DNA from: Burkholderiales bacterium
Lineage (GTDB): Bacteria > Pseudomonadota > Gammaproteobacteria > Burkholderiales > Burkholderiaceae_C
Direction: 5' to 3'
Length of the DNA stretch: 64,000 nucleotides
Assembly: GCA_021732385.1 (NCBI GenBank)
Contig: JAKFVA010000026.1
Coordinates: 1-64,000, forward strand
Each line of letters starts with the position of its first letter. Position 1 is the first letter of the stretch. Both the position numbers and the translations under genes were made by a program. Below the pieces are notes generated by a model, which saw only the letters and a program-made list of their open reading frames with translations, did no database searches and was not told the origin of the DNA. Shown piece by piece: positions 1-64,000 of the stretch.

Positions 1-590
1 TTGACTACATTGAGGGTTTTTACAATCGAGTCCGCAGGCACAGTCATCTTGACCAAATGAGTCCGCTTGCGTTCGAGCAACTTCAAACCGGAAGTTGATT
101 TATGTCTACGAAAACGGGTGAAGTCCACAGTGAGGGTCCCGAGTCGCTTCAGTTCTTCTAGCTTGCTGGGAAAGTTGTTTCTCCCAGACGTTTGACCTGA
201 AACCCAGACGTCTAATACGGAGCGAATTCCCATTAGGGCCATAGCATACATTCCACCGTCAAGCGCAGCGTAGACCTCCTGTAAGAGAATCCGTTGATTC
301 TGTTCAATCTGGCTTAGCCACTGTGGAGAACGGCGACATTCAGGAGGAGGGAACAGACTTGCGGGACTGCAGTCGTTCTCGGAGTTCCACATTACAACCT
401 GCAGTCGACCTTGCCCACACACTTGGCATTGCAAAAGCGTGTATGTCTCTGCGAAGTAAATCTTTGTTTGAAAAGTTTCATCAAAGGCAAGGTCGGTCTT
501 CTTGCACTCGCCGCGCTGTACGTGATAAGTCTCTGCGTGACAGCGATTGCAGTGCAAGGAGACGGTGGAAGACGTATCGATGGTGTTCAT
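1..590 (-). CDS. Partial cassette-like gene, zinc-ribbon protein resembling DUF4145
   Basis: An open frame runs from an ATG at 590 to the left edge with no stop (196 complete codons), so the C-terminus is missing. I do not recognise a precise function. The N-terminus has two CxxC pairs (CNRC near residue 14 and CQVCG near residue 55), a likely zinc ribbon. Residues ~105-150 read LQEVYAAL..GMYAMALMGIRSVLD followed by KLEELKRLGTL, which resembles the helical core of DUF4145 proteins. The ATG lies 4 bases past the attC core site at 594-600, the usual placement of a gene in an integron cassette. Base composition is AT-richer than the downstream genes. The DUF4145 match is from memory of the family pattern and is moderate. 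Confidence 0.6.
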   Translation of the reverse strand, partial: MNTIDTSSTVSLHCNRCHAETYHVQRGECKKTDLAFDETFQTKIYFAETYTLLQCQVCGQGRLQVVMWNSENDCSPASLFPPPECRRSPQWLSQIEQNQRILLQEVYAALDGGMYAMALMGIRSVLDVWVSGQTSGRNNFPSKLEELKRLGTLTVDFTRFRRHKSTSGLKLLERKRTHLVKMTVPADSIVKTLNVV

Positions 591-593
591 GAG

Positions 594-651
594 GCTCAAC
601 GTGAAAGCTGCAGCGGGCGGCAAAGCCGTCCGCTGCAGCGACATATTAGGC
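594..651 (-). other. attC recombination site (integron cassette)
   Basis: Read on the minus strand, the site ends with GTTGAGC (600-594), a perfect match to the integron core-site consensus GTTRRRY. It starts with GCCTAAT (651-645), one base off the RYYYAAC partner. Between them is a 15-bp stem (607-621 with 625-639) with a 3-nt loop and one G-T position, flanked by 6-nt and 5-nt spacers. Total length is 58 bp. It sits between the stop of one minus-strand gene (680) and the start of the next (590), where a cassette attC should be. The asymmetrical spacers and short gene-to-site distances fit attC rather than a terminator, and no T-run follows. Confidence 0.72.
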
Positions 652-679
652 CACGCCTGAATAGCTTCCGGACGGCTGT

Positions 680-1222
680 CTACTCTTTTGCCGGAGGTTT
701 TTCGTCAGGTGCTAAATTCCCAAGGTTACGAATGCTTGGAGCGACCTTTTTCAGCTCCTGAAGCAGCTTCGACTCGTCCACACGCCATACTGTCCCGTCG
801 CTAAGGCGAACACGCCGCACATAGGCGATACCGGTAAATACATCCTCATCGCGAAAACTGATTGAACCGTCGGAGCTGCTCTGACCGGGTTGTAGAGGCG
901 ACCAGTTTACGCTGTTGGTGCCTTGTACGATAAAACGACTGCCGATTAGCCGCTCATCAAAGGCATCGTACTTCAGCATCACAATTTCAAGTGCAATGAT
1001 TGGCTGCTGCGATGTACTCTTCCATGAATAGTGAGCCATGAAACGCGTTTCGGTCGACAGACCGCGCCCTCTATCTCGGTCTGCATTCGCAAACGAGAAG
1101 TTTGTAATTTCTACATGAGGTGAAAGGTTAACCGTGTACGCCTTGCGGTCCTCATAATTCTGTGCTGCTCCGGCTACACTAACGAACGTCGCGATAACGG
1201 CGGCTAAAAATATCTTTTTCAT
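680..1222 (-). CDS. Secreted hypothetical protein in an integron-type cassette
   Basis: A 180-residue protein of unknown function. The chosen start is the second of two adjacent ATGs (1222), because GGAG at 1228-1231 is then 5 nt away; a start further upstream would run through the attC-like sequence. Residues 1-19 (MKKIFLAAVIATFVSVAGA) form a Sec signal peptide with cleavage likely before AQNYED. The mature part is predicted soluble and beta-rich, with a proline/lysine tail, and I see no catalytic motif. It ends 28 bases before the attC at 594-651, so gene plus attC form one cassette. AT content is higher than in the housekeeping genes nearby. Confidence 0.7.
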   Translation of the reverse strand: MKKIFLAAVIATFVSVAGAAQNYEDRKAYTVNLSPHVEITNFSFANADRDRGRGLSTETRFMAHYSWKSTSQQPIIALEIVMLKYDAFDERLIGSRFIVQGTNSVNWSPLQPGQSSSDGSISFRDEDVFTGIAYVRRVRLSDGTVWRVDESKLLQELKKVAPSIRNLGNLAPDEKPPAKE

Positions 1223-1273
1223 CATTTCTCCGTAAATGTATTTCGGTTTTAAGTTAGCGAAACTAGCTGTGGA

Positions 1274-1317
1274 GCCCAACGTAATGTAGACCGCAACTTT
1301 TTGCGGCATAAACTAGC
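1274..1317 (-). other. Degenerate attC-like or attI-like core site
   Basis: On the minus strand GTTGGGC (1280-1274) matches the integron core GTTRRRY exactly, and a short stem (CCGCAA 1291-1296 with TTGCGG 1301-1306) lies beside it. The opposite arm (around 1311-1317) does not match a core site well. The site lies 52 bases upstream of the cassette gene start, as a cassette boundary should. It could be a worn attC or half of an attI. The rest of the gap to the tgt stop (1318-1492) holds no integrase gene, no recognisable ORF and no clear terminator. Confidence 0.4.
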
Positions 1318-1492
1318 AAATCGGGAGCCAAAAATCACTGCTGACTTATGGCAACAGTGCGCAGGCCGCTCCCATAAAGCCAGCGACAAACCCCGCAACC
1401 CGGCATCGGCTTGGTTCGTGCGCATATATTGACCTGCGGACTTCCTAGCCACAACTCTACGCGATGCGGACTCGTCGCGGTCAGCTTGTCTG

Positions 1493-2807
<1,315 letters not shown>

Positions 2808-2829
2808 TGGCAAGCAAAAGGGGGGTTTT

Positions 2830-3066
2830 ATGCAAGCCGTTATGCAAACAGAGTCCATAGTTTCCAGCAAAGGGCAGGTCACCTTGCCTGCCGCCATGCG
2901 CGCCAAACTGGGCATCAAACCTGGCTCGCACATTCAGTTTGAGCTGCGTGAAAATGAATTGGTGATTAAACCCGAGCTGCCCATGAGCGCCTACCGGGGC
3001 CTATTGAAGGGCTACGACTTGGGCGATATTGAGCCCGAGAAAGAACCCGATCGGGAGTTTGAATGA
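2830..3066 (+). CDS. vapB: AbrB-family antitoxin (VapB/MazE type)
   Basis: A 78-residue DNA-binding antitoxin. The swapped-hairpin AbrB motif is clear at residues ~9-45: VSSKGQVTLPAAMRAKLGIKPG followed by a beta strand with IKPE. The C-terminal acidic tail ([11 protein letters not shown]) is the part that usually wraps the toxin active site. The start at 2830 is preceded by a purine-rich AAAAGGGGG tract; an ATG twelve bases on is an alternative. Its last four bases overlap the toxin start (ATGA), the standard arrangement of a toxin-antitoxin operon. Confidence 0.88.
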   Translation: MQAVMQTESIVSSKGQVTLPAAMRAKLGIKPGSHIQFELRENELVIKPELPMSAYRGLLKGYDLGDIEPEKEPDREFE

Positions 3067-3470
3067 ATCTGGTGGATTCATCGGGCTGGATTGAATACCT
3101 GACGGACAGCCCGCGCGCCGATTTGTTTGAACTGCCGATCATTGAGCGCAGTTTGTTGCTGGTGCCCACCATCGCCCTGTTTGAAGTACACAAAATCCTG
3201 AGCCGCAACCTGCCCGCTGATTTGGTGGATAAGGCGCTCAATGTGATGCGCCTGGGCAAGGTCCTGGACTTCACCGATGCCCGCGCAATAGCCGCCGCCA
3301 AAATTTCGCGTCAACACAAGCTGGCCCTGGCGGATGCCGCCATGTACAGCATGGCGCTCGAATATAACGCCACGTTTTGGACACAAGACGCGGATTACGG
3401 TGGCTTGCCCGGCGTGCGCTATTTCGCCAAGCCCGCACCGCCACCCGTAGCCGCATCCAAAGCCGGTTGA
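3063..3470 (+). CDS. vapC: PIN-domain ribonuclease toxin (VapC type)
   Basis: A 135-residue PIN-domain endoribonuclease, expected to cleave RNA when not bound by the antitoxin just upstream. The acidic metal-binding residues are in place: D5 (VDSSGW), E41 (FEVHK), D91 (LADAAMY) and D109/D111 (TQDADY). The C-terminal ~17 codons ([13 protein letters not shown]) lie past the PIN fold and overlap the 3' end of queA on the other strand by 52 bp. That tail is probably read-through into a neighbour rather than function. The cellular RNA target cannot be read from the sequence. Confidence 0.9.
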
Positions 3471-4537
3471 GATGGCCGTGCAGCCGCAGGCTGGCGCGCC
3501 AGCAGCATCGCATCCCCGTAGCTAAAAAAGCGGTAGCGCTGCGCAATGGCGTGGCGGTACAGCGTCATGATGTGCGCATGCCCGGCAAAGGCGCTGACCA
3601 GCATCATCAAGCTGCTTTTGGGCAAATGAAAGTTGGTCACCAGCAAATCCACCACGCGAAATTCAAAACCGGGGCGGATGAAGATGGCGGTGTCGCCTTC
3701 TGCCAAACCCGTCAACGCGTGGCTCTCCAGCGTGCGCACGGTGGTTGTGCCCACCGCCACCACACGGCCACCGCGCGCCTTGCAATCGGCAATGGCCCGC
3801 AAGGTGGCGGCGGGAATCTGGTAGCGCTCAAAGTGCATTTGGTGGTCTTCAATTCGCTCCACCTTTACCGGCTGAAAAGTGCCTGCGCCCACATGCAGCG
3901 TAACGCTGGCGGTGCCCACGCCGCGTTCTTGCAGGGCGGCCAAAACACCGGCATCAAAGTGCAGCGCCGCCGTGGGTGCCGCCACGGCACCCGGGTGTTT
4001 GGCAAACACGGTCTGGTAGCGCGACTCGTCTTCAGCCGCATCGGCATGCGCAATATAGGGCGGCAGCGGCACATGGCCGTGCTGCGCCATGAGCGCATGT
4101 GCATCGCCCGACAAGCGCAAGTGAAACAGCGAGGCCTGCGCGGCGCTGGGCGTGGCCTCATGCAGCGCGGGCCAACGGCCCAGCAGCGTGGCGGTGAAGC
4201 CGCCCGCCATGTGCAGCACACTGCCCACCGGCGGTTTTTTGCTGACTTTCATGTGCGCGGCCACGCTGCCGTCAGCCAGCACCCGCTCAATCAGCAATTC
4301 CAGCTTGCCGCCGCTGGCTTTGCTGCCAAACAGCCGCGCCTTCACCACCTGGGTGTCGTTGAACACCAGCAAATCGCCCGCCTCCAAAAGGGCGGGCAAG
4401 TTGCTGAAAACGCGGTCTGCCAGCGCAGGGCTGCGCCCGTCTAGCAGGCGCGAGCTACTGCGCTCGGGTGCCGGGTGCTGGGCAATCAGGGCGGTTGGCA
4501 GGGTGTAGTCGAAATCACTGAGGCAATAAGCGCGCAT
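3419..4537 (-). CDS. queA: S-adenosylmethionine:tRNA ribosyltransferase-isomerase
   Basis: Transfers and isomerises the ribosyl moiety of SAM onto preQ1-modified tRNA to give epoxyqueuosine. The protein starts [22 protein letters not shown], the standard QueA N-terminus; an ATG three codons upstream (4546) is also possible and neither has a strong ribosome site. Other family blocks are [36 protein letters not shown] and [18 protein letters not shown]. The last ~17 codons overlap the toxin gene on the opposite strand and read as an Ala/Pro/Gly-rich tail beyond the family core. The gene is divergent from recG, with start codons only about 40 bp apart. Confidence 0.95.
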
Positions 4538-4576
4538 GGGGGGCAATAAAGGTCGGTCGCAAGGCAGAATTGTCCT

Positions 4577-6826
4577 ATGCCGTCAATTCCTGCTCCTGCC
4601 AAGCCAATTGCACTTGTTGCACCTGCTGCACCTGCACCAACGGCGTTGCAAAAAGCATTGCACAAGCTGGGGCTCAAGCGCGATATTGACCTGGCCCTGC
4701 ACCTGCCGCTGCGCTACGAAGATGAAACCCGCATCACACGCCTGGCCGATGTGCGCCCTGGCGCAGGCGCTGCCGACAGCGTGCAGATTGAAGCCGTGGT
4801 CACCGATTGCCAGGTGATGTACCGCCCGCGCCGCCAACTGGTGGTGACGGTCGATGATGGTAGCGACGTTTGCGTATTGCGGTTTTTCAACTTCTACCCC
4901 TCGCAACAAAAAGCGCTGGCGGCCGGCCAGCGCATCCGCGCACGGGGTGAGCTCAAAGGCGGTTTTGCCGGCTGGCAAATGCTGCATCCCACCTGCCGCT
5001 CGGCCAGTGGCGCGCTGCCGCAAGCCCTGACACCGGTGTATTCCACAGTGGCCGGGCTGGCCCAGCCCACGCTGCGCCGCGTGGTGCTGGGTGCGCTGGA
5101 GCGGGTGGACTTGGCAGACACCTTGCCCGCCCTGGCGCTGGCTGAAAATTTGCCAGCGCCTTTGTGGCGTTTGCAGGAAGCGCTGTGGTTTTTGCATCAC
5201 CCTAAACCCGATACCGCGCTGGACGAACTGCAAGACCGCAGCCACCCGGCCTGGCAGCGCCTGAAAGCCGAGGAATTGCTGGCTCAGCAACTGTCGCAAT
5301 TGCAAGCCCGGCGCGCGCGCAATGCATTGCGTGCGCCCATGCTGGCAGCGCCTGCCGGGAAAGCAGGCTTGAAATCACAGGCGCAAGCGCATCAGCAAGT
5401 GCCCCAGCCAGCGCCGCTGCACGAGCGCCTGCTGGCCGCCTTGCCGTTTCAGCTCACCGCCGCGCAGCGCCGGGTGTGCGCCGAGATAGCCCATGACCTG
5501 GCGCGCCAGCAGCCCATGCACCGCTTGTTGCAAGGCGACGTGGGCTCTGGCAAAACCGTGGTGGCGGCGCTGGCGGCGGCACTGTGCATTCAGGCCGGCT
5601 ACCAATGCGCGCTGATGGCACCCACTGAAATTTTGGCCCAGCAGCATTTTGGAAAATTGGTCGATTGGCTGGCGCCGCTGGGCGTACAAGTGGCCTGGCT
5701 GACTGGCAGCCAAAAAACCAAGCAGCGCCGCGAGATGCTGGCGCTGGTGGAGAGTGGCGAGGCGGGGTTGGTGATCGGCACCCACGCGGTGATTCAAGAC
5801 AAAGTGCAGTTCAGCAATCTTGCGCTGGCCATTATTGACGAGCAGCACCGCTTTGGCGTGGCGCAGAGGTTGGCTTTGCGAGGCAAGGCGTCGCTGAGGC
5901 ACTCGCGTCACGAAGGGGAACCCTCCCCCGGTCGGGGGAGGGCCGGGGAGGGGGTGAGCACGGAAAAACAGGGTGAGGCCGACGCGCAGCGCGAGCCTCA
6001 CCTCCTGATGATGACCGCCACGCCGATTCCGCGCACGCTGGCCATGAGCTATTACGCCGACCTGGATGTGTCCACCATCGACGAGCTGCCGCCGGGCCGC
6101 ACGCCGGTGGTCACCAAGCTGGTGAGCGATGCGCGGCGTGGCGAGGTGATTGAGCGCATTCGCACGCAAGTGGCGCAGGGGCGTCAGGTGTACTGGGTTT
6201 GTCCGCTGATTGAAGAGAGCGAGGCGCTGGACTTGACCAATGCCACGCAAACTCATGCGCAATTGTCGGCAGAGCTGGCAGGCGTCAGCATTGGCCTGCT
6301 GCATTCGCGCATGCCTACGGCAGAAAAAAAGGCGGTGATGGCGCTTTTTACCAGCGGCGCGATGGCGGTGCTGGTCAGCACCACGGTCATTGAGGTGGGC
6401 GTTGACGTACCCAAGGCCAGCCTGATGGTAATTGAGCATGCCGAGCGCTTTGGCCTATCGCAATTGCACCAGTTGCGCGGGCGGGTCGGGCGCGGCGCGG
6501 CGGCGTCGGCCTGCGTGCTGCTGTATTCCACCGGGGACGCCAGCCGCCTGGGCGACACAGCCCGCGCCCGCCTGAAAACCATGGTGGAAACCACTGACGG
6601 CTTTGAAGTGGCCCGGCGCGATTTGCAAATTCGTGGCCCAGGTGAATTTTTAGGCGCTCGCCAGTCGGGCGACGCGCTGCTGCGCTTTGCTGATTTGCAA
6701 ACCGATAGCGCATGGCTTGAATGGGCGCGTGCCCTGGCCCCGCAAATGCTGGACGCCGAGCCCGTCATGGCGCAAAAACACCTGGATCGCTGGCTGGGCA
6801 CCAAGGCGGCCTATTTGAAAGCTTGA
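4577..6826 (+). CDS. recG: ATP-dependent DNA helicase RecG
   Basis: Remodels stalled replication forks and Holliday junctions. In order: an N-terminal wedge/OB domain (~1-200), helicase domain 1 with Walker A ([11 protein letters not shown]), the DEQH box ([14 protein letters not shown]) and motif III ([11 protein letters not shown]), helicase domain 2 (motif [12 protein letters not shown]), and a C-terminal RecG wedge segment. The 749-residue length is above the ~690 of E. coli. Much of the excess is an insert of about 30 residues between the DEQH block and motif III, encoded by a GC-rich palindrome (5921-5955). The frame stays open through it. oxyR follows 180 bp downstream. Confidence 0.96.
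5921..5955 (+). repeat. REP-like palindrome inserted in recG
   Basis: A perfect 10-bp inverted repeat (5921-5930 with 5933-5942) with a 2-nt loop, followed by CCGGGGAGGGGG, which partly repeats the right arm. C-rich/G-rich elements of this shape are dispersed repeats in many Burkholderiales genomes. Here it is translated as [12 protein letters not shown] inside RecG helicase domain 1 and keeps the frame. Confidence 0.65.
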
Positions 6827-6868
6827 ACAGTGCCAGCACTGCCTGAATGCCGTTTTTTGGATTCCCAG

Positions 6869-6951
6869 GCCATTTTTTGAGCATCAAATAGGGCTAAGAC
6901 GCAATATTGACGAGCGGGTAACGCTATCATTTTTTACTATACTTTTTATAG
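6869..6951 (-). repeat. Dispersed intergenic repeat, copy 1
   Basis: Read on the minus strand, this contains CTATA..A.TATAGTAAAAA, then TGATAGCG.TACCCGC, and ends in AAAAAATGGCC. The same ordered blocks recur at 30905-30990 (plus), 61482-61565 (plus) and 61646-61727 (minus). All four are intergenic. This copy fills most of the recG-oxyR gap, so it may hold part of the oxyR promoter region. No coding capacity is seen. Confidence 0.6.
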
Positions 6952-7005
6952 TGTCTGGTTTGCCGGCTTGCTTTGGGGTGGCTGGACTGACGGCACAATC
7001 CCGGC

Positions 7006-7959
7006 ATGACCTTGACCGAGCTGAAATACATTGTGGCTGTTGCCAGGGAAAAACACTTTGGCAAGGCGGCTGATGCCTGCCATGTGTCGCAGCCCACTCT
7101 GAGTGTGGCAATCAAGAAACTCGAAGAAGAGCTGGATTGCAAGCTGTTTGAGCGCAGCGCCACCGAGGTGGCCGTGACGCCGCTGGGCGACGAAATCGTG
7201 CGGCAAGCGCAAAGCGTACTGGAGCAGGCCGCCCAAATACGCGAGATTGCCAAGCGCGGCAAAGACCCGCTGGCCGGGCCGCTGCGGCTGGGCGTGATCT
7301 ACACCATTGCGCCGTATTTGTTGCCCGATCTGGTGCGCCAGGTGATTGCCCGCTCGCCGCAAATGCCGCTGGTGCTGCAAGAAAACTTCACCGTCAAACT
7401 GCTCGACATGCTGCGCACTGGCGAGATTGATTGTGCGATCTTGGCGGAGCCTTTCCCTGACACCGGGCTGGCTGTGGCACCTTTGTACGACGAACCCTTT
7501 ATGGTGGTGGTGCCGCACGGCCACGCGTTGGCGCAGCAGTCATCGGTCAGTGCCGAAACCATCAAAAAAGAGACTTTGCTGCTGCTGGGCAACGGCCATT
7601 GCTTTCGCGACCACGTGCTCGAGGTCTGCCCCGAATTTGCGCGGTTTTCGTCTGACGCCGAGGGCATACGCAAGAGCTTTGAAGGCTCGTCGCTGGAGAC
7701 CATTCAGCACATGGTGGCCGCTGGCATGGGCATTACGCTGGTGCCGCGCCTGGCGGTGCCAGCACAGGCACTTGCTGCCGGTGCCAAGCGCAGAAAAAAT
7801 GACGCGGAACTGGTGTATTACCTGCCATTTGACGGCGATGCGCCGACGCGCCGTGTCGTACTGGTCTGGCGGCGCAGCTTCACGCGCTACGAGGCCATTG
7901 CTGCTTTGCGAAACGCCATCTATGCCTGCGAGTTGCCAGGCGTGAAGCGCCTGTCTTGA
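7006..7959 (+). CDS. oxyR: Hydrogen peroxide sensing transcription regulator OxyR
   Basis: A LysR-family activator of peroxide defence. An N-terminal winged helix (residues 1-60, LTELKYIVAVAREKHFGKAADACHVSQPTLS) is followed by the effector domain. The two redox cysteines are at residues 199 and 208 (GHCFRDHVLEVC), the same numbers and spacing as the disulfide-switch pair of E. coli OxyR, so this is a true OxyR rather than a generic LysR regulator. Length is 317 residues. It lies between recG and ubiA, all on the plus strand; no catalase or peroxiredoxin gene is present nearby, so its targets lie elsewhere. Confidence 0.93.
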   Translation: MTLTELKYIVAVAREKHFGKAADACHVSQPTLSVAIKKLEEELDCKLFERSATEVAVTPLGDEIVRQAQSVLEQAAQIREIAKRGKDPLAGPLRLGVIYTIAPYLLPDLVRQVIARSPQMPLVLQENFTVKLLDMLRTGEIDCAILAEPFPDTGLAVAPLYDEPFMVVVPHGHALAQQSSVSAETIKKETLLLLGNGHCFRDHVLEVCPEFARFSSDAEGIRKSFEGSSLETIQHMVAAGMGITLVPRLAVPAQALAAGAKRRKNDAELVYYLPFDGDAPTRRVVLVWRRSFTRYEAIAALRNAIYACELPGVKRLS

Positions 7960-7975
7960 AGGCTAGCCAGCAGCC

Positions 7976-8845
7976 GTGGCAATTTCCGTTTCAAATCGAT
8001 TGCGCCTGTATTTGCAGCTCATCCGCTGGGACCGACCGGCTGGCTGGCTGCTGCTGTTGTGGCCAACCTTGAGCGCGCTGTGGCTGGCTTCGCACGGCTG
8101 GCCGGGCTGGCATTTGCTGGCGGTATTTACGCTGGGTACTGTGTTGATGCGCAGCGCCGGCTGCTGTATCAACGACGTGGCCGACCGTGACTTTGACAGG
8201 CACGTGGCGCGCACCGCGCAGCGCCCGGTGACCACTGGCGCGGTATGCCCCAAAGAGGCCCTGGCGCTAGGCGCACTGCTGGCATTGCTGGCCTTTGGCT
8301 TGGTGCTGACCACCAATACCACGACCGTGATTTGGTCTGTGGCCGCGCTGGCCGCCACGCTGGTCTACCCCTACACCAAGCGCTTTTTTGCCATGCCGCA
8401 GGCGGTGCTGGGGGTGGCCTTTAGCTTTGGTATCCCGATGGCGTTTGCCGCCGTGCAATCGCGTGTGCCCAGCCTGGCTTGGTGGCTGGTGCTGGGCAAC
8501 CTGTTTTGGGTGCTGGCCTACGACACCGAATACGCCATGGCCGACCGTGAAGACGACTTGAAAATCGGTATTAAAACCTCGGCTATTACCCTGGGCCGCT
8601 TCGATGTGGCGGGCATCCTGTTGTTCTATGCGGGTTTTGCGTTAATTTGGCTTTTAGCGCTTGTCGAACACAGGGGAGACGCCATTTTTTATATGGCGTT
8701 TGCCCTGGTGGCTGCTCAAATTGCATGGCATTACTGCCTGATAAAAACCCGCAATCCGGCAGACTGCCTGCGCGCCTTTCGCCTCAACCACTGGCTGGGC
8801 TTTACTTGGTTTGCCAGCATCGTGCTGTTTTATGCGATGGCTTGA
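7976..8845 (+). CDS. ubiA: 4-hydroxybenzoate polyprenyltransferase
   Basis: Prenylates 4-hydroxybenzoate at the inner membrane, an early step of ubiquinone synthesis. Both aspartate-rich motifs that bind magnesium-diphosphate are present: NDVADRDFD (residues 66-74) and [12 protein letters not shown] (~182-193). About eight hydrophobic helices span the 289 residues. The start is a GTG at 7976, 17 bp after the oxyR stop; no ATG in frame precedes the conserved [17 protein letters not shown]. It ends 31 bp from the convergent proC. Confidence 0.95.
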
Positions 8846-8876
8846 GCGCTCCAAACGGCATTGCCGCTGCGCCTAA

Positions 8877-9773
8877 TTAGCTGGCACCAAACTCATCGCC
8901 CAGGGCTTTGGCGCGTAGCCGGGCGGCGTGAATGGCGCGCATGAACAGGGTTCTCATCTGGTCTTGTTCCATGGAGGCAATGGCCGCGTGTGTGGTTCCG
9001 CCCTTGGAGGTGACGCGCTGGCGCAGGATTTCTGGCGGCTGGTCGGACTTGCGGGCCAGTTCGGCAGCGCCAGCAAAGGTGGCAATCGCCAGATGCTGGG
9101 CTTGCTCGCGCGGCAAGCCCATATCGGAGCCAGCCTGAATCATGGTTTCCAGAAAGTAAAACACGTAGGCCGGGCCCGAACCCGAGAGCGCGGTGACAGC
9201 GTCAAGCTGTACCTCGTCGCCCACCCACAAGTGCTCGCCGGTGCTGCTGATGACGCTTTCTACGCGGCGCCGATCCTCTACCGCCACATCAGAACGTGGA
9301 TATAGCGCGGTAATGCCCTTGCCCACCATGGCCGGCGTATTGGGCATGGCGCGCACCACTTGCTTGGTGCCCAACCAGCGCACGATGCTGTCGGTATGGA
9401 TGCCTGCGGCCACGCTCAGGTGCAGCGCGGACTTGGTGTAGTAGCGGGCCTGCAGCGCCGCCTCCTTGAAAACTTGCGGCTTGATGGCCCACACCAGCAA
9501 GGTGGAGGCGTCCAGCGCCGGGCCGCTGCTAGTGTGCGTGGTGACGCCAAATTGAGCGGTCAACCGGGCGCGTGCTTCCTCGTCGGGCTCCACCACGTCG
9601 ATTAGCCGTGGCGCCATGCCCTGCTTGATTAGCCCACTAATGATGGCGCTGGCCATGTTGCCCCCGCCAATGAAGCTGATGCGTTCGTTGTTGATGGGTG
9701 CGATACGTTCTTGGCCCGTGTTGCTGGGCTTGGGCGCGCGCGGACGCGCCGGGGTGGGGGATTGGGTTGCCAT
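8877..9773 (-). CDS. proC: Pyrroline-5-carboxylate reductase
   Basis: Last enzyme of proline synthesis, reducing 1-pyrroline-5-carboxylate with NAD(P)H. The Rossmann motif FIGGGNMASAIISGL begins near residue 33. The family signature near the C-terminus (DAVTALSGSGPAYVFYFLE) and the ending VTSKGGTTHAAI are present. At 298 residues it is about 30 longer than E. coli ProC because of a Pro/Ala-rich leader (MATQSPTPARPRAPKPS) before the fold. No other ATG lies closer to the conserved start, so either the leader is translated or a non-ATG codon is used. The gene is divergent from the ribosomal operon. Confidence 0.94.
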   Translation of the reverse strand: MATQSPTPARPRAPKPSNTGQERIAPINNERISFIGGGNMASAIISGLIKQGMAPRLIDVVEPDEEARARLTAQFGVTTHTSSGPALDASTLLVWAIKPQVFKEAALQARYYTKSALHLSVAAGIHTDSIVRWLGTKQVVRAMPNTPAMVGKGITALYPRSDVAVEDRRRVESVISSTGEHLWVGDEVQLDAVTALSGSGPAYVFYFLETMIQAGSDMGLPREQAQHLAIATFAGAAELARKSDQPPEILRQRVTSKGGTTHAAIASMEQDQMRTLFMRAIHAARLRAKALGDEFGAS

Positions 9774-9798
9774 AAGGGCTATCTTAAATCACGGGGGG

Positions 9799-9827
9799 TT
9801 GACGCGGGGCTTCCAATGCAGCATAAT
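9799..9827 (+). promoter_or_regulatory. Sigma-70 promoter of the spc ribosomal operon
   Basis: TTGACG at 9799-9804 and CATAAT at 9822-9827 are separated by exactly 17 bp, a strong housekeeping promoter pattern. It lies about 180 bp before rplN and faces it, with no other gene between. It implies that rplN heads a transcription unit of its own here, not fed from an S10 operon. Confidence 0.6.
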
Positions 9828-10005
9828 CAGAGGCTTCGCTTTCCAGCAATGGGTTTTATTCATGGCTGGCTTTGCGTATCTGCCCAGCGAAAAGCGGCTT
9901 AGCCAATACCTTAGGGATTTGGCTGGCAGCCTACGACGGGCCCAAGACTGACTGGGTTGTTTTCTGATTGCAGAAAGCCCCGGTGCAAGTTGGGAAAAAT
10001 TTGAA

Positions 10006-10374
10006 ATGATCCAAACTGAATCCCGGTTAGATGTTGCCGACAATACCGGTGCCAAATCCGTTTTGTGCATCAAGGTCCTGGGCGGCTCCAAACGTCGCTA
10101 CGCCAGCGTGGGCGACGTCATTAAAGTCAGCATCAAAGAAGCTGCGCCACGTGGTCGCGTCAAAAAAGGCGAGATCTACAACGCGGTGGTGGTGCGCACT
10201 GCCAAGGGCATCCGTCGCACCGACGGCTCCTTGGTGAAATTCGATGGCAATGCTGCTGTGTTGCTCAACGCCAAGCTGGAGCCTATTGGCACCCGCATCT
10301 TCGGACCGGTCACGCGCGAGTTGCGCACCGAGAAGTTCATGAAGATTGTGTCGCTGGCTCCTGAAGTGCTGTGA
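10006..10374 (+). CDS. rplN: 50S ribosomal protein L14 (uL14)
   Basis: 122 residues, standard length. The start [17 protein letters not shown] and the end IVSLAPEVL are the family's ends. First gene of the spc operon, in canonical order with rplX and rplE following. The preceding ~180 bases form an untranslated leader with a clear promoter at its far end. Confidence 0.98.
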
Positions 10375-10384
10375 GGAAAGCCAA

Positions 10385-10705
10385 ATGAACAAAATCCGTA
10401 AAGGCGATGAAGTCATCGTGATCGCAGGCCGCGACAAGGGCAAGCGCGGCAAGGTTGCGCTGCGCAAGGACGACGCACACATCTTGGTCGAGGGCATTAA
10501 CCTGGTGAAAAAACACACCAAGCCCAACCCCATGAAGGGCGTCACCGGCGGCATCATTGAGAAATCCATGCCAATTCACCAGTCCAACGTGGCCATCTTC
10601 AATGCCGCCAGCGGCAAGGCTGACCGGGTGGGCATCAAGCTGTTGGCTGACGGTAAACGCGTGCGCGTCTACAAGTCCAGCGGCGACGAAATCAAGCTGG
10701 CCTAA
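10385..10705 (+). CDS. rplX: 50S ribosomal protein L24 (uL24)
   Basis: 106 residues; the KOW motif [19 protein letters not shown] is at residues 5-23. It binds 23S rRNA early in 50S assembly. The start at 10385 is chosen over an upstream ATG because GAGGAAAG precedes it and the family starts MNKIRKGD. It lies 10 bp after rplN. Confidence 0.97.
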
Positions 10706-10716
10706 GAGGTAACGAC

Positions 10717-11256
10717 ATGGCTCGACTACAACAGTTTTACCGCGAAAAAATCGTTGCCGACCTGCAGGCCAAATTTGGCTACAAGTCGGTGATGCAGGTG
10801 CCCCGCCTGACCAAGATCACGCTCAACATGGGCGTGAGCGAAGCCGTGGCCGACAAGAAGGTCATGGACAACGCCGTGGCCGACCTGACTAAAATTGCCG
10901 GCCAAAAGCCGGTGGTAACCAAGGCCAAGAAAGCCATTGCGGGCTTCAAAATCCGCGAAGGCCAGGCGATTGGCTGTATGGTGACCCTGCGCGGCGTGCG
11001 CATGTATGAGTTCCTTGACCGCTTTGTTACTGTGGCCCTGCCGCGCGTGCGCGACTTCCGCGGCATTTCCGGGCGTGCTTTTGATGGCCGTGGCAACTAC
11101 AACATCGGCGTAAAAGAGCAAATTATTTTCCCTGAAATTGAGTACGACAAGGTCGATGCCTTGCGTGGCCTCAATATCAGCATTACCACAACGGCGAAGA
11201 ATGACGAGGAGTGCAAGGCACTGCTTGCAGGCTTCAAATTCCCGTTCAAGAACTGA
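10717..11256 (+). CDS. rplE: 50S ribosomal protein L5 (uL5)
   Basis: 179 residues. The start [16 protein letters not shown] and the signature [14 protein letters not shown] identify L5, which contacts 5S rRNA and the P-site tRNA. AGAGGTAA precedes the ATG. Co-directional with neighbours and 11 bp after rplX. Confidence 0.98.
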
Positions 11257-11264
11257 GGTTGTCT

Positions 11265-11570
11265 GTGGCTAAAGCATCTTTGATTCAGCGCGAACTCAAG
11301 CGCGACAACCTGGTCGCCAAATACGCCAAGAAACTGGCGGAATTCAAGGCCATTGCGGCTGACATGAAGCGCAGCGAGGAAGAGCGCGCTGCGGCGCGCC
11401 TGTCTCTGCAAAAAATACCGCGCAATGCCAACCCCACTCGCCAGCGCAACCGCTGCGAGATAACCGGTCGTCCGCGCGGTACTTTCCGTCAGTTCGGCTT
11501 GGGCCGCGCCAAGATTCGTGAAATGGCTATGGCCGGAAATATTCCGGGCATCGTCAAGGCCAGTTGGTAA
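11265..11570 (+). CDS. rpsN: 30S ribosomal protein S14 (uS14)
   Basis: 101 residues, the long zinc-free form (a single cysteine in [11 protein letters not shown], no CxxC pairs). The start is a GTG at 11265 giving [17 protein letters not shown]; the frame is open further upstream only within rplE. Ends with the usual [11 protein letters not shown]. Confidence 0.97.
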
Positions 11571-11595
11571 CAGTGGCAATAGCAGGAGATCCCCT

Positions 11596-11991
11596 ATGAG
11601 CATGAGTGACCCTATTGCCGACCTGTTGACCCGCATCCGCAACGCGCAGATGGTGGCCAAGCCTACGGTGTCGGTACCGTCTTCCAAAGTCAAAATGGCG
11701 ATTGCCCAAGTCCTCAAGGACGAAGGCTACATCGACGGTTTTGCCGTGAAAACCCAGGACGGCAAGGCCGAACTGGAAATCGCCCTCAAATACTATGCTG
11801 GCCGGCCCGTGATTGAGCGCATTGAGCGTGTCAGCCGCCCTGGTCTGCGTGTTTACAAGGCCAGCAATGCCATTCCTCAGGTCATGAATGGCTTGGGTGT
11901 GGCCATCGTTACCACGCCTCAGGGCGTAATGACCGACCGCAAGGCCCGCGCTACCGGTGTCGGCGGCGAAGTGCTTTGCTACGTGGCATAA
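11596..11991 (+). CDS. rpsH: 30S ribosomal protein S8 (uS8)
   Basis: 131 residues. The start [18 protein letters not shown] at 11596 follows AGGAG at 11583. The C-terminal signature [26 protein letters not shown] is intact. In enterobacteria S8 is the translational repressor of the spc operon; a target near rplE could exist here but I did not identify one. Confidence 0.98.
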
Positions 11992-12001
11992 GGAGAAAAC
12001 A

Positions 12002-12535
12002 ATGTCCCGCGTAGGAAAAAATCCCGTGATCGTCCCCGCTGGTGTGGATGTGTCCATCAAACCCGAGCAGATCAGTGTCAAGGGCACTGGCGGCACACTG
12101 ACGCTGGTGCAAAATCCGCTGGTCAAGGTGGCGAGCGATGCTGGCAAGCTGACTTTTGCCCCGGCCAATGACTCGCGCCAGGCCGATGCCATGAGTGGCA
12201 CCATGCGCCAGCTGGTAAACAACATGGTGCTGGGTGTCAGCAAGGGCTTTGAGAAAAAGCTCACCTTGATTGGTGTGGGCTATAAAGCCCAGGCCCAGGG
12301 CGACAAGCTTAATTTGACGGTGGGCTATTCCCACCCGGTCAACAAGTTGATGCCTGCGGGCATTAGCGTGGCTACGCCGCTGCCCACCGAGATTGTGATC
12401 AAAGGTGCCGACCGCCAGCGCGTTGGCCAAATTGCCGCTGAAATTCGTGCGATTCGCCCACCGGAGCCCTACAAAGGCAAGGGCATCCGTTATGCGGATG
12501 AAAAAGTCGCAATCAAAGAAACCAAGAAGAAGTAA
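12002..12535 (+). CDS. rplF: 50S ribosomal protein L6 (uL6)
   Basis: 177 residues. Start [15 protein letters not shown], preceded by AGGAG overlapping the rpsH stop; the in-frame ATG 45 bases earlier lies inside rpsH and is rejected. The signature [15 protein letters not shown] is near the C-terminus. Confidence 0.98.
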
Positions 12536-12544
12536 GGGGCTGCG

Positions 12545-12910
12545 ATGTTGACCAAAAAAGAGCAGCGCCTTCGCCGCGCGAAACAGACCCGGATCCGGAT
12601 TGCCACGCAAGGTGTGGCGCGCCTGATGGTAAGCCGGACCAATTTGCACATTTATGCCAGCGTTATTTCTGGCGATGGCGCAAAAATCATCGCCAGTGCC
12701 TCCACGGCTGAGGCCGAATTGCGTAAAGCGCTGGGCGCGGCGGGCAAAGGTGGCAACGTCAGTGCTGCCCAGGCCATCGGCACACGTATCGCTGAAAAGG
12801 CCAAAGCGGCCGGTGTTGAAAAAGTGGCATTTGACCGTTCTGGTTTTGCCTATCACGGCCGCGTCAAGGCCTTGGCTGATGCGGCACGTGCTGCCGGCTT
12901 GCAGTTTTAA
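12545..12910 (+). CDS. rplR: 50S ribosomal protein L18 (uL18)
   Basis: 121 residues. Starts [16 protein letters not shown] and ends [15 protein letters not shown], as in the bacterial L18 family, which binds 5S rRNA. Canonical position between rplF and rpsE. Confidence 0.97.
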
Positions 12911-12927
12911 GCGGATCAGGAATAAAC

Positions 12928-13446
12928 ATGGCAAAAATTCAAGCTAAAGCGCAAGGTGACGGTCCAGAAGACGGTCTGCGCGAGAAAATGATCGCGGTTA
13001 ACCGCGTGACCAAGGTGGTCAAGGGCGGCCGTATTTTGGGTTTCGCCGCACTCACCGTTGTGGGTGATGGCGATGGCCGCGTTGGCATGGGCAAGGGCAA
13101 GTCCAAGGAAGTGCCAGCTGCCGTGCAAAAAGCCATGGAAGAAGCGCGTCGCAACATGCTCAAGGTGTCGCTCAAAAGCGGCTCCCTGTTTCACCGCGTG
13201 ACGGGTCAGCACGGCGCGGCATCGGTCATGATGGCGCCCGCTCCCAAGGGTACGGGCATCATTGCCGGCGGCCCGATGCGCGCGGTTTTTGAAGTCATGG
13301 GTATTACCGACATTGTGGCCAAGAGCCATGGCTCAACCAATCCCTACAACATGGTTCGTGCCACGCTCGACGCCCTGCGCAATTCCACCACCCCATCCGA
13401 GGTGGCGGCCAAGCGTGGCAAAAGCGTTGAAGAACTTTTGACCTGA
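12928..13446 (+). CDS. rpsE: 30S ribosomal protein S5 (uS5)
   Basis: 172 residues. Contains the double-stranded-RNA binding block [20 protein letters not shown] and the second signature [18 protein letters not shown]5 helps decoding accuracy and mRNA unwinding at the ribosome entry. Directly followed by rpmD. Confidence 0.98.
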
Positions 13447-13459
13447 TAAGGCATTCACC

Positions 13460-13657
13460 ATGACAACAGCACAAACAGCGTCATCTGGAACCGTCAAGGT
13501 CCAGTTGGTGCGCAGCCCGATTGGCTGCAAGGAAACCCACCGCGCAACTGTGCGTGGTTTGGGTTTGCGCAAGATTCGCAGCATCAGCGAGCTGGAAGAC
13601 ACGCCAGCGGTGCGCGGCATGATTAACAAGATCAGCTACCTGGTCAAAGTGCTTTAA
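13460..13657 (+). CDS. rpmD: 50S ribosomal protein L30 (uL30)
   Basis: 65 residues. [20 protein letters not shown] followed by RGLGLRKI is the L30 pattern. The ATG at 13460 follows AAGGCA; canonical rpsE-rpmD-rplO order. Confidence 0.95.
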
Positions 13658-13666
13658 GAGGCAACT

Positions 13667-14098
13667 ATGGAACTCAACAGCATTCAACCAGCAGCCGGTG
13701 CCAAGCATGCCAAGCGCCGCGTCGGTCGCGGCATCGGTTCAGGCCTGGGTAAAACAGCGGGTCGTGGCCACAAAGGTCAAAAATCCCGTGCAGGCGGTTA
13801 CCACAAAGTCGGTTTTGAGGGCGGTCAAATGCCTTTGCAACGCCGCTTGCCCAAGCGCGGCTTCAAGTCGCATCAGCTCAAGTTCAATGGTGAAATCACC
13901 TTGGGCGCGCTGAACAAGCTTGACGTTGCCGAGGTTGACCTGCTTACGCTCAAGCAGTTGGGCTTGGTTGGCCAGCTGGTCAAGACGGTCAAGGTCATCA
14001 AGTCGGGCGAACTGAGCAAGGCAATCAAGCTCAATGGCATCAATGCCACGGCTGGTGCCAAGGCAGCCATTGAAGCGGCCGGCGGAACCGTCGCCTAA
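13667..14098 (+). CDS. rplO: 50S ribosomal protein L15 (uL15)
   Basis: 143 residues. The glycine-rich N-terminal arm ([20 protein letters not shown]) that threads into 23S rRNA and the C-terminal alpha/beta domain are both present. AGAGGCAAC precedes the ATG. Followed by secY after 20 bp. Confidence 0.97.
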
Positions 14099-14118
14099 GA
14101 CCGCAGCAGGAACGATTC

Positions 14119-15438
14119 GTGGCAACCAACCCAGCCCAATTGGCAAAAACCGGCAAGTTCGGCGACCTGCGTCGCCGTCTTGTCTTTTTGCTGCTGGCTT
14201 TGGTGGTTTACCGCATAGGCGCGCACATTCCGGTTCCCGGGATTGATCCGGGACAGTTGCAGCAGTTGTTCAAGGGCCAGCAAGGCGGCATCTTGAGCCT
14301 GTTCAACATGTTCTCGGGCGGTGCCTTGTCGCGCTTCACGGTGTTTGCGTTGGGCATTACGCCCTACATTTCGGCTTCCATCATCATGCAGTTGCTCACC
14401 TATGTGTTGCCTGCATTTGAGCAGCTGAAAAAAGAAGGCGAAGGCGGGCGCCGCAAGATTACGCAATACACGCGCTATGGCACGCTAGGGCTGGCCATCT
14501 TCCAGTCGCTGGGCATTGCGCTGGCATTGGAGGCGTCGCCAGGTTTGGTGCTTGATCCTGGCTTTGGTTACCGCATGACGGCCGTTGTGAGCCTGACTGC
14601 CGGCACCATGTTTTTGATGTGGCTCGGCGAGCAAATTACCGAGCGCGGCTTAGGCAACGGTATCTCCATCCTGATTTTTGCCGGTATTGCCGCTGGTCTG
14701 CCTAGCGCGGTGGGCGGTTTACTAGAGCTGGTGCGCACGGGTGCCATGAGCATTTTGATCGCTGTGGTTATTGTGGCGGTCGTCATTTTGGTGACTTATT
14801 TTGTGGTGTTTGTGGAGCGCGGTCAGCGCAAGATTTTGGTGAATTACGCGCGCCGCCAGGTGGGCAACAAAGTCTACGGCGGCCAGTCTTCGCATTTGCC
14901 CTTGAAGCTGAACATGGCGGGTGTGATTCCGCCCATTTTTGCCTCATCGATTATTTTGTTGCCGGCCACTGTGGTGAGCTGGTTTAGTTCGGGCGAATCC
15001 ATGCGCTGGCTCAAGGATGTGGCCTCCACTTTGTCGCCTGGTCAGCCTATCTATGTGATGCTGTACGCCAGCGCGATTGTGTTTTTCTGCTTCTTTTATA
15101 CGGCACTGGTTTTCAACAGCCGTGAAACGGCCGACAACCTGAAGAAAAGTGGCGCTTTCATTCCTGGTATTCGTCCTGGCGACCAAACCGCACGCTACAT
15201 CGACAAGATACTGCTTCGCTTAACGTTTGCCGGTGCCATCTACATCACCTTTGTGTGTCTGTTGCCTGAATTTCTGATTTTGAAATACAACGTACCGTTT
15301 TATTTTGGTGGCACATCGCTGCTGATCATTGTGGTGGTGACCATGGACTTTATGTCGCAGGTGCAGAACTACATGATGTCGCAGCAGTACGAGTCCTTGC
15401 TGAAAAAAGCCAGTTTTAAACCAACTTTGGGTAACTGA
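14119..15438 (+). CDS. secY: Protein translocase subunit SecY
   Basis: The protein-conducting channel of the inner membrane, partner of SecE and SecG. 439 residues with ten hydrophobic segments. Signatures are [20 protein letters not shown] and the plug-adjacent [11 protein letters not shown]. Start is a GTG at 14119 giving [20 protein letters not shown], preceded by AGCAGGAAC. The penultimate position in the spc operon is canonical. Confidence 0.97.
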
Positions 15439-15445
15439 TTACTAC

Positions 15446-15664
15446 ATGTCCAAAGACGATGTCATCCAGATGCAAGGCGAGGTGGTGGAGAACCTGCCCA
15501 ACGCCACCTTCAGGGTCAAGCTCGAAAACGGTCATGTAGTGTTGGGGCATATTTCAGGAAAGATGCGGATGCACTACATCCGCATCCTGCCGGGTGACAA
15601 GGTCACAGTGGAGTTAACGCCCTACGATTTGACCCGGGCGCGGATTGTGTTTCGAGCTAAGTGA
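15446..15664 (+). CDS. infA: Translation initiation factor IF-1
   Basis: 72 residues, one S1-type OB fold: [22 protein letters not shown], then [20 protein letters not shown]. Binds the ribosomal A site during initiation. It lies 7 bp after secY, so it belongs to the spc operon, a common betaproteobacterial placement. Confidence 0.96.
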
Positions 15665-15755
15665 TGAATTTGCGGGACAGACCGCAGCAGCTTGACTGAC
15701 AAGTCAGGTTGCAGGCCCTGTCCCCAACTGACTGGAAAGATTTTAGGAGTACGTT

Positions 15756-15869
15756 ATGAGAGTTTCTGCATCGGTTAAAACCATTTGCCGCAATTGCAAA
15801 GTGATTCGCCGCAAGGGCGTGGTGCGCGTGATCTGCACTGACCCGCGTCACAAGCAACGCCAAGGCTGA
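15756..15869 (+). CDS. rpmJ: 50S ribosomal protein L36 (bL36)
   Basis: A 37-residue protein too short for most gene tables: [20 protein letters not shown] at the start and [11 protein letters not shown] at the end. The zinc ligands C-x2-C...C-x4-H are all present, so this is the zinc-binding form. AGGAG lies 7 bases before the ATG. Located between infA and rpsM as expected. Confidence 0.96.
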
Positions 15870-15891
15870 TTGAAAGTTTAGAGGGAAGACT

Positions 15892-16257
15892 ATGGCACGT
15901 ATCGCTGGTATTAATATTCCGCCGCAAAAGCACGCCGAGATTGGCCTGACCGCCATCTTTGGTGTGGGCCGCACGCGCGCTCGCAAAATCTGCGAGGCTT
16001 GTGGCATTGCTTACTCCAAGAAAATCAAGGACCTCAACGATGGCGAATTGGAAAAGATTCGTGACTTCATCGGCAGTCTGACGATTGAGGGTGATCTGCG
16101 CCGCGAAACCACCATGAACATCAAGCGTTTGATGGACATCGGCTGCTACCGTGGTTTCCGTCATCGCCGTGGCCTGCCCATGCGCGGCCAGCGCACCCGC
16201 ACCAATGCCCGCACCCGCAAGGGGCCACGCAAAGCGGCACAGTCGCTCAAGAAATAA
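15892..16257 (+). CDS. rpsM: 30S ribosomal protein S13 (uS13)
   Basis: 121 residues. Start [20 protein letters not shown]; helix-two-turn-helix block [13 protein letters not shown]; the basic tail [15 protein letters not shown] contacts the P-site tRNA. First gene of the alpha operon (rpsM-rpsK-rpsD-rpoA-rplQ), co-directional with the spc operon. Confidence 0.98.
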
Positions 16258-16275
16258 CCGGATCGAAGGAAAGAC

Positions 16276-16680
16276 ATGGCCAAAGCTCCCGCCAATACCG
16301 CTGCGCAGCGTGTGCGCAAGAAAGTCCGCAAGAACGTTGCGGATGGCGTTGCACACGTGCATGCCTCGTTTAACAACACCATCATTACCATCACCGACCG
16401 CCAAGGCAACGCTTTGTCGTGGGCGTCGTCGGGTGGTCAGGGTTTCAAGGGTTCGCGCAAGTCCACGCCATTTGCCGCCCAGGTAGCCTCTGAGGTCGCT
16501 GGCCGCGCTGCGATTGAGCAAGGTATCAAGAACCTCGATGTGGAAATCAAGGGCCCTGGTCCTGGCCGCGAATCCTCCGTGCGCGCGTTGGCCGCACTGG
16601 GTATCCGCATCAGCTCCATTGCCGATGTGACCCCGGTGCCGCACAACGGCTGCCGTCCACAGAAGCGCCGCCGTATCTAA
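16276..16680 (+). CDS. rpsK: 30S ribosomal protein S11 (uS11)
   Basis: 134 residues. Signature [20 protein letters not shown] and the conserved C-terminus [25 protein letters not shown] precedes the ATG. Platform protein of the 30S subunit. Confidence 0.98.
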
Positions 16681-16747
16681 GCGCTTTGCGCTCCGTTAAT
16701 TGATTGCTTTTATTTTCAGAAGCGTTAGTTTTTTAACCAAGCCCACC

Positions 16748-16787
16748 GCCATCAAATTTATTTGATGGCTCCCGCCAAATTTGGCGG
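16748..16787 (+). promoter_or_regulatory. Two tandem palindromes in the rpsD leader
   Basis: In the unusually long 129-bp rpsK-rpsD gap there are two hairpins: a 10-bp perfect stem with a 2-nt loop (16748-16769) and a perfect 16-bp palindrome, CCGCCAAATTTGGCGG (16772-16787). They end 22 bases before the rpsD start. S4 represses the alpha operon through a leader structure in enterobacteria, so an S4 binding site or an attenuator is possible. No T-run follows, so a plain terminator is unlikely. Confidence 0.45.
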
Positions 16788-16809
16788 CAGCTGACATAAG
16801 GAAGTTCAA

Positions 16810-17433
16810 GTGGCACGTTACCTCGGCCCCAAGGCCAAACTCTCTCGCCGTGAAGGCACCGACCTGTTCTTGAAGAGCGCTCGCCGCTCGATCAGCGACA
16901 AGGCCAAGTTCGACTCCAAGCCCGGCCAGCACGGCCGTACTTCGGGCACCCGCACGTCGGATTTCGGCTTGCAGTTGCGCGAAAAGCAAAAGGTCAAGCG
17001 CATGTACGGCGTAATCGAGCGTCAGTTCCGCCGCTATTTTGAAGAGGCCGACCGCCGCAAGGGCAACACCGGTGCAAACCTGTTGTTCCTGCTCGAGTCG
17101 CGCTTGGACAACGTGGTCTATCGAATGGGCTTTGGCTCAACCCGTGCTGAATCACGCCAATTGGTCTCGCACAAGGCGATGACGGTCAACGGCCAAACCG
17201 TGAACATCCCGTCTTACATGGTTAAGGTGGGCGATGTGGTGGCGGTCCGCGACAAGTCCAAGAAACAAGTTCGTATTGCCGAAGCACTGCAATTGGCGCA
17301 GCAAGTCGGTTTGCCGGCTTGGGTTGAAGTCAGCCTGGACAAAGCTGAAGGTACTTTCAAGAAAGTGCCAGACCGCGACGAATTTGCTGCCGACATCAAT
17401 GAATCGCTGATCGTTGAGTTGTACTCACGCTGA
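16810..17433 (+). CDS. rpsD: 30S ribosomal protein S4 (uS4)
   Basis: 207 residues. S4 nucleates 30S assembly. The start is a GTG at 16810 ([19 protein letters not shown]), with AAGGAAG upstream. The S4 RNA-binding domain is at ~95-155 ([40 protein letters not shown]). No N-terminal zinc-finger cysteines, so this is the zinc-free form. Confidence 0.98.
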
Positions 17434-17558
17434 TCCGCCGCATCTGGGTAATTCCAGCCAACCGTTTTAGTTTTCGTTCCTGACCCGCCTGCGGCGCGTC
17501 AGGTGCTTCACCAGCCTTACCGGCGTAACGAGCCGGGGGTATTGAGAGGAAGATTCCC

Positions 17559-18521
17559 ATGCAAACCAATCTGCTGAAACCCAAAGCCATCAATGTTGAG
17601 CAACTGGCGCAAAACCGCGCCAAAGTGACGCTCGAGCCTTTTGAGCGTGGTTATGGTCACACGCTGGGCAATGCGCTGCGCCGCGTGTTGCTGTCGTCGA
17701 TGGTGGGTTATTCCGCTACCGAAGTAACGATTGCTGGCGTGTTGCACGAGTACTCGTCGATTGATGGCGTGCAAGAGGATGTCGTCAACATTCTGCTCAA
17801 TTTGAAGGGCGTGGTTTTTAAGCTGCACAACCGCGATGAAGTGACCTTGAGCCTGCGCAAGGAAGGTGACGGCATTGTCACGGCAGCCGACATCCAAACG
17901 CCGCATGACGTGGAAATCGTCAATCCAGAGCATGTGATTGCCCATCTCTCGCAGGGCGGCAAGATCGACATGCAGATCAAGGTGGAAAAAGGCCGTGGCT
18001 ATGTGCCCGGCAGCATGCGCCGTTATGCCGACGAGCCAACCAAATCGATTGGCCGTATTGTGCTGGACGCCTCGTTCTCCCCGGTCAAGCGCGTGAGCTA
18101 TGTGGTTGAAAGCGCGCGCGTCGAGCAGCGCACCGATCTGGACAAGCTGGTGGTCGAGATTGAAACCAATGGTGCCATTACCGCCGAAGACGCAGTGCGT
18201 TCCTCGGCCAAGATTCTGGTGGAACAACTTGCAGTGTTTGCGCAGCTTGAGGGCAGCGAACTGGCCGCCTTCTCCGCACCCGCTGTGCGCAGCTCCCAGC
18301 AGTTCGACCCAATTTTGCTGCGCCCTGTCGATGAGTTGGAGCTCACGGTGCGTTCGGCCAACTGCCTCAAGGCCGAGAACATTTACTACATTGGCGACCT
18401 GATCCAGCGCACCGAAAATGAATTGCTCAAGACCCCTAACCTGGGCCGCAAATCCTTGAACGAAATCAAGGAAGTACTGGCTTCGCGCGGCCTCACCCTG
18501 GGCATGAAGCTTGAAAGCTGA
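17559..18521 (+). CDS. rpoA: RNA polymerase subunit alpha
   Basis: 320 residues. The N-terminal assembly domain has the [20 protein letters not shown] block (~residues 27-46). The C-terminal domain that binds UP elements and activators ends [26 protein letters not shown] 125-bp gap after rpsD carries the ribosome site (GAGAGGAAG). Canonical alpha-operon position. Confidence 0.98.
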
Positions 18522-18652
18522 CCACCGGCTGGCCTGGACAAGCGTTAATTTCCAAGCGCCCGGTACAGGGGGCATTTCGCAGCGCATTCAGCGCAAACGG
18601 GCAGTACCTGATACGGCTGCCCGCAAAACACGGTAAAACTTAAGGAAACACC

Positions 18653-19051
18653 ATGCGACACGGACACGGCTTACGCAAACTCAACCGCACCAGCGAGCAC
18701 CGCCTGGCGATGCTGCGCAACATGATGAACTCGCTGATTGCGCATGAGGCCATCAAGACCACGCTGCCCAAAGCCAAAGAGCTGCGCCGCGTAGTAGAGC
18801 CCATGATTACGCTGGCCAAAGAACCAACCCTGGCCAACAAGCGCCTGGCTTTTGACCGCCTGCGTGACCGCGACAGCGTGGTCAAGCTGTTTGCCGATTT
18901 GGGCCCGCGTTTCAAGACCCGTCCCGGTGGCTACACGCGCATCCTGAAAATGGGCTTTCGTGTGGGTGACAACGCACCCATGGCGCTGGTTGAACTGGTG
19001 GACCGCCCTGACACTTCTGCCGCGGAAGCCGCACAAGACAAGCCGGAATAA
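18653..19051 (+). CDS. rplQ: 50S ribosomal protein L17 (bL17)
   Basis: 132 residues. Start [20 protein letters not shown], then [21 protein letters not shown]; the family core ends at ALVELVDR, with a short acidic/alanine tail. Last gene of the alpha operon; tRNA-fMet begins 18 bp further on. Confidence 0.97.
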
Positions 19052-19069
19052 AGTACAATATTTGATTGC

Positions 19070-19146
<77 letters not shown>

Positions 19147-19166
19147 ATTACAAGCGGTAATCGCTT

Positions 19167-19203
19167 AAAGCAAAACGCCCACTAACAGTGGGCGTTTTGC
19201 TTT
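19167..19203 (+). terminator. Strong hairpin ending the ribosomal/tRNA block
   Basis: A perfect 17-bp stem (19167-19183 with 19187-19203) around a 3-nt loop, beginning AAAGCAAAACGCCCACT. The right arm is followed by a few T residues. Placed 20 bases after the tRNA, so it probably terminates rplQ and tRNA-fMet transcription. The remaining gap to exbB (19204-19378) shows nothing I can identify. Confidence 0.85.
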
Positions 19204-19378
19204 GTTATAACGTTTTTACACCGCAGATGGCGCTGGGTATGTACCTTAGCGTCGCGCAGGCTTCGCTCAGTGGCGCTGCCCTGTGCACAAGACGCTGGTT
19301 TGAAGCGCGCCATCGGAGATCTATGGGCGTGGCTGGCAAGGTCGGGGCACCAATCCGATACCGTCCTTTAAACTGACA

Positions 19379-20314
19379 GTGTTACAGTTGGAATTGAGAC
19401 CGCCCCCATTTGCTTTGACCACATCAACCCATACTGGATCTAAATTGTTTGCCAGAACCCCTGTTTTTCGCCGTGCTGCAGTTGCTTCACTGCTCTTTTG
19501 CCTATGTCTTGTGGGTGGTGCTATTGCAAGTGCGGCGCTAGCCCAGGTGCCAGCCACTGCGCCAGCGGTGGTCGGTACGCAGCCAGGTTCGACACAGCCT
19601 CCAGCTGTTGCAACCGGTGCAGTGCCTGGCGCCAAGAAAACGCCCGAACCCATTGAAAACCCGTATGGAATTGAAGCACTGTGGAAGGGCTCCGACCTAG
19701 TGGCTCGCACGGTGCTGCTGATGCTGGCCATCATGAGTGTGGGCAGCTGGTACATCATGGTCGTCAAGTTGCTGGAGCAGTCCCGTATTGGCCGACAGGC
19801 CAGCACCATGGACAAGCACTTTTGGGCCGCGTCCTCGGTTCGTGAGGGTGCGGGGGCACTGGAGAAAACCAGCCCATTTCGTTTCATTGCGGAATCGGGC
19901 GCAGACGCTATTGGCAATCACACGGGTTTGAAAAGCCACATTCCCATGAATGAATGGGTGCCCATGAGCATTCAGGCGGCAGTTGACCGGGTACAGGCCA
20001 AGGCGCAGGGCGGCTTGGCTTTTCTGGCCACGGTGGGCTCTACCTCGCCTTTCGTGGGTTTGTTTGGCACTGTTTGGGGTATTTACCATGCGCTCACCGC
20101 CATTGGCATTTCTGGCCAGGCGTCAATTGACAAAGTGGCTGGCCCGGTTGGTGAGGCTTTAATCATGACGGCCATCGGCCTGGCGGTCGCCATTCCTGCT
20201 GTGCTGGGCTACAACTGGCTGGCGCGCCGCAACAAGGTAGTAATGGATGAGGTTCGTGAATTCAGCGAGGAACTGAATGCGGTGCTGGTCGGTTCGTCAG
20301 GCAAAGCGGCGTAA
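19379..20314 (+). CDS. exbB: ExbB-type proton channel subunit with signal-like N-terminus
   Basis: MotA/TolQ/ExbB family: couples the proton motive force to TonB at the inner membrane. The conserved block GSTSPFVGLFGTVWGIYHAL and the third membrane helix (EALIMTAIGLAVAIPAVLGYNWLARRNK) are clear. The N-terminus carries a hydrophobic segment (AAVASLLFCLCLVGGAIASAALAQ) and a Pro/Ala linker before the first ExbB helix, the long form with a cleavable-looking leader. The start is uncertain: 19379 is a GTG with a poor ribosome site and no in-frame ATG precedes the signal segment. Followed by two exbD genes, tonB and a lipoprotein on the same strand. Confidence 0.92.
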   Translation: MLQLELRPPPFALTTSTHTGSKLFARTPVFRRAAVASLLFCLCLVGGAIASAALAQVPATAPAVVGTQPGSTQPPAVATGAVPGAKKTPEPIENPYGIEALWKGSDLVARTVLLMLAIMSVGSWYIMVVKLLEQSRIGRQASTMDKHFWAASSVREGAGALEKTSPFRFIAESGADAIGNHTGLKSHIPMNEWVPMSIQAAVDRVQAKAQGGLAFLATVGSTSPFVGLFGTVWGIYHALTAIGISGQASIDKVAGPVGEALIMTAIGLAVAIPAVLGYNWLARRNKVVMDEVREFSEELNAVLVGSSGKAA

Positions 20315-20332
20315 GCAGGTCAAGGCGTTTTT

Positions 20333-20761
20333 ATGGCAATGACTGCTGGACCCTCGCAAGGCGACGATGACATCATCTCCGCCATTAACACCACCCCGCT
20401 GGTGGACGTGATGCTGGTGCTGCTGATTATTTTCCTGATTGCCATCCCAGTGGTTACCACCTCGATCCCGGTCACTTTGCCCAAAGAGCGGGTTGAGGTG
20501 CGTGCCAGCAAGCCCGACAACATCATCATCTCGGTCGACCAAAAAGGCGGTATCTTTTGGTACGACACCCCTGTCAAGGATGTCAATGCCTTGGTGGTCA
20601 AACTTAAAGCGGTATCAGCTATGTCGCCCCAGCCCGAAGTGCAAATTCGTGGCGACCTCAATGCAATGTATGAAAGCGTTGGCAAAGTGCTTGCCGCTTG
20701 CCAGCGCGCAGGCATCACCAAGGTGGCCTTCATCACGGAGCCGCCCGCATTGGGCGGCTGA
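20333..20761 (+). CDS. exbD: ExbD/TolR-type proton channel subunit, first copy
   Basis: 142 residues. A single N-terminal membrane helix carries the essential aspartate in INTTPLVDVMLVLLIIFL; the periplasmic domain follows. It forms the proton path together with ExbB. The start lies 18 bp after exbB. Its helix entry has NTTPLVDV, whereas the next gene has NTTPLIDV; the two periplasmic domains differ clearly. Confidence 0.95.
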   Translation: MAMTAGPSQGDDDIISAINTTPLVDVMLVLLIIFLIAIPVVTTSIPVTLPKERVEVRASKPDNIIISVDQKGGIFWYDTPVKDVNALVVKLKAVSAMSPQPEVQIRGDLNAMYESVGKVLAACQRAGITKVAFITEPPALGG

Positions 20762-20772
20762 GGATTAGCCCG

Positions 20773-21225
20773 ATGCAACTGAACAAAAAGAAATCAAGCA
20801 GACTGGCGGCACGCGCTGCCGGGCGCGCGGGTGATCCTGAAGTCATCATGGACATCAACACCACACCGCTGATTGACGTCATGCTGGTTTTGCTGGTGAT
20901 GCTCATCATCACCATCCCTATCCAATTGCATGCGGTCAACCTTGCGCTGCCAGTGAACGCACCTGCGCAAAATCTGGTTAAGCCAGAAAAAATTCAGATC
21001 GATATTGATGAAAGCAACAGGGTTTACTGGCAAGGTTTGCCGGTAACTTCACTTGAGCTCGAAGACAAAATGGCCGAAGTCGGTCAACTCGCCAGCCAGC
21101 CCGAAATTCATTTGCGTCCCAATAAAAAATGCCAGTACGCGGTGTTTGCCAACGTGCTGTCAATTTCCAAACGCCGTGGTTTGACCAAAGTGGCTGTTAT
21201 CGGCAGCGAGCAGTTCATCCAATGA
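20773..21225 (+). CDS. exbD: ExbD/TolR-type proton channel subunit, second copy
   Basis: 150 residues with a longer basic N-terminus (MQLNKKKSSRLAARAAGRAG) before the helix MDINTTPLIDVMLVLLVML. The membrane aspartate is conserved, so it can conduct protons. The start at 20773 is 11 bp after the first exbD; upstream frame inside that gene is rejected. The stop overlaps the tonB start (ATGA). Paired exbD copies in one operon are known in some TonB systems, where the two may form a mixed dimer. Confidence 0.94.
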   Translation: MQLNKKKSSRLAARAAGRAGDPEVIMDINTTPLIDVMLVLLVMLIITIPIQLHAVNLALPVNAPAQNLVKPEKIQIDIDESNRVYWQGLPVTSLELEDKMAEVGQLASQPEIHLRPNKKCQYAVFANVLSISKRRGLTKVAVIGSEQFIQ

Positions 21226-21884
21226 GTGCGCGTGCCTTAAGGCAATACCAAAGCAGCAATGCCTCTGGCCGTGCTACCGGCTGGGTGGTGGTAATTGGAT
21301 TGCATGTGTTGGTTGCCTACGCCCTGATTAGCGGCACAGCGCGCAAGGGCTTGGAGCTAATCAAAAAACCGCTGGAGGCAGTCGTTATACAAGAGGTCAT
21401 TATTTTGCCTCCACCCCCGCCAACACCAACACCAACACCAACACCAACACCGCGTCAGGCCAAGCCTGTTAAGCCCAATGCCCTCAAGGTGGAGGCGCCG
21501 CCGCTCTTTATTCCGCCGCCTGAAGTGGTGCCTGCTCTCACTGCAACCCCAGCAATTGCCGCGGTAATCACCTCGCCACTGGCACCACCTGTAATTGCTC
21601 CGCCTCCAGAGCCTGCCAAGCCCACGGCAACAAGGGCTGAAATTGGCGTAGTTTGCCCCACACAAGTCAGGCCCGAGATGCCCCGCAAAGCGCTACGTGA
21701 TGGCACTGAGGGCGTTGTCAGGGCGCAGGCAGTGATACGTGATGGTCAGGTCAAGGAGGTAATTATTCTGTCTGGTCCCAGCGTGTTCCACGGCGTAGTG
21801 CGCGAGGCAATGCGGCAATATAAATGCAATAGCGACTCAGGCGATGCGTTGGCTCAGCAGGAATTTGTTTTTCGAGTTCAGTAA
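21222..21884 (+). CDS. tonB: Energy transducer TonB
   Basis: 220 residues. In order: a short cytoplasmic basic end, a membrane helix (GWVVVIGLHVLVAYALIS, ~20-37, with the His that TonB needs in the helix), a Pro-rich periplasmic spacer with a (PT)5 stretch, and a C-terminal TonB domain from ~145 (VRPEMPRKALRDGTEGVVRAQAVI). Starts inside the exbD stop (ATGA), implying translational coupling. It drives uptake through outer membrane receptors, none of which lie in this window. Confidence 0.92.
   Translation: MSARALRQYQSSNASGRATGWVVVIGLHVLVAYALISGTARKGLELIKKPLEAVVIQEVIILPPPPPTPTPTPTPTPRQAKPVKPNALKVEAPPLFIPPPEVVPALTATPAIAAVITSPLAPPVIAPPPEPAKPTATRAEIGVVCPTQVRPEMPRKALRDGTEGVVRAQAVIRDGQVKEVIILSGPSVFHGVVREAMRQYKCNSDSGDALAQQEFVFRVQ
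21420..21449 (+). repeat. Hexanucleotide tandem repeat in tonB
   Basis: Five perfect copies of CCAACA encode alternating Pro-Thr in the TonB spacer. The unit is a multiple of three, so slippage would change spacer length without breaking the frame. Confidence 0.9.
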
Positions 21885-22003
21885 TTCCGTTGTGCGCCTA
21901 GGCCTCAATCCAATCCATGTCATGTCAAACTAGTTCAAGGCAAAGGCCAGTGGTATCGTATAAAGCTAGGGCCAAAGTGCGTAGCCAAGAAATGAGACAC
22001 CCT

Positions 22004-22528
22004 ATGACAAATTTCAAATTGCGTCGTTATGGTTTGCTGGCGCTGTGCTCCCTAGCTGGTGCGGCACTGATGACTGCCTGTAAATCGCCACCCCCAGCTG
22101 ATGTCGTGCCACCAAAGCCTGCTCCAGAGGCAGTCCCCACGCCCGATGTGATTGGCCCTATTCCGGCTGAAAAAGGGTCGGCCAGGGTTTCCGCTGCAAC
22201 AACACCACGTGCCTACCGCCAAGATGGCGCGACCCATATTTATGGCCTAAACGCCAACCGTATCTACAAGGGCAAGATGCCGCCGCTACTTTATGCCGTG
22301 GGTGTGCTCAATGTCGAAATTGACAAGGTAGGCCGCGTCACGCGCCTGGAGTGGCTACGGGCGCCGCGCCATGCGCCCGAGGTTGTGGCGGAAATTGAGC
22401 GAACCGTGCGGCAGGCCTCACCTTTTCCTGCGCCAAGCCGTTTGGGCAAGGTGACATACACCGACACTTGGCTATGGCACAAGAGCGGCCAGTTTCAGCT
22501 TGATACCCTGACTGAAGGGCAAAGCTGA
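22004..22528 (+). CDS. Lipoprotein with TonB-like C-terminal domain
   Basis: 174 residues from ATG 22004. The lipobox LMTAC (cysteine at ~25) follows a hydrophobic signal, so the protein is lipid-anchored, and serine (not aspartate) after CK does not suggest inner-membrane retention. A Pro-rich linker precedes a C-terminal region (VGVLNVEIDKVGRVTRLEWLRA, then EIERTVRQASPFPAP) that resembles the TonB C-terminal fold. There is no membrane helix for ExbB/ExbD. A separate start may exist 12 bases upstream (22-residue gap to tonB context). Its place behind tonB suggests a role with TonB or its receptor; function is unknown. Confidence 0.75.
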   Translation: MTNFKLRRYGLLALCSLAGAALMTACKSPPPADVVPPKPAPEAVPTPDVIGPIPAEKGSARVSAATTPRAYRQDGATHIYGLNANRIYKGKMPPLLYAVGVLNVEIDKVGRVTRLEWLRAPRHAPEVVAEIERTVRQASPFPAPSRLGKVTYTDTWLWHKSGQFQLDTLTEGQS

Positions 22529-22601
22529 GTCGAGCGTGACATAGTGAGCTGGCATATGACGTGCTGAATCTGGTGTTGCCAGCCAGCGCCTGGGCTACAC
22601 G

Positions 22602-22792
22602 CGCAATTTGCGTGGGTATGTCAACTACCAAGCCGTCGATGAAGCCACCGAGCGAGCGCACTGCGCCTGGGGCTGGCTGCCGTTAAACAACTCACCGGCA
22701 CGCGCCCGCTGGGCTGGTACACCGGTCGCGAACAGATTGCACAGCACTGGCAGCAACACCACCCTTGCCTACAAGAGACCTTAGCCGTATGA
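22602..22792 (+). pseudogene. puuE: Remnant of allantoinase puuE (internal deletion and frameshift)
   Basis: Two pieces of a PuuE-type polysaccharide-deacetylase allantoinase can be read. In one frame: RGYVNYQAVDEATER; after a shift near 22655: LGLAAVKQLTGTRPLGWYTGR, running directly into EQIAQHWQQHHP, the usual C-terminal end of PuuE. The segment between GWYTGR and the C-terminus (over 100 residues) is absent. The final TGA overlaps the start of the next gene (ATGA), so the remnant keeps the ancestral operon junction. The identification rests on recognised family blocks, not a search. Confidence 0.72.
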
Positions 22793-24573
22793 CCCTCACG
22801 CTCGACCAGATTAATCAAGCTCCCTTGCAAGAAGCTTTGCACCAGCTGGAGGGCGTCTACGAGCACTCGCCCTGGATAGCCGAGAAAGCGTTGGGACAGC
22901 GGCCTTTTCAGTCGTTGGCGCATCTGAAATATGCGCTGGCTGCTGTGGTGAGCGAGGCCAGCCAGGCCGCGCAAATCGCACTCATCCAGGCTCACCCCGA
23001 ATTGGCAGGCAAAGCCATGGTCAGCGCCAGCCTGACTGCAGCATTCACACGTGAGCAAAACCAGGCGGGCTTGACCCACTGCACGGCGCAAGAGTTTGCG
23101 CTCTTGCAGCGACTCAACCGTGACTACAACGCCAAGTTCGGCAACCAGTTTATTCTGGCGGTGCGTGGCCCGCGCGGCAAGGGTCTGTCCCGGCAAGAGA
23201 TCATTGCCAGCTTCTCCCGGCGCTTGCACAACCCGGCAGACTTTGAATTGCACGAGTGCTTGCGCCAAATACACCGCATTGCCGAACTGCGCTTGAATGA
23301 CAAATTTTCCAACCCGCTTGAATTGGGTAACGAGGTCTGGGACTGGCACGAGCAACTGGCGCAGTGGAGCGACCCAGGCTACGCCGAAAAGGGCCAACTT
23401 ACCGTGACGTACCTGACCGACGCCCACCGCGCCTGCTCAGACTACCTGTGCGAGAAGATGCGTCAATGCGGCTTTGATGCCGTGTCTGTTGATGCAGTGG
23501 GCAATGTGGTCGGTGTTTACCAAGCGGCATTACCCGATGCACCAACGCTGCTCACAGGCAGTCATTACGACACGGTGCGCAACGGCGGAAAATACGATGG
23601 CCGGCTGGGTATTTTTGTGCCCATGGCTTGCGTGCGTGAACTCCACCACCAGGGCAAACGCCTGCCCTTTCATATTGAAGTGGTGGGCTTTGCCGAAGAA
23701 GAAGGGCAACGCTACAAAACCACCTTCCTGGGCTCTGGTGCGCTGGTGGGTGAGTTCAAGCCCGAATGGCTGGATCAATGCGATGCCGATGGCATCAGCA
23801 TGCGCAGCGCCATGACGCAAGCGGGGCTGGCTGTCGACGCCATCCCCGACCTTGAACGCCAGGCCAGCGACTACCTGGGTTTTGTTGAAGTGCACATTGA
23901 GCAAGGCCCGGTGCTCAATGAACTGGGTTTGCCGCTGGGCATCGTCACTTCCATCAACGGCAGCGTGCGCTATGTGGGCGAGGTTGCTGGCATGGCCAGC
24001 CATGCCGGCACCACGCCCATGCACCGCCGCCGGGATGCCGCGGCCGCAGTGGCTGAGCTGGTGTTGTATGTTGAAAAACGGGCGGCCAAAGATGCTGACT
24101 CGGTGGCCACGGTGGGTCAGTTGCAAGTGCCTGCTGGTTCCGTCAACGTGGTGCCGGGGCGGTGTGTTTTTTCACTCGATATGCGGGCACCCATCGATGC
24201 CCAGCGTGATACCTTGGTAGCCGATGTCTTGGCTGAATTTGATGCAATTTGCACGCGCCGGGGCGTGCACGGTGCACTGGAGCTGACCGAGCGTGCTGCC
24301 GCCGCGCCCAGCCATGCCGCGTGGCAGGCGCACTGGGAGCACGCTGTAGCGGCGCTGGGTATGCCAGCCCCCATGATTCACCGCTTGCCCAGCGGTGCAG
24401 GCCACGACGCCATGAAGCTGCACAGCATCATGCCGCAAGCCATGCTGTTTGTGCGCGGGCAAAACGCAGGCATCAGCCACAACCCGCTGGAGAGCATGAC
24501 CAGCGACGACATTCAATTGGCCATTGACGCTTTTTCGCAGTTGTTGAGCCACTTGGCCTTGCAGCAACCATGA
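22789..24573 (+). CDS. Fused OHCU decarboxylase / allantoate amidohydrolase
   Basis: 594 residues from ATG 22789. Residues ~1-170 are an OHCU decarboxylase (UraD), with the catalytic-histidine block AHPELAGKAMVSASLTAAFTREQ and later RLHNPADFELHECLRQIHRIAELRL. Residues ~190-590 are an M20-family amidohydrolase (AllC): metal site GSHYDTVRNGGKYDGRLG, FAEEEGQR, MASHAGTTPMH and SGAGHDAMKLH. The first half makes (S)-allantoin after urate oxidation; the second hydrolyses allantoate to ureidoglycine and ammonia. No stop or linker break is visible, so it is a true fusion. Its companion allantoinase upstream is decayed. Confidence 0.93.
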   Translation: MTLTLDQINQAPLQEALHQLEGVYEHSPWIAEKALGQRPFQSLAHLKYALAAVVSEASQAAQIALIQAHPELAGKAMVSASLTAAFTREQNQAGLTHCTAQEFALLQRLNRDYNAKFGNQFILAVRGPRGKGLSRQEIIASFSRRLHNPADFELHECLRQIHRIAELRLNDKFSNPLELGNEVWDWHEQLAQWSDPGYAEKGQLTVTYLTDAHRACSDYLCEKMRQCGFDAVSVDAVGNVVGVYQAALPDAPTLLTGSHYDTVRNGGKYDGRLGIFVPMACVRELHHQGKRLPFHIEVVGFAEEEGQRYKTTFLGSGALVGEFKPEWLDQCDADGISMRSAMTQAGLAVDAIPDLERQASDYLGFVEVHIEQGPVLNELGLPLGIVTSINGSVRYVGEVAGMASHAGTTPMHRRRDAAAAVAELVLYVEKRAAKDADSVATVGQLQVPAGSVNVVPGRCVFSLDMRAPIDAQRDTLVADVLAEFDAICTRRGVHGALELTERAAAAPSHAAWQAHWEHAVAALGMPAPMIHRLPSGAGHDAMKLHSIMPQAMLFVRGQNAGISHNPLESMTSDDIQLAIDAFSQLLSHLALQQP

Positions 24574-24583
24574 GCCACCCGGC

Positions 24584-24695
24584 CACACTTGGTCGTACTG
24601 GACACGCATTGCTTTGCACAGCATCTCCAGCAGCGTGGTTTTGCCTGAGCCTACCGGCCCCCGCCAATGCCAACGCGCAGCGGTGGCAGCCGCAT
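24584..24695 (-). pseudogene. ureG: Remnant of urease accessory gene ureG
   Basis: On the minus strand the sequence reads RLPPLRVGIGG, then after a 2-nt frame change VGSGKTTLLEMLCKAMRVQYD. Together these are the N-terminus and P-loop of UreG, the GTPase that delivers nickel to urease. The homology stops at about codon 37 and runs into the 3' end of the amidohydrolase gene. The rest of the gap up to 24744 holds nothing recognisable. It is convergent with the purine gene, so its downstream part was probably lost by deletion. Confidence 0.7.
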
Positions 24696-24744
24696 GCTGC
24701 GGTTTATTCCGGCTTTGCGCGCTTTTTTGCGTTCTGGCGGCATT

Positions 24745-26982
24745 TCAAGCCACATCCTCGCCCGTTATACGGTTGCTTGCCAAAAAATGGTAGATCAGGT
24801 CACGCAGCTCTTCCATGTTGTGGGGTTTGGCAATCAACTCACGCACCCCGGCGGCTGCCGCCTCCTGGCGCAGTGTCTGGGTGATGTAGCCCGAGACCAT
24901 GATGACTGGCAGGGCAGGCCGCGCACTTTGAATTTCACGCGTCACCTCCAAGCCAGACAGGCCGGGCATCTTGAAATCTGTAATCACCAGATCAAAGTTG
25001 ATCTCGCCCGCGCGCACTACCGCCAGCGCCTCGCGCTGCTCCAGGTAGGCGCTGACGCGGTAACCCCAGCGCTCCAGCATGCGTTTGATCAGAAATAGCT
25101 GCGACTCATCGTCGTCAATATAGAGAATGTGCTGGCCGTGGCCTTCGCTGGCTGGCCCTGCCGTTTCGGTAGGGGCGCTTGCTGGCGTTTGGTAGGTGCT
25201 GGGGAAATACAGCTCAAAGCGGGTGCCTTTGCCGGGCTCGCTGTGTAAGGCAATCGCGCCCTCGTGTGTCTGCATGATGCCGTGCACCACGGCCAGGCCC
25301 AGCCCAGTGCCCTGGCCCGCCGGTTTGGTGGTAAAAAACGGCTCAAACACACGCCGCTGCGTGGCGGTGTCCATGCCGGCACCCGTGTCAATGACCACAA
25401 TGCGCGCATAGCGGCCAGGGCGCAAATTCAAATCGGCGCGCCCAGCGGTGGCGTCCAGCAGGAAGGCGTCAACCCGAATCTCAATGCTGCCGGGCCGTGC
25501 CTGCATGGCGTGAGCGGCATTGGTGCCTAAATTAAGCAACACCTGCTTGATCTGCGTTGCGTTGGCAGTTACCGGCGGCGTGTCGGCGGCGCACTGGTAG
25601 TCAATGCGCACGCCACCGGGCAGCACGGCACGCATCAGGCGAACCGACTCTTCCACCAGCGCGGGCAATGACATAACGTGGCGCGCAGTCGGCTGGCGTT
25701 GGCTGAAAGTCAGGATCTGTTGCACCAAGTCTTTGGCGCGGTGTCCGGCTTTTTGAATTTCGTCCAGACTAACCAGCGCCTGCCAGTTTGAGCCGCAGTC
25801 CTGCCGCGCCAGTTCGGCATTACCCAGCATGGTGCCCAGAATGTTGTTGAAGTCGTGGGCAATACCGCCAGCCAGCGTGCCAATGGCTTCCATCTTTTGT
25901 GATTCGCGCAATTGCGTCTCCAATGATGTCAGCGTTTGTGCGGCTTTTTTGTGTTCGCTGATATTTTGAAACGCGCCCTCAATGGCGATGATGCTGCCGT
26001 GTTCATCGCGCACAGCCTGGCCAATGGCGCGCACATTGAGCGCACGGCGTTTGGCGGTGTAAATCTCCAGCTCGCAATCGAAAGGCGTGCCAGTGCGGGC
26101 GCAAGCGCGCAGTGCGTTGCTGATGATTTCATGGGACGCGGGGGTGTACAGCGCCAGCGCCTGGGTCAGTGTGAGCAGCGTACCCTGCGGGAATTCAAGC
26201 AAGTCAAAAATCTCGCGCGACCATTGCAACTCGTGGCCTGGCAATTGAAGCGTCCAGCCGCCCATCTGTGCAACCCGCCCGGCAATTTGCAGCAGGCTTT
26301 GGCTCTGGCGCAATTTGTCCTGGGTGGACTTCAGCTCCGAGATGTCGCTCAGCGCTACCTGGCAGACCGATTCGTCGTCCGTGCCATGCATGCTGACCTC
26401 AACCCAGGCGGTGAATGGCGCTTTGCCCACGCGCAGAAAGCGCAACTCAAACGCCTGCGTTGCACCCGATTTGAGCAATTGCCGACGGCTCAGGTAATAG
26501 GTGTCGGCGTCATCCGGGGCAATGTAGTGGCTTAGCAGGCGGCCTGTAAACGTGCTGCGCGCCACGCCCAGCAGGGTCGCAGCGGTCAGATTGGCCTCCA
26601 AAATAAGGCCGGTCTTATCCAGCGTGAAATAACCCACGGGTGCCAGGTCATACAAATCAAAATAGCGTGCGCGTGAGGTTTCCAGCGCGTCCTGGGCGCG
26701 CCGCAACTCCTCGTTTTGCAGTTCCAGTTCAATTTGATGCACCTGCAAGTCGTGCAGCAGCTTGGCCGCGTCGGGCAGGGTGAGGGGCGCGGTAATTGCG
26801 CGCATTTTGTACGACTGGTCGCCTGCCGCGTCGGTCTTTCGGCGCATCAGCGTCTCGGCTTGTTGACGCAGCACGCCAGCCTGTCCCGTTGTTGTCCATC
26901 CCTCAAGTGCGGCTGGTGTCGAAGCAGCCCAGGCAGTCTCAGTAGCGCCGCTAAGGTTGTGCGGTGCCGACTTGTCTTTCAT
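24745..26982 (-). CDS. PAS-containing hybrid histidine kinase with receiver domain
   Basis: 745 residues from ATG 26982; longer reading frames upstream overlap the preceding gene and are rejected. Two PAS domains (~90-330) are followed by a HisKA box with the phospho-accepting His in GGIAHDFNNIL (~375), the N box NLGTNAAHAM, G boxes VIDTGAGMD and GTGLGLAVVHGIM, and a C-terminal receiver domain (phospho-acceptor Asp ~669 in LVITDFKMPGLSG). No membrane helix is seen, so it is cytoplasmic. The gene starts in the stop of the CheB-CheR fusion (ATGA), so the two are translationally coupled. The signal sensed is unknown. Confidence 0.93.
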   Translation of the reverse strand: MKDKSAPHNLSGATETAWAASTPAALEGWTTTGQAGVLRQQAETLMRRKTDAAGDQSYKMRAITAPLTLPDAAKLLHDLQVHQIELELQNEELRRAQDALETSRARYFDLYDLAPVGYFTLDKTGLILEANLTAATLLGVARSTFTGRLLSHYIAPDDADTYYLSRRQLLKSGATQAFELRFLRVGKAPFTAWVEVSMHGTDDESVCQVALSDISELKSTQDKLRQSQSLLQIAGRVAQMGGWTLQLPGHELQWSREIFDLLEFPQGTLLTLTQALALYTPASHEIISNALRACARTGTPFDCELEIYTAKRRALNVRAIGQAVRDEHGSIIAIEGAFQNISEHKKAAQTLTSLETQLRESQKMEAIGTLAGGIAHDFNNILGTMLGNAELARQDCGSNWQALVSLDEIQKAGHRAKDLVQQILTFSQRQPTARHVMSLPALVEESVRLMRAVLPGGVRIDYQCAADTPPVTANATQIKQVLLNLGTNAAHAMQARPGSIEIRVDAFLLDATAGRADLNLRPGRYARIVVIDTGAGMDTATQRRVFEPFFTTKPAGQGTGLGLAVVHGIMQTHEGAIALHSEPGKGTRFELYFPSTYQTPASAPTETAGPASEGHGQHILYIDDDESQLFLIKRMLERWGYRVSAYLEQREALAVVRAGEINFDLVITDFKMPGLSGLEVTREIQSARPALPVIMVSGYITQTLRQEAAAAGVRELIAKPHNMEELRDLIYHFLASNRITGEDVA

Positions 26983-29900
26983 GCGCTGGCCCTCTCTGTG
27001 GTGGCAATTGCATACACCTGCCCCGATTGATCGGCCAGTGCTGTGGCCATCAGCCAGACGTGCAGGAGCCGACCGTCTTTGGTCTTGCGCTCCATCTGGT
27101 AGGGTTGTAATACCGCCGCTTGGCTCAATTGCGCAACCACGGCCAACGCTTGGGCTTGCCCGGCTTGGGGAATCAGTTCGCGAATGTTCATGCTGAGCGC
27201 CTCGGCTTCGCTCCAGCCATACAAGCGCGTTGCACCCGGATTCCAGCACAGAATTTTGCCGTCCAGATTTTGTACCAAAATAGCATCGCGCGAGTCGGTC
27301 ATGACGGCCGCCATGCGACGCAGGGTTTCCGCTTCAAGCAGCACCTCGCGCGCCATCTTCATGTCGGAAATATCAAAAAACGTAATCACCGCGCCATCAA
27401 TCACGTTTTCCAGCGTGCGGTAGGGGCGAATGCGCAGCACAAACCACTTGCCCAATTTGGTTTGCACCTCGACCTCTTTGGGAATCAGCGTGTCCAGCAC
27501 CTGCTGCACGTCTTCCACCAATTGGTGGTAGCCCACCAGGTTAGCCGTTATGTGGCCCACCGGACGCCCGACATCGGTGGCAATCAGGTTGATCACTTGC
27601 GTCGCGGCGGGCGTAAAGCGCTGAATGTGCAACTGGTGGTTGACGAAAATCGTGCCTACACCCGTGCCCGCCAGCAGGTTGTTCATGTCGTTGTTGGCCT
27701 GCGAGAGGCCGCTCACCTTGCCCTGCAATTCGGTGTTGACCGTGGCCAATTCTTCGTTAACCGATTGCAGCTCTTCTTTGGAGGTTTCCAACTCTTCGTT
27801 GGTGGACTGCATTTCCTCGTTGATCGACTGCATTTCTTCGTTGGCCGATTTGAGCTCTTCGTTGGAGGTTTCCAGCTCTTCGGTGGTGGTTTGCAGGTAC
27901 TCCTCTTTGTCGCGCAGTTCCTGTTTCAAGGCCGTAATTTGTGCATTGGTAGTGTGCGCACCCGCATCGGGTGGCGGCCCGTCTGCGACTTTGCCAGCGG
28001 CTTTACCGACTGCGGCAGCGGCAGCGGCCTGTTCGGCCTGCGGTGACGGCTGCAAGACCACCAGAAACAGCGCCTGTTCTGAGGCATCGGCAGCAACCGG
28101 CTGCACCTTGAGGTCGACCAGGGAAAAATCGCCATTGGTCTTGACGCGCAAACCCGCCACCAGCACGGCCTCTCTTTTGGCTACGGCCTTGTGCAAGGCG
28201 GTTGTGAGGCCAGGGCGCAAACCCTGGCGCGCCATTTTCAGAATATTCAGGCCTGCCTCGCCCGGTGCCGGTTCAAGGTACTGGCCGGTGCGCCCTTGCA
28301 GGTACAAAATATCGCCGCGCTCGTTGACCAGCGCGCCCGCCGGTGCGTACTGTTGCAGCAAGGTGCGCTCGGTCAGTTCGCGCAGCGACTCAACCGAATC
28401 ACCTGCCACTTTGGTGGCAGCTCGGTGGGTTGATTCACTGCGTTTGAAGGGCGGTAAAAACCGGCTCAGAGAAAGGCGCTGCGGGCCGCCATCGTCCTTG
28501 CGCTGGTAAAGCTTTGCACCGCGATTGACGGTGGAAAACAAATCCAGGTGATCGCCGATAGACTCCGAGGTGCCCAAAAATAAAACCCCGCCGGGGTTGA
28601 GCGCGTAATGAAACAGCGGTATCAGTTTTTTGTGTAATTCCGGGCCCATGTAAATCAGCAGATTGCGGCAACTGATCAGGTCGAGCTTGGAGAAGGGCGC
28701 GTCCTTGATGACGTTCTGCTCGGAAAAAACCAGCATGTCGCGAATCAGCTTGTTGATGCGGAAAAATTCGCCGCCTGGTTCCTCGGTGAAGAAGCGCGCC
28801 AGCCGCTCGGGCGACACGTCGCTACAGATACTGGCGGGGTAGATGCCGGCACGGGCGTGCTCGATGGCGCGGCTGTCGATGTCGGTGGCAAATATGACCA
28901 ACTTGAAGTTGGTTTTTAAAGCACTCATACGCTCTTGCAGCAGTATGGCAATTGAATACGCTTCTTCGCCGGTGGAGCATCCGGCCACCCAGACGCGAAT
29001 GGTGGTGCCTGGCGGCTTGTTGGACAGCAAACGCACCACGGCCTCTTCTTGCAAGGCGTCGAAAGGCTCGGTATCGCGGAAAAAGTGCGTCACGCCAATC
29101 AGCAAGTCACGAAACAGCGCCTCGACTTCAGTGGGATTTTTGCGCAGGTATTGCACATACTCGTCTACCTGCTCAATCTGGTTGACTGCCATGCGCCGCT
29201 CCACACGGCGAATAATGGTGTTTTGCTTGTATTGGGAAAAGTCGTGTCCGGTTTGCGAGCGCAGCAGCACAAAAACTTTTTTCAGCGCGTCGTCGACCCG
29301 CAGGCCAGGGGCAGAGCCCACCGCGTTGGCGTTGTTAAAGGCAAAGCCGATGTACGACAGCAGCTGGGCCGGCATATCAGCGGGGGCCAGCACAAAATCC
29401 ACCAGACCCGTGGCAATGGCATTGCGCGGCATGCCGTCAAATTGGGTTGACTCGGAGCTTTGCGCCATCACCATGCCGCCTTCGGCCTTGATGGCGCGTA
29501 CGCCCTGCGTGCCATCACTGCCGGTGCCCGACAGCACAATGCCAATCGCCCGCGCCCGCTGCTCGTGCGCCAGTGAGCGGAAAAAGAAATCGACCGGGCA
29601 GCGGTGGCCGCGCGGCGCACCGGGCTCCAGCAATTGCAGGCTGCCGTTTAAAAAAGCCATGTCGTGGTTGGGCGGAATGATGTAGGTGCAGTTGGCCTCT
29701 ACCACCATGCCGTCTTCCACCTCATACACCTGCATGCGGGTGTAGCGCTGAATCAGCTCGGTCAAAATACTTTTGTGGTCGGGCGACAAATGCTGCACCA
29801 CAATAAATGCTATGCCGCTGCCGCTGCCGCTGGGCATGGCTGAAAAAAACGCTTCAAACGCCGCCAGGCCACCGGCCGATGCGCCAATGCCGACAATGGG

Positions 29901-30026
29901 AAATAGGGCGTTTTCAGGCAAATCCGCAGTGGCGGCCTCGGGCGGCACTGCGCTGGTTTGAGGCGTTGGCTGGGCGGTTGCCGCTGTCACCGGTTTTTTG
30001 GCAGCGCCCTTTTTTTTGTCAGTCAT
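26979..30026 (-). CDS. CheB-CheR-coiled coil-PAS fusion protein
   Basis: 1015 residues. Domain order: Ala/Pro leader (1-38); CheB methylesterase with the triad S50 (GASAGG), H79 (VVQHLS) and D171 (GTGSDGTQG); CheR methyltransferase (~245-515, SAM loop VAGCSTGEEAYSIA at ~347-360); a variable linker; a long heptad coiled coil (~697-770) of EEL/NEE repeats; and two PAS domains to the C-terminus. There is no CheB receiver domain. No chemoreceptor, CheA or CheW gene is adjacent, so it probably acts in a regulatory pathway of its own, with the kinase encoded next. Translationally coupled on both sides by ATGA overlaps. Confidence 0.94.
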   Translation of the reverse strand: MTDKKKGAAKKPVTAATAQPTPQTSAVPPEAATADLPENALFPIVGIGASAGGLAAFEAFFSAMPSGSGSGIAFIVVQHLSPDHKSILTELIQRYTRMQVYEVEDGMVVEANCTYIIPPNHDMAFLNGSLQLLEPGAPRGHRCPVDFFFRSLAHEQRARAIGIVLSGTGSDGTQGVRAIKAEGGMVMAQSSESTQFDGMPRNAIATGLVDFVLAPADMPAQLLSYIGFAFNNANAVGSAPGLRVDDALKKVFVLLRSQTGHDFSQYKQNTIIRRVERRMAVNQIEQVDEYVQYLRKNPTEVEALFRDLLIGVTHFFRDTEPFDALQEEAVVRLLSNKPPGTTIRVWVAGCSTGEEAYSIAILLQERMSALKTNFKLVIFATDIDSRAIEHARAGIYPASICSDVSPERLARFFTEEPGGEFFRINKLIRDMLVFSEQNVIKDAPFSKLDLISCRNLLIYMGPELHKKLIPLFHYALNPGGVLFLGTSESIGDHLDLFSTVNRGAKLYQRKDDGGPQRLSLSRFLPPFKRSESTHRAATKVAGDSVESLRELTERTLLQQYAPAGALVNERGDILYLQGRTGQYLEPAPGEAGLNILKMARQGLRPGLTTALHKAVAKREAVLVAGLRVKTNGDFSLVDLKVQPVAADASEQALFLVVLQPSPQAEQAAAAAAVGKAAGKVADGPPPDAGAHTTNAQITALKQELRDKEEYLQTTTEELETSNEELKSANEEMQSINEEMQSTNEELETSKEELQSVNEELATVNTELQGKVSGLSQANNDMNNLLAGTGVGTIFVNHQLHIQRFTPAATQVINLIATDVGRPVGHITANLVGYHQLVEDVQQVLDTLIPKEVEVQTKLGKWFVLRIRPYRTLENVIDGAVITFFDISDMKMAREVLLEAETLRRMAAVMTDSRDAILVQNLDGKILCWNPGATRLYGWSEAEALSMNIRELIPQAGQAQALAVVAQLSQAAVLQPYQMERKTKDGRLLHVWLMATALADQSGQVYAIATTERASA

Positions 30027-30775
30027 AAATGGTTTTTGTAAATCGGGGCCAACGGTGGTCCGCCCTGCGGCTGGGCCTGCAAACGCACATACTCTTTTTT
30101 AACTACGCCATAGCACTCGCACACCCGTTGCTCGAGCTGGGCCCGGTCAAGAATGGTGATGCGCCCGCGCACGTAATGAATCAGGCCCGCTGCTTGCAGC
30201 CGCCCGGCGGCTTCGGTAACGCCTTCACGGCGCACGCCCAGCATGTTGGCAATCAACTCTTGCGTCATGTGCAGTTCATTACCGGGCAAACGGTCCATGC
30301 TGAGCAGCAGCCAGCGGCACAGTTGTTGGTCAATTGAGTGGTGACGGTTGCACACGGCAGTTTGGGCAATTTGCGTCAGCAGCGCCTGGGTGTAGCGCAG
30401 CACCAGCACCTGCAAGGCACCGCCTTGCGAAAATTCTGCCAGTGCCAACGGCGCTCTCAGGCGGTAGCCGGTGCTTGCGCTTTGCACCACCGCGCGGCTG
30501 GTGGTGTGATTGCCGCCCATGAACACCGAGATGCCGACCATGCCTTCGTGCCCGGTGACCGCAATTTCCGTTGATGCGCCAGCCAGCGTCACGTAAAGCA
30601 GTGAAACAATACCGCTGGTCGGGAAATACACATGGCGCATTGAGTCGCCCGCCTCATACAGCGCCCAGCCCAGTGGCAGGGTAATGGGCTCCAAAGCGGG
30701 CAAAAGCCGCTGGTAGTCGGCGTCGGGCAGGGTGGCTAGAAGCCGGTTTTGTCTGGGGCTGGCGGGGCTGGACAT
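30023..30775 (-). CDS. Crp/Fnr-family transcription regulator
   Basis: 250 residues from ATG 30775 (MSSPASPRQNRLLATLPDADYQ). An upstream in-frame ATG at 30850 adds a hydrophobic leader and is less likely. A cyclic-nucleotide-type beta barrel (~20-140; FPTSGIVSLLYVTLAGASTEIAVTGHEGMVGI) is followed by a dimer helix and a winged HTH (ELIANMLGVRREGVTEAAGRLQAAG, ~185-210). No Fnr [4Fe-4S] cysteine set is seen. First gene of a three-gene operon with the CheB-CheR fusion and the hybrid kinase, so it may regulate or be regulated by that pathway. Confidence 0.9.
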   Translation of the reverse strand: MSSPASPRQNRLLATLPDADYQRLLPALEPITLPLGWALYEAGDSMRHVYFPTSGIVSLLYVTLAGASTEIAVTGHEGMVGISVFMGGNHTTSRAVVQSASTGYRLRAPLALAEFSQGGALQVLVLRYTQALLTQIAQTAVCNRHHSIDQQLCRWLLLSMDRLPGNELHMTQELIANMLGVRREGVTEAAGRLQAAGLIHYVRGRITILDRAQLEQRVCECYGVVKKEYVRLQAQPQGGPPLAPIYKNHL

Positions 30776-30904
30776 GGCTGTTACCTCACTGCGGCAAAAA
30801 ACGCTAGCAAATAGAGGCAGGCCTAGGCCAAGCCAACGCAACAGACTCATTATTGTGCTGATTGGCCCGAATTGCTTGGTAATTTAACCAAAAAGGCGTT
30901 TTAT

Positions 30905-30990
30905 TGCTATAAAAAATATAGTAAAAATTGATAGCTGTACCCGCACGTCTTTGTTGGTCTAGGGGCTTATTTAAGCCTTAAAAAATGCCT
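30905..30990 (+). repeat. Dispersed intergenic repeat, copy 2
   Basis: Plus-strand copy of the element also found at 6869-6951: TGCTATAAAAAATATAGT, then TTGATAGCTGTACCCGCACG, TTGTTGG, and a terminal TTAAAAAATGCC. It lies between a metallo-beta-lactamase gene and the Crp/Fnr operon, in a 303-bp gap that holds only this copy and the tandem tract after it. Confidence 0.6.
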
Positions 30991-31007
30991 GATTTTTCAG
31001 ATTTTTG

Positions 31008-31066
31008 GCGTTTTTAAGCGTTTCGCGTCATTTCAGTGCGTTTTAGGGCATTTCGGGGCGTTTTTG
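31008..31066 (+). repeat. Degenerate tandem GCGTTTT-like tract
   Basis: Six near-repeats of roughly ten bases of the form GCGTTTT or GGCATTTC follow each other directly (GCGTTTTTAA, GCGTTTCGC, GTGCGTTTTAG, GGCATTTCG and variants). They lie just past the stop of the metallo-beta-lactamase gene on the minus strand. Could be a decayed repeat or a terminator-like region; no clean hairpin is visible. Confidence 0.4.
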
Positions 31067-31078
31067 ACCCGCCAAGCC

Positions 31079-32020
31079 TTAGATATTGACCAAATCGGCT
31101 TGTTGGCGCTCCAGGGCGCCAGCCGCCGCCAGCTCGTCAATGAGCTGGCTCAGCCATTGCGCGCGTGGCTCCAGCGCAAAAAAGCGCCGGTGCACCAGCT
31201 CGAAATAGGGCGTGGACTGTGCCCAGGCCAGCAGGTGCGCGGCGGGTGTGCGCTGCCATTCCAGCAGCTTGAACTTGAGCAGCACCTTGGCGGCATGCCG
31301 GGCGTGTTTGAGCGGATTGGAGGCAAATTGCGCCAGCCGCGTGTGGGCGCGTGCCAGTGCGCCGTCAACTGCCATGCCGCCGCTGAATACGGGGCCGTGG
31401 CCGGGCACCACCAGCAGCGGGCGCAACGAGGCAATCAAATCCAGCGTGTCGGCCACGGCGTCAAAGGCGCGCTCGCCTTCAATCTCGGGGAAGATTACGC
31501 CAAAGCCGTTTTCCCACAGCGCGTCTGCCGATAGCAGGCAACGCGACTGCGGCTCAAAGAAAATTACCGAATGCGGGTCGTGTCCGGGGGCGGCGTGAAT
31601 TTGCCAGGCCAGGCCACCCAGCGTAATGCTGGTGCCGGGCTGAAGCAGCGCATCAAAGCGAAACGGTGGGCATTGCTGGCCCGTGGCCTCGTAGAACAGC
31701 GCCGCCGGGTTCCATGGCAGCACATGAGCGGCCTGGCCAGGCGGGATATGGGTTTGTGCCTGGGGGTAGGCCGCTTGCAGCGCGGCGTTGCCGCCGCAGT
31801 GGTCGCTGTGCAAATGGCTGTTCAGCAGGGCATTGAGCGGGCGGCCCTGCAACTGCGCCTGCACCAGCGCCACGGTTTGCGCGGCGTGGCTGGCATAGCC
31901 AGTGTCAATGACGGCGGTGTCGTGCTGGCCCTGAATCACAATGTTGTTGGACGACAGCCAGCCGCGCTCCAGCACACGCACGCCGGGCGGCAACTGCCCC
32001 GCCTGCAAATGGCTCGTCAT
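31079..32020 (-). CDS. Metallo-beta-lactamase-fold hydrolase
   Basis: 313 residues. The zinc motif LNSHLHSDHCGG (~residues 66-77) and the later ligands in AAPGHDPHS, SADALW and VVPGHGP place it in the MBL superfamily of thiolester/ether hydrolases. No signal peptide, so probably cytoplasmic. The substrate cannot be assigned. It lies 12 bp downstream of an acyl-CoA ligase on the same strand, suggesting one operon and possibly a hydrolase acting on a related ester. Confidence 0.88.
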   Translation of the reverse strand: MTSHLQAGQLPPGVRVLERGWLSSNNIVIQGQHDTAVIDTGYASHAAQTVALVQAQLQGRPLNALLNSHLHSDHCGGNAALQAAYPQAQTHIPPGQAAHVLPWNPAALFYEATGQQCPPFRFDALLQPGTSITLGGLAWQIHAAPGHDPHSVIFFEPQSRCLLSADALWENGFGVIFPEIEGERAFDAVADTLDLIASLRPLLVVPGHGPVFSGGMAVDGALARAHTRLAQFASNPLKHARHAAKVLLKFKLLEWQRTPAAHLLAWAQSTPYFELVHRRFFALEPRAQWLSQLIDELAAAGALERQQADLVNI

Positions 32021-32032
32021 GCCGGGTGGCCC

Positions 32033-33739
32033 CTACGCCTGGCGCAGCTCGCGCCGCAAAATTTTGCCCACGTTGCTCTTGGGCAGGTCGTCGCGAAATT
32101 CAATGTATTTGGGGCGCTTGTAGCCGGTCAGGTTGTGCTGGCAGAACTTGGCTACCTCGTCCTCGGTCAGCATGCTGTTTTCACGCACCACAAAGACTTT
32201 GATGGCCTCGCCCTGGCTGGCGTCGGGCACGCCGATAGCCGCGCATTCAACCACGCCGGGGCAGGTGGAGATGACGTTCTCCAGCTCATTGGGGAAGACA
32301 TTGAAGCCACTGACCAGAATCATGTCTTTCTTGCGGTCGACAATTTTGATGAAGCCCTGCGCGTCCATCAGGCCAATGTCGCCGGTGCGCATATAGCCGT
32401 CGGGGGTGAAAGCGTTGCGGGTTTCTTCCGGCTGGTTGTAGTAGCCGGTCATGACGTTGGGGCCCTTGATGCAGATCTCGCCCGATTCGCCTTGCGGTTG
32501 CGATTGCCCGGCATCATCTTTGATGGCGATGTCGATGCCCGGCAGGGGCAGGCCGATGTTGCCACTGAAACTGCTGGCGGTGACCGGGTTGTTGGTGCCA
32601 ATGGCGCAGGTCTCGCTCATGCCCCAGCCTTCAATCATGGTGCTGCCAGTGGCTTCTTGCCAGTGCTTGGCCGTACCGCTGGAGGCCGCCATACCGCCGG
32701 CTTGCGAGACACACAGACTCGAGCAGTCCACGGTTTTGAACTGCGGGTGTTGCAGCAGCGCGTTGAACAGCGTGTTGACAGCGGGCAGCAAATGAAACGG
32801 CCGTTTTTTCAGCACATTGATAAAGCCGCCAATGTCGCGCGGGTTAGGTACCAGCGTGGTGTGCGCGCCCCAGCGGATGGTCAGCAGGCACAGGGTGAGC
32901 GCAAAAATATGGTACAGCGGCAGCGCAGAAATGCTGTTGACGTCATGCACCTGGGCAATGCCTTTGCCCTCGCGCTTGACAGCGGGCGTAAACCAGGCCT
33001 CGGCTTGTAGCACGGCGGCCACAATATTGCGGTGGGTCAGCACCGCGCCTTTGGACAGGCCGGTGGTGCCGCCGGTGTATTGCAAAAAGGCAATTGAATC
33101 CAGCGTGGTTTGCGCGGGCTTGAGCGTCAGGTGGCTGCCTTCAGCCAGCGCTTGCGCAAACAGTGTGACGCTGCGCCCATTGGTCAGTGGCAACTTGTAG
33201 GCGGGTACCAGCTTGGCGAGGTGGCGCACGGCAAATGTCATCCATTTGCCGTACCAAAACCCCAGCATGTCGCCAAACGAGGCCACCACCACATGCGCCA
33301 TGGCAGCGTCAACCTGCGGGTCCTGCAGCGCCTCTTCAAAGGTGTGGCAAAAATTTTCCAGAATCACAATTGCGGTGGCACCGGAGTCTTTGAGTTGGTG
33401 CTTGAGTTCGCGCGGCGTGTACAACGGGTTGACGTTCACGCAGGTGTAGCCCGCACGCAAGATGCCCGCCATGGTGACCGGGAATTGCGGCACATTGGGC
33501 AGCATGATGGCCACTTTGGCCCCGGGTGCCAAGCCACGGCTTTGCAGCCAGGCGCCAATGGCGGCAGAGGCATCATCGAGCTCGCCATAGCGCATCCACT
33601 GGTCCATACAGACTGAAAAGGGGCGCTGCGCGTTCTGGCGAAAAGACGCCTCCAGCATTTGCCCGACCGACTGAAATGCCTCCGGTTGCACACTGTGCGG
33701 CACGCCGCTGGGGTAACTGCTGAGCCAGGCTGAGTTCAT
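32033..33739 (-). CDS. fadD: Long-chain fatty acyl-CoA ligase
   Basis: 568 residues from ATG 33739 (MNSAWLSSYPSGVPHSV); an ATG 15 codons upstream is possible. It activates fatty acids to acyl-CoA through an acyl-adenylate. The P-loop-like AMP motif YTGGTTGLSKGAVLTH, the adenylate motif GWGMSETCAIG, the hinge GYMRTGDIG, and the catalytic lysine at the end (LPKSNVGKILRREL) are all present. FadD-like rather than AcsA-like by length and motif wording. Co-directional with the MBL gene downstream. Confidence 0.93.
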   Translation of the reverse strand: MNSAWLSSYPSGVPHSVQPEAFQSVGQMLEASFRQNAQRPFSVCMDQWMRYGELDDASAAIGAWLQSRGLAPGAKVAIMLPNVPQFPVTMAGILRAGYTCVNVNPLYTPRELKHQLKDSGATAIVILENFCHTFEEALQDPQVDAAMAHVVVASFGDMLGFWYGKWMTFAVRHLAKLVPAYKLPLTNGRSVTLFAQALAEGSHLTLKPAQTTLDSIAFLQYTGGTTGLSKGAVLTHRNIVAAVLQAEAWFTPAVKREGKGIAQVHDVNSISALPLYHIFALTLCLLTIRWGAHTTLVPNPRDIGGFINVLKKRPFHLLPAVNTLFNALLQHPQFKTVDCSSLCVSQAGGMAASSGTAKHWQEATGSTMIEGWGMSETCAIGTNNPVTASSFSGNIGLPLPGIDIAIKDDAGQSQPQGESGEICIKGPNVMTGYYNQPEETRNAFTPDGYMRTGDIGLMDAQGFIKIVDRKKDMILVSGFNVFPNELENVISTCPGVVECAAIGVPDASQGEAIKVFVVRENSMLTEDEVAKFCQHNLTGYKRPKYIEFRDDLPKSNVGKILRRELRQA

Positions 33740-33811
33740 GGGCGCTTTCTTCGAGTGCTGGAAATGTCGCGATTGTGATGCCACCCGCGGCGGCGCGCCA
33801 TCGGAGTTGTC

Positions 33812-34540
33812 CTAGGACAAAAGCGTCACGCAAGTGACTTCAGAGTCGTCAAACAAGCTGGTGATAAAGGCTGATTCACGAGTTTGGATTGTCGCCAGGA
33901 AATCCGCCACGCCGCTGGGGTGCTTGGCAATTTTTGCAAACGCGTCAAAACCCGCCTCTAGAAAACGCTGTAGGTCAGACAGGCCAGCCGCTGCTGCCGG
34001 GCCGCGCATCATCAAGAGCATTAAGCGCAGGCCAGGGGTGCGCGCCAGTTGCCCTAGCTGCTGGCCCAGGGCCATGACGCTGGCGAGTTGACGCTGGCGC
34101 TGTTCGCGAGCGCCAGTAGCGCGCCAGGCGTGCAGGTAAACCAGCGCGGCGGGTAAAGGCGGGGTGGCTGCAGGCAGCGCAAGCATGGCGTGGGCCATGG
34201 CAAAGTCGAGTTGCTCGGTCAGCAGGTGCAAATCGGCCAACGCCTGGGTGACATTCACGACGCTCTGGGGGAACAGCTTTTCCACGGTATCGGCGATGCG
34301 GGCAAATTGCCGGTCGCGCAGGCTGAAGTCTTTGTCCGCATACAGCTCGGTTAAAAAAAACTGGGCGGCGCTGCTGAAAAGGGGGTTGTCCAGCAGGTCA
34401 CGGTAAACACGGGCAAAGCGTCGGGCTTGGCGTTGTTTGGTGTGCTGCAAAGCCGCTTGCAGGCTGGGGTCGGCCAGGCTGGCCTGGCGCAGTGCCATGA
34501 CCTGGTCGATAGCGAGCCGAATCAAATGCGTGCTTTGCAT
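33812..34540 (-). CDS. Hypothetical protein with FFLxELY motif
   Basis: 242 residues, all predicted helical, no signal peptide or membrane segment. The pattern SSAAQFFLTELYADKDFSLRDRQFARI matches a conserved hypothetical family found in gammaproteobacteria and betaproteobacteria; I do not know its function. Divergent from the twin-arginine small subunit gene with only 69 bp between the starts. Located directly upstream of the acyl-CoA ligase, on the same strand. Confidence 0.8.
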   Translation of the reverse strand: MQSTHLIRLAIDQVMALRQASLADPSLQAALQHTKQRQARRFARVYRDLLDNPLFSSAAQFFLTELYADKDFSLRDRQFARIADTVEKLFPQSVVNVTQALADLHLLTEQLDFAMAHAMLALPAATPPLPAALVYLHAWRATGAREQRQRQLASVMALGQQLGQLARTPGLRLMLLMMRGPAAAAGLSDLQRFLEAGFDAFAKIAKHPSGVADFLATIQTRESAFITSLFDDSEVTCVTLLS

Positions 34541-34609
34541 GCCCTAACCATACACCGCCCTAGGCGCGGGGCTCTACCGCCAGCAGGTGCCGCATGCCAT
34601 AGTGCGGCC

Positions 34610-35116
34610 ATGCAAAGAAGGAATTTATTGCGCTTGGGGCTGGCGTCGGCGGCCCTGTTTTCTTTGGCGGGCTGGGTGGTCGTCAATGTCCAGCCAGGTT
34701 GGCATAACGGCCGTTTGAGCAGTCAGGCGCGAACGGTGTTTTCAGCCTTGGCGCTTGGTCTGCTTGACGGCACGCTACCCGCCGAATCCCGCAATAGAGC
34801 GCTGGCCATGCAAGGCTTGCTGGAACGGCTGGATGGCCTTATCAGTGGGCTGCCTGAACACGCCCAGGCAGAGCTTTCGCAGCTGTTGACACTGCTGTCG
34901 AGCAGCGCGGGGCGCATAGCCCTGTGCGGCCTCAAGCCTGACTGGCCGCAAGCCGATGTACCCACGCTGCAAGCTGCCTTGCAGGGCATGCGCAGCTCCC
35001 GCATCAGCCTGCGTCAACAGGCCTACCATGCGCTGCATGACTTGGTGGGTGGCGCGTATTTTTCTGATGCCAGTACCTGGCCATTGATGGGCTACCCAGG
35101 CCCCCCGAGGGTGTGA
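34610..35116 (+). CDS. Small subunit of a GMC-type dehydrogenase, Tat-exported candidate
   Basis: 168 residues from ATG 34610. The N-terminus is MQRRNLLRLG followed by a hydrophobic stretch (LASAALFSLAGWVVV), a twin-arginine-like signal (RRNLL rather than the strict RRxFLK). The remainder resembles the helical gluconate-2-dehydrogenase subunit-3 type of small subunits (ARTVFSALALGLLDGTLP, then GLPEHAQAELSQLLTLLSS). The partner is the flavoenzyme gene that starts 5 bp later. In known cases the small subunit escorts the folded flavoprotein across the membrane. Confidence 0.72.
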   Translation: MQRRNLLRLGLASAALFSLAGWVVVNVQPGWHNGRLSSQARTVFSALALGLLDGTLPAESRNRALAMQGLLERLDGLISGLPEHAQAELSQLLTLLSSSAGRIALCGLKPDWPQADVPTLQAALQGMRSSRISLRQQAYHALHDLVGGAYFSDASTWPLMGYPGPPRV

Positions 35117-35120
35117 TTTG

Positions 35121-36761
35121 ATGGCGGCTGCTATGGCAATTCCTGTTTTGAACTCTGTCACCGACCCCATTCGTGAGGGCTTGGCGCGCGGCTGGCGCGT
35201 GTACGGTGGTAGCCTGGCCGTTGCGCCTGAGAAAATTACTTGTGATGTGGCCATTATTGGCAGCGGCGCAGGCGCAGGCATCACGGCCGAGTTGCTCACT
35301 AAAGCCGGTTTGAGCGTGGTGCTGATTGAGGAAGGGCCGCTTAAAAGCAGCAGCGATTTCAATCAACTTGAAGCGCAAGCCTACCCCACGCTGTACCAGG
35401 AGAGCGCGGCGCGCAAAACGCAGGACAAAGCCATCAATATCCTGCAAGGCCGCTGCGTTGGGGGTTCCACCACCGTCAACTGGACCAGCTCATTTCGCAC
35501 GCCCGAACCCACCCTTGATTATTGGCAGCGCGAGTTTGGTCTGACAGACTTCACGACTGCCGCGCTGGCCCCCTATTTTCTGCAGGCTGAGCAACGCCTG
35601 GGCATCTCGCCCTGGCTGACGCCGCCAAACGAAAACAACGATTTGTTGCGGCGTGGCGCGGCCCGGCTGGGTATTCCGGCAGCGGCGATTGCGCGCAACG
35701 TCAAGGGCTGCTGGAATCTGGGTTCGTGCGGGCTTGGTTGCCCCACCAACGCCAAGCAGTCGATGCTGGTGACCACCATTCCAGCCGCGCTGGATGCAGG
35801 CGCCACGCTGCTGGTGCAAACGCGCGCCGAGCGGCTGACGCTGGTTAATGGCCATGTTGCTGCGCTGCATGCCCTGCCGGTGGCGCTCAATGGTGCGGTG
35901 CCAGCGCAGGCCAAGCCGATTCAAGTCGTGGCCAAACACTATGTGCTTGCAGCGGGCGCTATCAACTCCCCAGCGGTGTTATTGCGTTCGCGAGCGCCTG
36001 ATCCGCATGGCGTGCTAGGTCGGCGCACATTTTTGCATCCGGTAGTGATGTCGGCGGCGCTCATGCCGCAAAAGGTTGAGGGTTGGCAGGGCGCGCCGCA
36101 GACCCTGTATACCGATCATTTTCTAGAAACCCAGCCAATCGATGGGGCCATCGGCTACAAGCTGGAAGCGCCGCCGCTGCATCCTGTGATTTTCTCTTCC
36201 ACGGTGTCCGGCTTTGGCGAACCGCAAGCCAATTTGCTCAAACAGTTTGCCCACACCCATGTGTTGCTGGCGTTACTGCGCGATGGTTTTCATGCGCAAG
36301 CCGTGGGGGGACGCGTGGGCCTGCGCGCAGACGGTTCGCCTGTGCTCGACTACCCCTTGAGCGATTTTGTGATGGACGGTGCACGCCGCGCCCTGCTCAG
36401 CATGGCCGAAATCCAGTTTGCAGCTGGCGCGCGCGAGGTGCTGCCGGTGCATGAAATGGCGCAGCCCTATGCCTCGTGGGCGCAAGCCAAGGCGGCTATT
36501 GCCGCGCTGGAGATGAAGCCACTGCTCACCAAGGTGGTCAGCGCGCATGTCATGGGCGGCTGCGGCATGGCCGCCAGCGCCAAGCGTGGCGTGACGCGGC
36601 CTGACGGCCAGCACTGGCAAATTGCCAACCTTAGCGTGCATGACGGTTCGTTGTTCCCCACCAGCATTGGTGCCAATCCGCAGTTGTCCATTTATGGCGT
36701 GGTTAACTGCTTGGCGCAGGCGCTGGCGGAGCGCCTGGGCGGCCGCAGCGTGAAGCTTTGA
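35121..36761 (+). CDS. GMC-family FAD-dependent oxidoreductase
   Basis: 546 residues from ATG 35121. The FAD-binding Rossmann motif IIGSGAGAGITAELLTKAG starts at ~residue 47; GRCVGGSTTVNW is the second FAD segment and the C-terminal end has VSAHVMGGCGMAAS and HDGSLFPTSIGANPQLSIYG, with the active-site His region of GMC oxidoreductases. A cysteine cluster (CWNLGSCGLGCPTNAKQS) is typical of the long-chain alcohol/choline-like subfamily with possible heme or Fe-S partners. Lacks its own signal. Adjacent small subunit and lipase genes suggest an alcohol derived from lipids as substrate. Confidence 0.9.
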   Translation: MAAAMAIPVLNSVTDPIREGLARGWRVYGGSLAVAPEKITCDVAIIGSGAGAGITAELLTKAGLSVVLIEEGPLKSSSDFNQLEAQAYPTLYQESAARKTQDKAINILQGRCVGGSTTVNWTSSFRTPEPTLDYWQREFGLTDFTTAALAPYFLQAEQRLGISPWLTPPNENNDLLRRGAARLGIPAAAIARNVKGCWNLGSCGLGCPTNAKQSMLVTTIPAALDAGATLLVQTRAERLTLVNGHVAALHALPVALNGAVPAQAKPIQVVAKHYVLAAGAINSPAVLLRSRAPDPHGVLGRRTFLHPVVMSAALMPQKVEGWQGAPQTLYTDHFLETQPIDGAIGYKLEAPPLHPVIFSSTVSGFGEPQANLLKQFAHTHVLLALLRDGFHAQAVGGRVGLRADGSPVLDYPLSDFVMDGARRALLSMAEIQFAAGAREVLPVHEMAQPYASWAQAKAAIAALEMKPLLTKVVSAHVMGGCGMAASAKRGVTRPDGQHWQIANLSVHDGSLFPTSIGANPQLSIYGVVNCLAQALAERLGGRSVKL

Positions 36762-37768
36762 GCCAAGGCACCAATACGCCTGGCGCATTGGCTCGCTTGC
36801 AGCAAGCCATGGTGTTGGGGGTGTTGACGCTGGCCGGTGGTTGCTGGCTGCTGCTTGAGCCGTATTCGCCGCTTGGGGCTGCACTGTGCAGCTTGGTGAT
36901 TTTGATGGCGTATGTGCCCGTATTGGCGCTGGAATTTTTCTGGGCTTACCGGGTAAACCGGCATGACCGGGTAGCGCGCGCCTCTGGCGCAGTTGTACTG
37001 CGGGGCTGGCTGAGTGAAATACGCACCACGCCGCAGGTGTTTGGCTGGCGCCAGCCATTTCGCAGCCAAATGGTGCCCGACACCGACCTCTGCGACTGGC
37101 CCACAACCAGCACTGGCGCAAACACAAAAATCAAGTCTGCACGCTGCGGCGTGATTTTGATCCACGGCTTTTTTTGTAATCGGGGTATTTGGACACCATG
37201 GCTTGGGCCACTGCAAGCCGCGGGTCACCCGTTTATGGCGCTCAATTTGCATCCCGCTTTTGCGGGCATTGACGATTACGTGCCTTTGATAGACGCCGCT
37301 GTGCAGCGCATGACGCAAGCTACCGGCCAGCCGCCTGTGCTGGTGTGCCACAGCATGGGCGGTCTGGCCGCGCGTGCCTGGCGGCGAGCCGTGATGCCAG
37401 GCACGTGCGCCAACGAACACCAGATACGGCACATCATCACTATTGGCACGCCGCACCATGGCACGGTAGCGGCCCGCTTTGGCCAGGCACCCAATGCGCG
37501 GCAGATGCGGGTAGGCAACCCCTGGTTGGCGCAGCTGGCGCGTGATGAGGCGGCAATGGCGGCTGATGCGCCGCCCTACGCTGTATTTACCTGCTGGTAT
37601 TCCAACACCGACAACATCGTGTTCCCTGCTTCCAGCGCCACTTTGCCGGGGGCGGCCAATCACATGATGGCGGGGTGTGGCCATGTGGATCTGGCCTTGG
37701 AGCCGGAGGTGATGGCGCACACGCTGGCTCTGCTTAACAAGTTGTCAGCCAGCGCAATCAAAGATTAA
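36758..37768 (+). CDS. Membrane-anchored alpha/beta-hydrolase (lipase-like)
   Basis: 336 residues starting with a TTG at 36758 that overlaps the GMC stop (TTGA). Two membrane helices at ~18-60 lead a domain with an alpha/beta-hydrolase core: oxyanion-hole block LIHGFFCNRGIW (~133-144), nucleophile elbow VCHSMGGLAAR (Ser ~195), and the histidine region MMAGCGHVDL. The motif CHSMGG replaces the more usual GHSMGG. No lid is evident; substrate is unknown but lipid esters are likely. Confidence 0.85.
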   Translation: MSQGTNTPGALARLQQAMVLGVLTLAGGCWLLLEPYSPLGAALCSLVILMAYVPVLALEFFWAYRVNRHDRVARASGAVVLRGWLSEIRTTPQVFGWRQPFRSQMVPDTDLCDWPTTSTGANTKIKSARCGVILIHGFFCNRGIWTPWLGPLQAAGHPFMALNLHPAFAGIDDYVPLIDAAVQRMTQATGQPPVLVCHSMGGLAARAWRRAVMPGTCANEHQIRHIITIGTPHHGTVAARFGQAPNARQMRVGNPWLAQLARDEAAMAADAPPYAVFTCWYSNTDNIVFPASSATLPGAANHMMAGCGHVDLALEPEVMAHTLALLNKLSASAIKD

Positions 37769-37943
37769 AAACCCTGGTGGCAGCTTATAAATTGCCCTTG
37801 AATAAATTATTTTGATAGCGTCGCATCCTTAGCTGGGAAGGGCAAAAGCACAATGAGAGCCCATAAATGGATGGGCCCGCCTAAACCTCCAATTTTGTCT
37901 GAATAGGGCTTGCTTAATCAGGGAAAACCCTTACATTTAAGCC

Positions 37944-38687
37944 ATGGTCGAACCCAAAGTCCTTTTGCAAGCCTCGCTGAATGCCAGCAGGGCGTTTTTC
38001 CGCCCACCAGCTACTGCTAGAGCGGTAGTTGGTGCGCAACCTATGCGGTCTAAAGCTGTACCCGTCATGGTGCCTATCCGCTCGATTGGCCCGAGCGAGC
38101 GAGAGCGCATCGTCCAGCATTTAATGACACTGAGCCCGCGCGACCGTTACCTGCGCTTTGGCTATTCGGCGTCTGATGAACAGATTGCCCGTTACGTTAA
38201 TGACCTGAACTTTGACCGCGATGAAATCTATGGCATTTACAACCGCAAGCTGGAACTACTGGCAGTAGCGCATCTGGCTTTTTCGCCAGACCCCAAATGC
38301 GAGGCCTGTGCCGAGTTCGGCGTATCGGTGCTGCTTGCAGCGCGCGGCCGCGGATATGGTGCCCGGCTGTTTGAGCGGGCGGTGATGCATGCCAGCAATG
38401 AGGGGGTGAACCTGATGTTCATTCATGCGTTGTCCGAGAATACCGCCATGCTCAAGATTGCCCGCAACGCTGGTGCCACGCTGGAGCGCGACGGTGCCGA
38501 GACCGAGGCTTATTTGCGCCTCGCCCCGCCCACGCTGGACAGTCGCATGACCGAGATTGTGGAGCAGCGTTTTGCGCAGCTTGACTACCACATGAAAGTT
38601 CAGGCTAAGCAATTCTGGGAATTTTTGGCCGGTGTGCAGGAAGTGCGGCGTGGCGTGCAGGCCGCGCGCCATCATAGCGGCGAATAG
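37944..38687 (+). CDS. GNAT-family acetyltransferase
   Basis: 247 residues. The acetyl-CoA binding pattern GVSVLLAARGRGYGARLFERAV (~125-146) and the N-terminal block TLSPRDRYLRFGYS are typical GNAT features. The C-terminal ~60 residues are an extra helical tail. Substrate unknown. The 175-bp gap before it contains a partial copy of the TTGATAGCG-type repeat near 37813 and a short GCCCAT/ATGGGC hairpin, but nothing else I can name. Confidence 0.85.
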   Translation: MVEPKVLLQASLNASRAFFRPPATARAVVGAQPMRSKAVPVMVPIRSIGPSERERIVQHLMTLSPRDRYLRFGYSASDEQIARYVNDLNFDRDEIYGIYNRKLELLAVAHLAFSPDPKCEACAEFGVSVLLAARGRGYGARLFERAVMHASNEGVNLMFIHALSENTAMLKIARNAGATLERDGAETEAYLRLAPPTLDSRMTEIVEQRFAQLDYHMKVQAKQFWEFLAGVQEVRRGVQAARHHSGE

Positions 38688-38795
38688 CTCGCAAAGCTCA
38701 CCTTGGGAGATGGGCGCCCCAGAGTTGCCCGCCGCAGCGGTGAATCCGGTATCCTTGGCAGCATCTCAACAACTGCACGTCCTGCGCATCTGCCA

Positions 38796-39671
38796 GTGTC
38801 AGACCCGCATCCCGCACGCGCTGCTTCCAAGGAAGACAAGCGCACGTTCTTGCAAAAGCTAGCCGAATTTATTCATCCCGGCCCCGATTCACGGGCCGAG
38901 TTGATTGAAACCCTGGCGGATGCTGAAGACAACCAGATCATCAATGCCGAATCGCGCGTCATGCTCGAGGGCGTAATCCGCATGGCCGACATGACGGCTG
39001 GTGACGTCATGGTCGCGGCCCCGCGCATGGATTTGCTCGATATCAATGCCCCACTAGCGGCTCTGCTGCCCATGGTGATCGAGGCGGCGCACTCTCGCTT
39101 TCCGGTGTACGAGGGCGAGCGAGAGAACATCATTGGCATTTTGATGGCCAAAGACTTGCTCAAGTTGCAGGACGCGCCGCAGCAAAGCGTGCGGGCGTTG
39201 CTGCGCCCGGCTGTGTTTGTTCCCGAGAGCAAAGGCTTGAATGATCTGTTGCGCGACTTTCGCGGCAACCGCAACCACCTGGCCATCGTGATTGATGAAT
39301 TTGGCCGTGTGGCTGGCCTCATCACCATCGAAGACGTGCTGGAGCAAATCGTTGGCGAGATTGAAGACGAGTTTGATATTGCCGAAGACGAAGGCGACAT
39401 TTTTGGTCTGACGGATCACACCTACCGCGTCAGTGGCAACACCGCCATCGAGCGGCTCAATGAAGCGCTCGGGGTCAACTTGGTGGCCAGCGATAGCGAG
39501 ACTGCCTTTGACACGATCGGCGGCTTGATTACCCATGAAATGGGCCATGTGCCCAGGCGTGGCGAACGTCATGCCTTGAGTGGGCTGGAGTTTGTGGTGC
39601 TGCACACCAAGGCTGGCGCGGTGCGCTGGTTCAAGGTTACGCAGATGCGCGGTGCCGACAGCATTGCCTGA
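38796..39671 (+). CDS. corC: CBS-domain protein of the CorC/HlyC type
   Basis: 291 residues starting with a GTG at 38796 (MSDPHPARAASKEDKRTFLQKL), which matches the ~292 residues of E. coli CorC. Two CBS domains (~70-200: SRFPVYEGERENIIGILMAKDLL and VIDEFGRVAGLITIEDVLEQIVG) and a C-terminal CorC/HlyC domain are present. Thought to act in Mg/Co efflux. Directly coupled to lnt (overlap 39664-39671). An in-frame start 31 codons earlier adds a low-complexity leader and is rejected. Confidence 0.9.
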   Translation: MSDPHPARAASKEDKRTFLQKLAEFIHPGPDSRAELIETLADAEDNQIINAESRVMLEGVIRMADMTAGDVMVAAPRMDLLDINAPLAALLPMVIEAAHSRFPVYEGERENIIGILMAKDLLKLQDAPQQSVRALLRPAVFVPESKGLNDLLRDFRGNRNHLAIVIDEFGRVAGLITIEDVLEQIVGEIEDEFDIAEDEGDIFGLTDHTYRVSGNTAIERLNEALGVNLVASDSETAFDTIGGLITHEMGHVPRRGERHALSGLEFVVLHTKAGAVRWFKVTQMRGADSIA

Positions 39672-41316
39672 ACCGGCCTGGGTGCAGGCCATCCGCCCAT
39701 CTGCAAAACCCATACGGGCCTGGCCCACGCTTTGCGCTGTAATTGCGGGCTTGGCACATGCTGCCAGCCTGGCATTGCCAGGCAGCGGCGAGCCTTTGTG
39801 GGGCTTGCAATTGCTGGCCCTGGCGGCGCTGGCCTGGCTGCTGGAGGGCGCTAGGGACTGTCGGCGCGCAGCTTTTTGGCTGGGCTGGGTGTTTGCCACC
39901 GCATGGCTGGCAGGCACATTCTGGTGGTTGTATATCTCGCTGCATGTGTATGGCGGTCTGGCTGCGCCGTTTGCCGTGTTGGCAGTGGCAGCGCTGGCAT
40001 TTGCGTTGGCACTTTATTACGCGCTGGCGTGCCTGCTGTTTGTCGTTGTGGCACCCGCCAATTTGGCCGGGCGTGCCTTGGTGTTTGCGGCATGCTGGAC
40101 ACTGGCCGAGCTCGCGCGCGGCGTGTTCTTTACGGGTTTTCCGTGGGGTGCGGCGGGTTATGCGCATGTTGACGGCTTGCTGGCTGGCTATGCGCCGTGG
40201 CTGGGTGTGTATGGCATTGGCGCAATCGCTGCCTGGTTGGCATTGAGTCTGGCGCGCATTACCGACTGCGGACGGTTGCAGCGGATTGCGGCGCTGATGT
40301 TGTTAACGCTGCCGTCCGTAGCGCAGATGGGGCAGGACAGCTCGCCAGTCACGCAGTCAGCAGGCGTCTTGTCGGTCACACTTTTACAAGGCAATATTGC
40401 GCAGGACGAAAAGTTTCAGAGCGGCTCGGGCGTGCCCGATGCGCTGAGCTGGTACGGCGCGCAATTGCGCGCAGCGCGCACCGAATTGGTGGTCACGCCT
40501 GAGACCTCGCTGCCATTGCTGCCGCGTGAGCTTCCAGAGGGCTATTGGGATGGACTGCGCCAGCACTTTGGTGCAGGCGTGGGTGACACAATAAAGTCTG
40601 TCAAATCAGCCCCTGTGCCGGTCGCCAATGTGGCTTCAGGCGCTGCGCTTATTGGCATGCCACTGGGCAGTCTGCGCTCGGGCTATACCAACTCCGTGCT
40701 GGGTTTACAACCGGGCAGGATTGAGCCCTACCGTTATGACAAGCACCATCTGGTGCCGTTTGGTGAATTTATTCCCCGATTTTTTAAATGGTTCACGCAG
40801 TTGTTGAATATCCCTCTAGGCGACTTCAACCGCGGCGTGGTCGGGCCGCCCGCGTTCGAGGTGCGGGGCGCACAAGGTGTACAGCGCCTGGCCCCCAACA
40901 TCTGCTACGAAGACTTGTTTGGTGAGGAGTTGGCCGTGCGTTTTACGGATGCAGCCACGGCACCCACCATCATGGTCAACGTCAGCAATATTGCCTGGTT
41001 TGGCAACAGCCTGGCGATCGATCAACACTTGCAAATCTCGCGCATGCGCACACTGGAATTGCAGCGTCCCATGATCCGTGCCACCAACACGGGCGCCACG
41101 GCCATCATTGATCACCGAGGTAATGTGACGCACCAGCTACCACGTCTGACAAGAGGCGTTTTACTGGGTGAGGTGCAGGGCCGCAGCGGCAATACCTTTT
41201 TTGCCAAGTGGGCTGGGCACTTTGATTTGTGGCCCTTGTGGGGACTGTCCATTGCTACACTTTTAATAGCCTTTGGCGCGCGGCACCGTAAATCTCAAAC
41301 CCGAGTTGGCCTCTAA
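39664..41316 (+). CDS. lnt: Apolipoprotein N-acyltransferase
   Basis: 550 residues if TTG 39664 is the start (it overlaps the corC stop); a GTG at 39682 is another option. N-terminal multi-helix membrane region (~20-210) followed by a nitrilase-type domain with catalytic Glu (VVTPETSLPLLP, ~280), Lys region and Cys (NICYEDLFGE, ~415). Transfers an acyl chain to the N-terminus of lipoproteins in the inner membrane. Order corC-lnt-glyQ-glyS is characteristic of this region in Burkholderiales. Confidence 0.93.
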   Translation: MPEPAWVQAIRPSAKPIRAWPTLCAVIAGLAHAASLALPGSGEPLWGLQLLALAALAWLLEGARDCRRAAFWLGWVFATAWLAGTFWWLYISLHVYGGLAAPFAVLAVAALAFALALYYALACLLFVVVAPANLAGRALVFAACWTLAELARGVFFTGFPWGAAGYAHVDGLLAGYAPWLGVYGIGAIAAWLALSLARITDCGRLQRIAALMLLTLPSVAQMGQDSSPVTQSAGVLSVTLLQGNIAQDEKFQSGSGVPDALSWYGAQLRAARTELVVTPETSLPLLPRELPEGYWDGLRQHFGAGVGDTIKSVKSAPVPVANVASGAALIGMPLGSLRSGYTNSVLGLQPGRIEPYRYDKHHLVPFGEFIPRFFKWFTQLLNIPLGDFNRGVVGPPAFEVRGAQGVQRLAPNICYEDLFGEELAVRFTDAATAPTIMVNVSNIAWFGNSLAIDQHLQISRMRTLELQRPMIRATNTGATAIIDHRGNVTHQLPRLTRGVLLGEVQGRSGNTFFAKWAGHFDLWPLWGLSIATLLIAFGARHRKSQTRVGL

Positions 41317-41325
41317 AATAAGCGC

Positions 41326-42231
41326 ATGCTGAGTTTTCAAGACATTATTTTGCGGCTGCAACAATACTGGAGCGCGCAAGGCTGCGCCCTGCTGCAACCC
41401 TACGACATGGAAGTGGGGGCAGGCACCTCGCATACCGCTACATTTTTAAGAGCACTGGGCCCTGAGCCTTGGAAAGCTGCGTATGTGCAGCCCAGCCGCC
41501 GCCCAAAAGATGGCCGTTATGGCAACAACCCCAACCGCTTGCAGCACTACTACCAGTACCAGGTGGTGCTCAAGCCCGCGCCTGCCAATATTCTGGAGCT
41601 GTACCTAGGCAGCCTCGCAGCGCTGGGTTTTGATTTGAAGCAGAACGACGTACGCTTTGTCGAAGACGATTGGGAAAATCCCACCCTGGGTGCCTGGGGC
41701 TTGGGCTGGGAGGTCTGGCTCAACGGCATGGAAGTGACGCAATTCACCTATTTCCAGCAAGTCGGTGGCATCGATTGCCGCCCCATCACGGGTGAAATCA
41801 CTTATGGCCTGGAGCGCCTGGCTATGTACCTGCAGGGCGTGGACAACGTTTATGACTTGAAGTGGACGCAGGGGTTGACCTATGGCGACGTTTACTTGCA
41901 AAACGAACAGGAGCAAAGCGCTTACAACTTTGAGCATAGCGACGCCGATTTTTTATTCACGGCTTTTACCGCTCACGAGAAGCAGGCCAAACATTTGATT
42001 GAGCAGCAATTGGCATTGCCTGCCTATGAGCAGGTGCTCAAGTCCGCCCACACGTTTAATTTGCTCGATGCACGTGGTTCGATCAGCGTCACCGAACGCG
42101 CTGCCTACATTGGCCGTATCCGCAACCTGGCCAAGAGCGTTGCACAAAGCTACCTCGACAGCCGTGAGCGCCTGGGTTTTCCAATGGCCCCGCCCGAGTG
42201 GGTGGCACAGCTGGCCAAAAAGGTGGCATGA
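41326..42231 (+). CDS. glyQ: Glycyl-tRNA synthetase subunit alpha
   Basis: 301 residues. The alpha subunit of the bacterial tetrameric GlyRS, catalysing glycine adenylation. [20 protein letters not shown] at the start and the signature [21 protein letters not shown] are clear. Followed by glyS with an overlapping ATGA junction. Confidence 0.98.
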
Positions 42232-44432
42232 GCGGTATGGAAACAAAAAATCTGTTGGTCGAACTGTTGGTCGAAGAGCTTCCCCCCAAGGCGTTAAATA
42301 AGTTGGGCGATGCCTTTGCCAGCGTATTGCTGGATCAGTTGCGTTTGTTGGGTTTGGCGGACGGTGAATCAAAGGCCACGGCTTACGCCTCGCCGCGGCG
42401 GCTGGCGGCGCACATCACTGCGGTGGCGGCGCAGGCGGCAGACAAAAGCGTGTCCAGCAAGCTCATGCCGGTCAGTGTGGGCCTGGATTCAGCGGGCAAT
42501 GCCACGCCAGCCCTGCTAAAAAAATTGCAAGCCCTTGGAGCAGACGCTGGTGCGGTGGGTCAGCTCAAGCGTGCCATGGACGGCAAGGCGCAAGTGCTGT
42601 ACTACGACAGCACAGTGCGCGGTGCCACACTGGCCGATGGCCTGCAAAAAGCACTGCTTGAGGCGATTGCCAAGTTGCCCATCCCCAAGGTCATGAGCTA
42701 CCAATTGGAATCGGGCTGTGAGTTGCCGGGCTGGAGCAGTGTGAGCTTTGTGCGTCCCGCGCATGGGCTGCTTGCCCTGCACGGCAGTGCCGTGGTGCCA
42801 GTACAGGCGCTGGGCTTGCATGCGGGCAACAGCACGCAAGGCCACCGTTTTGAAGCCGCCAAAGCCGTGGTGGTGATTGCCAACGCCGACAGTTACGCCG
42901 ACATCTTGCTGAACGACGGTGCAGTAATTGCCAGCTTTGCCCAGCGCAAAGCCGAGATTGGGCGCCAGCTGGCGCAAGCCGCGGCCCGACTGGGTGGTGG
43001 TGTGCAGCCGCTGCAAGACGACGCCTTGCTTGATGAGGTGACTGCGTTGGTGGAGCGGCCCAATGTGCTGGTGTGCGAGTTCGAGCCCGCGTTCTTGCAA
43101 GTGCCGCAAGAGTGCCTGATTCTCACCATGAAGGCCAACCAGAAATACTTTCCGCTGCTCGACACTGGCGGGAAACTCACCCATCAATTTCTAGTGGTTA
43201 GCAACATCAGCCCGCAAGACGCCAGCGCCGTGATTGGCGGCAACGAGCGCGTCATACGTCCGCGGCTGGCCGATGCCAAATTTTTCTACGATCAAGACCG
43301 TAAAAAAACGCTGGCCTCTCGCCTGGACGGCCTGGCCAAGGTGGTGTACCACAACAAGCTCGGTTCCCAGGCCGAGCGCGCCAAGCGAGTACGTGCCATT
43401 TCCCATGCCATTGTTGAACAACTGCGCGCGGCCACCACGCCCTACACCGTGCAGGCTAAAGAAGAGTTTGACATGCTGGCGCACAAGGCCGAGCAGGCCG
43501 CGCAACTGGCCAAGACCGATTTGTTGACTGACATGGTGGGTGAATTCCCGGAACTGCAGGGCATCATGGGCGGCTACTATGCACGCCATGAAGGTCTACG
43601 CGACGGTATCGCTATCGCAATTGAAGACCACTACAAGCCCCGCTTTGCCGGTGACAGCCTGCCGCGCAACCATACCGGCCTGGTGGTGGCACTGGCCGAC
43701 AAGCTTGAAACACTGGTGGGGATGTTCGGCATTGGCAATCTGCCCACCGGCGACCGCGACCCGTTTGCGCTGCGCCGCCATGCGCTAGGGGTCATCCGGA
43801 TTCTGATGGAGAAGAACCTGCCGTTGTTGTTGTCGCCGTTACTGTTAAGTGCTGCGCATGCATTCAATGAATGGCTAAGTCAGCAATCTGAAGAAGACTG
43901 CATAGTGTTTGGTTACGGCAAGGTCAAATTACCCACTTTCATTTACGAGCGCCTAGCTGGTCTGTTGCGTGAGCAGGGTTACAGCAGCCAAGAGATTGAT
44001 GCAGTGCTATCTTTAGAGCCCCAGCGCCTTGGCGACATACCGCAGCGTCTGGCGGCAGTACGCGCTTTCGCCTCGCTGCCCGAGGCCCCCGCGCTGGCCG
44101 CCGCCAACAAGCGTGTAAGCAACATACTTAAAAAGGTGGAGGGCACGGTAGAGGCCAGCGTTGATGCCACCAAGCTGCATGAGCCAGCTGAGATCGCGTT
44201 GCAAGACGCTATTACATCAGTAGCTATAAGTGCAGATCAAGCCTGGGTTAAAGGCCAGTACACTGAAAACCTGCAGGCGCTAGCCGCACTCAAGGCACCC
44301 GTTGATGCATTTTTTGAAACGGTCATGGTCAACGCCGAAGATCCCGCATTGCGCGCCAATCGCCTGGGCTTGCTCGCAACGCTGCATGCTGCCATGAACC
44401 GTGTGGCCGATTTGTCCAAGCTGGCAACTTAG
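42228..44432 (+). CDS. glyS: Glycyl-tRNA synthetase subunit beta
   Basis: 734 residues from ATG 42228 ([24 protein letters not shown]); the ATG overlaps the glyQ stop (ATGA), supporting this start over one nine codons later. Contains the motif [13 protein letters not shown], an HD-like segment around [21 protein letters not shown] and a C-terminal tRNA-binding part. Needs GlyQ for activity. Confidence 0.97.
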
Positions 44433-44465
44433 CTACCTGACGCTACTTGGCTGTATAACCTTCCC

Positions 44466-45032
44466 ATGCAACTTGTCATCCTTGACCGCGACGGCACCAT
44501 CAACGAAGACCGTGACGACTTTGTAAAGTCCCCCGATGAATGGCAGCCCCTGGCCGGTGCCTTGCAAGCGATTGCCAAGCTCAACCATGCCGGTTTTCAG
44601 GTGGTCCTGGCGTCCAATCAGTCGGGCTTGGGACGCGGGCTGTTTGATGTGGCAGCGTTGAATGCCATTCACAGGAAAATGCACAAAATGCTTGCTGCGG
44701 TGGGTGGACGCGTGGACGCGGTATTCTTTTGTCCGCATGCGCCGCAAGACACTTGCACTTGTCGCAAGCCGCTGCCCGGTTTGTTTGAGCAAATTGGCGA
44801 GCGCTACGGCATCAATCTCAAAGGCGTGCCCACTGCCGGCGACAGTCTTCGTGATCTGCAAGCCGGCTTAGCGGCAGGCTGTGCGCCGCATTTGGTGCTG
44901 ACTGGCAAGGCTGGCATTTACCGCCAGCAAGCGCTGGCAGATGTATTCCCTGAGCAAACCCAAACGCATCTGGATCTGAACGCCTTTGCCGACGCGGTGA
45001 TTGCCGCGCGCACCAATTCGCCCGCACTGTAA
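44466..45032 (+). CDS. gmhB: D-glycero-beta-D-manno-heptose 1,7-bisphosphate 7-phosphatase
   Basis: 188 residues, HAD superfamily. Catalytic aspartates in LDRDGTIN (D7/D9), SNQSG block, zinc-binding loop CPHAPQDTCTCRKP, and GDSLRDLQAG. Removes a phosphate in ADP-heptose synthesis for lipopolysaccharide. In an operon with glyS and a PlsC-type acyltransferase. Confidence 0.94.
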   Translation: MQLVILDRDGTINEDRDDFVKSPDEWQPLAGALQAIAKLNHAGFQVVLASNQSGLGRGLFDVAALNAIHRKMHKMLAAVGGRVDAVFFCPHAPQDTCTCRKPLPGLFEQIGERYGINLKGVPTAGDSLRDLQAGLAAGCAPHLVLTGKAGIYRQQALADVFPEQTQTHLDLNAFADAVIAARTNSPAL

Positions 45033-45041
45033 ACACGCACC

Positions 45042-45815
45042 ATGCTGTTGATTCGCTCGCTCCTGCACCTGCTGTGGATGGCAGTTACCGTGATCCCCTG
45101 GGCGCTGATGGTGCTACTTTGCTCGCTGTTTGTCAGCTCTACCACGGTCTACTGGCAATGCGCGGGCTGGTTGCGGTTAGCTGTAAGTGGTGGCCGGGTG
45201 ATTCTGGGCATTCGCAACCGCGTCACTGGCATGGAAAACCTGCCGACCGGGCAGACCAGCCCCGCCGTCCTGCTGGTCAAGCACCAGTCCACCTGGGAAA
45301 CCTTTTGCATGCCCACCCTCATGCCGCACCCGCTGGCGTACGTATTCAAAAAAGAGCTGCTGTACGTGCCGTTTTTTGGCTGGGCCATGGGCCGCATGGA
45401 TATGATTCACATTGACCGTGGCCTGCGCACCCAGGCCTTTAACAAAGTGGTTGAGCAAGGAAGGCGGTTGTTGGGGCAGGGCGTGTGGGTCATCATGTTC
45501 CCTGAGGGCACACGCATTCCGCGCGGCCACAAGGGGGTGTATAAAAATGGTGGCACCCGGCTCGCAGTGGAAACCGGTGCGCCCGTGATTCCGATTGCAG
45601 TCACCTCAGCCACCTGCTGGCCGCGCAAGGCTTTTATCAAGCGCCCTGGTGTGGTTAATATTTCGATTGGCCGGCCCATCAGTTCTGTTGGCCGCGAACC
45701 AGACGAGCTAATGCGTGAGGTTGAAAACTGGATCGAGACCGAGATGCGCCGCCTTGACCCGGATGCTTACCCGCCAAATGGTCCCACACCAGTTTTCAGC
45801 AAAACACCGGGCTAA
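45042..45815 (+). CDS. plsC: 1-acyl-sn-glycerol-3-phosphate acyltransferase
   Basis: 257 residues. One or two N-terminal membrane helices precede the acyltransferase fold. The catalytic motif reads VKHQSTWETF, i.e. H-x4-E where most PlsC proteins have H-x4-D; FPEGTRIPRG (motif III) is intact. It makes phosphatidic acid in the inner membrane. Follows gmhB by 9 bp. Confidence 0.92.
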   Translation: MLLIRSLLHLLWMAVTVIPWALMVLLCSLFVSSTTVYWQCAGWLRLAVSGGRVILGIRNRVTGMENLPTGQTSPAVLLVKHQSTWETFCMPTLMPHPLAYVFKKELLYVPFFGWAMGRMDMIHIDRGLRTQAFNKVVEQGRRLLGQGVWVIMFPEGTRIPRGHKGVYKNGGTRLAVETGAPVIPIAVTSATCWPRKAFIKRPGVVNISIGRPISSVGREPDELMREVENWIETEMRRLDPDAYPPNGPTPVFSKTPG

Positions 45816-45832
45816 GCAGTTCCACACCACTT

Positions 45833-46747
45833 ATGCAGTTATTGCGCTTCAACCTGGATTTGTTTGGCCCTGGTGCCAGCCATGCGCCGCAAATCACAAG
45901 TCCGCAAAGCACACCAGTCGTTACCGGCAATACGATTAAAGCAACTGAATCCTCAGCAGGTGCAGTGCCACAGACGGTACTTTTCTCGCACCCGCGTGCC
46001 AACCGCGAAGCGTTATTGCGCGGTGGTGTGGTGGCGTTTGAATTCCGCCGGGCCAAACGTCGCAGCATCGGCTTTCTGATTGGCCCTGATGGCCTTGTGG
46101 TGCGAGCACCATCTTGGGTGCCGCTGCAGGAAGTTGATGCCGCCGTGCAAGAAAAAGGTAGCTGGATTGTCAAAAAACTGGCCGAGACGCGCCAGCGCCA
46201 TGAGTCGCTTGAATCAAACCGTATGCAGTGGCACGATGGTGCCAGCCTAACTTTTTTGGGCCAGCCGGTGCAGTTGTGGATTGATCCGGCACATGCTTTT
46301 GAAGGTGCGGGCGCAGCGCTGGTTAACCAAGCGCTCAACCCGGGTGACGCGCCCTTGTTGCGCTTGCAACTGGGTCTGGCGCACAACGCCAGCGTGCCCC
46401 AAATCCGCGATGCCGCGCAGGCTTGGCTAATGCGCCAATCCAAGCGGATCTTTGAGGAGCGACTAAACCACTTTGCCGCTCGCTTGGGCGTGCGCTGGAC
46501 CAAGCTGAGCCTGAGCAACGCAGGTACCCGTTGGGGCAGCGCACGGGCCGATGGCTCAATCCGCCTGCATTGGCGTTTAGTGCATTACCGTATGTCAGTA
46601 ATTGACTATGTCGTTGCGCACGAACTCAGTCATTTGCGAGTGATGGATCACAGCCCGCGATTTTGGGACACTGTGCGCTCGGTCGTGCCCGACTACACGG
46701 AGCAAGTCAACCACTTAAAGAAAAATGTTTTACCCCCCTGGGGCTGA
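45833..46747 (+). CDS. YgjP-like metal-dependent hydrolase (DUF45)
   Basis: 304 residues. The metal-binding motif VVAHELSHLRVMDHSPRFWD (H-E-x2-H plus a later H) near residues 258-277 is typical of YgjP/SprT-like proteins, as is RAKRRSIGFLIGPDGLVVRAP at ~73-93. The N-terminal 60 residues are a poorly conserved extension. Function unknown; the family is annotated as a metal-dependent hydrolase. Confidence 0.88.
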   Translation: MQLLRFNLDLFGPGASHAPQITSPQSTPVVTGNTIKATESSAGAVPQTVLFSHPRANREALLRGGVVAFEFRRAKRRSIGFLIGPDGLVVRAPSWVPLQEVDAAVQEKGSWIVKKLAETRQRHESLESNRMQWHDGASLTFLGQPVQLWIDPAHAFEGAGAALVNQALNPGDAPLLRLQLGLAHNASVPQIRDAAQAWLMRQSKRIFEERLNHFAARLGVRWTKLSLSNAGTRWGSARADGSIRLHWRLVHYRMSVIDYVVAHELSHLRVMDHSPRFWDTVRSVVPDYTEQVNHLKKNVLPPWG

Positions 46748-46756
46748 TGCCGTGAT

Positions 46757-47326
46757 TCAGTAGTGGAGTGAGTAGCGAATTTGCAAAAAATCCTCGCCGG
46801 GGTTAGGTTTTTTCAATCCCGCATTTGAAAAGTGCTGGTAGCGCAGTGTAATTTCATGCTCGGCGCGGCTACCAAACACAAGACCCAGGCCAATATGGTC
46901 ACCAAATTGGAAGCTGGTGCTGAATTGCTTGCCCCCATTGCGGTAAACCGGCGTAATCAGGTTAAAACCAATGGCGCCTTCCAGAAAAAACTGGTTTTGG
47001 GCATACGGGTAGTAGCGCAGCACAGGCGTGATGCCCAACTGGGTGGAGTTGCGGGTAAACAAGCCTGCCGGGTCGCTTTTGGGATTCCAGTATCCGATGG
47101 ATGCCTCCCAATAGCCTACCAAGCCTTCCACACCCCATTGGCTAGGTTGGTCCCAGGGCCACGTTATGCCCACCGTGAGACTCTTCGCCGTATCCGCGAA
47201 TCCAGGCTGAATGAAAAAACGATTGGTCGAGGGTAACTTGAGGCCTGTGCCGCTTTGCCCCAGCACTAGCGCTGGGGTTAGAGTCAGGTAAGCGATTGAG
47301 AGTGCTGCAATATTAAGGCGCTTCAT
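46757..47326 (-). CDS. pagL: Lipid A 3-O-deacylase PagL-type outer membrane protein
   Basis: 189 residues from ATG 47326 (MKRLNIAALSIAYLTLTPALVLG). A Sec signal peptide is followed by an eight-strand beta-barrel pattern. The active-site segment RYQHFSNAGLKKPNPGEDF near residue 165-183 fits the PagL catalytic triad (His, Ser, acidic residue). PagL removes an acyl chain from lipid A in the outer membrane, which changes immune and polymyxin properties. Minus strand, convergent with the YgjP gene (9 bp gap). Confidence 0.85.
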   Translation of the reverse strand: MKRLNIAALSIAYLTLTPALVLGQSGTGLKLPSTNRFFIQPGFADTAKSLTVGITWPWDQPSQWGVEGLVGYWEASIGYWNPKSDPAGLFTRNSTQLGITPVLRYYPYAQNQFFLEGAIGFNLITPVYRNGGKQFSTSFQFGDHIGLGLVFGSRAEHEITLRYQHFSNAGLKKPNPGEDFLQIRYSLHY

Positions 47327-47372
47327 GGTGAGATTTATGTAACAAAACCTAATGAAATAGTTTAGGTGATAT

Positions 47373-48434
47373 TCATGGCGTGGCAACCGCAAAGCGAACC
47401 ATGCCATCGGCGCTGATCTGGCGACTCAGTTGTCCTTGAAACCACAGCAGGTGCAAATGCGCCACAGCCTCACCCATGGCAAATGTCAGCTGATGCAAGT
47501 CCAGCGTGCGCTTAAACATGATAGGGACGATGTCGGAGGCGCTGCACGGCTGACTGGCGCAGGCTGCCAGCACTTCGGCCAGCCTGTCATCATGATGGGC
47601 ATGCAATTGGGCAATCCGCGCATGCAGACCCCAAAAAGGCTTGCCGTGCGAAGGTAGGACCAGGGTGTCTGATGGTAGCGGGCTGAATTTGTCAATAGAT
47701 GCCAAAAAAAGCGCTAATGGATTGGACTCAGGCTCAATATCAAAAACACTCACGTTAGTGGAAATGCGCGGCAGCATCATGTCGCCGCCAATCAGCACTT
47801 TCAGGCTGTCACAGTACAACGCGATGTGCTCCGGTGCATGGCCGTAGCCACTGATACAGCGCCAATTATTGCCACCAATAGCGATGGCATCGCCATCCAT
47901 CATGCGGTGGTAACTGGCTGGCACTGCGGGCACCATGCTGGGGTAGTAGTTGGCGCGGGCACGGATTTTTTCGATGGACGCTGGGTCGGTCAGGCCATGT
48001 GACGCAAAAAAACGTGCTGCGCTGTCGCCGCCAAAACCGGTCGTGCCTTGGCTGGCCATGCGGGCTACGTTGAAATCGGTGGCACTGATCCACAGCGGCA
48101 CCTGCCACCTGCCACACAGCCAGTGGGCCAGGCCAATATGGTCGGGATGCATGTGGGTCACAATCACACGCAAAATGGGCAGGCCAGCAAGCTGCGTGGC
48201 AAAAATCTGCTCCCACAGCGCGCGGCTTTCAGGTTTGTCAATGCAGCAGTCCACAATGCTCCAGCCCTGTGTTCCGTTCAGCGTATCGCGCAGCAGCCAT
48301 AAGTTGATGTGGTCCAGCGCAAACGGCAAACCCATGCGGATCCAGCGCACGCCTGGCGCCACCTCAAGCGTGCCGCCAGCGGGGCTGAGGGTGTCGCCTA
48401 GCGGGTAATGCAATTGGTGTTCAAGGGAGTTCAT
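47373..48434 (-). CDS. Metallo-beta-lactamase-fold hydrolase in the LiuR divergon
   Basis: 353 residues. Zinc motif VTHMHPDHIGLAHWL (~90-105), with later ligands in SGYGHAPEHIAL, GGDMML and LPSHGKPFW. It also has a C-terminal winged-helix-like extension as seen in GloB-like hydrolases (SDIVPIMFKRTLDLHQLTFAMGEAVAHL). The start at 48434 is 18 bp from the LiuR operator, so it is probably under the same regulator as the leucine genes. Substrate unknown; a CoA thioester is plausible. Confidence 0.88.
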   Translation of the reverse strand: MNSLEHQLHYPLGDTLSPAGGTLEVAPGVRWIRMGLPFALDHINLWLLRDTLNGTQGWSIVDCCIDKPESRALWEQIFATQLAGLPILRVIVTHMHPDHIGLAHWLCGRWQVPLWISATDFNVARMASQGTTGFGGDSAARFFASHGLTDPASIEKIRARANYYPSMVPAVPASYHRMMDGDAIAIGGNNWRCISGYGHAPEHIALYCDSLKVLIGGDMMLPRISTNVSVFDIEPESNPLALFLASIDKFSPLPSDTLVLPSHGKPFWGLHARIAQLHAHHDDRLAEVLAACASQPCSASDIVPIMFKRTLDLHQLTFAMGEAVAHLHLLWFQGQLSRQISADGMVRFAVATP

Positions 48435-48451
48435 GTAGGATTAGTGTTTAA

Positions 48452-48473
48452 TTGACGTTAACGTAAACGTCAA
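48452..48473 (+). promoter_or_regulatory. LiuR operator 1 (divergent promoter)
   Basis: A 22-bp near-palindrome with half-sites TTGACGTTAAC and GTAAACGTCAA (two positions broken). Nearly the same sequence recurs perfectly at 54892-54913. It lies between the divergent MBL gene and the MerR-type regulator gene, and matches the LiuR binding-site pattern known for betaproteobacteria. Confidence 0.82.
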
Positions 48474-48529
48474 ATGAAAATTCATTGTAGGGGCGTGCTC
48501 TTTGTCGTCCTGTCACTTGCGTGCCGACC

Positions 48530-48952
48530 ATGTCTCCAGCCAACACCACATTCACCATCAGCGATCTGGCCCAGGAATTCGACCTGACCACCCGGGCCAT
48601 CCGCTTTTATGAAGACATGGGCCTGCTGCAGCCCCTGCGCGACGGCGCGGCCGGGCGCAACCGCGTGTACAGCGCACGCGACCGCACGCGGCTCAAACTC
48701 ACACTGCGCGCCAAGCGCCTGGGCCTTTCGCTGACCGAGGCCAAGGAGCTGATCGAGATGTACGACAGCCCGCGCGACACACTGCCGCAACTGAAAAAAT
48801 TCCTCAACGTGCTGGCCTTGCACCGTGACGCGCTAGAGGCGCAACTTACCGAATTGCAGGCCACGCTGGATGAAGTCAAGGCGCATGAGAAAGAGGCCAA
48901 ATCCCTGCTTGCAAAAAATGAGAAAGCCGCATCAAAAAAGGGCGGTAAATGA
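48530..48952 (+). CDS. liuR: MerR-family regulator of leucine/isovalerate degradation
   Basis: 140 residues from ATG 48530; a GTG three codons upstream is possible. N-terminal MerR winged HTH (FTISDLAQEFDLTTRAIRFYEDMGLLQPLR) and a C-terminal coiled-coil dimerisation helix. It lacks the cysteines of metal-sensing MerR proteins. Adjacent operators and its position ahead of ivd identify it as LiuR, which in proteobacteria represses branched-chain acid genes and is relieved by a pathway intermediate. Confidence 0.9.
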   Translation: MSPANTTFTISDLAQEFDLTTRAIRFYEDMGLLQPLRDGAAGRNRVYSARDRTRLKLTLRAKRLGLSLTEAKELIEMYDSPRDTLPQLKKFLNVLALHRDALEAQLTELQATLDEVKAHEKEAKSLLAKNEKAASKKGGK

Positions 48953-49380
48953 GCCAGTCCACCGCCCTGTACCAGCGCATAGAAACCAGTTTTTTGCGCC
49001 AAGGCCTGATGCAGCACCTGGGTGCGCGCATTGTGCGTGTGCAGCCGGGGGAGGTGGAGTTTGCCTTGCCCCTGAGCGACAAGGTAACGCAGCAGCAAGG
49101 CGCTTTTCATGGTGGCGCGCTAGGTGCCTTGGCGGATATTTGCTGCGGCTATGCGGCGCTCAGCGTAGCGCCCGAAGGCATGGAAGTCACCACGGTGGAG
49201 TACAAAATCAACTTTGTGGCCGCGGCGCTGGGCACTGAGGTGTTTTGCGTGGGCAAGGTCGTGAAAGCCGGGCGTACCCTTACTATCACCAGCGCTGAAT
49301 TGTTTGATGTGAAAGACGGTCAGCGCAAGCTGTGCGGCGTGATGCAAGCCACCCTGATTGCCGTAGCCAAAAAATACTGA
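48949..49380 (+). CDS. PaaI-type hotdog-fold thioesterase
   Basis: 143 residues, a single hotdog domain. Catalytic-loop block [24 protein letters not shown] (~45-68) and the central VEYKINFV strand are clear. It probably hydrolyses acyl-CoA thioesters formed during branched-chain degradation. Starts within the liuR stop (ATGA) and is followed by ivd after 10 bp. Exact substrate is not visible. Confidence 0.88.
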
Positions 49381-49390
49381 GGAAACCCGT

Positions 49391-50569
49391 ATGAACCTGC
49401 CCGGCATTGACTACCAATTGGGTGCTGAGATTGACGCCCTGCGCGACGCCGTGCGCGAGTTTGCGCAGGCTGAAATTGCCCCCCGTGCGGCTGAAATAGA
49501 CCGCAGCGACCTGTTCCCCTTTGATCTGTGGCGCAAGATGGGCGAACTGGGTGTGCTGGGCATCACCGTTCCCGAAGAATTTGGGGGTGCCAACATGGGT
49601 TACCTGGCGCACATGGTGGCCATGGAAGAAATCAGCCGGGCCAGTGCCAGTGTTGGCCTGAGTTACGGCGCGCACAGCAACTTGTGCGTCAACCAGATCA
49701 AGCGTAACGGCAGCGCTGCGCAGCGCCAGAAATACCTGCCCAAACTGGTCAGTGGCGAGCATGTGGGCGCGCTCGCCATGAGCGAGAGCGGCGCGGGCAG
49801 CGATGTGATTTCCATGAAGCTAAAGGCGCAAGATAAGGGCGGTTACTACCTGCTGAACGGCAGCAAGATGTGGATCACCAACGGGCCGGACGCCGATACC
49901 TTGGTGGTCTATGCCAAGACTGAACCCGAACTGGGTGCGCGTGGTGTTACCGCCTTCATCATTGAAAAAGGCATGAAGGGCTTCAGCGTTGCGCAAAAGC
50001 TCGACAAGCTGGGCATGCGCGGCAGCCACACGGGCGAGCTGCTGTTTGAAAATGTAGAGGTACCCGAAGCCCATATCCTGGGCGGCCTGAACAGTGGTGC
50101 CAAGGTGCTCATGAGCGGCCTCGATTACGAGCGCGCCGTACTTGCCGCCGGGCCGCTGGGCATCATGCAGGCGGTGATGGACAACGTCATCCCCTACATC
50201 CACGAGCGCAAACAGTTCGGCCAGAGCATCGGCGAATTCCAGCTGATTCAGGGCAAGGTGGCCGACATGTACACCACCTTGCAAGCCGGGCGCGCTTACT
50301 GTTACATGATCGGCAAGAACCTCGACGCACTGGGCAGCGAGCATGTGCGCCAGGTGCGCAAGGACTGCGCCAGCGTCATCCTCTGGTGTGCCGAAAAAGC
50401 CACCTGGATGGCGGGCGAAGGCATTCAGATTTTTGGCGGCAACGGCTACACCAACGACTACCCGCTGGGCCGCCTGTGGCGCGATGCCAAACTGTATGAG
50501 ATTGGCGCGGGCACCTCGGAAGTGCGACGCATGCTGATTGGGCGCGAATTGTTTGCGGAGACTTTGTAA
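49391..50569 (+). CDS. ivd: Isovaleryl-CoA dehydrogenase
   Basis: 392 residues, acyl-CoA dehydrogenase fold. Converts isovaleryl-CoA to 3-methylcrotonyl-CoA with FAD and electron transferring flavoprotein. Signatures: [33 protein letters not shown], catalytic-base block [18 protein letters not shown], and the C-terminal [19 protein letters not shown]. First committed step of the leucine branch. RBS GAGGAA is 8 nt before the ATG. Confidence 0.95.
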
Positions 50570-51222
50570 TGTCACTTGACCACCTGCTTGCACACAACCG
50601 CGCCTGGGCAGCCCAGATGGTGCGCGAACGCCCCAGTTTTTTCACCAATCTCAAGAACCAGCAGAAGCCCAAGTACATGTGGATTGGCTGCAGCGATTCG
50701 CGTGTGCCAGCCAACCAGATCACAGGCCTGGAGCCGGGCGAGGTGTTTGTGCATCGCAATGTGGCCAACGTGGTGGTGCATTCGGATTTGAACGCGCTGT
50801 CTACCGTGCAATACGCGGTTGACATGCTGAATGTCGAGCACGTGATTGTCTGCGGCCACTACGGGTGCGGCGGTGTGCAGGCAGCGCTGGACAATGCGCG
50901 TATTGGCCTGGCCGATAACTGGATCCGCCACATACAAGACGTGCGCGACCGCTACCGCAAGCCACTGGAAGGAGCGCTTGTCACCCAGCGGCTGGACATG
51001 CTGTGCGAACTGAACGTGATTGAGCAGGTCGTCAACTTGTGCCAGACCACGGTGCTGAAAGACGCGTGGTTGCGCAGCCACTCCATTACCGTGCATGGCT
51101 GGATTTACGGTGTGAGCGATGGCTTGGTGCACGACCTGGACATGTCGGTGCAAGGTGCTGCTGGGCTGGAGCTGGCACGCGAGCGCGCAGTGGCCCAGGT
51201 TTTAAGTAAAAACAGACGCTAG
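50569..51222 (+). CDS. can: Beta-class carbonic anhydrase
   Basis: 217 residues. Zinc ligands and catalytic residues are clear: CSDSR (Cys ~42, Asp ~44, Arg ~46) and HYGCGG (His ~98, Cys ~101). Converts CO2 and water to bicarbonate. Its start overlaps the ivd stop (TAATG). Bicarbonate is the co-substrate of the methylcrotonyl-CoA carboxylase encoded in the second block, which may explain its presence in this operon. Confidence 0.94.
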
Positions 51223-51265
51223 CATCCACGCAGCAAGCGTCTATTGCTATAAATTAACTAGCATC

Positions 51266-53107
51266 ATGTTTCCCCAGCGCCTTGATTCACCGCAAGCCTA
51301 CAACATCGCCAAAGCGATGATGGACGGCTTCAACCGCCATTACCGGCTGTTCCACACCGAATCAGCGCGCGCCAAACACCGCTTCGAGACGGCTGACTGG
51401 CACGGCCAGCAGCGCGGCCAGCGCGAGCGCATTGAGTTCTACGACTTGCGCGTCAATGAATGCGTGCTGCGCCTGGAGCGCGAATTCAAGGCCGGGCAGC
51501 AGAGCATGGATGTGTGGCAACAAATCAAGCTGCACTACATCGGCCTCCTGGTGAACCACCGCCAGCCCGAACTGGCCGAGACTTTCTTCAATTCAGTTAC
51601 CACCAAAATCCTGCACCGCACGCACTTTCACAACGACTTCATTTTTGTCCGGCCCGCCGTCAGTACCGAATACATTGAAAACGACGAGCCCAGTGCCCGC
51701 CCCACTTACACCGCTTGGTACCCCACGCGTGAGAGCCTCCAGCAAACGGTGGTGGAAATCATCCGCCATTACGACTTGCGCCGCGGCTTCGAAGACCTTG
51801 AGCGCGACGCAGGCTATGTCTTGCAGGCCATCAGCAGCCGGCTGGACAACGTCAAGCTGCGCGCCAATTTCCAGATTCAGGTGTTGTCAAACCTGTTTTT
51901 TCGCAACAAGGGAGCCTACGCGGTAGGCAAGATCATCAACGGCTTCAACGAGATTCCGTTTGCCCTGCCCCTCTTGCACAACAAGCGGGGCCAGTTGGTG
52001 GTGGACACCGCCTTGTTTGGTGAAGACGACCTGCTTATCTTGTTCAGCTTTGCGCGCGCCTATTTCATGGTCAACATGGAAATTCCGTCGGCCTACGTGC
52101 AGTTTTTGCGCAGCATGATGCCGCGCAAGCCACGTGCCGAAATCTACAACGCGCTGGGCCTGGCCAAGCAGGGCAAGACCCTGTTTTATCGGGATTTTCT
52201 CTACCATCAGCGCCACAGCACCGACAAGTTTCGCATTGCCCCTGGCATCAAAGGCATGGTGATGCTGGTGTTTGACTTGCCCAGCTTTCCCTATGTGTTC
52301 AAGCTCATCAAGGATTTCTACCCGCCGCCCAAAGACACCAGCCGTGAGCAGATCAAGGGCAAATACCAGCTTGTCAAGCAGCACGACCGGGTTGGCCGTA
52401 TGGCCGACTCGCTGGAATACAGCGAGGTGGCGTTTCCGCGCGCACGCTTTGAGGACGCACTGATTGCCGAGATTGAAAAATTCGCTCCCAGCCAGCTGGA
52501 AATCTCCGACCGCGACAGCGACGGCAACACCGAAGTCATCATCAAGCACATGTACATAGAGCGGCGCATGATTCCGCTCAATATCTATTTGCAAGAGGCG
52601 TTTGACGCGCTCTCTGGCGCGCCCGATGAAGCGCAGCGTGGGCGCGCTCAGATCGAGCGCGGGGTTATTGAATACGGCAACGCCATCAAGGATCTGGTGA
52701 GCGCCAACATCTTCCCCGGTGACATGCTGTGGAAGAACTTTGGCGTCACGCGCCACGGCAAGGTGGTGTTCTACGACTACGACGAGATTGAATACATCAC
52801 CGACTGCAACTTCCGCCGTGTGCCCGAGCCGCGTAATGAAGAAGAAGAAATGTCGGGCGAAGTCTGGTACACCGTTGGTCCACGTGACGTGTTCCCCGAA
52901 ACATTTGGCCCGTTTTTGCTGGGCAATGCCGCGGTGCGTGAAGTGTTCATGAAGCACCATGCCGATTTGCTGGACGTGGATTTCTGGCAAACCCAAAAGG
53001 ACCGCATTGCTGCTGGCCATGTGCACGATGTGTTTCCGTATGAGCGCGAGCGGCGCTTCAAGCATGTGCACAGGGCGCTAACACTGGCTGCGGTGGCTTC
53101 GCCATGA
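51266..53107 (+). CDS. aceK: Isocitrate dehydrogenase kinase/phosphatase
   Basis: 613 residues, the full AceK length. It reversibly phosphorylates isocitrate dehydrogenase to direct carbon to the glyoxylate shunt. N-terminal regulatory region followed by the kinase core: GVGRM-type segment [37 protein letters not shown] and [21 protein letters not shown] with the catalytic Asp region [10 protein letters not shown]. Located 44 bp after the carbonic anhydrase. Useful when acetyl-CoA from leucine is a carbon source. Confidence 0.96.
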
Positions 53108-53570
53108 GAGACGCGTGGGAATTCGCCAGCTTTGTGGTCACGGCGCTGGCGTTGCCGTTTGCGATTGCTTTTTTCGTTTGGGAGCAGCGTAAGGAGCGCG
53201 ACAACGAGGAAGAAGCCGCCTACCAGCTACTCAGTGACGCCTACAACAATTTTTTGAAAGTGGTGCTGGACAACGCCGATCTGCGCCTGCGCAGCAACGA
53301 ACCGCTGGAGCAGCCCACGCCAGAGCAAAGCGAACGCATTCTGGTCATCTATGACATGCTGATCTCGCTCTTTGAGCGTGCCTACATCGTCGCCTGGAGC
53401 GAGCGCATGAGTGAAGTGGAAAAACGCCGTTGGAACAGCTGGGACGACTTCATGCGCGAATGGTGCCGCCGTGAGCGTTACCCATACTCCTGCGTGGAGA
53501 AGATGCGCAGTTTCAGCGTTATATTTTGCAGATTGCGCAGCAAGAGCGTGGCGGCTTGGTTGCCAGTTAA
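53104..53570 (+). pseudogene. Small membrane-anchored protein gene with frameshift
   Basis: Starts in the aceK stop (ATGA). The N-terminus has one membrane helix (FVVTALALPFAIAFFVW) and a helical cytoplasmic region (DAYNNFLKVVLDN, EVEKRRWNSWDDFMREWCRRE). After codon ~124 (53473-53477) the frame breaks: in the +2 frame the sequence continues ALPILLRGEDAQFQRYILQI, QQERGGLVAS, then TAA at 53570, a natural-looking end. The unbroken frame instead runs into the thiolase start. The function of the family is unknown. A sequencing error or real decay are both possible. Confidence 0.65.
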
Positions 53571-53623
53571 TAGCCAACCCCGCACCAATTTTCAACCCGT
53601 TTCATCAAGCAAGGAGCAACACC

Positions 53624-54805
53624 ATGTCAGACCCCATTGTTATCGTCGGCGCTGCCCGCACCCCCATGGGCGCATTCCAGGGCGACTTTGCCAGCCTGTC
53701 CGCGCATGATCTGGGCGGCGCGGCCATCAAAGCCGCCGTAGAGCGCGCCGGTATCTCACCCGATGCTGTAGACGAAGTGTTGTTTGGCAATTGCCTCATG
53801 GCCGGCCAGGGCCAGGCCCCGGCGCGCCAGGCGGCGTTCAAAGGCGGTTTGCCCAAAGGCGCGGGTGCGGTCACCCTCAGCAAAATGTGCGGCTCGGGCA
53901 TGAAGGCCGCGATGTTCGCGCACGACATGTTGCTAGCTGGTACACACGATGTCATGGTGGCCGGCGGCATGGAGAGCATGACCAACGCGCCGCACCTGCT
54001 GCTCAAAGGCCGCAGCGGCGTGCGCATCGGCCATGACCGGATGTACGACCACATGATGCTCGACGGCCTGGAAGACGCTTACGAGCCGGGCCGTGCCATG
54101 GGCACCTTTGGTGAGGACTGCGCCGCCAAATACCACTTCACCCGCGAAGCGCAAGACAACTTTGCCATTACCAGCGTCAAGCGCGCGCAGGCCGCCACGC
54201 AATCGGGCGCTTTCGCGGCGGAGATCACGCCCGTCACCGTCAAGGGCCGCGCGGGGGATGTGCTGATTGCCATTGACGAAGGCCCGGCCAAAGCCAAGCT
54301 CGACAAAATCCCACAGCTCAAGCCCGCCTTCAAAAAAGACGGCACCATTACCGCGGCCAGCAGCTCCAGCATCAACGACGGCGCTGCCGCCCTGGTAATG
54401 ATGCGCGCGTCCACTGCCGCCAAGCTGGGTTGCAAGCCGCTGGCGCGCATTGTCAGCCACGCCATGCATGCGCAGGAGCCCAACTGGTTCACCACGGCAC
54501 CCGTCACGGCCACCCAAAAAGCCCTAGCCAAGGCCGGCTGGAGCGTGAAAGATGTGGACTTGTGGGAAGTCAATGAGGCCTTTGCCGTGGTGCCCATGGC
54601 GCTGATGGAAGAGCTCAAGGTCAGCCACGACATCCTTAACGTCAATGGCGGTGCCTGTGCGCTGGGCCACCCGGTGGGTGCCAGCGGTGCGCGCATCATG
54701 GTCACCCTGATGTATGCGCTCAAGGCGCGCGGGCTCAAGCGTGGGCTGGCCACCTTGTGTATTGGCGGCGGCGAGGGCACGGCGGTGGCGCTGGAAATGC
54801 TGTAA
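53624..54805 (+). CDS. Acetyl-CoA C-acetyltransferase (thiolase)
   Basis: 393 residues from ATG 53624, preceded by AAGGAG; frames opening further upstream belong to the frameshifted gene. Active-site Cys in SKMCGSGMKA (~90), His in WEVNEAFA (~347), and second Cys in CIGGGEG near the C-terminus. Degrades acetoacetyl-CoA to two acetyl-CoA, the last step of the leucine route (acetoacetate must first be activated by a gene outside the window). Ends the first LiuR transcription block. Confidence 0.93.
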   Translation: MSDPIVIVGAARTPMGAFQGDFASLSAHDLGGAAIKAAVERAGISPDAVDEVLFGNCLMAGQGQAPARQAAFKGGLPKGAGAVTLSKMCGSGMKAAMFAHDMLLAGTHDVMVAGGMESMTNAPHLLLKGRSGVRIGHDRMYDHMMLDGLEDAYEPGRAMGTFGEDCAAKYHFTREAQDNFAITSVKRAQAATQSGAFAAEITPVTVKGRAGDVLIAIDEGPAKAKLDKIPQLKPAFKKDGTITAASSSSINDGAAALVMMRASTAAKLGCKPLARIVSHAMHAQEPNWFTTAPVTATQKALAKAGWSVKDVDLWEVNEAFAVVPMALMEELKVSHDILNVNGGACALGHPVGASGARIMVTLMYALKARGLKRGLATLCIGGGEGTAVALEML

Positions 54806-54891
54806 ATCGTGTGCATGTTGCGCTACACCATGCAAAGTGCAGCTTATGCTGGGTAGGCCTGTGGATTCTCATGCCACAATTGTCGTTTAAG

Positions 54892-54913
54892 TTGACGTTT
54901 ACGTAAACGTCAA
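54892..54913 (+). promoter_or_regulatory. LiuR operator 2 upstream of liuB
   Basis: A perfect 22-bp palindrome of half-sites TTGACGTTTAC and GTAAACGTCAA, 43 bp before the liuB start and about 86 bp after the thiolase stop. It is almost identical to operator 1 and is the only other copy seen in the window. It marks the promoter of the second block. Confidence 0.88.
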
Positions 54914-54955
54914 CTGAGATGCCAGATAGCCCACTATGTCAATACGGACGGTGCC

Positions 54956-56584
54956 ATGCCAGTGCTAGCCACCCAACTCAACGCCCGCAGCCAGGATTTC
55001 AAGGCCAACGCGCAGGCCATGCAGGCTCTGCTGGCCGACCTGCGCGCACAGCTTGAAAAAATTGCCCAGGGCGGCGGCGAGGCAGCGCGCGCCAAGCACA
55101 CCGCCCGCGGCAAGCTCCTGCCGCGCGAGCGGGTGGCGCAACTGCTCGACCCCGGTACGCCATTTCTGGAGATTGCGCCGCTGGCAGGGTTGAACATGTT
55201 TGACAATGCCGCGCCTGGCGGCGGCATTGTGGCTGGCATTGGTCGCGTCAGCGGTGTGGACTGCATGGTGGTCTGCAACGACGCCACCGTCAAGGGCGGT
55301 ACCTACTTTCCCATCACCGTCAAAAAGCATTTGCGGGCGCAGGAAATCGCGCTGCAAAACCGCCTGCCGTGCATTTACCTGGTGGACTCGGGCGGTGCCA
55401 ATCTGCCCAACCAGGACGACGTGTTCCCCGACCGTGATCACTTTGGCCGCATTTTCTTCAACCAGGCCAATATGAGCGCGCAGGGCATTGCGCAAATTGC
55501 CGTGGTCATGGGCAGTTGCACGGCAGGCGGCGCCTACGTGCCGGCCATGAGCGACGAAACCATCATCGTAAAAAATCAGGGCACGATTTTTCTGGGTGGC
55601 CCGCCGCTGGTTAAAGCGGCCATTGGCGAGATTGTGAGCGCCGAAGATCTGGGCGGAGGCGATGTACACACGCGCCTGTCGGGCGTGGCCGATCATTTGG
55701 CGAATAACGACCACCACGCCCTGGCCATCGCCCGCGCCTGTGCCGCCAATCTAAATATCAAACCCCCCACAACACCATCGGGCCGTGCACCGCGCGCGCC
55801 TGAATTTGATGTGGCTGAGCTGCACGGCATCATTCCGGTCGATGCCCGCAAACCCTACGACGTACGCGAGATCATTGCCCGCATAGTGGACGGCAGCGAG
55901 TTCGACGAATTCAAGGCGCGCTGGGGCGGCATCCCCGGCGGCTCCAGCACCACGCTGGTCTGCGGTTTTGCGCACATTGAAGGCATGCCGGTGGGCATCA
56001 TTGCCAACAACGGCGTGCTCTATTCCGAGTCGGCGCAAAAGGGCGCGCACTTCATTGAGCTGTGCTGCCAGCGCAAGATTGCGTTGGTGTTCTTGCAGAA
56101 CATCACCGGCTTCATGGTCGGCAAAAAATACGAAAACGAAGGCATTGCCCGGCATGGTGCCAAGATGGTCACCGCCGTGGCCACAGCCAATGTGCCCAAA
56201 TTCACGGTCATCATCGGCGGCAGTTTTGGCGCGGGCAATTACGGCATGTGTGGCCGCGCCTTCAGCCCGCGTTTTTTGTGGATGTGGCCCAACGCCCGCA
56301 TTTGCGTCATGGGCGGTGAGCAGGCGTCCAGCGTGCTGGCCACCGTCAAGCGCGACGGCATTGAGGCGCGTGGCGGTACCTGGAGCGCGGCCGAAGAAGC
56401 GGCCTTCAAGCAGCCCACGCTCGACCAATTTACCCACCAGTCGCACCCCTACTATTCCAGCGCCCGCCTGTGGGACGACGGCGTGATCGACCCCGCCGAC
56501 ACGCGCCGCGTACTGGCGCTTGGCTTGGCTGCGAGCCTGAATGCGCCAATACCTGAACCGCGTTTTGGCGTGTTCCGCATGTAG
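54956..56584 (+). CDS. liuB: Methylcrotonyl-CoA carboxylase beta subunit (carboxyltransferase)
   Basis: 542 residues. Carboxyltransferase half of MCC; carries the acyl-CoA and carboxybiotin sites in N- and C-terminal crotonase-like domains. Blocks include [45 protein letters not shown] and [22 protein letters not shown]. Converts methylcrotonyl-CoA to methylglutaconyl-CoA with the alpha subunit encoded four genes on. First gene after the LiuR operator. Confidence 0.96.
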
Positions 56585-56615
56585 TTTTCAGTGTGTTTGC
56601 AAAGAGACAACCAGC

Positions 56616-57752
56616 ATGACCCCCACCATTTACGACACCCCCGAACACACCCAACTGCGCGACCAGATTGCTCGCTTCATTGCGCGCGAGGTCGAGCCCC
56701 ATGCCCAGGCCTGGGAAGCGGCCGGTTGCGTGCCGCGCGAGGTGCTGCACAAGATGGGTGCGGCGGGTTTGTTTGGCTTGATGTACGAGACCGAATACGG
56801 CGGCGCCGAGGCCGACGCCATGACCAATCTGGTCTATGCCGAGGCCTTGAGCCAGTCCACCTTTGGCGGCTTCATCATTACCGCGCTAGTGCACACCGAC
56901 ATGGCCAGCCCGCACTTGCACCACGCCGGTTCGCCCGAGCAAAAAGCCAGGTACATGCCGGGCGTGATTGCGGGCGACACCATCACCGCCGTGGCCATTA
57001 CCGAGCCCGGCGCAGGCTCTGACGTAGCTGGCCTGCGCAGCACCGCCAAGCGTGAGGGTGACGAATGGGTGCTAAACGGCACCAAGCTGTTTATCACCAA
57101 CGGCGTCCACGCTAACCTGTATTTCGTGGCGGCGCGCACCGGCACGGCGCGCCACGATGTGTCGATTTTCATTGTGGAAAAAGGCACGCCCGGCTTCAGC
57201 GTGGGCCGAGCACTCAGCAAAACCGGCTGGCTGAGCTCGGACACCGCCGAGCTGGTGCTGGACAACGTGCGCATCCCGCTGGGCAACCTGCTGGGTGAAG
57301 AGGGCAAGGGCTTTTACTCGATCATGAAAAACTTCCAGACCGAGCGTATTGCCTTGGGGGCCATGGCGGTGGGCCACGCCACGCAGGCGCTGGCGCTCAC
57401 GCTCGATTTTGTGCGCCAGCGCAAAGCCTTTGGTGCCACGCTGTGGGATAAGCAAACCATCCGCCAGCGCATTGCCATGCTGGACGCCAAGACCCGCGCC
57501 ATGCGCCAGTACCTCTACCACTGCGCCTGGCAGGTCACGCAAAAAATGGACGTGGTGCAAGACGTGTCGATGCTCAAGGCACTCACGGGTGAGCTGGTCA
57601 ATGAAGTGGTGCAAACCTGCCAGCAATTTCACGGCGGCATGGGCTATATGCAAGGCATGGCGATTGAGCGGCTGTGGCGCGACGCGCGCATTCTGGCGAT
57701 TGGCGGCGGCGCTACCGAGGTCATGCTCGATGAAGCCGCCAAGCGCTATTGA
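56616..57752 (+). CDS. Acyl-CoA dehydrogenase
   Basis: 378 residues from ATG 56616. FAD-binding and active-site blocks: AITEPGAGSDVAGLRSTAKR, WVLNGTKLFITNG, and KNFQTERIALGAMAVGHA. The C-terminal catalytic segment reads GGGATEVMLDEAAKRY rather than the GTSE form of isovaleryl-CoA dehydrogenase, so its substrate may differ. It lies between liuB and liuC; the extra dehydrogenase may handle another branched acyl-CoA. Confidence 0.88.
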   Translation: MTPTIYDTPEHTQLRDQIARFIAREVEPHAQAWEAAGCVPREVLHKMGAAGLFGLMYETEYGGAEADAMTNLVYAEALSQSTFGGFIITALVHTDMASPHLHHAGSPEQKARYMPGVIAGDTITAVAITEPGAGSDVAGLRSTAKREGDEWVLNGTKLFITNGVHANLYFVAARTGTARHDVSIFIVEKGTPGFSVGRALSKTGWLSSDTAELVLDNVRIPLGNLLGEEGKGFYSIMKNFQTERIALGAMAVGHATQALALTLDFVRQRKAFGATLWDKQTIRQRIAMLDAKTRAMRQYLYHCAWQVTQKMDVVQDVSMLKALTGELVNEVVQTCQQFHGGMGYMQGMAIERLWRDARILAIGGGATEVMLDEAAKRY

Positions 57753-57773
57753 AAAACACAGAACGCACAAGCC

Positions 57774-58553
57774 ATGTCCACCTTGTTGATTGAGCAAACC
57801 GCGCATGTGGCCCGCATCACCTTGAACCGCCCCGAGGTACGCAATGCCTTCAACGACGCTGTGATTGCCGAACTGACGCAAGCCGTGCTTGAACTGGGTG
57901 CGCGGGAAGACGTGCGTTGCATCGTGCTGGCCGCAAACGGCTCGGCCTTTTGCGCCGGGGCCGACCTCAATTGGATGCGCCGCATGGCCGACTACACGCG
58001 TGAGCAAAACCGGGCCGATGCCGCCGCGCTGGCAGAAATGATGCGCACGCTGTATGCCTGCCCCAAACCCACTGTGGCCCGCATTCAGGGCGATGTGTAT
58101 GCCGGTGGCACCGGGCTGGTGGCAGCGTGCGACATTGCGATCAGCGTGGATACGGCGCAGTATTGTTTGAGCGAGGTCAAGCTCGGCCTGATTCCCGCCA
58201 CCATCAGCCCGTATGTGATTCGCGCCATGGGCGCACGTGCGGCGCACCGCTATTTCTTGACGGCAGAGCGCTTTAGCGCGCAAACGGCGCACCGCATCGG
58301 TTTTGTGCACGAGGTGGTGAGCGCCGAAGCGTTGGACGCCAAGGTCGATGAGCTGGTGCAGGCGTTGGTCAATACCGGCCCGCAGGCCATGCGCGCTTGC
58401 AAACAACTGGTGCAGGACGTGGCGCAGCGCGATATCGATGCCGATCTGATTGCCATGACGGTGGGCGGCATTGCCGATATCCGCGTCAGCCCTGAGGGGC
58501 GCGAAGGTGTGGCCTCGTTTTTGCAAAAACGCAAACCGAACTGGACGCTGTGA
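57774..58553 (+). CDS. liuC: Methylglutaconyl-CoA hydratase (enoyl-CoA hydratase family)
   Basis: 259 residues, crotonase fold. Blocks ARITLNRPEVRNAFNDAVI, GSAFCAGADLNWMRRM (oxyanion and acidic region), and GGTGLVAACDIAISVDTAQYCLSEVKLGLIPATISPYV. Hydrates methylglutaconyl-CoA to HMG-CoA. Stop overlaps the liuD start (TGATG). Confidence 0.93.
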   Translation: MSTLLIEQTAHVARITLNRPEVRNAFNDAVIAELTQAVLELGAREDVRCIVLAANGSAFCAGADLNWMRRMADYTREQNRADAAALAEMMRTLYACPKPTVARIQGDVYAGGTGLVAACDIAISVDTAQYCLSEVKLGLIPATISPYVIRAMGARAAHRYFLTAERFSAQTAHRIGFVHEVVSAEALDAKVDELVQALVNTGPQAMRACKQLVQDVAQRDIDADLIAMTVGGIADIRVSPEGREGVASFLQKRKPNWTL

Positions 58554-60544
58554 TGTTCACAAAAATTCTCATAGCGAACCGGGGGGAGATCGCCTGCCGG
58601 GTGGCCGCGACAGCCAAGCGCATGGCGATCAAGACCGTTGCCGTGTATTCCGATGCCGACGCCAGCGCCAAGCATGTCGCGGTGTGCAACGAAGCGGTGC
58701 ACATTGGCGGCAGCGCACCGCAAGACAGTTATTTACGCTGGGAAAAAATCATTGCCGCCGCCCAGGCTACCGGCGCGCAGGCGATTCACCCCGGTTACGG
58801 CTTTTTGAGCGAGAACGCCGCCTTTGCCCAGGCTTGCGCCGACGCCGGGCTGGCCTTTATTGGCCCGCCACCGGCGGCGATTCGCGCCATGGGCCTCAAA
58901 TCGGAGTCCAAGCGCCTGATGCAAGCCGCAGGCGTGCCGCTGGTGCCGGGCTACCACGGCGTTGACCAGGACCCGGCTTTGCTGGAAAAAGAAGCCACGC
59001 GCATAGGCTACCCGGTACTCATCAAAGCCAGCGCGGGCGGTGGCGGCAAGGGCATGCGGGTCGTCGAGCATGCAGGCGATTTTGCGGCCGCGTTGGCCTC
59101 ATGCAAGCGCGAGGCCAGTGGCAGCTTTGGCAACGACGCCGTGCTGGTCGAGCGCTACGTGCAGCGCCCGCGCCACATCGAGATTCAGGTGTTTGGCGAC
59201 ACGCAGGGCAACTGTGTGTATTTGTTCGAGCGCGACTGCTCGGTGCAGCGGCGCCACCAAAAAGTGCTGGAGGAAGCCCCCGCGCCAGGCATGACCGAGG
59301 CCATGCGCCAGCAAATGGGCGCGGCTGCAGTAGCGGCTGCGCGCGCCGTAAATTATGTGGGTGCGGGCACGGTGGAGTTCATCGTGGAGCAAACGCCCGG
59401 CGGTGACATGAATTTCTTTTTTATGGAGATGAATACGCGCCTACAGGTGGAGCATCCGGTGACCGAGGCCATCACTGGCCTTGATCTGGTGGAGTGGCAA
59501 TTGCGCGTGGCCTGCGGGGAGCCGCTACCCCTGGTGCAAGACCAGTTGCGCATCACCGGCCACGCCATCGAGGCGCGTATTTGCGCCGAGAACCCCGACA
59601 ACGACTTTTTGCCCGCCACCGGCCGCTTGCAAGTCTACCGACTGCCGCCGTGCAGTGAATTTGACCGCAGCAGCGTGCGAGTTGACTCTGGCGTGCGCCA
59701 GGGCGATGCCATCTCGCCTTTTTACGACTCTATGGTCGCCAAGCTCATCGTTCATGGCGATACCCGTGCGCAAGCGCTGGCACGGCTTGATGAGGCGCTG
59801 GCGCAAACCCACATCGTCGGCCTGCAAACCAATGTGCAGTTTCTGCGTGCGGTGGTGCAGTCGCGCGCGTTTACGCAAGCCGATCTGGACACCGCGCTGA
59901 TTCAACGCGAACGGGCCACCTTGTTCAAGCAGGAGAAGGTGGGCCTGCCTTTGGCGGCGGCGGCCGCCATTGCCAGCACCCTGCTGGCCGAGCGTGCCCA
60001 GACGCAAGCCCACCCCTTCAGCCGCCGCGACGGCTTTCGCGCGTATACCGAAGCGGTACGCCGTTTTGCGTTTGAGTTTCATGATGCGCCCCTCCAGGCC
60101 AGCCTCACCTACCAGCGCACAGGTAAGCTGCACCTGGCGCTGGCCGATGTGCAGGGCGAATTGACGTTTGCACCCGACGCCAATGGCATCCGCCTGAGCT
60201 TTCGCAGTGCCAGCGCGCTGGCGCAGGTGGACTGGGCCGGCAACACGGCGCATGTCTTCACCGCGCTGGGGGCCACACAAATCACCGCCATCGACTTGCT
60301 GGCCCATGCCGGTGCGCAGGCGGCTGAAGTGGGCCGCCTGACTGCGCCCATGCCCGGCAAAGTGGTGTCGTTTGCCGTGAAAGCGGGCAGCGTGGTGCGC
60401 AAGGGCCAGGCCCTGGCCGTGATGGACGCCATGAAAATGGAGCACACCATTGCCGCGCCGTTTGACGGCACCGTGGCCGAGTTGCTCTATGCCCCTGGCG
60501 ACCAGGTGGCTGAGGGCGCGGAATTGCTCAAACTGCTGTCCTGA
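58553..60544 (+). CDS. liuD: Methylcrotonyl-CoA carboxylase alpha subunit (biotin carboxylase + BCCP)
   Basis: 663 residues from ATG 58553 (a GTG one codon earlier is rejected for the overlap). Domain order: biotin carboxylase (~1-450; ATP grasp KASAGGGGKGMRVV and EMNTRLQVEHPVTE), a middle BT domain, and a C-terminal biotinyl domain with AVMDAMKMEHTI (Lys near residue 625). Carboxylates its biotin for LiuB. Bicarbonate could come from the carbonic anhydrase in block one. Confidence 0.96.
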   Translation: MFTKILIANRGEIACRVAATAKRMAIKTVAVYSDADASAKHVAVCNEAVHIGGSAPQDSYLRWEKIIAAAQATGAQAIHPGYGFLSENAAFAQACADAGLAFIGPPPAAIRAMGLKSESKRLMQAAGVPLVPGYHGVDQDPALLEKEATRIGYPVLIKASAGGGGKGMRVVEHAGDFAAALASCKREASGSFGNDAVLVERYVQRPRHIEIQVFGDTQGNCVYLFERDCSVQRRHQKVLEEAPAPGMTEAMRQQMGAAAVAAARAVNYVGAGTVEFIVEQTPGGDMNFFFMEMNTRLQVEHPVTEAITGLDLVEWQLRVACGEPLPLVQDQLRITGHAIEARICAENPDNDFLPATGRLQVYRLPPCSEFDRSSVRVDSGVRQGDAISPFYDSMVAKLIVHGDTRAQALARLDEALAQTHIVGLQTNVQFLRAVVQSRAFTQADLDTALIQRERATLFKQEKVGLPLAAAAAIASTLLAERAQTQAHPFSRRDGFRAYTEAVRRFAFEFHDAPLQASLTYQRTGKLHLALADVQGELTFAPDANGIRLSFRSASALAQVDWAGNTAHVFTALGATQITAIDLLAHAGAQAAEVGRLTAPMPGKVVSFAVKAGSVVRKGQALAVMDAMKMEHTIAAPFDGTVAELLYAPGDQVAEGAELLKLLS

Positions 60545-60563
60545 GTACTAAACTGCCCAAACC

Positions 60564-61475
60564 ATGCAACTCCCTGCCAAAGTCAAGATTGTTGATGTCG
60601 GCCCGCGCGACGGCCTGCAAAACGAGAAAGAGCCGGTGCCCGCCGCTGTCAAGATCGAGCTGATTCACCGCTTGCAGGCGGCAGGCTTGCGGGACATCGA
60701 GGCCACCAGTTTTGTCAGCCCCAAGTGGGTGCCGCAAATGGGCGACGCCGCGCAGGTGATGGCGGGCATTGCGCGGCAGCCTGGCGTGCGCTATTCAGTG
60801 CTGGCCCCCAATGTGCAGGGCGTGGCAGGTGCGCTTGCCGCCAACGCCGATATGGTGGTGATTTTTGCCGCCGCCAGCGAGGCTTTCAGCCAGCGCAACA
60901 TCAATTGCAGCATCGAAGAAAGCATTGAGCGCTTTGCCCCGGTGGTGGCTGCTGCGCATGCGGCCGGTGTGCCGGTGCGTGGGGCCATCTCGTGTGCGGT
61001 CGGTTGCCCCTATGAGGGCGAGATTGCACCGGCGCAGGTCGAGATGGTGGCGCGCCGCCTCAAAGACATTGGCACCGACGAAATCTACGTGGCCGACACC
61101 ATTGGTGTGGGCACGCCGCGCAAGGTGCAAGCCGCGCTGGAGGCGGCACTCAAGCACTACCCCCTGGAAAAAATGGCCGGTCATTTTCATGACACTTATG
61201 GCATGGCGCTGGCCAATACGCTGGCAGCGCTGGCGCTGGGTGTGTGGCAGTTTGACGCTTCGGTGGCCGGGCTGGGCGGCTGTCCCTATGCCAAGGGCGC
61301 CACCGGCAATGTGGCCACCGAGGACGTGGTCTACATGCTGCACGGCATGGGCATAGATACCGGCATCGACCTGGACAAACTGGTTGACGCCAGTGCCTTC
61401 ATTAGCGGCTTTTTGCAGCGCAAACCCAATTCGCGTGCGGCCAACGCGCTGCTGAGCAAGCGGGCGGCTGCCTGA
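60564..61475 (+). CDS. liuE: Hydroxymethylglutaryl-CoA lyase
   Basis: 303 residues, DRE-TIM metallolyase: VDVGPRDGLQNEK at the start, FVSPKWVPQMGD, metal-binding HFHDTYGMALAN (~residues 209-220) and the GGCPYAKGATGNVATEDV loop with the catalytic Cys. Cleaves HMG-CoA to acetyl-CoA and acetoacetate. Last gene of the LiuR regulon. The repeat-rich 258-bp gap follows. Confidence 0.96.
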   Translation: MQLPAKVKIVDVGPRDGLQNEKEPVPAAVKIELIHRLQAAGLRDIEATSFVSPKWVPQMGDAAQVMAGIARQPGVRYSVLAPNVQGVAGALAANADMVVIFAAASEAFSQRNINCSIEESIERFAPVVAAAHAAGVPVRGAISCAVGCPYEGEIAPAQVEMVARRLKDIGTDEIYVADTIGVGTPRKVQAALEAALKHYPLEKMAGHFHDTYGMALANTLAALALGVWQFDASVAGLGGCPYAKGATGNVATEDVVYMLHGMGIDTGIDLDKLVDASAFISGFLQRKPNSRAANALLSKRAAA

Positions 61476-61481
61476 AGCCGC

Positions 61482-61565
61482 TCATTTTTTAATAGTATTT
61501 ATTGATAGCGCTACCCGCACGCTCCTGTTGGTTTATAGCTTGTTTTAATGGGTAAAAAATGGCAT
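61482..61565 (+). repeat. Dispersed intergenic repeat, copy 3
   Basis: Plus-strand copy: AATAGTATTTATTGATAGCG, CTACCCGCACG, TGTTGGTTTATAGCTTG and TAAAAAATGGCA, matching copy 2 in block order and spacing. Forms an inverted pair with copy 4, 80 bp downstream. Confidence 0.68.
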
Positions 61566-61645
61566 TTTTTTATAAAAAACGACTGCCAAGGCCTGTTTTA
61601 GACACAAAAAGCCGCTCCACCAGCTGGAAAAACTGCTTTTAAGCC

Positions 61646-61727
61646 TCTTTTTTATAGTTAAAACTGGCCACAGGCCAATAGGGGTGAGCGGGTAGCGCTA
61701 TCTATTTTTACTCCTGTTTGGATAGCA
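61646..61727 (-). repeat. Dispersed intergenic repeat, copy 4
   Basis: Minus-strand copy: read on that strand it has GTAAAAATAGATAGCGCTAC, CCGCT, TATTGG and AACTATAAAAAAGAGGC. Together with copy 3 it makes an imperfect inverted repeat over roughly 245 bp between liuE and the DUF1289 gene, which could fold or act as an element end. Confidence 0.6.
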
Positions 61728-61733
61728 CACACC

Positions 61734-61946
61734 ATGTCCCAGCCACCCACGATTGACTTAGCGGCAGCCGCGCAATCACCCGTGCCCTCGCCCTGCCTGT
61801 CGGTTTGCCGCATGGACGCCAGCAGCAGCCTGTGCGCAGGGTGTTTTCGCACGATTGAAGAAATTGCCGCCTGGAGCCGTCTGGACGAAGTGGGCAAACG
61901 CCACGTCTGGGCGCTGATTGCGCAGCGCGCGGCTTTTAAAAACTGA
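61734..61946 (+). CDS. DUF1289 protein
   Basis: 70 residues. The family core is PCLSVCRMDASSSLCAGCFRTIEEIAAWS, with a C-x3-C...C-x2-C set suggesting a metal site. Function unknown. It starts beside repeat copy 4 and is followed by a DsbA-fold gene 4 bp on. Confidence 0.9.
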   Translation: MSQPPTIDLAAAAQSPVPSPCLSVCRMDASSSLCAGCFRTIEEIAAWSRLDEVGKRHVWALIAQRAAFKN

Positions 61947-61950
61947 TTCG

Positions 61951-62589
61951 ATGAAGCACCTCATTTTTTACTACGACGTTATTTCACCTTACGCCTACTT
62001 GGCGTTCGAGCGGCTGCCAGTGGCGCTGCAAGGCCTGAGCTACAGCGTGGAATACCGGCCAATTTTGTTTGCCGGTTTGCTCAAACATCATGGCCAGTTG
62101 GGGCCAGCAGAAATAGCGCCCAAACGCAACTGGACTTACCGCCAGGTGCTGTGGCTGGGTCAGGCGCACGGCATTGCTATTCAATTGCCCGCGGCCCATC
62201 CGTTCAATCCGCTGGCTCTGCTGCGCCTTGCCGTGGCCTGCGGCAGGCAGGGCAGCAATAACCGGCACACCACCGAGGCGCTGTTTCGCCATGTCTGGTG
62301 CAGCGGGCAAGACGCCGCCGATGCCAGCCGCCTGGCTGCGCTCACGCTGCAGCTGCAACCCGCGCAAGACCCGGCGGGCGACGCAGTGAAAGCGCAGCTC
62401 AAGGCCAACACCGACGAAGCGCTGGCGCAAGGCGTGTTTGGCGTGCCCACACTGGCGGTGCATGACAGGCATTTTTGGGGCCTGGACGCGCTGCCCATGC
62501 TGCGGGCTTACCTGGAGGGCGCAGACTGGTTTGCGCAAAGTCACTGGCAGCAGGCGGCGCAGTTGCGTGGCATGCAGCGCCCGCGTTGA
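61951..62589 (+). CDS. DsbA-fold 2-hydroxychromene-2-carboxylate isomerase-like protein
   Basis: 212 residues from ATG 61951. DSBA-like thioredoxin fold (kappa-class GST type): FYYDVISPYAYLAFERLP with the Ser that binds glutathione in this family, and GVFGVPTLAVHDRHFWGLDAL near the C-terminus. There is no CxxC redox pair, so it is not a disulfide oxidase. Isomerase activity is inferred from family; actual substrate unknown. Confidence 0.88.
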   Translation: MKHLIFYYDVISPYAYLAFERLPVALQGLSYSVEYRPILFAGLLKHHGQLGPAEIAPKRNWTYRQVLWLGQAHGIAIQLPAAHPFNPLALLRLAVACGRQGSNNRHTTEALFRHVWCSGQDAADASRLAALTLQLQPAQDPAGDAVKAQLKANTDEALAQGVFGVPTLAVHDRHFWGLDALPMLRAYLEGADWFAQSHWQQAAQLRGMQRPR

Positions 62590-62716
62590 CGGCACCCAGC
62601 TTATCGCGGCCTGTCAACAAGACCTTGGGGCGCGTGGCGCCACAGCGTATCCCTAAAATCTTTGGCTTGCCTCTCCAGGCCCGTCACTTACTGCTGCCAC
62701 CTACCGACTGCCCACC

Positions 62717-64000
62717 ATGACCCCAGGACTGATCCGCATCCGCGGCGCGCGCCAGCACAACCTCAAGAACCTCGACATTGACATCCGTACCGGCGAGCTG
62801 ACAGTGGTCACCGGCCCCAGTGGCTCGGGCAAATCCAGCTTGGTGTTTGACACGCTGTTTGCCGAAGGCCAGCGCCGTTATGTAGAAACCTTCAGCGCCT
62901 ATGCGCGCCAGTTTTTAGACCGTATGGACAAACCGGCGGTAGACCGCATCGATGGCGTGCCGCCCGCCATTGCGATTGACCAGACCAACCCGGTGCGCAG
63001 CTCGCGCTCCACGGTGGGCACCATGACCGAGCTGAACGACCACCTCAAGCTCCTGTTTGCCCGCGCTGCGCAATTGTTTGACCAGCAAACCGCCGAGCGC
63101 GTGCAGCACGACTCGCCCGAAACCATTTACGCAGCGCTCGCCGAGCGCACGGCCAGCCATGATGCGCGTCTGGTGCTGACCTTCCCCGTGGAATTGCCCG
63201 CCAGCGCCACGCCACAGGAAGTCGAGCAATGGCTCTCCGCCAGCGGCCACACCAAGGTGCAGGCCGAGCGAGAAGTAGCCACGCCCACTGGCCCGCGCAA
63301 AGTACTTGATGTGGTGGCCGACCGCTTTCGTCTGCACCAGACAGAAAAAGCCCGCGTGATCGAGTCGATTGAAACAGCGCTCAAGCGCGGCAGCGGCCGC
63401 CTGCGGGTGTATGTGAAATTGGGGTCAGATTCCAATTCAGGACAAGCGTCTGAACGGAGCGCGCAATCTCCTTCGAAATTGGACTCTGACCCCAATTTCA
63501 CTTGGCTTTTCTCCACGGGCCTGCACTGCCCCAGCAGCGACCAGCGCTACGCCGATCCCATTCCTTCGGCCTTTTCGTTCAACTCCGCGGTGGGTGCTTG
63601 CGCGGTTTGCCGGGGATTTGGCCGCGTCATCGGCGTGGATTACGGCCTGGTTATTCCCAACGAAAAACTCACGCTGCGCGCGGGTGCCATCAAGCCCCTG
63701 CAAACCCCGGCCTGGAAGGAATGCCAGGACGACCTGATGCGCCACGCCGAAGTGGCAGGCATCCCGCGCGACACCGCCTGGAACAAGCTCACGCCTGAGC
63801 ATCAATATTGGGTCATCAACGGCACGCCCGACTACAAAGACGGGCAGTGGAACAAGAAGTGGTATGGCGTCAAACGCTTTTTCGAGTACCTGGAAACCAA
63901 GTCCTACAAAATGCACATCCGCGTGCTGCTGTCCAAGTACCGCAGCTATACGCCCTGTGGCACCTGCGGCGGCGCGCGGCTTAAAACCGAGAGCCTGCTC
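62717..64000 (+). CDS. uvrA: UvrA-like excinuclease ATPase, partial (5' 428 codons)
   Basis: Open from ATG 62717 to the window edge; the 3' end is missing. It recognises DNA damage in nucleotide excision repair. Walker A GPSGSGKSSLVFDTLFAEG (~33-51), then QRRYVETFSAYARQFLDRMDKP and the VDRIDGVPPAIAID block. The usual first zinc-finger CxxC is absent here (CPSSD), but GACAVCRGFGR and CGTCGGARL are present. Sequence wording resembles the long (~1900-residue) duplicated UvrA of some Burkholderiales rather than the 940-residue type. A palindromic element sits in-frame at residues ~233-262. Confidence 0.9.
   Translation, partial: MTPGLIRIRGARQHNLKNLDIDIRTGELTVVTGPSGSGKSSLVFDTLFAEGQRRYVETFSAYARQFLDRMDKPAVDRIDGVPPAIAIDQTNPVRSSRSTVGTMTELNDHLKLLFARAAQLFDQQTAERVQHDSPETIYAALAERTASHDARLVLTFPVELPASATPQEVEQWLSASGHTKVQAEREVATPTGPRKVLDVVADRFRLHQTEKARVIESIETALKRGSGRLRVYVKLGSDSNSGQASERSAQSPSKLDSDPNFTWLFSTGLHCPSSDQRYADPIPSAFSFNSAVGACAVCRGFGRVIGVDYGLVIPNEKLTLRAGAIKPLQTPAWKECQDDLMRHAEVAGIPRDTAWNKLTPEHQYWVINGTPDYKDGQWNKKWYGVKRFFEYLETKSYKMHIRVLLSKYRSYTPCGTCGGARLKTESLL
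63413..63501 (+). repeat. REP/MITE-like palindromic element inserted in uvrA
   Basis: Outer arms of ~26 bp (left from 63413 beginning GTGAAATTGGGGTCAGAT; right arm ending CTGACCCCAATTTCAC) form an imperfect inverted repeat over 89 bp. The GGGGTCAGA..CCAATTT motif is widespread next to REP-associated transposases (RAYT) in proteobacteria. It reads in-frame as KLGSDSNSGQASER...SKLDSDPNFT and interrupts UvrA just before FSTGLHC. Confidence 0.78.

Follow-up and report, generated by a model that had tools for sequence, protein, structure and literature searches.

Clusters of attC sites lacking integron-integrase (CALINs), for which the proposed origins include loss of intI and off-target insertion (PMC8618304), occur at several loci in Xanthomonas (PMC12444791). 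About one third of intI are pseudogenes, and more than one intI is found in about 20% of intI-bearing bacteria (Nemergut 2008, PMC2426708). The attI sites outside class 1 have been called 'poorly described' and are undetected by IntegronFinder (PMC9024848); thus, arrays headed by such an attI would be filed as plain CALINs or, if they carry one attC, missed under the two-attC default. In delta-attI-type cassettes, a piece of attI replaces attC at the 3'-end of the cassette (PMC12901181). On orphan or multiple attI in Comamonadaceae, a brief literature search brought up no paper, which is a weak negative.

The window, i.e. the whole stretch of DNA analysed here, is 64 kb long and starts at the first base of contig C16, in a draft genome of 2.6 Mb and 61 contigs. 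Beside tgt it very probably contains an integrase-less, attI-anchored integron array, a subtype of CALIN counting one clear attC on C16 and a second, degenerate one (13 bits) on contig C23 across a putative join, with no intI nearby. Read away from tgt, the order was attI, cassette A with its attC, and cassette B, which an IS3-family element interrupts (Table 1).

Table 1. Features of the array and its flank in the window (a slash within a motif marks the crossover)
Feature	Position	Strand	Remarks
IS3-family 3' end, interrupting cassette B at contig edge	1..127	+	transposase C-terminus DYIEGFYNRVRRHSHLDQMSPLAFEQLQTGS (stop), terminal repeat ..GGGTGAAGTCCA
Cassette B gene, 5' part (DUF4145-like)	128..590	-	ORF; remainder on C23 beyond IS
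attC of cassette A	594..651	-	R'' GCCTAAT 645-651, R' GTTGAGC 594-600, 15-bp stem
Cassette A gene	680..1225	-	ORF; 181 aa, no assigned function; N-terminus signal-peptide-like
attI	1274..1326	-	hairpin arms CCGCAA..TTGCGG (1291-1306); crossover G/TT at 1280/1279
Conserved leader box TTGCGGGGTTTGTCGCTGGCTTTATGGGAGC	1368..1398	-	about 116 bp before crossover; 17/19 consensus positions, 0/500 shuffles
tgt	1493..2722	-	ORF; chromosomal gene on attI side of array; homologues in 61/61 genomes

The preliminary description of this DNA had reported a 58-bp element with two core boxes and a 15-bp stem, as well as a further core box at 1274-1280. Both boxes of the element were present on the minus strand, on which the further box read GTTGGGC. 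The plus strand of the element, the bottom strand and thus the recombinogenic one when cassettes are read on minus, folded into the stem described (-20.5 kcal/mol, z -5.5); an A/C mismatch within the stem made the fold of the minus strand poorer. The spacing of the genes was cassette-like, as had been noted, with an ATG at 590, 3 bases past the box, and the stop of the upstream gene at 680, 28 bp ahead of the site. A covariance model (R1) built from 38 attC of intI-adjacent arrays in relatives, own genome excluded, gave this element as its sole match in the window (33.1 bits, E 2.2e-6; E 8.9e-5 genome-wide, with nine matches in total), far above chance. By blastn, the element was 80-84% identical to the dfrB attC sites of class 1 integron plasmids (55 plasmids matching), including those of dfrB2 on R388 and dfrB1 on pKp1050-3. 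The element is thus a genuine attC. A search of window positions 1-5000 against Rfam gave no attC or attI match, chance matches only. A lone core box is no evidence, since 31 + 34 = 65 of them occur in the 64 kb; the one at 1274-1280 counts because an attI precedes it.

That box was preceded by TAGTTTATGCCGCAAAAAGTTGCGGTCTACATTACG, and the attI of intI-linked integrons in relatives end alike, for example ..GGTGCGGTCTACATTACG/TTAGGT in genome G010, to which the window attI was identical over the last 18 bp. A second model (R2), built from 22 attI beside intact or truncated intI in other genomes only, scored 1274-1326 at 38.5 bits (E 6.3e-6 genome-wide). The crossover form G/TTRRRY was observed at this site, and cassette A started at the crossover. 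The box is, by these matches, the predicted crossover point of an attI, so that tgt lies next to the attI end of the array and not next to its far end. Consequently, the earlier statement that no attI lies between the attC and tgt has to be withdrawn, while that on the absence of intI from this interval holds, as the 212 bp separating attI and tgt contained no intI. The suggestion of an array end or a CALIN was right as to the CALIN-like nature; with tgt at the attI end, however, the array has an anchor, unlike a free attC cluster. It is not a complete integron, in which intI adjoins attI, since the only full-length intI of the genome sits on contig C2. Insertion into an ordinary site (attG), our first idea, was dropped when the boundary matched the attI of relatives and the target scored as attI.

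No intI remnant was detectable beside the window attI, and descent from a complete integron therefore rests on the leader box and the attI homology. The ancestral platform would have been an intI-attI integron that later lost intI, and a decay series was seen in the family, with intI full-length, truncated, or absent next to homologous attI. Cassettes would have been inserted by IntI at G/TT through recombination of a folded attC with double-stranded attI. An inverted repeat before the crossover was common in the family, a stem of at least 6 matches being present in 47 of 76 distinct attI versus 8% of shuffles. The repeats differed in sequence among attI (e.g. AGAGCA..TGCTCT and CCGCAA..TTGCGG) and may serve as a paired IntI site or form a hairpin in RNA or ssDNA.

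The leader box, with the consensus GCNGGGTTTGNTGCTNTNTTTAT, was common to the orphan attI on four contigs of this genome, C16, C40, C17 and C14, the last of which was left out of the box definition and matched 17/19 positions. It was located at -115/-116 in these four, as in one further locus (L111); most other loci had it at -143 to -148. In intI-linked loci it overlapped the start codon of intI; in most integrase-less loci this codon was gone and its flanks were kept, which suggests a non-coding role, such as that of a cassette promoter. The box would be either a cassette promoter or a remnant of the intI start. At about 116 bp upstream, it probably represents the remains of the cassette promoter, and the cassettes would be transcribed from the leader. 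Since loci were kept for their box score, the jump in conservation at the box is partly by construction, and its fixed position in 32 of 44 loci is the safer evidence.

The minus-strand ORF of cassette A was listed from 1309, but the start is more likely at 1225 or 1222, inside the cassette. Homologues with 82-83% amino acid identity were cassettes in two other attI-headed arrays of Comamonadaceae: one, in a metagenome-assembled genome, lay directly behind an attI beside hisF, where the intI remnant was just 35 residues, and the other, in Curvibacter gracilis, was part of an array at whose head an attI is accompanied by an intI remnant of 72 residues. Nucleotide similarity (blastn) was confined to the cassette gene. 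The same cassette is thus present at three loci that are unrelated to each other, as a mobile cassette would be. Searches of the cassette proteins with Pfam and PADLOC found little. The G+C content of the cassettes was about 50%, so that 'AT-rich', as the genes had been called, applies merely relative to the 59% of the window.

Matches to DUF4145 were weak, both for the N-terminal part of cassette B, on a plasmid, and for the remainder on C23. The ends of the interrupting IS were found at nine places in the genome, nearly all at contig edges. A 3-bp target duplication, CAG, followed the right end of the IS on C16 and preceded its left end on C23, and the reading frame of cassette B continued across the IS into C23, where it was followed by a DUF433 gene (42 bits), the degenerate attC-like site, a two-gene pair with the look of a toxin-antitoxin system, and an MFS/acyltransferase gene. 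The last of these adjoins tgt in two relatives (G007 and G013), which supports the C16-IS-C23 join. The join crosses an assembly gap and a 3-bp duplication can match by chance; frame and synteny agree with it. These observations strongly suggest that the array continues across the IS into C23, with the DUF433 and toxin-antitoxin-like genes as cassettes, and ends at the MFS/acyltransferase gene. Continuation to the left of position 1, on which the preliminary description had let its reading depend together with an attC model match, thus has the duplication, the continuous frame and the C23 cassettes in its favour if the join is correct, and the model match is the 33.1 bits given by R1. Linking C16 with C2 via the IS was rejected, as the flanks differ (TAT versus CAG).

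On the other side, a pair of AbrB-like and PIN-like genes lies between tgt and queA (window 2830-3470, plus strand), with a VapBC-type toxin-antitoxin look by eye. The region downstream of tgt was not conserved in 60 relatives, among which, the same genus not being represented, no empty site beside tgt was found; the one informative result of this comparison was the proximity of tgt and the MFS/acyltransferase gene in G007 and G013.

Five attI were detected in the genome by R2: that on C2 (41.3 bits), accompanied by a full-length intI (443 bits to TIGR02249) and its own cassettes, and those on C16 (38.5), C40 (34.9), C17 (31.2) and C14 (28.8), all without intI; noise followed at 15.3 bits. The crossover sequence was kept at C2, C16, C40 and C17, and the first attC scored 67.4 bits by R1 at C40 and 33.1 bits at C16. 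The C40 locus (130-806, L097) consists of an orphan attI, a cassette and a strong attC beside a TonB-receptor-like gene, with no intI visible. On C17 (50607-51600, L096), an orphan attI and a HEPN-like cassette gene, after which no attC was detected, lie between fba and a higBA-like pair plus purC. The orphan attI on C14 (67575-68250, L170) precedes a cassette of the uracil-DNA-glycosylase family next to an IS, and the attC of this cassette is shortened to little more than two core boxes. At the right end of C2 (143900-146368, L008), an attC (58.4 bits, minus) and an attC-like site surround a DNA-methylase gene accompanied by a divergent HTH gene, a restriction-modification-like arrangement that reads toward the C2 intI, with a higBA-like pair beyond. 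C11 (1330-2004, L164) carries a single MOSC-like cassette with an attC of 29.8 bits and the left boundary TTTAAATTGCG/TTAGGC; R2 gave no match there that would make it a sixth attI, and the boundary is a candidate for a true attG insertion.

The relatives searched belong to one large family within one order and include no genome of the same genus. An attI sequence pattern, absent from all reversed controls, matched 37 of the 401 family genomes, and intI around the sites so found ranged from full-length through a start-proximal fragment to undetectable. The attI model gave 207 sites in 99 of the 401 genomes, with two or more in 51 and up to seven in one (G302). Among 40 sites inspected, intI was undetectable over about 2.5 kb upstream of 30, a proportion that is not a family-wide rate because the sites were drawn mostly from multi-attI genomes. 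An attC followed downstream in the right orientation at 36 of the 40, and at 26 of the 30 without intI; around predicted attI, 63 attC were downstream in the right orientation versus 5 elsewhere. The attI model was the sole criterion for choosing the inspected sites, so the downstream attC validate it. A full-length intI elsewhere in the genome accompanied orphan attI in G310, G409, G276 and G194, while no intI match was found in the multi-attI genomes G302, G267, G385, G298, G358, G303 and G184. Thus, both live and dead orphan-attI platforms probably exist. G302, rated 100% complete, has seven attI (L176-L182), most with attC downstream, and no intI match, and is a natural case for fossil platforms.

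As to the present activity of the attI-anchored array, the orphan attI and cassettes may be dead relics, fossils unused by any integrase and kept by drift or because their genes are useful or addictive. Many multi-attI genomes lack an intI match, G302 among them, and distal attC are either degenerate or missing on C23, C17 and C14; a full-length intI in the same genome, the attC scores of 67 and 33 bits at C40 and C16 and the intact crossover sequences at four of the five attI speak against it, and we place this reading just under an even chance. That the C2 integrase would load or excise cassettes at the tgt array in trans is plausible and a little less probable again. More doubtful is the wider proposal that integrase-less attI platforms may form a class of element that is maintained and dispersed in Comamonadaceae/Burkholderiaceae, in which a short leader (promoter-like box plus attI) at several chromosomal loci would be loaded in trans by one IntI encoded elsewhere or by transient integrases.

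The remaining alternatives concern the origin of the array. IntI, which the genome encodes at full length, could have placed a cassette in an ordinary site beside tgt, with more cassettes following; such attC x attG insertion is reported in E. coli (cited in PMC12444791), and off-target insertion has been proposed as one source of CALINs (PMC8618304). This is improbable, since the boundary is a full attI by the independent model R2 and hairpin, spacing and upstream box recur at four unlinked loci, which would not be so with random targets. Still less probable is that the array was part of the C2 integron and was cut from its intI by an IS or an inversion. Copies of IS are abundant in and around the arrays and C2 ends in another cassette cluster that reads toward its intI, but C2 keeps its own attI and cassettes by intI, the tgt array has an attI of its own with a different leader, and the IS flanks of C2 and C16 differ. 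A chance combination of palindrome and core boxes could draw on the frequency of the boxes alone; with two independent models, the similarity to plasmid attC and the homologous cassette in two other arrays against it, its probability is negligible.

Integron surveys are built on intI and attC. A working attI model for the family can tell attI-anchored arrays and off-target insertions apart, and this has a bearing on the origin of CALINs. It is common for a genome to carry several attI (51/401), and most inspected sites in such genomes have lost intI while their cassettes remain. If one integrase served several attI in trans, the order and expression of cassettes would need to be considered at the scale of the whole genome, and if platforms loaded in trans are a true class, the integron would be a distributed system rather than a single locus.

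The tgt array resembles CALINs in having attC cassettes and no neighbouring intI, and differs from them in being headed by a recognisable attI and leader. With the sedentary chromosomal integrons of Burkholderiaceae, such as that on C2, it shares the attI and hairpin, the attC type, the spacing and the direction of the array, but it has no intI, and its leader is about 30 bp shorter than that of intI-linked sites and lacks the CTGT..ACAG (LexA-like) part. Integrase function is lost as in integrons with intI pseudogenes (PMC2426708; Xanthomonas, PMC12444791), in which, however, intI is broken, whereas here it is absent and four intI-less attI occur in one genome. Insertions into attG and delta-attI-type cassettes (PMC12444791, PMC12901181) likewise involve IntI recombination outside the canonical attI/attC pair; attG is unlike attI, whereas the target beside tgt scores as attI, and, in contrast to delta-attI-type cassettes, cassette A has its own attC at the 3'-end, with the attI heading the array on the 5' side.
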